DNA of 30,985 nucleotides, from positions 1 to 30,985 of IMG/VR virus record IMGVR_UViG_3300028178_000463; one strand, written 5' to 3'. The stretch comes from a virus. Position numbers and translations under genes: made by a program. The first letter of the stretch is position 1; each line of letters starts with the position of its first letter. Positions 1 to 30,985 of this stretch are shown here, in pieces. Under the pieces are notes generated by a model, which saw only the letters and a program-made list of their open reading frames with translations, was not told the DNA's origin and searched no databases.

Positions 1-300
1 ATGAAAACACTTATTTTACTTGCTAGTTCGGGAGAAAATTTAAAATTGGCGAATGTTTTACAGCAGATGCTTATCGGGTTAGAGGCAGAAGCAGAGATAA
101 TAAATATTATGCAATTGAAACTTCCTTTGTATGATATGGATGTTGAAGTAAATGAGGGTATCCCAGAAAAAGTTTCTACTTTGATGGAAAAGATGAAGGA
201 GGTAAACTCCTATATCGTTGTTGCTCCAACATATAACGGTTCTATTCCGCCTGTGCTCTCAAATGCGTGTACAACCGTTTTTAAAATGATAGTAATTTGA
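1..300 (+). pseudogene. Host NAD(P)H-dependent FMN reductase-like gene, truncated by prophage insertion
   Basis: The N-terminal half of a flavodoxin-fold NAD(P)H-dependent FMN reductase family protein. Residues 4-10 form the first beta strand, followed by a short loop (SSGENLKLAN) where the family binds FMN phosphate. The motif PTYNGSIPPVLSNA near residue 76 matches the family's conserved P-x-YN-x-SIPPVLKNA segment. After Ala89 the family continues with an AIDW-type helix, but here the reading frame runs into CTTVFKMIVI and stops at 300. The match is lost exactly where a TGTACA sequence starts (268), which fits a Mu-like phage end. Full family members are about 170-190 residues, so roughly half is missing and the product is very probably inactive. 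The rest of the gene should lie on the far side of the prophage. Confidence 0.8.
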
Positions 301-432
301 ATTTGAAATGATAGTAACGTACCGTTTTAACCTATCATGGGGGCAAAACGCTATCATTTCAAATTCAAATATAAATAACTGCGATATTCATCAATTACAC
401 TCAATAACTATCATTTCAAATTCAAATTCAAA
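284..432. repeat. Phage-end repeat cluster, probable transposase-binding sites
   Basis: Copies of one motif, CTATCATTTCAAATTCAAA or its reverse complement, cluster just inside the phage end. The reverse orientation appears at 284-295 (core AAATGATAGTAA) and at 294-317, offset by 22 bases, which is two helical turns. The forward orientation appears at 351-370 and 406-432, with a short CTATCAT core at 332-338. The copies at 294-314 and 351-370 form a near-perfect 20-base inverted repeat, with an inner CGTTTT/AAAACG pair at 323-328 and 345-350. Mu ends carry three transposase-binding sites each, so this is the expected place for such sites; the mixed orientation is not the Mu right-end pattern. 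Binding is inferred, not shown. Confidence 0.6.
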
Positions 433-460
433 AAGTTATTAGGAAGCATTGCCTCCTAAT
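430..460 (-). terminator. Intrinsic terminator at the end of the late operon
   Basis: On the minus strand an ATTAGGAGGC / GCTTCCTAAT stem (one mismatch, 3-base loop) is followed by AACTTTTT. The stem begins inside the stop codon of the adenine methylase. This is the natural end of the 13 kb tail-lysis transcript, just before the phage-end repeats. Confidence 0.6.
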
Positions 461-1241
461 AGTTCGTAATAAACACCTCCCGCACTGTCTTCTTACTTCC
501 CGCCCCTCGAAGGGTATAGTTAATCTCTTTGGTAGACGTGATCTTCATATCGGAATATAGCTCTCTGACGAGTTCACAATCGTTATAGCTCAATAGAAAC
601 TTACCTTTGATGCCATGAAGCAGCTCTGAGAGCTTTCGATGCTCTACCTCTCCAAATCCACCCGTATGTTGATAGTACTTCTCTGTGGACACGTATGGAG
701 GGTCACAGTAAAAGAACGCATCCTCTTTATCATACGTGGCAATCAGTTTATCGAAGTTCATGTGCTCTATCGTGACAAACTTCAGTCGTTTAGACCACTG
801 GCCGAAGTCTTTATAGATGTCTTTCGGTCGACGTCCACTCTTGGCCATCATAGCAAACGTTGTCCCTTTGGCTCCGAAGCTCTGAGATAGCTGGTAATAG
901 TAGAAAGCAGCTCTCTCGATATTGTTTCGTGGCTTCATTCGTCCGGAGAGAATATCAGCGAATAGTTCACGGCTGATCAGTAGAGTATTGAGGTACATTG
1001 AGAGTGATTGAGGATTAGTTCGGATAGCACGATGGAGGTTGATCAGCTCACCGTTGATGTCGTTGACGACTTCGGATTGTTTGATAGTACATGGCTTGCG
1101 GTATAGAACGTTGAGAGCACCTCCGAACACTTCGACATAGAGCCGATGATCCGGGAAGAGTGCGACGATATCGTCGGCGAGTTTTGACTTTCCGCCTATC
1201 CATGCAAATGGGGCTTTGAGGGGGACTTTGCGATGCTGCAT
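456..1241 (-). CDS. DNA adenine N6-methyltransferase, D12 class
   Basis: A 261-residue class D12 (Dam-like) adenine methyltransferase, which would transfer a methyl group from S-adenosylmethionine to adenine in phage or host DNA. From the chosen start, FAWIGGK at about residue 12 and VEVFGGALNVL at about 36 form the AdoMet-binding motif I region, VNDINGELINLHRAI lies near 58, and the catalytic DPPY tetrad is at 180-183. A longer frame starts at a GTG at 1256. The ATG at 1241 is preferred because AGGAA sits six bases upstream of it. The gene is last in the late operon, the position where Mu carries its DNA modification gene mom, which suggests protection of phage DNA from host restriction. The recognition sequence cannot be read from the sequence, so GATC is only a guess. 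Confidence 0.9.
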   Translation of the reverse strand: MQHRKVPLKAPFAWIGGKSKLADDIVALFPDHRLYVEVFGGALNVLYRKPCTIKQSEVVNDINGELINLHRAIRTNPQSLSMYLNTLLISRELFADILSGRMKPRNNIERAAFYYYQLSQSFGAKGTTFAMMAKSGRRPKDIYKDFGQWSKRLKFVTIEHMNFDKLIATYDKEDAFFYCDPPYVSTEKYYQHTGGFGEVEHRKLSELLHGIKGKFLLSYNDCELVRELYSDMKITSTKEINYTLRGAGSKKTVREVFITNY

Positions 1242-1343
1242 ATAATTTCCTGACACCGTGTCATATTTTCACGGTCGAATTAAGATACCGGAGATAATTC
1301 CGGTACCGCAGCTATCTTGTGAAGAGGGTAGCGCGGGAGCTTC

Positions 1344-1586
1344 TTACAGGCACTTATCCAGTGCTGCTTCAAAATCATAAAGACAACTCTGTAACTTCGG
1401 ATAGTTTTCCAAACGTGCTTTAGTCCACTGAACGATATCTCCGCTTTCAGGAGTTGGATTTTCACATTTTGGTTTTTTCGTTTCACATTTTTTCGTGATC
1501 GTTATCGGATCACATGGGGCTTGTTTCGTAGCGCACCCGGAGAAGATCAAAACGGCAGTTAAAACCATCAAATATAATGCTTTCAT
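1344..1586 (-). CDS. Rz1-like outer-membrane spanin lipoprotein
   Basis: An 80-residue secreted lipoprotein. A short hydrophobic signal (MKALYLMVLTAVLIFSGC) ends in a lipobox with Cys18 as the probable lipidated residue. The mature part is small and hydrophilic with several Pro, Lys and Cys residues. The ATG overlaps the stop of the upstream Rz-like gene (ATGA), and GGGAGG lies seven bases upstream. A small lipoprotein directly after an Rz-like gene in a lysis cassette is the usual o-spanin arrangement: it would bridge to the inner-membrane spanin and help disrupt the outer membrane at lysis. Sequence similarity to known Rz1 is weak, so the call rests on lipobox, size and position. A Cys-rich tail (five further Cys) is unusual. 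Confidence 0.65.
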   Translation of the reverse strand: MKALYLMVLTAVLIFSGCATKQAPCDPITITKKCETKKPKCENPTPESGDIVQWTKARLENYPKLQSCLYDFEAALDKCL

Positions 1587-1957
1587 AATTTACCTCCCTC
1601 AGCATTTTTACGCGCTTCCTCTGCGATAGCATTCAGATCAGTACACTTATCTCCGGTTGGTACATACTTGATCGATGTGATGTACTTAGGCTTAGCTGCC
1701 ATAGTTCGATTGAACTCTGCATCTTTAGCGATAGCGTCCAACTTATCACGCGCCATCCAAGCTTTCATGAAAGCGACATCTTTGACTTTGCCGGCAATTT
1801 CAGCATCTTTAGTCTTGACGGTTTGTTCGAGAACATTCCGCTCTCCGGAGACGCTTAAATTATAAAATCCAAGAGCGATGATCACCCCGATTAAACCTAC
1901 AATAACCCCGATCAGTACCTTACCAATAACGGTACTTCTTACTTCTGACAGTGGCAT
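1583..1957 (-). CDS. Rz-like inner-membrane spanin
   Basis: A 124-residue protein with one N-terminal transmembrane helix (VIGKVLIGVIVGLIGVIIAL, about residues 10-29) and a charged, helical periplasmic part rich in Lys, Glu and Ala that looks coiled-coil prone (LEQTVKTKDAEIAGKVKDVAF). This is the usual i-spanin architecture. The frame is open upstream to 2167, but that part is the antisense-like shadow of the lysin gene. The ATG at 1957 has GGAGAG six bases before it and leaves a membrane-anchored protein. The gene overlaps the end of the lysin gene by 38 bases and the Rz1-like gene by four, so the three are translationally linked. Confidence 0.65.
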   Translation of the reverse strand: MPLSEVRSTVIGKVLIGVIVGLIGVIIALGFYNLSVSGERNVLEQTVKTKDAEIAGKVKDVAFMKAWMARDKLDAIAKDAEFNRTMAAKPKYITSIKYVPTGDKCTDLNAIAEEARKNAEGGKL

Positions 1958-2504
1958 ATTTCTCTCCGTATTTATAGACGAGCACCGAGTACTCGTAATT
2001 GATGTCGCAGTTAGATCGACATGACCGTTGACCTTTCCATGTAAAGCAACTCTGCCCTCGACGGCATTGTGCTTTCGCTTTTTCCCAATTCTCTCCTCCG
2101 GCACGGTTGATCTCTTTAAGAACCAATCCGCCGCCGTTATACACCTGATACGTCGCCCATAGACCATACTTAGGCTGATAGACCGACTTCATAATAATCG
2201 CTTGAGCTTTGAGCTGATCAGGGATCGCCTTGATGCTCTCTACCCCTTTGGCTTTGAGAGGTTTTTGCCAAAGACGGTACGTGATCTGAGGCAGTCCCTC
2301 CGACCCTACACCATCGAGACTTATTACATTTCGACATCCTGACTCTTGAACGAGCTGACCGACGCCGTATTGGTATGGATAGTCAACTCCGAACTGTGTC
2401 CAGTGAGCACGTCGAACATCCTGAACATACGACTGGCACCGGGAGATTGAACCCCCGGCACACAGCTCAACCGCCAAAAGCGTAAGAAATAGGAACAATC
2501 GCAT
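1920..2504 (-). CDS. Phage lytic transglycosylase-like lysin (SLT fold) with signal peptide
   Basis: From the Met at 2504 the protein is 194 residues, starting with a hydrophobic signal (MRLFLFLTLLAVELCAGG). The motif GQLVQESG, with Glu at about residue 54, followed by SEGLPQITYRLW, matches the catalytic ES and GL-x-Q-x-T motifs of soluble lytic transglycosylases, which cleave the MurNAc-GlcNAc bond of peptidoglycan. The C-terminal part contains a Cys-rich patch (CRRGQSCFTWKGQRSCRSNC) that may form disulphides in the periplasm. No start has a strong ribosome-binding site: Met codons at 2525 and 2504 are both possible, and 2504 gives the cleanest signal peptide. A secreted lysin would not need a large-hole holin, although a holin candidate sits just upstream. 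Confidence 0.75.
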   Translation of the reverse strand: MRLFLFLTLLAVELCAGGSISRCQSYVQDVRRAHWTQFGVDYPYQYGVGQLVQESGCRNVISLDGVGSEGLPQITYRLWQKPLKAKGVESIKAIPDQLKAQAIIMKSVYQPKYGLWATYQVYNGGGLVLKEINRAGGENWEKAKAQCRRGQSCFTWKGQRSCRSNCDINYEYSVLVYKYGEKYATVRSKKYRYW

Positions 2505-2742
2505 ATAAAACCAATCGCGCAACATGAGCCGGAGTCCAGTTGGATGAATTCCAATTGACCGATTTGAATATAGCTTTGCCGGCAATATGTGCATGTGCAA
2601 GAGCACCCGACACCAAGATCACCTTAACGGCAATCAACTGTAAAGGATTCGGTGCAAACCGATAAGCCCCCTCAATAAAAAACCACATACCAACCGCAAT
2701 AAGCAGTAGGTCAAACAATAACCGTAACGTCTCTTTTCTCAC
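2467..2742 (-). CDS. Small inner-membrane protein of the lysis cassette, holin candidate
   Basis: A 91-residue protein beginning at a GTG with AAGGAG seven bases upstream. It has hydrophobic segments at about residues 7-25 (LRLLFDLLLIAVGMWFFIEG), 36-50 (IAVKVILVSGALAHAHI) and 78-91. Similar small membrane proteins with an L-x-HAHI-x-RK-type segment occur in the lysis or late region of other Mu-like prophages; I recall them only as putative holins or unnamed membrane proteins. The position directly before the lysin and spanins supports a role in membrane permeabilisation, but no diagnostic holin motif is present. Confidence 0.55.
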   Translation of the reverse strand: MRKETLRLLFDLLLIAVGMWFFIEGAYRFAPNPLQLIAVKVILVSGALAHAHIAGKAIFKSVNWNSSNWTPAHVARLVLYAIVPISYAFGG

Positions 2743-2753
2743 TTTTTTTCTCC

Positions 2754-3698
2754 TTAGTTTTCAAGTTCCACGTTTACCGTGTATCCAGCTTCACTCCACG
2801 AATGACGCACCTGTTTGATCCCAAACGATGACGGCCATCCCGGTGGAATGTTGGATAGTTTCATCTTCGCTCCGGCGATCACGTTGATCCCCTCATATTC
2901 AAAGTCGCCTCGACCCGTTCCGCGATTGGCAGCTTCCAATTTGGATTTAGCTTTTGTTCGAGCGTCACTCTCACCCTTGAATGAGCCTTTTACTTGCAGG
3001 ACGGGCTTACCACTTCCGACCGTGACGCTTTTCGTCTTATTGTCTTTAGTGCTATGCCATGAAGCTTTGGCGGAGCCGTAAGAGGTTTTATCGAGGATCT
3101 CTATCGAGAGCCCTTTTGTTTTTTTAGCATCGATCTGAATGATGGGAAGCTCGCTATTTTGATCTCCTCCGTTTTTCGGTCGGAAGAGGATCGTATCGTT
3201 CTTGATCGCGAACGTAGCCCCCAGCTCTTTGGCGAGGCGGCGCATAAACTCTAAATCACTCGTATTCGTATGGCTCTTATGGGTGTAGGAGTGTTTTGGA
3301 AAACTGTTTTTGACTTTCAGCCCGTGACGTGTAGCGATTTTATGGAGGATCTGATTAAGCGTTACATTGTCAAACGACTCGGTACGCTTCTCTTTGATTC
3401 CGCTTCCGAAGTTCACCGGAGTCGCTGTAACTTCAATATGCATCGTCTCATATTCGAGACGAGGCTTGAGGACGCTAAATGAGCCGATATACCAAAGATT
3501 ACCTTTGTATCCGAGCCATACCTTTAGCTTGTCCTTGAACGATGGCGGTGTGAATGATTCACCTTGGAATTTGAGAGTGAGCCCGTCGGCGGTATCATCG
3601 ATGTCATCCGTATATTCGATCCCGATCAGATAAGGGCGCAGTCTCTCGGTCACATCTTTGCCATTAACGTTGATCTTAAAATCCGGAAACTTTACCAT
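2754..3698 (-). CDS. D: P2 gpD-like baseplate hub protein (late control D family)
   Basis: A 314-residue member of the phage late control D / gpD family, which forms the gp27-like hub to which the tail spike attaches. The N-terminus (DFKINVNGKDVTERLRPYL...IEYTD) and the middle section with SFDNVTLNQILHKIATRHGL and SDLEFMRRLAKELGATFAI are characteristic of the family. The C-terminus (SFGIKQVRHSWSEAGYTVNVELEN) is also typical. The start overlaps the end of X (ATGGTAA), and the X-U-T order upstream is that of P2. The family name comes from the P2 gene and does not imply transcription control here. Confidence 0.88.
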   Translation of the reverse strand: MVKFPDFKINVNGKDVTERLRPYLIGIEYTDDIDDTADGLTLKFQGESFTPPSFKDKLKVWLGYKGNLWYIGSFSVLKPRLEYETMHIEVTATPVNFGSGIKEKRTESFDNVTLNQILHKIATRHGLKVKNSFPKHSYTHKSHTNTSDLEFMRRLAKELGATFAIKNDTILFRPKNGGDQNSELPIIQIDAKKTKGLSIEILDKTSYGSAKASWHSTKDNKTKSVTVGSGKPVLQVKGSFKGESDARTKAKSKLEAANRGTGRGDFEYEGINVIAGAKMKLSNIPPGWPSSFGIKQVRHSWSEAGYTVNVELEN

Positions 3699-3892
3699 AG
3701 GCTAACTCCCGTCTCTGATTGTTCAGGTTCGGCGATATCAGGCAGATACACTTTGTCACCACTTTGGAGGATCGGAGTACTCATGAGATGCGAATTGTTC
3801 ATCATCACCTCATTCATGACATCGAGTGTTCCGTAATGCTGATAGATAATCACGTCGAGGCGGTCGCCTTTAGTCGCTACAGTGTATCTCAT
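3692..3892 (-). CDS. X: P2 gpX-like tail protein (LysM-like)
   Basis: A 66-residue protein of the P2 tail protein X family. The pattern YTVATKGDRLDVIIYQHYG, then a central segment, then LQSGDKVYLPDI is the LysM-like fold seen in X and related hub accessory proteins. It overlaps U by four bases (ATGA) and D by seven, so its translation is tightly coupled within the baseplate cluster. Confidence 0.85.
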   Translation of the reverse strand: MRYTVATKGDRLDVIIYQHYGTLDVMNEVMMNNSHLMSTPILQSGDKVYLPDIAEPEQSETGVSLW

Positions 3893-4263
3893 GATCTGAC
3901 TCTTTTTAGATCGATATCGAAACCAATTTTTACCGATTTCCCGTCATCGAGGAATACGGTTCGATCTTCGCTGATCTTGGTTATCTTAAAATCTCCGAGG
4001 ACATCCCCATACCCCATAATAAAAGGTACGGCTTGCTTTTTATCGGCTATCGCTTCGAGAGCGGCGAGAGGTTTCAGACCGCTTTTGAGTGTGATTAGGT
4101 TTCCGCTGATACTGATCTTTTCGACATCTTTACCGACGCTTTGAGAGCTTTCATAGTCCTGAGCTTTTGGAATGTCAGCAAAGCTATAGGTCACGGTTCG
4201 ATTCATACGGTCGAAGTATTTGTCATTGAGATTAAAAGCGAAATCGCCGATCATTGCCATCAT
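3889..4263 (-). CDS. U: P2 gpU-like tail protein
   Basis: A 124-residue protein of the P2 tail protein U family. Family features are the N-terminal MIGDFAFNLN segment, the aromatic TVTYSFADIPK segment and KPLAALEAIADKKQAVPFIMGYGDVLGDF, ending in a strand-rich GFDIDLKRV. U proteins act in tail completion and in the hub region. The gene overlaps the tape measure stop and the X start by four bases each. Confidence 0.85.
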   Translation of the reverse strand: MMAMIGDFAFNLNDKYFDRMNRTVTYSFADIPKAQDYESSQSVGKDVEKISISGNLITLKSGLKPLAALEAIADKKQAVPFIMGYGDVLGDFKITKISEDRTVFLDDGKSVKIGFDIDLKRVRS

Positions 4264-6116
4264 GAATAGCTCCGATCTTTTTTATCATTCGCCTGTTTAT
4301 TCATTGCACGTCGAACCTGCTCATCGATCTGCTTTTGAGTTTGTGCAGCGTGCTCTTTTGAAGTGAAGTTAGGGTTATTGATCGTTACGGCTACTGTATT
4401 ATTGGTTCCGCCGCGAGTAGGTATCGCTCTTGCTTCAGCGACACGCGGATTACTCAAGGCAACACGTGCCGGAGTAGGAACAGAACCACCGACTCCAAAA
4501 AATGACCCTATACCTTGCAGATTGCTGGAGACGAAGTTTAGTTTTGACTCTACCCAGTTAAAAAAATCTGCAAAAGGTTTGATGATCATCCCGATAATGG
4601 ATTTAAAGGTACCTACGATCGGAGTCCAATTATTGATAATAAGACCGAGAGGAGTCCACCCGAAAATAGCTTTGACTACTCCCCAAGCGACAGACACACC
4701 TGTAGATATACCATTCCATACTCCAGCAAAAAAGCTTTTAATTGGAGTCCAATTCGAAATGATCAAATAAGCAGCTCCGGCGACCAAAGCGACTCCACCG
4801 ATAATCCACCCAAATGTTGCCATCGTAGTAATACCCAATGCTCCCAACGCCATTGTTACTGCTCCAACCGCAATCCCAAGCGTTCCGAGTACTCCGGTGA
4901 CTACCGTAAACCCTACGATGGCTACTCCTACAAATTTCGTAACCCCCGGATGTTCTTTGGCAAACGATGATAATGACGAGGTAGCACCGTTAAACCATTC
5001 TGTCATCCCTTTCAGTTCCGGAGCCAAGCTCTCTCCGATGAGGGCAGTAAAGTTCGTTGCCGTTCCGGTTAATGCTCCCCACATATTTCCAAGCGTTTGC
5101 AATAAGTTCTTGACACGTGCATTAATATCAGCCTGCTCGGCAAGTTTTTTATTAAATGCTCCTAGCCCTTTAGTTCCGTTATTGATCAGTACATTGACCA
5201 TCCCGGACGCTTCGCCTTTTCCGAATATCGATTCGACGATACCGAGCCGAGCAGAGTCGCTTTTGATCGCTTTGAGTTTCTCCAGCTCGCTCATCATATT
5301 TGCCGTGCCCTTGAAATTTCCTCCGGCATCATTGAAATTTAACTTGATACCCATAGCATCGAGATTTTTATTGCCCTTAAATGAGACCGCATCTTTGATA
5401 ACATTTCCGAGATTGGTACCGACCGTTTCTCCTGAAAATCCTGCTTTGATCAACATTCCGATCAACGGCTCTACATCGCGAGCGGCTTTTAATCCGCTCA
5501 TTCCAAGCCCTTTCATCGTCGCCCCGATTTTTGAAAACGCAAAACTCATCTCTCCAACTTGGACACCCATGTGAGAAAGACGCTGGATGTCATCGATAAA
5601 CGGTAGAAGTTCATCATCCGCGATACCCAGAGCCTCTTTAAACTTTGCCGTTGCGGTCGCCGCTTCTTCGTATGGGATCTTTAACACGACACCGAGATAG
5701 GCGGCAGATTTGAGAGCACCCCCTACGATACTTTTCTCTTCGACTCCGAGTGATTTGAGCTGAGATGCCATTTTATAGAAGTCCGCAGTCGTTCCGGGAA
5801 GAGCATCACCGAGTTTCATAGCCTCATCGTTGATTGACTTAAAAAACGGGCTGATGCTTCCATCACTCTTCATCAGAGTGTTTTCGAGCTGTGTCCGAGC
5901 ATCTTCTAAATCAACGAAAGATTTGATAATGGTTTCAGTACTGCCTTGAGTGGCAAGCGATGCTCCCTTGAGACCGGTACCGATTCCAGACATGGCGATT
6001 CCGAACTCTTTGGTACCTTTTGTCATGTTTGACAGAGAACTCTTAAATGATGATAATACAGGGCTGAACTGATCTCTTGCCGTTAGCAAAATACCAAGCG
6101 TTAACGTTTTATCCAT
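4260..6116 (-). CDS. T: Tail tape measure protein
   Basis: A 618-residue tape measure protein (P2 gpT / TP901 core type), which sets tail length and is threaded through the tube. The N-terminus is helical (LTARDQFSPVLSSFKSSLSNM), followed by the conserved core of about 300 residues (FVDLEDARTQLENTLMK...DALPGTTADFYKMASQLKSLG). A long hydrophobic region lies at about 395-455, and a tandem NWTPI-x2-F motif appears at about 460 and 505. The ribosome-binding site GGAAGGAGACAGG lies inside the coding region of the chaperone extension. The length is shorter than P2 T (about 815 residues), which predicts a shorter tail than that of P2. Confidence 0.9.
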   Translation of the reverse strand: MDKTLTLGILLTARDQFSPVLSSFKSSLSNMTKGTKEFGIAMSGIGTGLKGASLATQGSTETIIKSFVDLEDARTQLENTLMKSDGSISPFFKSINDEAMKLGDALPGTTADFYKMASQLKSLGVEEKSIVGGALKSAAYLGVVLKIPYEEAATATAKFKEALGIADDELLPFIDDIQRLSHMGVQVGEMSFAFSKIGATMKGLGMSGLKAARDVEPLIGMLIKAGFSGETVGTNLGNVIKDAVSFKGNKNLDAMGIKLNFNDAGGNFKGTANMMSELEKLKAIKSDSARLGIVESIFGKGEASGMVNVLINNGTKGLGAFNKKLAEQADINARVKNLLQTLGNMWGALTGTATNFTALIGESLAPELKGMTEWFNGATSSLSSFAKEHPGVTKFVGVAIVGFTVVTGVLGTLGIAVGAVTMALGALGITTMATFGWIIGGVALVAGAAYLIISNWTPIKSFFAGVWNGISTGVSVAWGVVKAIFGWTPLGLIINNWTPIVGTFKSIIGMIIKPFADFFNWVESKLNFVSSNLQGIGSFFGVGGSVPTPARVALSNPRVAEARAIPTRGGTNNTVAVTINNPNFTSKEHAAQTQKQIDEQVRRAMNKQANDKKDRSYS

Positions 6117-6497
6117 CCTGTCTCCTTCCCATCTCTTTAGCTTCGTCCATAAAACACAATAAAAGCTCTAAATCCATATCTGCCATGTCGCTGTAGCTAA
6201 AATGGAGCCAATGCCCCACAATAGCCATAGCACTGATACAGTCTTCACGACTGATTACAAAAAATCATTGCGCTCTTTTGATAATTTCATAAAATCATCT
6301 GCATCGAGATCTTCGACGTCATCGAAGGTCATCATGCAAAGATTAGCGATTAGAATTGCTTCTTGCTTTGCCGTATTGTTACTTGCTTCAGACGCAGCAA
6401 TCAGATCACGTGCTTTTGGACGACGCATTTTTACTACGCTCCCATCATGCAACTTAATCTCTTTTTCATTAGCTCGTACAATTTCTTCTTTTTTCAC
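6109..6497 (-). CDS. Frameshifted tail chaperone (P2 E+E'-type long product)
   Basis: The short chaperone frame ends GAT TTT TTG TAA. A -1 slip on the T TTT TTG heptamer (6264-6258) continues reading for 49 codons to a TAA at 6109-6111. The extra part, written in pieces, reads VISREDCISAMAIVGHWLHF then SYSDMADMDLELLLCFMDEA then KEMGRRQDG. The H-x-x-FxxSDMxxMxLxELLxFxxEA pattern is that of P2 gpE' and of C-terminal extensions of related tail chaperones. The combined product would be about 129 residues. The extension ends just inside the tape measure start, the usual position. In lambda and P2 the ratio of short and long forms is required for tail assembly. The slip has not been tested. Confidence 0.75.
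6255..6497 (-). CDS. Tail assembly chaperone, short form (P2 E / Mu gp41 type)
   Basis: An 80-residue protein, read from a GTG at 6497 with AGGGG seven bases upstream; the open frame to 6551 lacks a plausible start signal. The sequence KEIKLHDGSVVKMRRPKARDLIAASE followed by NLCMMTFDDVEDLDADDFMKLS matches the phage tail assembly chaperone family (P2 E, Mu gp41), small helical proteins that bind the tape measure before tube polymerisation. It lies between the tube gene and the tape measure gene, as in P2. Its last codons contain the slippery heptamer. Confidence 0.82.
   Translation of the reverse strand: MKKEEIVRANEKEIKLHDGSVVKMRRPKARDLIAASEASNNTAKQEAILIANLCMMTFDDVEDLDADDFMKLSKERNDFL
6258..6264 (-). 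other. Programmed -1 ribosomal frameshift site, T TTT TTG
   Basis: The heptamer lies in the zero frame of the short chaperone as GAT TTT TTG TAA. It fits the X XXY YYZ rule with X = T, Y = T and Z = G. The stop codon follows immediately, so slippage is the only way to translate the conserved E'-like extension. Confidence 0.7.
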
Positions 6498-6510
6498 GTT
6501 ATTCCCCTTA

Positions 6511-7011
6511 TTACTGAATATGAGCGCGAAGCTCTGCGTATAGATCCACACCGTCGATGATGCAGATCATGTTTTCGAGATCGATGTCGATCACCTTAAC
6601 TCCATTGATCTCTTTGCTAAACACACTCACAGAAATCTCAAGCGTCATCTCAACCTCTTTGCCGCGATCAGGGATCGGGCTTCCGAGTTTTTTGACTTTA
6701 CCTTTGATCGTATGGAGTACCGGGATCTTTTGATCCCCTTGAACCATCGAACCTTTACAGAAAAAAGTCGGTGAGTTGCTAAACTGTTTAGAAACGGCGG
6801 AATAAACCTCTGTGTTGTACTCATTGAGTACGATCTCAGCACTCATCGCTTTGAGCAGAGGGATCACTTCCTCTACCGCTATTGCACCCTCACGCTCGCT
6901 TGTTAAAAATTCGAGTTCTGGAACTTTCAGCGACTTACTGACCCCGAGGTTTCCGATACCATTGACTAAGATGTTTTGGTCTCTCCAGATTTGACGATTT
7001 TTCGTTGCCAT
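6511..7011 (-). CDS. FII: Major tail tube protein (P2 FII type)
   Basis: A 166-residue protein of the phage major tail tube family. The start (MATKNRQIWRDQNILVNGIG), the central acidic and charged section and the C-terminal strand ENMICIIDGVDLYAELRAHIQ are typical. It would form the inner tube inside the contractile sheath, which is encoded directly upstream (12 bases between stop and start). AAGGAGAG eight to nine bases before the ATG lies across the sheath stop codon. Confidence 0.88.
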   Translation of the reverse strand: MATKNRQIWRDQNILVNGIGNLGVSKSLKVPELEFLTSEREGAIAVEEVIPLLKAMSAEIVLNEYNTEVYSAVSKQFSNSPTFFCKGSMVQGDQKIPVLHTIKGKVKKLGSPIPDRGKEVEMTLEISVSVFSKEINGVKVIDIDLENMICIIDGVDLYAELRAHIQ

Positions 7012-7023
7012 TATCTACTCTCC

Positions 7024-8118
7024 TTACCCGTTGATGATCGTGAGCAATACATCACTGTAATCGTCTACATAGACGAGTTCGATGTTCAGCTCACGAATGG
7101 TTGGCATGTTTTGGAAACGTACCGTTAGATAAAACTTGCCGGCGGTGACGGTCGCTTTTGTGTTCTTCGTACTGTCGAAATAGACTTCGAACCCGAGACC
7201 CACACCGTTGCCGATCAGCTCACGCATAAACTCTTCGACCGATTGCTTGACTTGAAGTAGCTCATCGGCTTGACGATCACGAGCCCATTTGCTTGCTGTC
7301 TGCATTGCGCGGAGCATTCGGTAGAATGTTCGAACACGCTCCAGCGATTGCCAAATAGGATCGATGTCGGTTGTCTCGAACCCGTATGAACGCCAACCCA
7401 CATCACGAACGATTGAGGCGATACCGGCATTACGTAAACGTCGTGCTTCACAATCCTGACCATCCGCATAATCGACGATGCGATCCATAGAGCTAACTCC
7501 TTTGACGACACGGTTCGATGCAGACTCCGCCCACCCGAATGGGTTAGATGCATCCATCGCCGCGATAAGACCTGCGTATGCTGCAGAAGGTGTGGTCACC
7601 ATTCCATTGATCGTGATTGAATCGGGACCAGCGAGAAGCACAAAACGGCTGCCGAAATTACCGGCATAAGTAAGAGCGGCTGTCTCGGTCATCGCAGTGA
7701 CATCGATGATAGCCGTCGCCCATAGTTTGGTCGCTACAGCATCCATCGCCGCACCGACCGTCGCGGTACCTGACCACTCAGGGCAAACGATCAGATCAGG
7801 GCGATACCCTGTCACCGCATAGGCGGTACTGAGTTCGGTTACCGCTGCGATCACATCCGCTTCGACGGCAGTATCCGCCAAAGCATTGATGATGATCGGG
7901 CAAGTTACCCCCTGAGCATCGATAGCACTGAGTGCCTCCTTGATCGTTCCCGTTGTCGCTGATGCGAACGCAGTGATCGCCAGTGCTACTGTCCCGTAAA
8001 ACTGTAACCCAAGCGTCCCCGCATCCGTTGTTCCGACGATGGCGATAGGCGTGGTCGATACGACCGTGACCGGACGCGCTGCATCTACGTTGATGCTTCC
8101 ATTGATTCCAAAACTCAT
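7024..8118 (-). CDS. FI: Contractile tail sheath protein (P2 FI type)
   Basis: A 364-residue tail sheath protein. It begins with SINVDAARPVTVVSTTPIAIVGTTDAG, the conserved N-terminal strand region of FI-type sheaths, and contains the C-terminal domain with ELIGNGVGLGFEVYFDSTKN and a final strand-rich segment. The frame is open to 8151, but the ATG at 8118 has AGGGGAAAG before it and overlaps the preceding stop (ATGA), so it is preferred. The protein would polymerise around the tube and contract on infection, making this a myovirus-type phage. Confidence 0.9.
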   Translation of the reverse strand: MSFGINGSINVDAARPVTVVSTTPIAIVGTTDAGTLGLQFYGTVALAITAFASATTGTIKEALSAIDAQGVTCPIIINALADTAVEADVIAAVTELSTAYAVTGYRPDLIVCPEWSGTATVGAAMDAVATKLWATAIIDVTAMTETAALTYAGNFGSRFVLLAGPDSITINGMVTTPSAAYAGLIAAMDASNPFGWAESASNRVVKGVSSMDRIVDYADGQDCEARRLRNAGIASIVRDVGWRSYGFETTDIDPIWQSLERVRTFYRMLRAMQTASKWARDRQADELLQVKQSVEEFMRELIGNGVGLGFEVYFDSTKNTKATVTAGKFYLTVRFQNMPTIRELNIELVYVDDYSDVLLTIING

Positions 8119-8447
8119 TCTTTCCCCTTTTGTTGAAGTTGACTTTCCCATTCAAAGCTATTTTTACAGTGCTCTTTCCCGAAGATCAAGTCGATCACTT
8201 TCATAAAGACACATGCGTTTTGGTTGCCGCGCCGACATAGGTTGTACGTCCAGCTCGATACCGTCCAGTCCTCTTGTTTATAGAGTATCGATCCACCCGC
8301 CTGATCGAAGCCGATAGCAATAGTGAAGAAATAGTCACTGACGTTCTCGCGACGATATAGGTGACGGATCGTGTTGAACACGATCGCGATCGGCGAGACT
8401 ACAACGACGAGGATTATGGCGATGAGCATTAGAGTGAAATACTTCAT
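8115..8447 (-). CDS. Membrane-anchored phage protein of unknown function
   Basis: A 110-residue protein with one strong N-terminal hydrophobic helix (YFTLMLIAIILVVVVSPIAIVF, residues 3-24) and a hydrophilic part containing three Cys (LCRR, NACVF, EHCKN). I do not recognise a family. It is coupled by four-base overlaps to the gene before and the sheath gene after, so it is a genuine member of the tail operon. A signal-anchor protein between fibre and sheath genes could be a superinfection-exclusion or other accessory protein, but nothing in the sequence proves it. Confidence 0.7.
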   Translation of the reverse strand: MKYFTLMLIAIILVVVVSPIAIVFNTIRHLYRRENVSDYFFTIAIGFDQAGGSILYKQEDWTVSSWTYNLCRRGNQNACVFMKVIDLIFGKEHCKNSFEWESQLQQKGKE

Positions 8448-8833
8448 GATAGAATCTCCACTGCACGACCGGTTCCGATTAGTGCTTTACTTTCGAGATA
8501 CTTAATAGCATCTGATACAACTTTGAGATTACGATCAATATAGGGTTTTCTTGGATCGGCAATTAAGTCATTAAGTAATTCAAAAAAATCCTGCACGAGT
8601 GGATCAATACTCGCTTTGATAGCGATCCTCTCTTCAGCCGTGAACATGAGTTTAAACTCGACAGGTGAGAGCATTGGTAAAACAGTATTATCAACCCATG
8701 CCCCATTGATAAACTGTGGAATAAATCCATCTGTATAAATTGGTGGAATAGTTGTGCTATTTTCATAAAAATCCGTTGATTCTGTAATCCCAGATAAAAA
8801 GCCTTGTTTGTCATATAGATATTGAGTTGTCAT
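8444..8833 (-). CDS. Small tail fibre-associated protein, function unknown
   Basis: A 129-residue hydrophilic protein. The C-terminal half (LSPVEFKLMFTAEERIAIKASIDPLVQDFFELL then DPRKPYIDRNLKVVSDAI) resembles a segment I recall in small proteins encoded after phage fibre genes, some annotated as fibre assembly proteins; the N-terminal part carries a short YDKQGFLSGI strand. It overlaps the propeller-like fibre gene (TAATG) and the next gene (ATGA). The most likely role is chaperone or accessory protein for the upstream fibre, on position only. Confidence 0.6.
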   Translation of the reverse strand: MTTQYLYDKQGFLSGITESTDFYENSTTIPPIYTDGFIPQFINGAWVDNTVLPMLSPVEFKLMFTAEERIAIKASIDPLVQDFFELLNDLIADPRKPYIDRNLKVVSDAIKYLESKALIGTGRAVEILS

Positions 8834-9930
8834 TACTTTACCTTTATAAATTTTCCGGCTGTACCGGTTAAATACACATAGGATGCGTTATTAGTTTTCG
8901 GCATAAAAATTACCGCTCCAGTCGTTCCACCCACGGCAATAACTATTCCGTTCGCAGATACCGCACCAGTCCATGTATTCGCTATAACTGTTCTAGCCGT
9001 CCATGTGATCCCGTCTGGAGATGTATAGGCGTTCGTCCCCGTATTAGCCATTGCCAAAAATAAAGTCCCATCAAATAAAACAGTTGTATAAGTGAGTGAG
9101 GCTCCTAATACTCTGCTTGTCCATGTGATCCCGTCTGGTGATGTGTTACATTGTGTCGACGGATTACCACCAACCGCAACAAATACCCCATTCCCATAAG
9201 TGATCCCATACCATGTTAAGGTTGACGCCATTGTTTGTGAAGTCCATATGATCCCATCGGGTGATGTCATTGCGATGTTTGTTGTTGTTCCGCTTTTACC
9301 GCCTAACGCAACATAAACCCCGTTCCCGTAAGTTACAGTTGACCAAAAGCCCGACACACATGTTCTTGACGTCCAAGTAATACCATCGGTCGATGTTACA
9401 ACATTTGTCGAAGCCGAGGCTGTATTTACCCCTGTGCCAACTGCGACAAAAAGACCGTTAGCAAAAACAACGTCGTTCCATGTATTAACCGCGATTGGGT
9501 TTGTTCTAACTGTCCATGTGATCCCGTCAGGTGAAGTGAGGATGCTTGCTGTTGCGTTGAGCGTTATAACTGCAACAAATAAACCATTTCCGAATGTAAT
9601 GCTTGAAATTTGCCCACTTGGAAGTGGTGCCGTACCTGCCGTCCATGTATAGCCATCCGTTGTTACTTTTGTTTTTCCGTCCGACGAGATTGCTACAAAA
9701 ATTCCATTCCCAAATGCAACATCCACCGCTGTTAACGTACTTGTAAAAAATGAATAATCAACAATACTTTTCAAAAATACTGCTGATAAATCGGGATAAT
9801 TTATCACTGGTAATGCAACTCCTGGGAGACGATATTTTGAGCCTTCCATAAATACATCAGCATAACTCCCAATAGCTACCTCTGAAGATACATTATTTGA
9901 TGCTGGTATTTCAGTTATACTTCTACCCAT
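8833..9930 (-). CDS. Tail fibre-associated protein with seven propeller-like repeats
   Basis: A 365-residue protein with a short N-terminal section of about 75 residues and then seven tandem repeats of roughly 40 residues, each with the pattern FGNG-x-FVAVG followed by SPDGITWT. Six repeats carry the D-G-x-T/I-W-T signature and the seventh (SANGIVIAVGGTTGAVIF) is reduced. Such repeats are typical of WD/BNR-like beta-propellers, and seven copies would close a seven-bladed ring. The gene is preceded by GAGGAGG and lies in the fibre cluster downstream of H. The best inference is a receptor-binding or fibre-tip protein that recognises a cell-surface glycan or protein; no catalytic site is evident. 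Confidence 0.75.
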   Translation of the reverse strand: MGRSITEIPASNNVSSEVAIGSYADVFMEGSKYRLPGVALPVINYPDLSAVFLKSIVDYSFFTSTLTAVDVAFGNGIFVAISSDGKTKVTTDGYTWTAGTAPLPSGQISSITFGNGLFVAVITLNATASILTSPDGITWTVRTNPIAVNTWNDVVFANGLFVAVGTGVNTASASTNVVTSTDGITWTSRTCVSGFWSTVTYGNGVYVALGGKSGTTTNIAMTSPDGIIWTSQTMASTLTWYGITYGNGVFVAVGGNPSTQCNTSPDGITWTSRVLGASLTYTTVLFDGTLFLAMANTGTNAYTSPDGITWTARTVIANTWTGAVSANGIVIAVGGTTGAVIFMPKTNNASYVYLTGTAGKFIKVK

Positions 9931-10247
9931 TACGCTACCTCCTCAAATCCATGGACTCGAACACTAATCCCAGTTGCTGAAGCATAAGCGACAATATTTT
10001 CATCGGCTCCTACTACCAATCCAGTGCGTTCTAAAACTCCATTTGCTGGAACTGATACATCATATTCTATGTATTCCGCAACGGCAGGTGATGTGGTTGC
10101 CGATATTGCAAGCCTTACCGTTATTGCGGTAGATGTTCGATTTACAACATTTATATTCAGTGTCGCGACTTGAAGAGCTGGTACAGTATAAATTTTTGTA
10201 TTCGTTGTCGCCGCTAAACTTGCGTTGCCAAGTTTTCCACTTGCCAT
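9930..10247 (-). CDS. Small beta-rich virion protein of the fibre cluster
   Basis: A 105-residue protein with KLGNASLAATTNTKIYTVPALQVATLNINVVNRTS, then EYIEYDVSVPANGVLERTGLVV and ISVRVHGFE. This composition, including the IEYD-x3-PANGVLERTG stretch, is recognisable from many phage tail and fibre operons, where the protein is uncharacterised. It looks like a single beta-sandwich. AGGAGG lies eight bases before the start, and the start and stop overlap both neighbours (TAATG), so it is coupled to H and to the propeller protein. It may be a fibre adaptor. Confidence 0.7.
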   Translation of the reverse strand: MASGKLGNASLAATTNTKIYTVPALQVATLNINVVNRTSTAITVRLAISATTSPAVAEYIEYDVSVPANGVLERTGLVVGADENIVAYASATGISVRVHGFEEVA

Positions 10248-10819
10248 TAAAAGCCTCCTATAAAATAATTTTTTGCATTAAAGCGTGAATACAGAATGTT
10301 TCCCTCTTGCTGAGTGAGGTATTGTGGATGCGGATCTGCTACCGCTTCATGACCAACAATTTTTTGGTCAACATAATCGATAGTTGCAGTAACTGTATTT
10401 ACATCGATATTAAGCGTTACATTCGCTGCATTCCCGACCGATAGGATCATTTTCACATACAGATCACGCCCCGCGCTCTCTAAAACCGTCGGTTTATAGA
10501 CTTCGGGGTACGAAGCTACCGCGAACAGCGTCCCATCGGTTAGAACAACGCCAACTTCACGCACCGTAAATCCTCCGATATCAGGCGGGATCGTGCTCTC
10601 GATCACGACCCACTCAGGATGGATCGGATCGGTTGATATGCCGTTGATCGCACGGCGGTGGACTTCATGCGTCAATGTCGTTTGTGCCGGATTAGGTACG
10701 ATGGTAGCACCGTTACCGTCTCCATATCCAATATCTGAGATTGTTACCGCTATTCCGCCTGATTGTGCAGCGGCTAATGCGGCAAGCCCTGCGTTAGTGA
10801 TTACGGTTGTGTAGCTCAT
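10247..10819 (-). CDS. H: Tail fibre N-terminal protein (P2 gpH / tail-collar type), short form
   Basis: A 190-residue protein equivalent to only the N-terminal, baseplate-attached part of P2-type fibre H. The family signature is YTTVITNAGLAALAAA near the start, then ITISDIGYGDGNG-like and GGFTVREVGVVLTDGTLFAVASYPEVYKP, and finally DPHPQYLTQ at the end of the conserved part. Full fibres continue for several hundred residues with receptor-binding repeats, which are absent here. The following two genes probably supply the distal part as separate subunits. Confidence 0.82.
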   Translation of the reverse strand: MSYTTVITNAGLAALAAAQSGGIAVTISDIGYGDGNGATIVPNPAQTTLTHEVHRRAINGISTDPIHPEWVVIESTIPPDIGGFTVREVGVVLTDGTLFAVASYPEVYKPTVLESAGRDLYVKMILSVGNAANVTLNIDVNTVTATIDYVDQKIVGHEAVADPHPQYLTQQEGNILYSRFNAKNYFIGGF

Positions 10820-11403
10820 ACTGCCTCCGGGTAAAGTGTTGTCGTCTCAGAACCGATCACTACCATCGCCATGTATGGCGTGTTTTCTGATCGTGATACT
10901 GCCGCACCGACTGACGTCAGATGAGACCGCACGGGTTTAACTGGAAATACGACCTGCTCAACCAAACTCAGATCGCGCATGTCGTATCCGACATCGGGGA
11001 CATCGACGACGATTTTGAATGTGTGGACGTCCATCCCCGTCGTTTGATGCCATTCCGTGATCGTCGGTGTCAGCCCGATAGAATTGACTGCCAAATTGAC
11101 CGCCCAGCGTGTCCCTTTATGCCGTTTGATATCGATGCTTGAGGCGATAAGACGGCGTTTATCCGCTTCGCTCAGAGCATCACTCCAAAAATCTACGCTG
11201 TAAAAGTTCGCCAATACCGGTAAAAACCGTGCATCACATCGGAGCGGATCGAGCAGCGGAGCCGTCCAAAGGCTCGCAGAGAGTCGATCATGTACCTCTT
11301 GGGATACGAGATCAAGGTTATGCTCCTCTTGGGTATAGGGGGGTGGGATCAAATTAGCCAACGGACACCCCCACCAAGGATGAAACTGCAACCTCTGAAG
11401 CAC
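10816..11403 (-). CDS. I: Phage tail protein I (P2 gpI)
   Basis: A 195-residue (maximum) baseplate/tail protein I family member. HDRLSASLWTAPLLDPLRCDARFLPVLANFYSVDFW and KRRLIASSIDIKRHKGTRWAV match the conserved N-terminal half, which connects baseplate and fibre. The start is uncertain: the frame opens at a GTG (11403), inside the end of J by 50 bases. A TTG at 11361, preceded by GGTGGGGG, would give a shorter overlap and remove about 14 residues not typical of the family. The stop overlaps H by four bases. Confidence 0.85.
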   Translation of the reverse strand: MLQRLQFHPWWGCPLANLIPPPYTQEEHNLDLVSQEVHDRLSASLWTAPLLDPLRCDARFLPVLANFYSVDFWSDALSEADKRRLIASSIDIKRHKGTRWAVNLAVNSIGLTPTITEWHQTTGMDVHTFKIVVDVPDVGYDMRDLSLVEQVVFPVKPVRSHLTSVGAAVSRSENTPYMAMVVIGSETTTLYPEAV

Positions 11404-12424
11404 TGACGTTTACGTTCGCCAATGGTGCGATCAGTTGCACATCCATAACACCATCGACGGAGAGCGCGGCGATGATCATTGAGAGGGTCACGTCGTATCC
11501 GATGCGGACACTGTTAAGCCGATCGTTCAAACGCACTTGCGCTGCCGATAGTGTTGACGTAGCATCAGCTAGAGGGTCGAGCGTGAGTACGGCATTGACT
11601 GCATAGCTCACGACCGTAGCCGCTGCAACAAACACCGAATCAGTGAGCGGACGGACACGATCAGCACTCAGCGCATCGGTGACACGAGTGATCATCGTCG
11701 CATCGACACCGCCGATGCTGTGAAGCAGTACATCCACATAACCGGGAACGGAACTCGATACCGATACATCATCTATCCGTTCATCCGCACGGATTGCCCA
11801 TGCTTTGTAGCTGTTAATACTTCCGGCCGTTGTTTGATCTTCGAAAGAAAGCGCGATCCGATCTCTGAGCTCTACGTTGCTCTCTGTATTGCTACCGTTA
11901 GCGAATGCGCTGATCTGCTCAACACTGCTCAAGTATGGTTTTGGAACCATCGTTGCCGTGACAATCGCATCACTCGATGCAACATAGATTTGAAGTTCTG
12001 CCGTTCCGGTCGCTTGGAGTGATCCGGTTGGGATCGTTACGGCTCCCAGTAGAAGAGAGGTACTTCCATCGTTATTGACCATCTCAAGACCCGCTTCGAG
12101 TACGTAGTCATAGGCTAAAACAGTATTGATCGTAAATTTGACCGTCGCGGTAGGTTTCGCTCCTGCAAGTCGTGTGATACCGAAAAACGCGGCGATAAAA
12201 TCAAGATTCGCATCCGTAGCACTCTGCCAAAAACTCCCGGCTATTTGAGCGTTGAAATGGGTTCGTAGCAGCAGCTCACGATAAGTGAACGCTTCGAGTA
12301 CCGGCATGATCGTATCAGACTCATTCGGAACATAACCAGGGACGATGGTTTGATAGATCGCGACCATATCTGCTTTGATCGCTTCGAAGGTTTTGATCTC
12401 GCACATAGGAGGGATAATCATCAC
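11354..12424 (-). CDS. J: Baseplate J-like protein
   Basis: A 356-residue protein of the baseplate J family (P2 gpJ, Mu gp47 type), a wedge component between W and the fibre network. Conserved features are the N-terminal PNESDTIMPVLEAFTYRELLLRTHFN region, AFFGITRLAGAKPTA, and SNVELRDRIALSFEDQTTAGSINSYKAWA. It starts with GTG or the adjoining ATG, overlapping the stop of W. The order V-W-J-I-H is that of P2. Confidence 0.9.
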   Translation of the reverse strand: MMIIPPMCEIKTFEAIKADMVAIYQTIVPGYVPNESDTIMPVLEAFTYRELLLRTHFNAQIAGSFWQSATDANLDFIAAFFGITRLAGAKPTATVKFTINTVLAYDYVLEAGLEMVNNDGSTSLLLGAVTIPTGSLQATGTAELQIYVASSDAIVTATMVPKPYLSSVEQISAFANGSNTESNVELRDRIALSFEDQTTAGSINSYKAWAIRADERIDDVSVSSSVPGYVDVLLHSIGGVDATMITRVTDALSADRVRPLTDSVFVAAATVVSYAVNAVLTLDPLADATSTLSAAQVRLNDRLNSVRIGYDVTLSMIIAALSVDGVMDVQLIAPLANVNVSASEVAVSSLVGVSVG

Positions 12425-12696
12425 GCTACCCCCGTTATGGTGTCGCCGTTAGATAGAGATAAGGTAAAGCCAAACACTCCATTGACTGCATCGAGTGATG
12501 TGAGTTCGGCTTTGGTAACTTTGACGCTCTCCCATTTCTCTATTGCCTCTTTAGAATATTTAGCAAACAATAGCCGTGTCTCTTGGGTTAGCGCTCGATC
12601 ACGCAAACGGTAAAGCTCCGATCCATACGTCGGCATTCCGACACGCTCACCCAATCGGGTCGTGAGGATACGGGTGACGCGCTGCGCTAAATTCAT
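12421..12696 (-). CDS. W: Baseplate wedge protein W (gp25-like)
   Basis: A 91-residue protein of the gpW/gp25 family. The pattern NLAQRVTRILTTRLGERVGMPTYGSELYRL is the family hallmark (R-I-L-x-T-x-G-E-R-x-M-x-P-x-Y-G), which in T4 gp25 contributes to sheath initiation at the baseplate. The gene is coupled by four-base overlaps to V before it and J after it. Confidence 0.9.
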   Translation of the reverse strand: MNLAQRVTRILTTRLGERVGMPTYGSELYRLRDRALTQETRLLFAKYSKEAIEKWESVKVTKAELTSLDAVNGVFGFTLSLSNGDTITGVA

Positions 12697-13226
12697 GGAC
12701 GCTCTCCCGTATTTGCTGGTCCGGCTAGAACACCACTATGGACGTGGGTGGTTAGTGATCCTTTTTCATCAGTGACCGTTCCGGATACGTTTAGATTTCC
12801 GGTGATCGTTACATCTCCAGTGATGGCTGTATCCGCTGTAACTGTTATCCCTGATGGTGCTGTGATAGCAATACTTCCACTTGCATCGATTGTGAGGGCT
12901 TTGGCTGTCGTGTCATAAGTGATGACCGTGCCGTCTGAGAACTCGATGCCTGATGTATGCTCATTCGCCCATGTAGGCTCTTTGCACTCTTTGTTATAGA
13001 TTGATCCATGTGCAACGCCGTCATCACCTTCACCGTATGGCGAGTGAACTTCAACTTGCTCTCCCATTTGAGGAGGAATCCATATCTTGATGTGCTTGCT
13101 GGCTTTCATAGCATAGGGAATCCAATCCGTAACGCGATCATCGATCTGCACACGAACCAAAGCACGGTTAGCCGTATCGACTCCGACAATGGTTCCGAGT
13201 TGGATGAGGTTGTCAGTGTTTGGCAT
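12693..13226 (-). CDS. V: Baseplate assembly protein V, cell-puncturing spike
   Basis: A 177-residue gpV/Mu gp45-type spike. The N-terminal OB-fold region (QLGTIVGVDTANRALVRVQI then GEQVEVHSPYGEGDDGVAHGSIYN) is followed by short beta-helix-like repeats rich in Ile, Thr and Val (ITAPSGITVTADTAITGDVTITGNLNVSG). It ends with THVHSGV: His161 and His163 match the HxH motif that binds iron at the tip of the P2 spike. The protein would sit under the hub D and pierce the outer membrane. It overlaps the upstream gene by 14 bases. Confidence 0.9.
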   Translation of the reverse strand: MPNTDNLIQLGTIVGVDTANRALVRVQIDDRVTDWIPYAMKASKHIKIWIPPQMGEQVEVHSPYGEGDDGVAHGSIYNKECKEPTWANEHTSGIEFSDGTVITYDTTAKALTIDASGSIAITAPSGITVTADTAITGDVTITGNLNVSGTVTDEKGSLTTHVHSGVLAGPANTGERP

Positions 13227-13455
13227 GTTCGCCTCTGCGGATCAGATGCTTTTTGATAGTCTCAGGAGCGGCCGTTTCAAGAACTATCGCTTCAAGTAGG
13301 TCAATTTGTCTTTGTTGAGCCGTGATGATTACTTTTAGCTCTCCGATTTGGATCTCTTGATTTTGGATAGTTCGATAAGCAGCTCTTAGAAGAGGGATAA
13401 TAAATACGACTGCAACCAACTGTATAAGAGGCAACCATTTATTTAACTCTTCCAT
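13213..13455 (-). CDS. Small membrane/coiled-coil protein, first gene of the tail operon
   Basis: An 80-residue protein with a hydrophobic helix at about residues 6-25 (LPLIQLVAVVFIIPLLRAAY) followed by a Gln/Glu-rich helix (TIQNQEIQIGELKVIITAQQRQIDLLEAI) likely to be a coiled coil. The frame starts at 13464, but AAGGATG is placed properly only for the second Met (13455). No family is recognised. It overlaps V by 14 bases and is the most upstream member of the minus-strand late operon, so the promoter for that operon lies in 13456-13621. Confidence 0.6.
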   Translation of the reverse strand: MEELNKWLPLIQLVAVVFIIPLLRAAYRTIQNQEIQIGELKVIITAQQRQIDLLEAIVLETAAPETIKKHLIRRGEHAKH

Positions 13456-13621
13456 CCCGCACATCCTTTTTTTATTGTTAGCCGAATGATGCCGCGATAG
13501 CGTTCCGGTTTTCTATTCAACTCCTTGTTTCATCTTCTTGTTTCATGGGGGTGAGTGGCGGGTCGGGAAGGTCGGGGGCTACCATACGCTTATCATTTTA
13601 ATTCGCACAAGGAGACCCATA
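13456..13621. promoter_or_regulatory. Divergent late-promoter region between tail and head operons
   Basis: The two late operons start on opposite strands here, so both promoters should fall in this 166-base region. It contains a direct repeat of CTTGTTTCAT at 13524-13533 and 13537-13546 (13-base period), a possible activator site, and a G-rich stretch at 13547-13578 with four runs of three to five G. An AAGGAG at 13609-13614 serves the head operon. No convincing -35/-10 pair was found on either strand, which fits promoters that depend on an activator such as Mor. Confidence 0.5.
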
Positions 13622-14065
13622 GTGATTGCAGCATTTCAAACCGCTCTTATCGAACATTTGAAAACTGCCGGGTTTAATACCAAAGATTATTTTGGGGAGT
13701 TTACTCGTCCGAGTGAAGCTAAACTGCTCAAAACATTCTTACCGGGGATCATGGTCGATTTTGTCGAGTCCAAACCCGAAGGGCTAAACCGCGATAACGT
13801 CACATTCTCTTTATATATCGTTCACGCGACCTACTCGAAGCAAGAGATCCACCGAACACAAACCGATGTAACCCTCTTGGACTTCATTAACCAAATTAAA
13901 AAAGCCTTGATGCGCGTATCGATCAGCGACTCCGATCCTATTGAGATAACACGGATCAAAAAGATCTATGATGATGCAAAAGACTCTTCTTATCTCACTG
14001 TCTATCAGATGGTACTCACTGTAACTCTTAACGATACCGAAACCATAAATCAGGATATTGAATGA
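13622..14065 (+). CDS. Mu gp37-like tail/connector protein (DUF1834-like)
   Basis: A 147-residue protein starting at a GTG with AAGGAG seven bases upstream; the frame is open to 13538 but that part is intergenic. The sequence FQTALIEHLKTAGFN, the middle strand LPGIMVDFVESKPEGLNRDNVTFSLYIVHATY and the C-terminal VYQMVLTVTLNDTE resemble the Mu gp37 / DUF1834 family, small proteins encoded at the head-tail boundary of Mu-like phages. Similarity is judged by eye and is only moderate. It is the first gene of the head operon and overlaps the protease gene by four bases. Confidence 0.6.
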   Translation: MIAAFQTALIEHLKTAGFNTKDYFGEFTRPSEAKLLKTFLPGIMVDFVESKPEGLNRDNVTFSLYIVHATYSKQEIHRTQTDVTLLDFINQIKKALMRVSISDSDPIEITRIKKIYDDAKDSSYLTVYQMVLTVTLNDTETINQDIE

Positions 14066-14952
14066 AAAAAACAGCATTATTTTATGCTCTTAGCGCTGCA
14101 GGTGCTTCGTCTATTGAAAGTCTATTTGTACTCAAAGCATCTCTTGACATCACAAAAGATACGCCATGGCAAAAAATCGGAGTGACCGGAAAATGGGACG
14201 GACATTTAAGCGGAACATTTGAGATGAATCAAAATATATTCGAGCAAATGGTCGCTAACTATGAACTTAGCGGCATCGATATCGTAGTCGATTATGAGCA
14301 TCAAACACTATATGGAGTAGAAGCTCCTGCTTCAGGATGGATACTAAAAGATCCTATCTCTCTAAAAGCTGAGAACGGCGAATTGTTCGCGCAGATCAAC
14401 TGGACAGACCGAGCAAAAGCGATGATCATGAGCGGAGAGTATCGATATTTATCTCCTGTATTTGCACCAAATACTCTCTCACAAGTTGATGCTTCAAATA
14501 TCGGGTGGACTCTGCACTCAGTTGCGCTTACTAACAAGCCGTTCCTTGAAGAACTCGATGAAGTACGGCTCAATAAACTCATACAAAATACCAACCAAAC
14601 AAAGGAGGAAGGGATTATGACAAAAGAAGAAGAGTTGGCGATCATAGCTGAGAACGAAAAGCTCAAAGCTGATAATGAAGCGCTGAAAACACAAAACGAA
14701 CAACACGCGGAAGCTCAGGCAGAAGCAAAAGTGGAAGCAGCAATCGCAGCTAAAAAACTACATCCGGATCAAAAAGAATCAGCATTAAAAATGTGTAAAG
14801 CAGATCCAGCAGGATTTGATACATTCATCGGTGCTGCTAAATCGATGATCCAAAAACCAAGCGACGACATGTTTGACAACAAAAATACAGCTAGAAAAGA
14901 CGACGGGGCATTGACTCCAGAAGAGCTTAAAGCTGCAACAGGAGGTATGTAA
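14062..14952 (+). CDS. I: Mu I-like capsid maturation protease fused to scaffold
   Basis: A 296-residue protein of the Mu I protein family. Residues 1-175 form the protease part, with WQKIGVTGKWDGH, GIDIVVDYEHQTLYG (a D-Y-E-H segment) and a final block HSVALTNKPFL, the family's conserved S-x-x-x-T-x-x-P end. Residues from about 186 form a Lys/Glu/Ala-rich coiled coil (EELAIIAENEKLKADNEALK), the scaffold. As in Mu, an internal in-frame start with its own ribosome-binding site produces the scaffold alone. The protease would cut scaffold and itself during head maturation. Confidence 0.88.
   Translation: MKKTALFYALSAAGASSIESLFVLKASLDITKDTPWQKIGVTGKWDGHLSGTFEMNQNIFEQMVANYELSGIDIVVDYEHQTLYGVEAPASGWILKDPISLKAENGELFAQINWTDRAKAMIMSGEYRYLSPVFAPNTLSQVDASNIGWTLHSVALTNKPFLEELDEVRLNKLIQNTNQTKEEGIMTKEEELAIIAENEKLKADNEALKTQNEQHAEAQAEAKVEAAIAAKKLHPDQKESALKMCKADPAGFDTFIGAAKSMIQKPSDDMFDNKNTARKDDGALTPEELKAATGGM
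14617..14952 (+). CDS. Z: Internal-start scaffold protein (Mu Z type)
   Basis: An in-frame ATG at 14617, codon 186 of the protease gene, is preceded by AAAGGAGG at 14601-14608, the strongest ribosome-binding site in the head operon. The resulting 111-residue product is almost entirely coiled-coil and charged, as scaffolds are. Mu makes its scaffold Z from the 3' part of gene I in the same way. That this start is used is inferred. Confidence 0.7.
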   Translation: MTKEEELAIIAENEKLKADNEALKTQNEQHAEAQAEAKVEAAIAAKKLHPDQKESALKMCKADPAGFDTFIGAAKSMIQKPSDDMFDNKNTARKDDGALTPEELKAATGGM

Positions 14953-15404
14953 TGCCACTTATTCAAAGACCACCACTTGTAAACGAAGTTATCGCATATA
15001 CAGAAACAGTTGTCTATGCGACAGTAAACGTAGCTGGATCTATAGTTGACGGAGATGAGTACTTCATCGGTAGAGTACTAACGACTTCCGACGGCGGAAA
15101 AACTTTCGATGCTATGACGGAAGATATCTGGGAAGCCGGTGCGTATGCAGCTGATGCTGTAGTTTATCATCAAGGGCATACCTTTGCATCGCTTATCGAT
15201 GCTAATGATGTTGAACCAGGAACCGATGCAGCTAAATGGAAAGATAATGGTGTATGGAACGCAAACGGTATTTTGATTGAAAATATCAGTGTTACAGGAT
15301 CATGTGCAGTTCTAGTTGAGGGTCTCGCGATGGAATCTTATCTACGCGGGTATGATGCAGATATGCGTCAAGCGTTGTTTAACAACAAAATTATTTTACA
15401 GTAA
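14952..15404 (+). CDS. Lambda D-like capsid decoration protein with inserted carbohydrate-binding-like module
   Basis: A 150-residue protein directly before the major capsid gene. The C-terminal part (NGILIENISVTGSCAVLVEG and the final ALFNNKIILQ) matches the lambda head decoration family (gpD). Between the N-terminal strands and this part, residues about 59-98 read IWEAGAYAADAVVYHQGHTF then ASLIDANDVEPGTDAAKWKD. This is the pattern of small CBM5/12-like (chitin-binding type) modules: W-x-x-G-Y-x-x-G/A-D-x-V-x-Y-x-G, and EPG-T-D-x-x-x-W-K. The start overlaps the scaffold stop (ATGTAATG region). The decoration role is supported by the gene order; sugar binding is inference. Confidence 0.7.
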   Translation: MPLIQRPPLVNEVIAYTETVVYATVNVAGSIVDGDEYFIGRVLTTSDGGKTFDAMTEDIWEAGAYAADAVVYHQGHTFASLIDANDVEPGTDAAKWKDNGVWNANGILIENISVTGSCAVLVEGLAMESYLRGYDADMRQALFNNKIILQ

Positions 15405-15415
15405 GGAGAATTGAG

Positions 15416-16399
15416 ATGGCAGCAATAACACCAGAAGACGTAGAACGTAGATGGGGCGTTTATAACACTACAACTACATTATCGCAGATCAAAGCGACAA
15501 ATACGCCAATCTTTGATAAATATTTCAAAGGGAATGCGATAGGTTTGACAGGCGGTACAGTTTCAGTCAAGATCGAAAAAGGATCAGGTCTGATCTTACA
15601 GTCAGTATCACCAGATGCAGAACACTTACTTCATGAACGTCCTACACTTTATGAAATTGAAGTGAAATTTCCACGTTTTCCATTAGAAAACACTATTGGT
15701 GCAGCAGCTCTAAATGATCTTGCTGGAATGGACGCTACCAATCAACCGATACAGCTTGCATATGAGATCGGAAAGATTCAACAAGAGCATCGTCTAAGTT
15801 TCGACACAACTTTAGAATATATGTGTACAGGCGCATTATTTGGAAAAGTGATGGACGGCAAAGGTAAGATACTTTTTGAATTTGCATCTTCTCGTACTCC
15901 AGTGCAGTTTAAAGCAGATAAGTTATTGATCGATTCGATCAATGAGATCGATGATGCTATGGTAGAAGAACTCGGTGAGAATCCTGGATGGGTTGCAAAA
16001 TGTGGTCGTACGTTTATGGATAATCTTTCAGCACTTGCAAAAGCACAGAATCTTTTTCTTGAAAAAAATGCTGAATGGATTAACGATGGCGAGCTTCGTG
16101 TACTTATGATCCATGGTGCTCGTTTTGAACCGTACGTCAAGAGCTATAAAAATACTGCTGGTCAAGTGCTTAAGTTTGTTGCTGATGATCAGATGGCAGC
16201 TGTTCCACAGAGTGCTGGATTTACAAAGCTGTACTACGGTAGAGCAGATCATACAGAAGCTGCTAAAAGTGTTCCAACTCTTTTCTTCGGTGCAACTTCA
16301 GCATTAGAAAAGGGTCGAGGAGTATCTGTAATTAGTGAAATGAAACCACTTCCTACATGTCTCAATCCAAACGCGGTCATTCGCGGTGTGAAAATCTAA
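15416..16399 (+). CDS. Major capsid protein, lambda E-like
   Basis: A 327-residue protein resembling the lambda gpE-type capsid family, not the Mu T type. The C-terminal section with LYYGRADHTEAAKSV, followed by a segment ending ISEMKPLPTCLNPNAVIRGV, matches the family's end, where S-x-x-NPLP-x-x-x-NP-x-x-x is conserved. A middle EYMCTGALFGKVMDGKGKIL segment also fits the family. AAGGAGAA lies five bases before the ATG. It would form the icosahedral shell stabilised by the decoration protein upstream. Confidence 0.82.
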   Translation: MAAITPEDVERRWGVYNTTTTLSQIKATNTPIFDKYFKGNAIGLTGGTVSVKIEKGSGLILQSVSPDAEHLLHERPTLYEIEVKFPRFPLENTIGAAALNDLAGMDATNQPIQLAYEIGKIQQEHRLSFDTTLEYMCTGALFGKVMDGKGKILFEFASSRTPVQFKADKLLIDSINEIDDAMVEELGENPGWVAKCGRTFMDNLSALAKAQNLFLEKNAEWINDGELRVLMIHGARFEPYVKSYKNTAGQVLKFVADDQMAAVPQSAGFTKLYYGRADHTEAAKSVPTLFFGATSALEKGRGVSVISEMKPLPTCLNPNAVIRGVKI

Positions 16400-16541
16400 C
16401 TACCTTCCCCTTTTGGGGATAGCCTCACAAATAGCCATAAAAACGTTTTAAGTCTTAATCCACGTCATTTATCGCAGAAAAGGTTTAAAACGTTTCTAAG
16501 CGATTTTAAACACCTATTAAACACTAATACAAGAGGGTTAC
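16400..16541. other. Intergenic region with inverted repeats between capsid and gp36-like genes
   Basis: This 142-base gap is the largest in the head operon. It has a TCCCC-TTTT-GGGGA hairpin at about 16406-16419 and an 11-base perfect inverted repeat (AAACGTTTTAA at 16441-16451 and TTAAAACGTTT at 16485-16495, 33-base loop). Neither stem is followed by a T run, so these are not standard terminators. They could reduce readthrough or stabilise the capsid transcript. Confidence 0.4.
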
Positions 16542-16958
16542 ATGATTACTATAGATGACTTAGAAAAAGAACTTAGTTCTACCGAGTTAATTCAGCTTAG
16601 TGATCTCAATGGAACCGGTACTATCGATAGCATAGTAGTAGATGAGGCCATCAATGATGCTATAGCATTTATCTCCTCATTTCTTCTTATTCCCTCAAAC
16701 CCTACGCCGTATCTAAGAACCATCGCTGTCGATCTCGCTATCTATCAACTTAGAAAGCTTCACGATCTACATGATCCAAAAGTTCGAAAAGAACTCGAAT
16801 CATCTTTAACAAAAATGGCAAAAGGAACGATCCCAACAACGATGAGCGAACCGCAAAAGCCCAAAGGTACTACAAGTTCATTCCATCACGGAACACGACC
16901 ACTAAATTTCAGAGGATTTAACAATAGTCGCTTTAGGAGATATAACGATGGCTACTAG
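16542..16958 (+). CDS. Mu gp36-like head-tail connector protein (DUF1320-like)
   Basis: A 138-residue protein with an acidic N-terminal half (ITIDDLEKELSSTELIQLSDLNGTGTIDSIVVDEAINDAIAFIS) and YLRTIAVDLAIYQLRKL in the middle, the pattern of the Mu gp36 (DUF1320) family. Such proteins belong to the head-completion/connector set. The last 40 residues are basic and rich in Ser, Arg and Asn. The gene overlaps the small terminase start by 11 bases. Confidence 0.75.
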   Translation: MITIDDLEKELSSTELIQLSDLNGTGTIDSIVVDEAINDAIAFISSFLLIPSNPTPYLRTIAVDLAIYQLRKLHDLHDPKVRKELESSLTKMAKGTIPTTMSEPQKPKGTTSSFHHGTRPLNFRGFNNSRFRRYNDGY

Positions 16959-17436
16959 AGAGCAAAAGATCGAGATTGCACGAGCTCTTTATCTCGTCGG
17001 AAAAAATGAAGAAGAAATAGCAGCTGTCCTAGAGTCAAGCAAACGTACAATTCAAAACTATAAATCAGCCGATTCAGCTAAAGGTAATGACTGGGATGTT
17101 CTTAGAGCCGAGAAGCATATCACAGCAGACTCTCCGCGCCGTGGATATCTCTATAGCGATTTTGTAGGGTATATGCATGAAACACTTAAAGAAGTAAGAG
17201 AATCTACTATCACCTCTTCAGAGAAAGCCGACATGATCGTTAGACTCTCTGATGCTTTTTCGAAGATGAAAGGGATCATCCGTCACGAAGATCCGATCGC
17301 ATTCAAACACGGCATCATCAAACATGTCATTGAGACAATAGGAGCGGAGTTCAAGGCGCGCGGTGATTTAAAGATATTGGAACTATTTATTCAGATAATC
17401 GATGATATCGGAGAGCGCTTAGATGTCGCTCTATAA
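16948..17436 (+). CDS. Terminase small subunit (Mu gp27 / DUF1804 type)
   Basis: A 162-residue protein. An N-terminal helix-turn-helix (KIEIARALYLVGKNEEEIAAVLESSKRTIQNYK, residues 6-39) is followed by DWDVLRAEK, the arrangement of the DUF1804 family placed before the Mu large terminase. It would recognise the phage end during headful packaging and hand DNA to the large subunit. It overlaps the large terminase by 14 bases. Confidence 0.8.
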   Translation: MATREQKIEIARALYLVGKNEEEIAAVLESSKRTIQNYKSADSAKGNDWDVLRAEKHITADSPRRGYLYSDFVGYMHETLKEVRESTITSSEKADMIVRLSDAFSKMKGIIRHEDPIAFKHGIIKHVIETIGAEFKARGDLKILELFIQIIDDIGERLDVAL

Positions 17437-19150
17437 CTCCCATGAACTTCGATCACTTTTATCTGAAGCAAAAGAATCATTTCTAGCAGATGGTAATGAT
17501 GAGAAGAGTGCTGCACGTCTAACACGTAAAGAATATATAAAATGGCTTGACGGATATACGAGTGAACTAAAAGAGATGATTCATTCTAATGCTACACTTC
17601 CTGCAGATCAGCGAGACGAGCGGATAGCGCGTCAACGTATCGATTTCCATTATTTTCGAACAACTTACTTTCCGCATTACTATTTTCTTCCTGGTAAATC
17701 AATACTTCAAGAACATCTTGAAGGTATATACCATCGTATAGCCGATAGATCATCCATAAGTAAAGCTGCATCTTCTGCGATGGGTGAGAAGTTTGCCATC
17801 GCGGCACCGCGCGGTCACGGTAAATCTACCGACGTATCGGTCGTGTTTGCGATTTGGTGTATCGTTAATGATCTCAAGCATTTCATCACTATATTCTCCG
17901 ATGCGATTGAGCTTACCGAAACACTGATCGAATCGATCAAAGCGGAACTTTCTGAAAATGATAACCTTAAAGCAGATTTTGGGCATGCAACCGGAATCGG
18001 AAAAGTATGGAAGATCGGAGATATCGTTACATGTAACGGTATCCGAGTAAAAGGTTTTGGTTCTGGTAAACGTGTCCGTGGTATTAAACACGGCGTACAT
18101 AGACCAGATCTCGCACTCATTGATGATCTTGAAAACGACGAGAATGTTCGAAGCCGTGATCAACGTGACAAACTCGAATCATGGATGGATGAAGCGGTTG
18201 CCAATCTTGGAAGTGTCGATGGTAGTATGGATATTATCTATATCGGGACAATTCTGCACAGGGACTCGGTGCTCTCTCGTAAGCTCAAGTTAGAGTTTTG
18301 GAATCCGAAGATTTTTAGAGCCATCATCACGTTCCCAGATCGTATGGATCTATGGGAGCGATACGCCATAATCTACAAATCACGCGGTACCGAAGAAGCA
18401 CACGATTTCTATATGAGCCAAAATCCTGAAATGGATGCAGGGTCTCGTGTTCTATGGGCAGAAGCTGTCCCCATTGAAACACTCATGCGTAAACGTGCCG
18501 AAGCTCCCAAATCATTCGCAAAAGAGCTTCAGAATAACCCGAGCCTAAATACTCAAAAATTCAAACGCGAAACAATGCACTTTTGGCGATCTCATCCACC
18601 GCTCAAGCAACTCACCATTTATGGATATTGTGATCCGGCAGGAAGCGGAAAGAAGAGCGACTTTACAAACTTTACAATTTTCGGAGTTGATGATAGAGCA
18701 TTAAAGGGGTACGTTCTAGAATCGATCAATGAGGTGATCGAATCAACAAAGATAATCAAGCGATGTGTAGATCTGCAAGAGATGTATAGATGTAAGATAT
18801 TCGAGATTGAGACCAACGGCGGACAATTTCATCTCAAGCCTTTTATTTTGAGAGAAGCATTCGAGCGTGCTGTACATATGCCTCTCAGAGGTATCCACAA
18901 TACTGACAACAAAGAGTTACGTATTGAGGAGCTAGAACTTCCTATCGAAAACGGAGAAATCTTACTTCACGAAGATCAGATTATTCTGATTGAACAACTC
19001 GAAGATTATCCTGAAGGAAATAACGATGATGCCCCGGATGGATTAGCAGGAGCCTACCGTCTCAGCAAGCTCGCAAAAAAACAACATAGCTCCGCTCCGC
19101 GCAGTAACCGTCGATCCGTTCGACCTCGAAATTCCCATAGGAGACAATAA
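17423..19150 (+). CDS. Terminase large subunit (Mu gp28-like)
   Basis: A 575-residue packaging motor. Residues 128-136 (APRGHGKST) form the Walker A motif and 231-238 (LALIDDLE) Walker B with its acidic pair. The C-terminal nuclease domain begins near 399 with TIYGYCDPAGSGKKSD (Asp405 in the RNase H-like site). It would translocate DNA into the head with ATP and cut at headful. The last 20 residues are basic (PRSNRRSVRPRNSHRRQ). It overlaps both the small subunit (14 bases) and the portal (one base). Confidence 0.92.
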   Translation: MSLYNSHELRSLLSEAKESFLADGNDEKSAARLTRKEYIKWLDGYTSELKEMIHSNATLPADQRDERIARQRIDFHYFRTTYFPHYYFLPGKSILQEHLEGIYHRIADRSSISKAASSAMGEKFAIAAPRGHGKSTDVSVVFAIWCIVNDLKHFITIFSDAIELTETLIESIKAELSENDNLKADFGHATGIGKVWKIGDIVTCNGIRVKGFGSGKRVRGIKHGVHRPDLALIDDLENDENVRSRDQRDKLESWMDEAVANLGSVDGSMDIIYIGTILHRDSVLSRKLKLEFWNPKIFRAIITFPDRMDLWERYAIIYKSRGTEEAHDFYMSQNPEMDAGSRVLWAEAVPIETLMRKRAEAPKSFAKELQNNPSLNTQKFKRETMHFWRSHPPLKQLTIYGYCDPAGSGKKSDFTNFTIFGVDDRALKGYVLESINEVIESTKIIKRCVDLQEMYRCKIFEIETNGGQFHLKPFILREAFERAVHMPLRGIHNTDNKELRIEELELPIENGEILLHEDQIILIEQLEDYPEGNNDDAPDGLAGAYRLSKLAKKQHSSAPRSNRRSVRPRNSHRRQ

Positions 19151-20553
19151 TGAAACGTCTATTACCAAACTTTTTTGCATCTAAACAAGTACAGCCGCCT
19201 GTCACTAAAGACAAACGTAAAGCAGCAGCAGCTCCGGCAGTTGATCTTCTTATCAGCATAATGGATAATCTTCCGATCCGAAACGAATGGTTACGTCGTG
19301 AAGAACTTGATCGTATCAATAGAGATGCTACGGTCATATCATCGCTTGGAAGTCGTAAAGCAGCAACACTTAAAAAAGAGATCATTTTTACAAGCGATAA
19401 TGAGGATATAGCAAATAAACTCTACGGAGTTTTTCATCCAGGAGTAATGCGTAAAATCCTCGATGCACCGTTCCAAGGTGCGGCTATTTTTGAGATTAAC
19501 TGGACTGATGATGAGGACTTAGTATTAGTTCCTAAGCTCGTAGAGCGCGACTACACACGTTTTATGATCAGAAATGAGACTCTTTACTATACTCCCTATG
19601 GATCACTCGAAGATATCCCACAATACAAAGCGGTCTATGCTCTGTATGAAGATAAATACCACCGACCGATGGGAACACCACTCTGTGAGTCGCTGTTTTG
19701 GTACGTTAAGTTTAAAAATGCATCTCTGCAATTCTGGGTCAAGTTTTTAGAAAAATACGGTGTACCGTGGGCTATCGGAAAAACAGATGGTGATAAAGAC
19801 ATGATGGCAGACGAGATCTACTCTATGCTCTCAGGTGATTCCGCTGTCATTGATCCAGATGATAATATTGAGATCATAACGGTTGACAAGAATGGTGACT
19901 TCGATAAGATAACAGCCTATCTTGATGATCAGATCCGAGAATCTATACTCGGTGGTAATCTAACAGGAAATGTAAAAGGTGGAAGCTACGCCGCTGCTGA
20001 GACTCATAATGATATCCGAGAAGATATCGCAATGGCAGATGAAAATATGACTATATCATTGATAGAGCGGGTGATTGATGCTTTTATAGCTATTAATAAT
20101 CTCAGCACTACTATCGAAGTAACACTTAAAGACAAAGATGATCCGAACCTCTCTCTAGCAGAACGTGATGAACGGATCACTAAAATGGGATACAGACCGA
20201 CGCAGGACTATATAGAAAAGACATATAACATCACTGTCGAAGCAGTAGAACCATCAAAGATCGCCAACCGTGCATTCATGCAAAAGCTGTATGCTCTAAG
20301 TGCTACTAAGCCTATCACTACTACCGATGACTTGAGTAATAGTGTCGATATTAAAAAAATAGCACTATCATTTCAAACTCAAATCGTAGATATTATCGAT
20401 CAAGCTAAAAGTTTTGAAGAAGCGATTGATCTTTTACATGGTGCATATCCGAGTATGGATATCGCAGAGCTGCAAGATACTATGGATATAGCATTGCAAA
20501 ACTCTTATATTCTCGGAACTGCTGAAGTTGAGTATGAGAGCGAAGATGAGTAA
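19150..20553 (+). CDS. Portal protein (Mu gp29-like, DUF935)
   Basis: A 467-residue protein of the DUF935 portal family. Typical segments are RDATVISSLGSRKAATLKKEI near residue 55, AAIFEINWTDDEDLVLVP near 110, and the C-terminal half with GGSYAAAETHNDIREDIAMADE, the family's Y-A-x-x-x-x-H-x-D/E element. It forms the dodecameric DNA channel at the unique vertex. It sits between the large terminase and MuF, the same order as in Mu. Confidence 0.88.
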   Translation: MKRLLPNFFASKQVQPPVTKDKRKAAAAPAVDLLISIMDNLPIRNEWLRREELDRINRDATVISSLGSRKAATLKKEIIFTSDNEDIANKLYGVFHPGVMRKILDAPFQGAAIFEINWTDDEDLVLVPKLVERDYTRFMIRNETLYYTPYGSLEDIPQYKAVYALYEDKYHRPMGTPLCESLFWYVKFKNASLQFWVKFLEKYGVPWAIGKTDGDKDMMADEIYSMLSGDSAVIDPDDNIEIITVDKNGDFDKITAYLDDQIRESILGGNLTGNVKGGSYAAAETHNDIREDIAMADENMTISLIERVIDAFIAINNLSTTIEVTLKDKDDPNLSLAERDERITKMGYRPTQDYIEKTYNITVEAVEPSKIANRAFMQKLYALSATKPITTTDDLSNSVDIKKIALSFQTQIVDIIDQAKSFEEAIDLLHGAYPSMDIAELQDTMDIALQNSYILGTAEVEYESEDE

Positions 20554-20555
20554 CA

Positions 20556-21716
20556 ATGCCTCTTCCTAAACCCTCATTTGCATTCGGTCTTAAACCCACT
20601 GCGGCTATAGAGTACCTCCAGTCTAAAGGATACAAGCTTACTTTTGATTATCAGGAGATGCAGCGCGAAGCTCATAACACAGCATTCACAGTTGCAAAAG
20701 TAACTCGTCTTGATCTTCTTAGTGATATTCATAGCTCTATCGCTGACGCGATGGCTAACGGCACAGGTTTTGAAGACTGGAAGAAGCAGATCGTTCCGAC
20801 GCTGGAGGCGAAAGGATGGTGGGGTAAAAAAGAGATCGTAAACCCCTCTACGGGAGAAGTAAAAGAAGTAGTTATCGATAGTAGTAGAACCAAAACTATC
20901 TTTAAAACAAATACGAGGGTCGCACGTGCTACTGCAAGATATGATCAGCAGATGTCAAGTGATCTTCCCTATATGCAGTATATCGGTGGACTTTCCGAGC
21001 ATCCTCGTATGAGCCATATGGCCAAAAACGGAATCATACTTCCAAAAAGTGATCCATGGTGGAGTGCCAATTATCCACCTAACGCATGGGGATGTAAGTG
21101 TGAGGTCAGAGCATGGAGCGAGAAGCAGATCCAAAAAAGAGGCTGGAGCGTTTCTACTGCTCAACATGAAAACATAGCAACACCAGACTGGTCATACAAT
21201 CCGGGAGCCGGTAATCGTGTCGGTAAGCTCTCGAAAATAGATCTCGATAAAAGTCTGCTCTCTCTGCCAAAGATACTCCCAAAACAAGAATATAAAGAGT
21301 TGAGTGATGCTGCTCTCAAGCAAAAGTTTTATGATGATCTTCGTATCAAGCCCGGAGATACTTATATTGACAAGATTGGTGATCCGACTGTTATCGATGA
21401 TAGCTTATTTCAATCTTTCAGCGGACACTCGAAGATCACTAAAAAAGACCGGCATCTCTTTATCGATGAGTTTGCCACCACTATCGATGATCCGGACGAG
21501 ATTTATTTGGAGTGGGATGATAAGGCAAAACGCCTCGTTAAAAAGATGATTCGGTACTTTACGGATGATAAAGGGAAGAAAAAAGCACTTATGGCGGTGT
21601 TTGAATATCAGAGCGATAAAACGCAAGGGGTCAGTTTGTATTTGATTGATAGTGCATCGACTGTGGAGAAAAAGAGGGGTGAGAAGTTGATCTATCGAAA
21701 AGAAGGCACCCGTTAA
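20556..21716 (+). CDS. F: MuF-like minor head protein with C-terminal nuclease-toxin-like domain
   Basis: A 386-residue protein. Residues about 30-190 are the MuF/SPP1 gp7 domain, with HPRMSHMAKNG at 149-159 and PPNAWGCKCEVRAWS (two Cys) at 174-188, the classical F motif. Residues about 275-383 form a separate domain: a short H-S-K-I region at 291-294, DPDEIYLEWDD, the strand VFEYQSDKTQGVSLYLID, and a final RGEKLIYRKEG. This is the pattern of the phage Barnase-EndoU-ColicinE5/D-RelE-like nuclease (PBECR) domains found at MuF C-termini. The domain could be delivered with DNA. No immunity gene follows it. Confidence 0.82.
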   Translation: MPLPKPSFAFGLKPTAAIEYLQSKGYKLTFDYQEMQREAHNTAFTVAKVTRLDLLSDIHSSIADAMANGTGFEDWKKQIVPTLEAKGWWGKKEIVNPSTGEVKEVVIDSSRTKTIFKTNTRVARATARYDQQMSSDLPYMQYIGGLSEHPRMSHMAKNGIILPKSDPWWSANYPPNAWGCKCEVRAWSEKQIQKRGWSVSTAQHENIATPDWSYNPGAGNRVGKLSKIDLDKSLLSLPKILPKQEYKELSDAALKQKFYDDLRIKPGDTYIDKIGDPTVIDDSLFQSFSGHSKITKKDRHLFIDEFATTIDDPDEIYLEWDDKAKRLVKKMIRYFTDDKGKKKALMAVFEYQSDKTQGVSLYLIDSASTVEKKRGEKLIYRKEGTR

Positions 21717-21806
21717 CCGCATCTTTACACGATGGAGTGCTCATTGCTCATTCCATGCGGCGTATCTTTTCGACTGAATAAAAAATTATACCATAAAGGA
21801 GTAGGA
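21717..21806. other. Hairpin-containing spacer between F and G
   Basis: CCGCAT at 21718 pairs with ATGCGG near 21758, and inside this ATGGAGTG pairs with CATTCCAT, giving a long imperfect stem within 90 bases. There is no T run, so it is not a clear terminator. A toxin-immunity gene might be expected after a MuF toxin, but no open frame of useful size is present here. Confidence 0.35.
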
Positions 21807-22301
21807 ATGTCGGAGATTGTAAATATCCAAGTCACTGGAGCGGATGAGATAGATCATGCGATTATGCAGCTGCTGCATAAAATGCAAAACCTTCAAAAGC
21901 CTTTTAATGCAGTAGGTTCCTATATTACGAATATCATGGAGGAGAGCTTTGATAGTGAGACATCACCAGACGGTCATGCATGGCATCCCCTTGCAGATTC
22001 GACAAAGGCATATAAAGAAAAGCATGGCGGAAGCAAGATATTACAGAGTAAAGATCGAAATATGCGAGAGAGCACTGGATATCATGCTGATGATACAAGT
22101 GTGATCGTAGGGGTAAATGCCTATAGTAACAAAGGCTATCGCTATCCTATCGTTCATCAGTTCGGAACGGATAAGGCTGGGCGAAATAAAGATGTTCATA
22201 TCGAAGCGAGACCGTTTATGCCGATCACGCATGATGGAGAGTTATATGACAATGTTAAGATTGAGGTGTTGGATATATTATTGGGGTATTTAGGAGAATA
22301 G
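21807..22301 (+). CDS. G: Mu G-like virion morphogenesis protein
   Basis: A 164-residue phage virion morphogenesis protein (Mu G type). The conserved central part is MEESFDSETSPDGHAWHPLADSTKAYK, with the W-x-PL-x-x-S/T signature, followed by VHQFGTDKAG and EARPFMPI, where the R-P-F-x-x-I/P block is conserved. In Mu, G acts in tail completion. The ATG at 21807 has AAAGGAG six to seven bases before it; the 25-residue upstream extension of the open frame lies in the hairpin region and is not supported. The 3' end overlaps the convergent mor gene by 12 bases. Confidence 0.85.
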   Translation: MSEIVNIQVTGADEIDHAIMQLLHKMQNLQKPFNAVGSYITNIMEESFDSETSPDGHAWHPLADSTKAYKEKHGGSKILQSKDRNMRESTGYHADDTSVIVGVNAYSNKGYRYPIVHQFGTDKAGRNKDVHIEARPFMPITHDGELYDNVKIEVLDILLGYLGE

Positions 22302-22556
22302 TTGAGGGTTTCGTACCGAGTCTATGATCTCATAGATACGGCTGAGGCTAAGAGAGTACTTCATTGCAAGCTCTTTTGGTGAGAGTTTATTATCTGTGTA
22401 ATCTTTTGTTATTTCGTCGTTGCGTCCATTTAGCTGCCACGATGGGACATAGATCGGCATTCCGCCGTATTCTTGCATCAACTCTTCATCGCTCGCTTCA
22501 TCTTCTCTAATACGTCTTGTAAACTCTTTAAAAATATCGAAATTTGTAACAGCCAT
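22290..22556 (-). CDS. mor: Mor-family middle/late transcription activator
   Basis: An 88-residue protein whose second half fits the Mor domain: GGMPIYVPSWQLNGRNDEI, then TKDYTDNKLSPKELAMKYSLSLSRIYEII. The family contains a short beta strand for dimerisation and a C-terminal helix-turn-helix (LSPKELAMKYSLSLSRIYEI). Mor activates middle/late transcription in Mu. The ATG at 22556 has AGAGGGG seven bases before it; an upstream in-frame ATG at 22595 is not supported. It is the last gene of the early operon and faces the head operon tail to tail (12-base overlap). It is about 40 residues shorter than Mu Mor, mostly at the N-terminus. Confidence 0.85.
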   Translation of the reverse strand: MAVTNFDIFKEFTRRIREDEASDEELMQEYGGMPIYVPSWQLNGRNDEITKDYTDNKLSPKELAMKYSLSLSRIYEIIDSVRNPQLFS

Positions 22557-22632
22557 TGCAATCCCCTCTAAAATTATATATAATTCAGTTCTCACACATG
22601 AATTATGTCTCTCTTCTTGAGGGGCATTACTT
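22557..22632 (-). promoter_or_regulatory. Putative mor promoter region with perfect dyad
   Basis: A 14-base perfect palindrome, AATTATATATAATT (22572-22585), overlaps a TATAAT-type -10 box on the minus strand about 20 bases before mor. A second near-dyad, ACATGAATTATGT, lies at about 22596-22608. This gap separates GemA from Mor and could carry a separately controlled promoter, like the Mu middle promoter. Confidence 0.45.
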
Positions 22633-23037
22633 TTACTTCATATTTTGCAGTGCTAAGATCACCTTTTGAGCTTCATTAAACTCCATCTGATTTGGTGTCT
22701 CATACTCTTTCTTGATAATTCTCTTACAAAACGACAGTAGTGCGGTATCGCTTTTATCTCGTGCTTTTGACTCCCATAATTGCATGATCTTCCATATTTG
22801 CGATGGAGATGATTGTTTACATGTAAACGTCGGCAGAGTATCACGCTTCATGTTCAGATAATCAACGAGTATGATTAACTCTGATACACTGAGTGCAACT
22901 GATGAGTTTTTACCAAAAGCTCCCTTGAGCATCTCGACATATTCCTCTCTCTCATTGTTATAATAGTTCTGATATCGTGTCGAGGTATGTACCTGTTTGA
23001 CGAGTGATGAATAGGCGTCTTTTTGTCTTTTTGTCAT
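22633..23037 (-). CDS. gemA: GemA-like protein (Mu gp16)
   Basis: A 134-residue protein resembling the GemA/gp16 regulatory family. The N-terminal LVKQVHTSTRYQNYYNNEREEYVEMLKGAFGKNSSVALSVSELIILVDYL segment and the C-terminal ALLSFCKRIIKKEYETPNQM then FNEAQKVILALQNM match the family layout, in which a Ser-containing LS-x-x-EL segment is conserved. Mu GemA modifies host gene expression and DNA gyrase-related functions. It is followed after 76 bases by mor, the same neighbour order as in Mu. AAGGACTTAATT precedes the ATG. Confidence 0.75.
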   Translation of the reverse strand: MTKRQKDAYSSLVKQVHTSTRYQNYYNNEREEYVEMLKGAFGKNSSVALSVSELIILVDYLNMKRDTLPTFTCKQSSPSQIWKIMQLWESKARDKSDTALLSFCKRIIKKEYETPNQMEFNEAQKVILALQNMK

Positions 23038-23040
23038 AAT

Positions 23041-23166
23041 TAAGTCCTTATTTTGTGATGTTTTACCACATAGACCACTTAACCACTAACCACATGTTTA
23101 CCACTAGCTAAATGGCTATTTATGGGGTTTTATGGGCGGTTGTGGTTGTGTGGTTCGTGTGGTAGA
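23041..23166. repeat. ACCAC/GTGGT repeat array upstream of gemA
   Basis: Five forward ACCAC units (starting at 23065, 23074, 23082, 23089 and 23100, spacing 7-11 bases) are followed, across a 37-base AT-rich centre, by three GTGGT units in the opposite orientation (23142, 23150, 23159) and a GCGGT variant at 23136. The array fills the gap between the ATPase and gemA. It could fold into alternative stems in RNA or be a protein-binding array. Its function is unknown. Confidence 0.6.
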
Positions 23167-24069
23167 CTATAGGAGAAAGTAGAGTTTTAGTTTTCCTTTA
23201 CCGTCTTTGACTTCCCAAAAGCGACCTGTATATTTAGCGAGATTGGTTCGAGCGAGCTTATCGTCTTTGGCTTTTCCGATCTCGGCGAGGAGTTGACTCT
23301 GACCGATACCGTCAGGATTCTTTTTGATCACCTCTTTGATCGAGTCGATGAATGATTGCTCTTCAGGTCGGATCATCGCTTGATCATAAGCAACGATACT
23401 GAGGTTATAGGTTTTCTTATCGAGATAGAACGCTGAGTTCTCGACATGGAACCTTCCCGCTTCTACATCGAGTAAGAAGAGATCGTTCTCTACAGTGCCG
23501 TTACCTTGACGCATAAAGTACACATTGTCAGCCGCAGACTTAAATACTCCGGCTCCCTGATAGTTCTTTTCGTTTTTGTTCGTATGATGCAGTAGTATGA
23601 CAGTTGCTCCGGCATTACGCAATCGCTTCATCGCGTTCATAAAGCTTTTAGCCATTGCTTCATTCTGCACGTCTCGGACAAAGTCGGTGATCGAGTCGAA
23701 GAAGAAGATGTAATCCCGATAAGCATCCCCAACCGCACCCTCAACGAGAAGCTTTAAGACTTCATGCGAAGTCATAGCTGCTGTTTCAGGGTGAACGTAG
23801 TCGAGCCGATCACATAACTCCTCGATGATCTTTGAAGCTCCGCGCTCTTTGAGTGCAGAGAGCGGATTGTCAAAGTCGAAATACTGAATGATCTTGTTAG
23901 TGTTTTCATAAAGGTACTTCGTCAATCCGAGACTGTATCGACTCTTACCCTGCTTAGGCGGGGCAAAGTAGATCGTAATCGCTTGCTCGACCAAGAAGTT
24001 ATCGATGATATAGTTAACTTCGTGATTAAAATGTTCGGACTTTAGTCCTTGACCTCGAAATGGATTCAT
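23167..24069 (-). CDS. RecA-fold ATPase of the RepA/DnaB-like helicase type
   Basis: A 300-residue P-loop ATPase. Walker A is APPKQGKS at 36-43, Walker B YIFFFDS at 120-126, and a sensor-type segment VILLHHTNKNEKNYQGAGVFKSAADNVY follows at about 157-184, the arrangement of RepA-like (AAA_25) replicative ATPases. The last 70 residues look like a winged helix (SIKEVIKKNPDGIGQSQLLAEIGKA). Such ATPases act as hexameric helicases or helicase loaders. Mu uses host replication proteins and has no such gene, so its presence among the early genes is unusual. Confidence 0.78.
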   Translation of the reverse strand: MNPFRGQGLKSEHFNHEVNYIIDNFLVEQAITIYFAPPKQGKSRYSLGLTKYLYENTNKIIQYFDFDNPLSALKERGASKIIEELCDRLDYVHPETAAMTSHEVLKLLVEGAVGDAYRDYIFFFDSITDFVRDVQNEAMAKSFMNAMKRLRNAGATVILLHHTNKNEKNYQGAGVFKSAADNVYFMRQGNGTVENDLFLLDVEAGRFHVENSAFYLDKKTYNLSIVAYDQAMIRPEEQSFIDSIKEVIKKNPDGIGQSQLLAEIGKAKDDKLARTNLAKYTGRFWEVKDGKGKLKLYFLL

Positions 24070-24143
24070 TTTTCTTACCTTTTGAATTTAAAATACAAGT
24101 TGACTCAATCGCCCCCATTACTATGGAGGCTGTTAAATCTACG

Positions 24144-24587
24144 TCATTGCTCAAGTTTTTTAGCTTGCTTTTGTTGAAACCTATCACACTCATAGACGTT
24201 ATCATTCCCAATACCTGTACCAAAATTCGGTGATGCTCTACATGTAGCAAAGCAAAGATTACAATCCTCGCAGAGGTTTACTGTAGCTTTTTGCTCTGCT
24301 CTTACAATACGTTCATACTCAGCCATAAGCAATGATGCTGATATAACAAGTTGTCTTTTACGATCGTGTTTGTATTTTTTAAAAAAAGTTGGAATCCAAG
24401 GGAAAAGCGGACGCATTGGAAAGATAGTGCTGTTTGCTACTTTAAAGATTGGACATGATGCAGCGTAGCAAGCTGCTGCATCTGCAAGATCACCATCGAT
24501 GTATTTATCATCATCTTCAGATTTATATCCTTTAACATTGATGTGTCTTCGTCTTTCTTGCTCTACTTGTCGTAAAAAATCACTCAT
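24144..24587 (-). CDS. Small early protein with D-rich helical domain and Cys-cluster tail
   Basis: A 147-residue protein, starting at the ATG at 24587, which overlaps the end of the upstream gene by eight bases (ATGAGTGA). The N-terminal 100 residues have the layout QVEQERRRHINVKGY..DDKYIDGDLADAAACYA, then FFKKYKHDRKRQLVISASLLMAEYERI. I recall this from many phage early proteins, where H/E-x-DD-x-H/Y-x-x-G-x-L-A-x-AA-x-x-YA is conserved and the function is not assigned. Residues 106-116 hold C-x2-C-x2-C-x3-C and residue 134 a fifth Cys, suggesting a zinc or iron-sulphur site. It is coupled to the barrel-domain gene before it. Confidence 0.65.
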   Translation of the reverse strand: MSDFLRQVEQERRRHINVKGYKSEDDDKYIDGDLADAAACYAASCPIFKVANSTIFPMRPLFPWIPTFFKKYKHDRKRQLVISASLLMAEYERIVRAEQKATVNLCEDCNLCFATCRASPNFGTGIGNDNVYECDRFQQKQAKKLEQ

Positions 24588-24825
24588 TGAGCACATCCCC
24601 GATAGATCCGATATCATCTAGTTCGATGACGCAGATCTCATCTCCGAACATGGTATAAACACGGAAATTTTGCTTTTCGCTTCTTACATCTACTTCCATA
24701 TCCAAAAGCATATCTTGTCCTTCGTAGGGCTCTAATGCCTCATGCTTATACCGTTTATTTTTATACATCACGCCGCCAGAAGCAACCTTTCGTATAATCG
24801 GAGAAAAAGGAGGTACGGCACTCAT
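24580..24825 (-). CDS. Stand-alone protein resembling the transposase C-terminal beta-barrel
   Basis: An 81-residue protein. Residues 11-72 align by eye with residues about 519-577 of this phage's own transposase: both have RKV, then a Gly two to three residues later, Y-x-H-x-AL-x-x-Y-x-G, and further on VY-x-M followed by ICV-x-E. This is the Mu-type transposase beta-barrel domain (Mu-transpos_C). No catalytic domain is present. It begins within the stop of the Gam-like gene (ATGA) and overlaps the next gene by eight bases. It could modulate the transposase by competing for its partners, but this is inference. Confidence 0.6.
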   Translation of the reverse strand: MSAVPPFSPIIRKVASGGVMYKNKRYKHEALEPYEGQDMLLDMEVDVRSEKQNFRVYTMFGDEICVIELDDIGSIGDVLNE

Positions 24826-25334
24826 GCTGCACTTCCTTCAAGATCGTTCTCTTTCGTTTCAATCCAGAACTTATCTTCGACGACCAATGTTGCATCGACA
24901 AGCGCTAGACGTTCTGCACTCCATGTCCGCATCACATCTTTGTTTACTACTGGCTTGATTGTAATTGCATCATCAAACCCATGCTTTTGGCATAGTTCAA
25001 GTGTTGTCTTTTTGATAGAAACACTTGTGCTCTGACGGTACCCAAATAGACCAAACGATAATTCGATTGTCTTTTTATCGCTGAACAGCTCTGCTTTGTT
25101 ATATTCGCTATAAATTGCGAGCGACTTTTCAAGACCTTCAATCTCTTCAAGCATAGGGCGAGTACTCTCAGCGAGCTTTTCTTTGATCTCATTGACCGCG
25201 ATATCAGCTTCTGCTTGACCGATACGAACGTTTGCTTTTAAATCAGCAATCTTATGTAGTACTGCATTTGCTTCAGAGAGCGATGTGATCTTTTTAGTCT
25301 CAATTGTTGGTTTACTTCGTTTATCTTTTGCCAT
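24822..25334 (-). CDS. gam: Gam-like host-nuclease inhibitor protein
   Basis: A 170-residue protein of the Mu Gam type. A long helical pair (EANAVLHKIADLKANVRIGQ through EEIEGLEKSLAIYSEY) is followed by the conserved LSFGLFGYRQSTSVSI segment and a C-terminal half ending VVEDKFWIETKEN, the family's F-x-I/V end. Mu Gam binds double-stranded DNA ends and blocks RecBCD-type nucleases; it is related to bacterial Ku. The start at 25334 has GGGAGAA seven bases before it; the longer frame to 25409 runs through the control region and is rejected. Confidence 0.85.
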   Translation of the reverse strand: MAKDKRSKPTIETKKITSLSEANAVLHKIADLKANVRIGQAEADIAVNEIKEKLAESTRPMLEEIEGLEKSLAIYSEYNKAELFSDKKTIELSFGLFGYRQSTSVSIKKTTLELCQKHGFDDAITIKPVVNKDVMRTWSAERLALVDATLVVEDKFWIETKENDLEGSAA

Positions 25335-25428
25335 AATCTTCTCCCAATATACAAAGCCGTATCGCATAGCTACTGCGACACGCACTTTTTTCTTTATTCT
25401 AAGTCCCACACTGAACCACCTAATTTTT

Positions 25429-25462
25429 TGGAGTACTCCATCAGATCACCAGCTGGTGATCT
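25429..25462. promoter_or_regulatory. Tandem perfect palindromes, candidate operator
   Basis: TGGAGTACTCCA (25429-25440) and the 20-base perfect palindrome AGATCACCAGCTGGTGATCT (25443-25462) lie two bases apart in the 138-base gap between the HTH gene and gam. Neither is followed by a T run in the direction of transcription, so an operator is more likely than a terminator. The HTH protein encoded directly upstream is the natural candidate to bind here. Confidence 0.55.
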
Positions 25463-25472
25463 TGAGAAATGC

Positions 25473-25706
25473 TCAAAATAACAACTTCATCGGATTAAGT
25501 CCGGTCCGAGCGCACATTTTCAAAATATCATTATGAAATGAGGGATAATTTCTGCTTTTTGCACTAGCAAGTACTTGCCAAGTCACCCCTACAAATGAAG
25601 CAACATCTTGATCAAGTACTTTTTTATTACCGATTTTAGTGCTAAGGATGTCCTTTATTCTCTCTATTATCTCTGCATTAGAAACAAACTCATCTACCGC
25701 TTTCAT
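25473..25706 (-). CDS. Single-domain CI-like HTH DNA-binding protein
   Basis: A 77-residue protein: IIERIKDILSTKIGNKKVLDQDVASFVGVTWQVLASAKSRN, then NYPSFHNDILKMCARTGLNPMKLLF. This is the helix-turn-helix of the phage CI repressor family (Phage_CI_repr type), in which the recognition helix lies at about residues 40-54 and the motif ends with G-x-N-P-x-x-LL. The usual C-terminal protease/dimerisation domain is absent. GGAG precedes the ATG, and the gene overlaps its upstream neighbour by 17 bases. In the early operon it would act more like a Cro/Ner-type regulator than a maintenance repressor. Confidence 0.7.
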   Translation of the reverse strand: MKAVDEFVSNAEIIERIKDILSTKIGNKKVLDQDVASFVGVTWQVLASAKSRNYPSFHNDILKMCARTGLNPMKLLF

Positions 25707-25875
25707 CGCTTTTCTCCGGCTCTACATCATCGATCTTGTAAGGGTTTACTACTCCGCCTATCTCGACATCGATCCAAGTTTCACCCTTAAAGGTGCGTAT
25801 CCGAGTAACGATCCCTCGAAAAAGGCCTACTAAAACCCACTGCTTCTCTTTGATTCCTTTTTTATTTTGGCTCAT
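25690..25875 (-). CDS. Small basic early protein, unknown
   Basis: A 61-residue protein from the ATG at 25875, which overlaps the stop of the preceding peptide (ATGA). The core KQWVLVGLFRGIVTRIRTFKGETWIDVEIGGVVNPYKIDDVEP suggests a small SH3- or OB-like beta-barrel. The longer frame to 25956 would run across the membrane peptide gene and is not used. Function is not recognised. Confidence 0.6.
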   Translation of the reverse strand: MSQNKKGIKEKQWVLVGLFRGIVTRIRTFKGETWIDVEIGGVVNPYKIDDVEPEKSDESGR

Positions 25876-25973
25876 TTCGTGACCGCCATTACGCCTAAAG
25901 CTACGATAATCAAAGCAATTATCCATGCATAGGTATGTACTTTTTTCTTTTCCCAAATATAGACCTGTTTCAT
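25872..25973 (-). CDS. 33-residue single-helix membrane peptide
   Basis: A short gene between the HTH protein and the small basic protein. It reads MKQVYIWEKKKVHTY then AWIIALIIVALGVMAVTK, a charged N-terminus followed by one clear transmembrane helix. GGAGG lies six to seven bases before the ATG. The start overlaps the previous stop (TAATG) and its stop overlaps the next start (ATGA), so it fills the gap exactly. Mu has a small killing gene, kil, in its early region; this peptide could have a similar membrane effect but shares no visible sequence with it. Confidence 0.65.
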   Translation of the reverse strand: MKQVYIWEKKKVHTYAWIIALIIVALGVMAVTK

Positions 25974-26293
25974 TATTTACCTCCTATTGTGCAGGTTGCA
26001 CACTTATCTTTAACATCCCGATATAGTCGATCAGGATGTACTTTCTCACACGAAGCCCACTCTCGGTATCGTTCGCAGGTTTGCTTATGTATCACTCCCA
26101 ATATAGGACATAAAGTCTCATCACTGTTAAGATATGAAAATACAATATCAACCTTTTTGAGTATCGGTTCTGGCTTCAGATACGTTTTGTTTAAAACCTG
26201 ATTTATCGTCGTTGCGCTGTATCCGATCTGCTTTGCTGTTTTACGCTGACCGTGTAGATCGCAAGCTTTCTTCAAGAGTTCTAATGAGCTCAT
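25973..26293 (-). CDS. Helix-turn-helix early regulator with Cys-rich C-terminus
   Basis: A 106-residue protein. LELLKKACDLHGQRKTAKQIGYSATTINQVLNKTYLKP is a helix-turn-helix of the type seen in many Mu-like early regions (A-R-Q-I-GYSA-x-x-x-NQVL-x-x-Y). The C-terminal half contains CPILG, KQTCERY, ASCEK and KCATC, six Cys in all, and resembles the CP-x-LG-x-I-x-x-x-x-C segment of the same family, a probable metal site. AAGGAG lies eight bases before the ATG at 26293. The gene overlaps the winged-helix gene by 53 bases. Confidence 0.75.
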   Translation of the reverse strand: MSSLELLKKACDLHGQRKTAKQIGYSATTINQVLNKTYLKPEPILKKVDIVFSYLNSDETLCPILGVIHKQTCERYREWASCEKVHPDRLYRDVKDKCATCTIGGK

Positions 26294-26816
26294 CGCGTTT
26301 CTCCTTATTGATAGTAAAAATAGCTTGCCCATCTCTACTCATATCTGTAGATTGGCATATCATTATTTTCTGGTCACTAAATTCACGAAGATAACGTATC
26401 GATTGCATCGAATATACATTGAAACCAGCCATATCCGCTATCTCTTTTCTAGTCATTTGTTCATGCTCCATTACATGTAAGAAAGAGAGCTTATCAGCTA
26501 CCTGCAGAGGATGTTTTCCATCCAACACAAATATTTCTTTTATGTTTTGATCCTTGATAGTCTCTTTATTGATGATTGGTGAGCGAATTCCTGTATCATT
26601 CTTCAATAAAAAGATACGATCTCTAAACAATTCAGATCCGCTTACTAGCTTGAGATAACCACATAGCTCGAAGCTATGGATAATATTCATCAAAAACTGA
26701 GGCTTAAGCTCCAATATCATCATCAGATCACCGACTCTAAACTGTCTATTTCTACGCATAAATTCCCAAATTTGCTGTTTTTTACTCCGTCTTACACGTT
26801 TAAACACCAAGCCCAT
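26241..26816 (-). CDS. Winged-helix-like early protein, unknown
   Basis: A 191-residue basic protein. The N-terminal half (RSKKQQIWEFMRRNRQFRVGDLMMILELKPQFLMNIIHSFELCGYLKLV) and the C-terminal half (HVMEHEQMTRKEIADMAGFN then VYSMQSIRYLREF) each look like a winged helix. It is not a family I can name. GGAGTAGAAC precedes the ATG, and the gene overlaps B by 17 bases. The position directly after B suggests a partner in transposition or an early regulator. Confidence 0.7.
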   Translation of the reverse strand: MGLVFKRVRRSKKQQIWEFMRRNRQFRVGDLMMILELKPQFLMNIIHSFELCGYLKLVSGSELFRDRIFLLKNDTGIRSPIINKETIKDQNIKEIFVLDGKHPLQVADKLSFLHVMEHEQMTRKEIADMAGFNVYSMQSIRYLREFSDQKIMICQSTDMSRDGQAIFTINKEKRDELIRTLEESLRSTRSA

Positions 26817-27504
26817 GTTCTACTCCGCTTGTTTTAAAGATACTCAAATTTACGCTGAGTGTATCGTTCATCTCACACCAATTCTCTAAACGTAGCAGCA
26901 TCACTTTAATCTGTCTTAGATTGGGATAACGTTTCGCGAAAAAACCTACAAGATCATCCTCTATTTTTACGCTTGAGAGAGCGCAAAACTTTTCTACGTC
27001 TACAAGTCCAATTGCTTCGAACTTTATCAGTTCAACGATACGGCTATAGTAGTGACGATGTCTCTTAAACTTCGCGTTGGCTTCTTCCATCCCGATAAAA
27101 AAGACGATGATCTGCGTCTCATCATGTAGATCTCGAAGTAGTTCGAGCACCGGAGTCTTTTCAGCTTTGAGCAGTGCGTCCACTTCATCGATGATCACGA
27201 TACGTGGATCGATTAAAAATGACTCTTTAACACGTTCATACATCTGTGAGCTATGTCCTTTTGTATCAAGACCTAGTTCGGTGCATAGTTTGACAAGTAA
27301 ACTTGTTTTACTCCATGTTTGAGCCGCTCTGAGCAGTATTGCATTTTCTTTCGCAGATATCCGCTCTAAACCTACTGTTTTTCCAAGTCCAAAGTTCCCA
27401 AATCCAAGACCCATACGCGGTGCTGTGGTAGGTAAAGCTTTAAGGTTTAAAAAACCTGCCAATAAATTGCTATAATTTCGTGTTTCGATAAATTGTTCCT
27501 TCAT
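26800..27504 (-). CDS. B: MuB-like transposition ATPase
   Basis: A 234-residue AAA+ ATPase of the MuB/TniB kind, encoded just after transposase A. Walker A is GNFGLGKT at 36-43, Walker B IVIIDEVD at 102-108, and the sensor I region VFFIGMEEANAKF is present. MuB selects target DNA, activates the transposase and gives target immunity. Mu B has 312 residues with an N-terminal helix-turn-helix of about 65 residues; that part is missing here, and the protein starts directly with the AAA+ domain. AAAGGAG precedes the ATG. Confidence 0.9.
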   Translation of the reverse strand: MKEQFIETRNYSNLLAGFLNLKALPTTAPRMGLGFGNFGLGKTVGLERISAKENAILLRAAQTWSKTSLLVKLCTELGLDTKGHSSQMYERVKESFLIDPRIVIIDEVDALLKAEKTPVLELLRDLHDETQIIVFFIGMEEANAKFKRHRHYYSRIVELIKFEAIGLVDVEKFCALSSVKIEDDLVGFFAKRYPNLRQIKVMLLRLENWCEMNDTLSVNLSIFKTSGVEHGLGV

Positions 27505-27521
27505 GGTTACTCCTTTTTTGT

Positions 27522-27543
27522 AGTCTTTGTTTGTCCAAAGACT
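27522..27543. other. Hairpin between A and B
   Basis: AGTCTTTG (27522-27529) and CAAAGACT (27536-27543) form a perfect 8-base stem with a 6-base loop in the 65-base gap between transposase A and B. It lies just upstream of the B ribosome-binding site. There is no T run, so it may tune translation or mRNA stability of B. Confidence 0.35.
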
Positions 27544-27569
27544 CGAACACGGAGTGACTACTCACCCCG

Positions 27570-29744
27570 CTATCCAATCTTTTTACGTTCATATTCCCGA
27601 TAAGCAATATCCCATAGCTCCGGTTGTTTTTGTTTGAGTCGCTCTGTCGATTCATCCACCATGTTATGTTCAAGATCCCATAAAAATCGGTCTTGGACAT
27701 AGTTAAATACGGGTCGTCCACTTGGCAGTAGTTTTTCTCCCTCCATGTTGATGATGTTTGACTCTTCAAGTGCTTTAGCATCTGCCTCTGCAAACATCTT
27801 AATCCCATCTCGTACCGCCCGTATCGTCTCTGTTGATTTTGATACGGCGATAGTTGATGCTCCACTCCATCCACTTCTCTCTTCCATCGATGCTTCAATG
27901 CGGTCTCGAATCGTTGGATCAAGTCGGCGGCTTGTCTCTTCCCAAGTTTCAAGAAGTTTGGCGTATTCTCTTGCGATGCGGTGTCCGATCCGTTTACCCT
28001 CAGCGAGTTCAGCACGGCTTTTACCCATGTACTCATAATCCTCAGCAACGCAGATCGGTTCGTAATTCATCCGGTACACGCTTACATACCCCATATCGGA
28101 GTGAGTCATGATCCGAACGATCTCTCCGACATATTCGGCTAATGCCACATGCTGATATAGCGCACCATCGAGCCTGATACCTTTCTTCCCGACCTTTCTT
28201 TCGAAGCTCTCACCAAGGAGTAGATCGAGCATCCTCGAATCATTTATACCTTTGACAGGTATGGCTTGCTCTTGCCATTTTGCAAGAGGTGTTTTATCTT
28301 TAATGCCGCTATGACCTCTATATTCATAGATATTGTCACACCATTTATCAATGATCTTTTGAAGATGATCTGCTTCTATAGGAAGCTTGAGCTCTAATCC
28401 AAGATTGCTTTTTTTGATAGCAAAACGGTTCTCAAACTCTTTTTGTTCTGCCTTTTTTGCCTCTTCTCTCCATTTTGCTTGAGACTCGATCTTATGTGCA
28501 AAGCCTCTGCGTGATTGGATCGCTGAACGCTCTGCTACCGAGTGACCGACATATCCCTCAAGCTCTTCAAAGAGCTCACGGCTCAGTGTCCCAAACATCC
28601 TCTCGATATGCGGCTTCATATCACCGCTAAACGGTGGAACTGTTACCTTGGCGATGCCGAGGTTATAGCAGATCGAGTCAAAATGATTTGATTGATAATC
28701 TTTCCCGTTGTCTACGACTACGTTCTCAGGTATACCGAGTCTAAGGATTGCTTTACGAAGCAGCCGAGCGATGCTGTAACTGCTTGATCTCTCATCCACC
28801 CAAAACACACATCGCCTTGAGTAGATATCGATCATCCCGAGTATCGCATACCGTTTTCCATCCCGACAGATAATATCCGCAGGCGTAGAATCCAGTTCCC
28901 AATAGTGATTTGGATAAAGAGCCTTTTCACTTAGACTTCCCATCGCCGGGAGATAACTATTTTTCCATTTGTCTGCACTCTGAGCAAACGCATAGAGGCT
29001 ATGGTTGATTCGCTTCCATTGGTTTAAGAAGTTATTGAGTACATCGTAGCTGCACATTGCTTCGCCAAACTCATGATTCATGTTTTGATAGATTGCAGAT
29101 ACTCTCAGAGGGTTATCACGACGGGCGAACATTCGCACTGCCATATCCTGCATCTTCTCACTCATACTCACAGAGCCTTTGACACGACCTCGTGCATCAA
29201 GCAGTGCGACTAGTGGACTCTCACCCACTTTTCGCGCTTCATCAACCGCTTTTTTCCATCGAAATAGCTTTGCTTCGTTTATATCTATGATATCAAACCT
29301 TACATGTAAGCTTTTGATGTACTCTTTTGCGCTGATCCTGCGATCTCTCTGTTCATATCCCTCTATCGCCTCCATTTTTAGAAGCGTTTTAGTGCGTTGT
29401 TCAGATGATGCATTGAGATACGACTTCATATCCGGAGCGATAATGACCTCTGTAGTCACTATCTTTTTCTCTTTTGAATTAGAAATGAGAGTGTTTCGCT
29501 CTTCTAAAGAGCACAATATCCCGCAATCATCATACAGATCGATGTTCTCATCGACTACTCCGCTACGTAATGCTTCCATTAGAGCATCTTCACTGACTCT
29601 AATTAGGAGTTTTTTACCGCCGCGACCTCCGCCCTTGATATACAGTGAGTGATATTTATCAGAACCGCGCTTCACCGCTTTTTTAAGGGCTTCATATTCG
29701 ACACTCAGCACAACTGCTGCCGTCCTTGCTTCCAAATATTTCAT
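27570..29744 (-). CDS. A: Mu A-like DDE transposase
   Basis: A transposase of about 724 residues, with residue numbers below from an alternative GTG three codons upstream. Residues 4-60 form a winged helix that binds the internal enhancer or operator region in Mu. The DDE core has Asp288 (YWELDST), Asp348 (VVVDNGKDY) and Glu384 (KPHIERMFGT), with 35 residues between the last two, the DD(35)E spacing. A beta-barrel follows at about 520-577, then a helical tail that binds MuB in Mu. It cuts and joins the phage ends and forms the transpososome. The ATG at 29744 has AGGTGG five to six bases before it; the GTG at 29753 abuts the upstream stop and lacks a separate site. Confidence 0.93.
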   Translation of the reverse strand: MKYLEARTAAVVLSVEYEALKKAVKRGSDKYHSLYIKGGGRGGKKLLIRVSEDALMEALRSGVVDENIDLYDDCGILCSLEERNTLISNSKEKKIVTTEVIIAPDMKSYLNASSEQRTKTLLKMEAIEGYEQRDRRISAKEYIKSLHVRFDIIDINEAKLFRWKKAVDEARKVGESPLVALLDARGRVKGSVSMSEKMQDMAVRMFARRDNPLRVSAIYQNMNHEFGEAMCSYDVLNNFLNQWKRINHSLYAFAQSADKWKNSYLPAMGSLSEKALYPNHYWELDSTPADIICRDGKRYAILGMIDIYSRRCVFWVDERSSSYSIARLLRKAILRLGIPENVVVDNGKDYQSNHFDSICYNLGIAKVTVPPFSGDMKPHIERMFGTLSRELFEELEGYVGHSVAERSAIQSRRGFAHKIESQAKWREEAKKAEQKEFENRFAIKKSNLGLELKLPIEADHLQKIIDKWCDNIYEYRGHSGIKDKTPLAKWQEQAIPVKGINDSRMLDLLLGESFERKVGKKGIRLDGALYQHVALAEYVGEIVRIMTHSDMGYVSVYRMNYEPICVAEDYEYMGKSRAELAEGKRIGHRIAREYAKLLETWEETSRRLDPTIRDRIEASMEERSGWSGASTIAVSKSTETIRAVRDGIKMFAEADAKALEESNIINMEGEKLLPSGRPVFNYVQDRFLWDLEHNMVDESTERLKQKQPELWDIAYREYERKKIG

Positions 29745-29753
29745 GGCGGCCAC

Positions 29754-30125
29754 CTACGCCGCATTCTCTTCGAGATTATCCAGCGGATATGTCGGTGAGT
29801 TTTTATAGTCTATCCCTAGCTCATTCATCGCAGTCCTAAGCTTTCGCCCAGTTGCTCCGGTGAGTTTATTGCTCATGTTCAGATAGCTATTAAAGATTGT
29901 ATCGATCTTAGGATCTGGTGAGACAAATCCATCTTGCTCTTCACCGATAAACCCGCTTATGATGAGAAACCCTTTCGGCCTGAGTCCATGCTTATTCCAA
30001 AGCTGACGAGTAATGTACTCACGATGAAGCTTTCGTTGAGCCTGCTCAATCGTAAGCTCTTTACCGTTTGCCTTGGCTTCGGCGAGCGTAGCCATTATTA
30101 TCTGCATTTGTTCGGTTGCATCCAT
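29754..30125 (-). CDS. First gene of the early operon, unknown small protein
   Basis: A 123-residue protein between the control region and transposase A, the position of ner in Mu. It is mainly helical: EQMQIIMATLAEAKANGKEL, TIEQAQRKLHREYITRQLW and SYLNMSNKLTGATGRKLRTAMNELGIDYKN. No clear helix-turn-helix is visible, so I do not call it Ner. AAAAGGA is placed six bases before the ATG, and its stop directly abuts the transposase region. Function unknown. Confidence 0.75.
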   Translation of the reverse strand: MDATEQMQIIMATLAEAKANGKELTIEQAQRKLHREYITRQLWNKHGLRPKGFLIISGFIGEEQDGFVSPDPKIDTIFNSYLNMSNKLTGATGRKLRTAMNELGIDYKNSPTYPLDNLEENAA

Positions 30126-30273
30126 AGTAATTCCTTTTAAAAGATGGGGTAATAGTGGGATACCTCGAAAAGAGATTCTCGTACCCTGTAGGGTATACCC
30201 ACATAAAAACGCACTATTCAGTTATAATTAGATGACTTATAGTGAGTTTTTATATAAATATTGGAGTAGATAT
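30126..30273. promoter_or_regulatory. Divergent early control region with operator-like dyads
   Basis: The region separates the leftward early operon from the rightward accessory operon. It holds GAGA-T-TCTC (30172-30180), TACCCT-GT-AGGGTA (30182-30195) and the perfect palindrome GGGTATACCC (30191-30200), the last two overlapping. A further GGGATACC half-site is at 30158-30164. A TATAAT (30223-30228) on the plus strand would be the -10 box of the rightward operon, with GGGTATACCC in its -35 position. These dyads are the likely binding sites of the phage repressor. Confidence 0.65.
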
Positions 30274-30801
30274 ATGATTACAGATGAACAGATTGAAAAT
30301 CGTGAAAAAAACTTGAAATTACATTATGAAGCGATGAGAAAAGACCTTGATATTTTGCTGACTTCGATGATACCTACGCAAAAGAATCTCATGAAAACAA
30401 TTATGTGGATCAATGCTATTGTTCTAGGCTTGATACTGAATAATTTCCTTAAATTTAAATATGCATTTTTTATGATTCCATCATTTGCATTTAGTGCAAT
30501 GGCTTTTGGGCTAATTCTATACTCTCTCAAAAAAGGGAGATCAAAAACTTTGGGACATATTAATACGCTTGAGATGGAAAATATAAATCAAAATAGATTT
30601 GAAGCAATTGTCGGTTTGCAAAAGTTGATTGTTGCCATAGAAAAAGCAATAAAAAGCAATTCTGTAATCATTGAAAAAAGAGGTAAGAAAATTTCTGATT
30701 CGGTCAACTTTACCTTAGCCTCAATAGGTCTTATTCTTGTATATGCTATCTTTCTTTTTAATCTCATTTTAAGAGGGAAGGAGGTGATGCATATTGGCTG
30801 A
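30274..30801 (+). CDS. Three-helix membrane protein, unknown (accessory operon)
   Basis: A 175-residue protein. The start at 30274 has GGAG seven bases upstream; an earlier ATG at 30232 lies only four bases from the -10 box and is not preferred. Hydrophobic helices lie at about residues 42-59 (TIMWINAIVLGLILNNFL), 62-86 (KYAFFMIPSFAFSAMAFGLILYSL) and 146-168 (VNFTLASIGLILVYAIFLFNLIL), with a charged amphipathic helix before and between. No family is recognised with confidence; the layout of two adjacent helices and a helical cytosolic part faintly recalls SLATT-type membrane effectors. Codon use looks more AT-rich than in the phage core, suggesting a later acquisition. Confidence 0.7.
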   Translation: MITDEQIENREKNLKLHYEAMRKDLDILLTSMIPTQKNLMKTIMWINAIVLGLILNNFLKFKYAFFMIPSFAFSAMAFGLILYSLKKGRSKTLGHINTLEMENINQNRFEAIVGLQKLIVAIEKAIKSNSVIIEKRGKKISDSVNFTLASIGLILVYAIFLFNLILRGKEVMHIG

Positions 30802-30985
30802 TAAAGATGAAACAATGCCTGTTTCATCAGATCAGAATACCAATCCAAAAATGTCGCTAGCTACGAACAACACTGAGCGACGTTATACTGGTGATAGTAT
30901 TCATGAAAGTTCTGGACATAATATTACTGCAAAATATATTCCAAAAACAGAACCAAAATCTGGCGAAAAAGAAGAAAAGAAGTAG
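30794..30985 (+). CDS. Small hydrophilic protein coupled to the membrane protein
   Basis: A 63-residue protein starting at a TTG with the near-perfect site AAGGAGGTGA nine bases upstream. It overlaps the end of the membrane protein by eight bases. It is polar and low in hydrophobic residues (SSDQNTNPKMSLATNNTERRYTG), ends in a Lys/Glu-rich tail (KTEPKSGEKEEKK) and has no recognisable domain. It is probably a partner or regulator of the membrane protein. The stop coincides with the end of the window. Confidence 0.65.
   Translation: MADKDETMPVSSDQNTNPKMSLATNNTERRYTGDSIHESSGHNITAKYIPKTEPKSGEKEEKK

Follow-up and report, generated by a model that had tools for sequence, protein, structure and literature searches.

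The window analysed here, a virus record of 30,985 bases, contains an early operon in which the genes follow the order transposase (A), B, an HTH gene with small genes, Gam, barrel, Cys-rich protein, RecA/KaiC-like ATPase and GemA (Table 1). The gene of interest is the ORF directly after gam, which begins with ATG and encodes a protein of 81 aa consisting of a beta-barrel alone, with neither the DDE catalytic core nor the DNA-binding HTH domains of a transposase. Close relatives were found in Sulfuricurvum and Campylobacterales genomes, suggesting that the host is probably a sulfur-oxidising campylobacterotan.

Table 1. Coordinates of the barrel gene, its operon neighbours and the residues discussed in the text.
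Feature	Position in window	Strand	Basis or remark
81-aa free-standing Mu-transpos_C-like beta-barrel protein (family F1)	24580–24825 (including stop codon)	-	ORF, Pfam, profiles
ATGA overlap of Gam stop codon and barrel gene start codon	24822–24825	-	Same overlap in 9 other F1 members
Shine-Dalgarno-like AAGGAAG within the end of gam, upstream of the barrel start	24832–24838	-	Sequence
Gam-like DNA-end protection protein	24822–25409	-	Directly upstream of barrel gene
Next gene downstream of barrel, Cys-rich C-terminus	24144–24617	-	
RecA/KaiC-like ATPase (AAA_25)	23167–24069	-	Further down operon
GemA-like protein	22633–23037	-	Marker of Mu-like early/middle operon
Mu-type DDE transposase (A), 727 aa	27570–29753	-	
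Transposase beta-barrel (Mu-transpos_C) domain, residues 517–577	28023–28205	-	
MuB/TniB-like AAA+ ATPase (B)	26800–27504	-	Expected partner of transposase barrels
Transposase K523-K524, aligned with PseTnsB R443-N444 (AAA+ contacts)	28182–28187	-	Alignment
Barrel protein S16-G17, aligned with transposase K523-K524	24775–24780	-	Alignment
Acidic hairpin residues 44–50 (E-V-D-V-x-x-E) of the barrel protein	24676–24696	-	Conserved in F1

A search for the same gene in relatives recovered 11 members of a single family, F1 (the window, L001, L003, L005, L006, L007, L008, L044, L058, L062 and L063). The gene upstream is Gam or DUF3164 directly in 8/11 members and amidase-like in L058 and L063, while in L062 the F1 gene is located elsewhere. 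In 10/11 the F1 start codon overlaps the upstream stop codon and is accompanied by a purine-rich ribosome-binding site, most relatives carrying a stretch akin to the AAGGAAG of the window; the ATGA overlap in the window likely couples translation of the barrel gene to that of Gam. Among F1 pairs with measurable dS, dN/dS lay between 0.09 and 0.34 (dS being saturated in many pairs), which shows purifying selection in the pairs where it can be estimated. Taken with the start overlap and ribosome-binding site, these values indicate that the barrel gene is in all likelihood expressed and selected. A lineage of Mu-like phages, most of them from Campylobacterota, has retained F1 as an early, coupled gene that follows Gam/DUF3164.

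The site upstream of the barrel gene is itself variable. Gam and DUF3164 (PF11363) interchange at this one site (window, 24822–25409; L005, 5212–5859; L006, 9958–10614; L007, 7273–8001) in early operons that are otherwise similar, as if DUF3164 substituted for Gam at that place, and the leader MGLRIKKKVRVAVA.LYGFVYWEKIM is common to the Gam phages and the DUF3164 phage L007. The idea that the barrel has a Gam-specific partner is weakened, since DUF3164 occupies the place of Gam in L005, L006 and L007. In L058 (5482–6024) and L063 (11050–11592), the amidase-like gene (MKVALIVGHKESSPGA...) lies between DUF3164 and the barrel, the early operon being an unusual place for a lysis-type enzyme.

A sequence-only reading of this stretch had described the ORF as a free-standing duplicate of the barrel domain of this phage's own transposase, pointing to the motifs RKV, a following Gly, Y-x-H-x-AL-x-x-Y-x-G, VY-x-M and ICV-x-E, all of which are indeed present in both proteins. 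BLASTP aligned residues 12–68 of the barrel protein with residues 519–571 of the window transposase (32% identity over 57 positions, E value 6e-4 as calculated for one single comparison). When searched against 24,736 Pfam models, the window protein matched Mu-transpos_C (PF09299) with 20.0 bits (E value 6.8e-4), slightly under the gathering score of 21.7 bits; the relative G001 exceeded this cut-off in a whole-genome search (26.5 bits), and 9/11 F1 members matched the model individually (best E value 5.8e-6). Using a profile of 16 transposase barrels only, the window protein scored 20.8 bits and the weakest F1 member, L008, 11.1 bits, compared with a maximum of 9.0 bits for 4,500 shuffled sequences. 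The similarity also survived profile–profile comparison of F1 with the transposase barrels (hhalign: probability 95.6%, E value 1.1e-8, 63 columns).

Searches from the side of the small proteins gave a matching picture. A small-protein profile run over 15,474 reading frames returned, next after the small barrels, Mu-like transposases at residues ~500–570. Outside F1 and one barrel of a second family (F2, located in the same prophage and described below), the F1 profile matched almost only frames of 400–710 aa in 399 whole genomes; this is the size of Mu-type transposases, and several of the matches coincide with independent Mu-transpos_C positions. F1 and transposase barrels have the framework R-x-V...G-I/V...Y..H..L....G..V in common, F1 retaining the hydrophobic core, the invariant first arginine and the Y-H-L-G residues. 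Searching PDB sequences with the F1 profile returned chance matches only, so that a link to the PDB needs transposase profiles or folds. Among 50,697 records of cultured phages, there were no relatives of the window protein or of the L058, L003 F2 and L066 barrels. A 54-aa match in G119 was a chance hit in another frame of a GGDEF/EAL gene.

Two AlphaFold2 models of the window protein, built with 7 and 11 aligned relatives, both predicted the fold beta-beta-beta-alpha-beta-beta-beta (mean pLDDT 75.3 in both; pTM 0.60 and 0.57), which is of the MuA IIbeta type. Structural alignment of the second model placed TnsB, IstA or MuA barrels at all of PDB ranks 1–9 (Z 5.3–7.1), with the best unrelated chain at Z 4.3, and the first model gave a similar picture; a Z of 5–7 is not decisive by itself for a barrel model of medium confidence. 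Foldseek E values were weak, yet the first six matches were all TnsB barrels. The best match among viral models (BFVD) was A0A8S5MQA4 (32% identity, E value 2.3e-4). Judged by sequence profiles and predicted fold, the gene product is homologous to domain IIbeta of Mu/Tn7/IS21-type transposases; this homologue is free-standing, devoid of catalytic parts and located in the early operon, as the sequence-only reading had supposed.

The part of that reading which made the gene a copy of this phage's own transposase barrel fared less well. In a tree of 79 barrels, F1 formed one clade (93/85) that well-supported branches separate from the window transposase barrel. Forcing F1 and the window-type transposases into one clade was not rejected (AU p = 0.33, 75-column alignment), because the domain is too short. 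Any duplication of this phage's own transposase barrel would be an old event.

F1 also diverges more quickly than the transposase does in these phages (49–72% versus 87–96% identity for the four closest), with no visible tracking of the one by the other. Between the window and L003, Gam is 95–96% identical but the overlapping barrel gene only 51%, pointing to a recombination border where gam ends.

F1 is not the only form in which the barrel occurs outside a transposase. F2, a second small and slightly basic barrel, lies directly upstream of the ATPase gene in L003 (7159–7356) and L044 (8797–8997). L063, which also has an F1 barrel, encodes a Cys-rich finger joined to a barrel upstream of A (4771–5112), L066 a coiled coil joined to a barrel upstream of A (2501–2983) and L120 a barrel-like stretch upstream of its transposase gene (45–383). 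Statistical support for the L066 and L120 barrels is weak, below that for F1 and F2; both retain a transposase-like KK pair. No stand-alone barrel was found in Mu, D3112, HS6, CAM-P21 or MuM16-1 at the sensitivity used, the transposase barrel of each serving as positive control and being the only one detected. Several weaker candidates were dropped: those of L058 (126 aa), L064 (79 aa) and L003 (272 aa) owed their labels to E values from tiny sets and were absent from the full-set search, the matches in L052 and L054 appeared to be RuvC-like proteins, and weak matches in L071, L067 and L045 were rejected as barrels.

The L044 prophage lacks A and B, and no transposase was found in that genome; despite this, it retains both of its stand-alone barrels (F1 and F2). 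It looks like a decayed Mu-like prophage. In its region 6387–8000 (G204:C7), a C-terminal piece of a repressor is followed within ~100 bases by the small gene that precedes gam.

Where F1 departs from the transposase barrels is at the surface. The first hairpin of the PseTnsB barrel aligns without gaps, RTLTRNGFKYQE with RKVGKKGIRLDG, such that K523, K524 and R527 of the window transposase correspond to PseTnsB R443, N444 and K447. According to a cryo-EM preprint, R443 and N444 of PseTnsB bind the AAA+ protein TnsC, transposition drops strongly when either one is mutated singly, and R439, T440, K447, Q449 and E450 make contact with target DNA (PMC13228271). These contact roles are carried over to the phage proteins by alignment and should be read as predicted. 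The basic pair at 523-524 is missing from all F1 members: position 523 is K or R in 58/63 transposases and in 0/11 F1 proteins, where it is N, D, S, F or G, position 524 is G in 10/11, and position 527 is never basic. R519 and the pocket residue V521 (PseTnsB L441) are retained. The hairpin at residues 44–50 is longer in F1 than in transposases, with D46, V47 and E50 invariant in 11/11. Net charge across F1 ranges from -2 to -14, with a mean of -0.10 per residue compared with 0.00 (SD 0.07) across 106 further small genes from the same phages; the window protein is less extreme, ~10% of those genes being equally acidic. As aligned, F1 proteins lack the basic hairpin predicted to touch the AAA+ regulator and target DNA and have gained a conserved acidic one. 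A plain DNA-binding barrel is weakened as a candidate by this charge and by the loss of the basic positions.

The same differences emerge when F1 is set beside characterised systems. MuA domain IIbeta (PDB 1bco, 1bcm, 4fcy; PF09299) has the strand and helix order of our model, the core motif and the Pfam model in common with F1; however, in MuA the barrel is a domain within a DDE enzyme, where it binds target DNA as part of the transpososome (PMC3362531), whereas the F1 barrel is an acidic protein of its own without the basic hairpin. TnsB barrels of CRISPR-associated transposons (8ea3, 7svw, PseTnsB) are the best structural matches (Z 6.7–7.1), but F1 does not conserve the TnsB residues that make contact with TnsC or DNA (R443, N444 and K447). 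The IstA barrel of IS21 (8b4h, 8q4d) has the same fold (Z 5.7) but docks on IstB and packs the tetramer, while the F1 barrel has no catalytic neighbour. A0A8S5MQA4, a 73-aa 'Transposase' of Podoviridae sp. ctUS21 known from its database record alone, is likewise a stand-alone protein of barrel size with a predicted structure.

Truncated transposase products that act as inhibitors include Tn5 Inh and IS1 InsA, in which DNA-binding or dimerisation parts of the same gene are kept. The window barrel resembles them in that a portion of a transposase is produced as a protein of its own within one element, but differs in being a separate, old gene for the barrel alone. The fold and the domain are already known, and at least one similar small protein is present in databases under the name transposase; among the open-licence papers searched, we found no description of a stand-alone Mu-transpos_C protein or of a coupled, acidic family of this kind.

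The barrel protein is probably a repurposed accessory protein. The best explanation overall, which we advance tentatively, is a small accessory of the early transposition/replication machinery that works by protein binding. The barrel would bind protein rather than DNA, the protein concerned would belong to the transposition machinery, and the most likely target would be the transposase or its AAA+ partner, approached through a face other than the lost hairpin; the outcome might be a tuning of transpososome assembly or of the use of the MuB-type ATPase, whether to inhibit or to help. In PseCAST and IS21, it is the barrel that docks the transposase on its AAA+ partner, and the IstA barrel rests on neighbouring DDE domains (PMC13228271, PMC11208146, PMC10122671); binding of a free barrel to the transposase or to B is therefore conceivable, and so is a role as assembly factor or regulator through another face. 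Counting against an accessory of transposition are the faster evolution of F1 without visible tracking of the transposase, the persistence of F1 in L044 without A and B (though that prophage looks decayed) and the ability of Mu, D3112, HS6, CAM-P21 and MuM16-1 to manage, at the sensitivity used, without a stand-alone barrel.

Fast evolution would fit with a fold recruited outside transposition, the acidic protein being made early to block a host factor (a nuclease, restriction or another defence) in the style of a DNA mimic, an account we consider doubtful but worth keeping in view. The negative charge and conserved acidic hairpin are in keeping with it, as is Gam as a neighbour in 5 loci, the gene then lying beside gam because early anti-nuclease genes cluster there. 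The DNA mimic Ugi appears among the structure matches (Z 4.8 and 4.1), but with scores like those of unrelated chains; DUF3164 is found upstream just as frequently as Gam, and none of the defence and anti-defence models matched. The clear homology is to a transposition domain, which gives the link to transposition the better prior.

The sequence-only reading had also offered a decoy or dosage regulator. In such a role, the free barrel would limit transposition by filling the site that the transposase barrel requires, either on its MuB-like AAA+ partner or on target DNA. The barrel–AAA+ contact is required for transposition in IS21 and PseCAST (PMC11208146, PMC13228271), F1 keeps V521 and R519, and stand-alone barrels of the F4 and F5 types in other phages keep the KK pair. 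In F1, however, the residues aligned with PseTnsB R443, N444 and K447 are replaced and the protein is acidic, so it would not be expected to bind DNA or the AAA+ protein as a transposase barrel does. A simple competitor copying the docking face is disfavoured because the AAA+ and target-DNA contact positions are changed in all F1 members; we regard it as unlikely, and less likely than binding by another face.

Convergence of small SH3-like barrels without common descent, already disfavoured, strikes us as very improbable: the domain is short, identity is about 30% and the model is of medium confidence, but the reciprocal profile searches, the hhalign result, the common framework and the DDE transposases that fill the top PDB matches all speak against it. 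Scarcely credible is a functionless remnant of a transposase gene that decayed or recombined, an idea that the mosaicism of Mu-like genomes and the decayed state of L044 might favour but that purifying selection refutes in the main, alongside 11 intact members in diverse phages with low dN/dS, their own start and ribosome-binding sites and family-specific conserved residues.

If the favoured accessory role were extended beyond F1, freed transposase barrels might be dedicated trans-acting regulators of Mu-type transposition that arose more than once in different Mu-like phages (F1, F2, zinc finger plus barrel, coiled coil plus barrel), their new acidic face binding the transposase or AAA+ protein and setting the balance between integration and replication; we offer this as a speculation with the chances against it. 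In Mu, Tn7, IS21 and CRISPR-transposon systems, it is through the barrel that the transposase docks with its AAA+ regulator, and a natural separate barrel with altered docking residues would be a ready tool for testing what this domain does and might also offer a natural means of controlling such transposases. Should it have no action on transposition, it would still be a clean case of a transposase domain reused in a phage. Within F1 itself, the barrel of L008 (8001–8381) is fused to a zinc-ribbon-like CxxC...CxxC tail, and in L003, L044 and L058 the gene right after the barrel gene encodes a Cys-rich protein with a motif of the CxxC...CxxC type.
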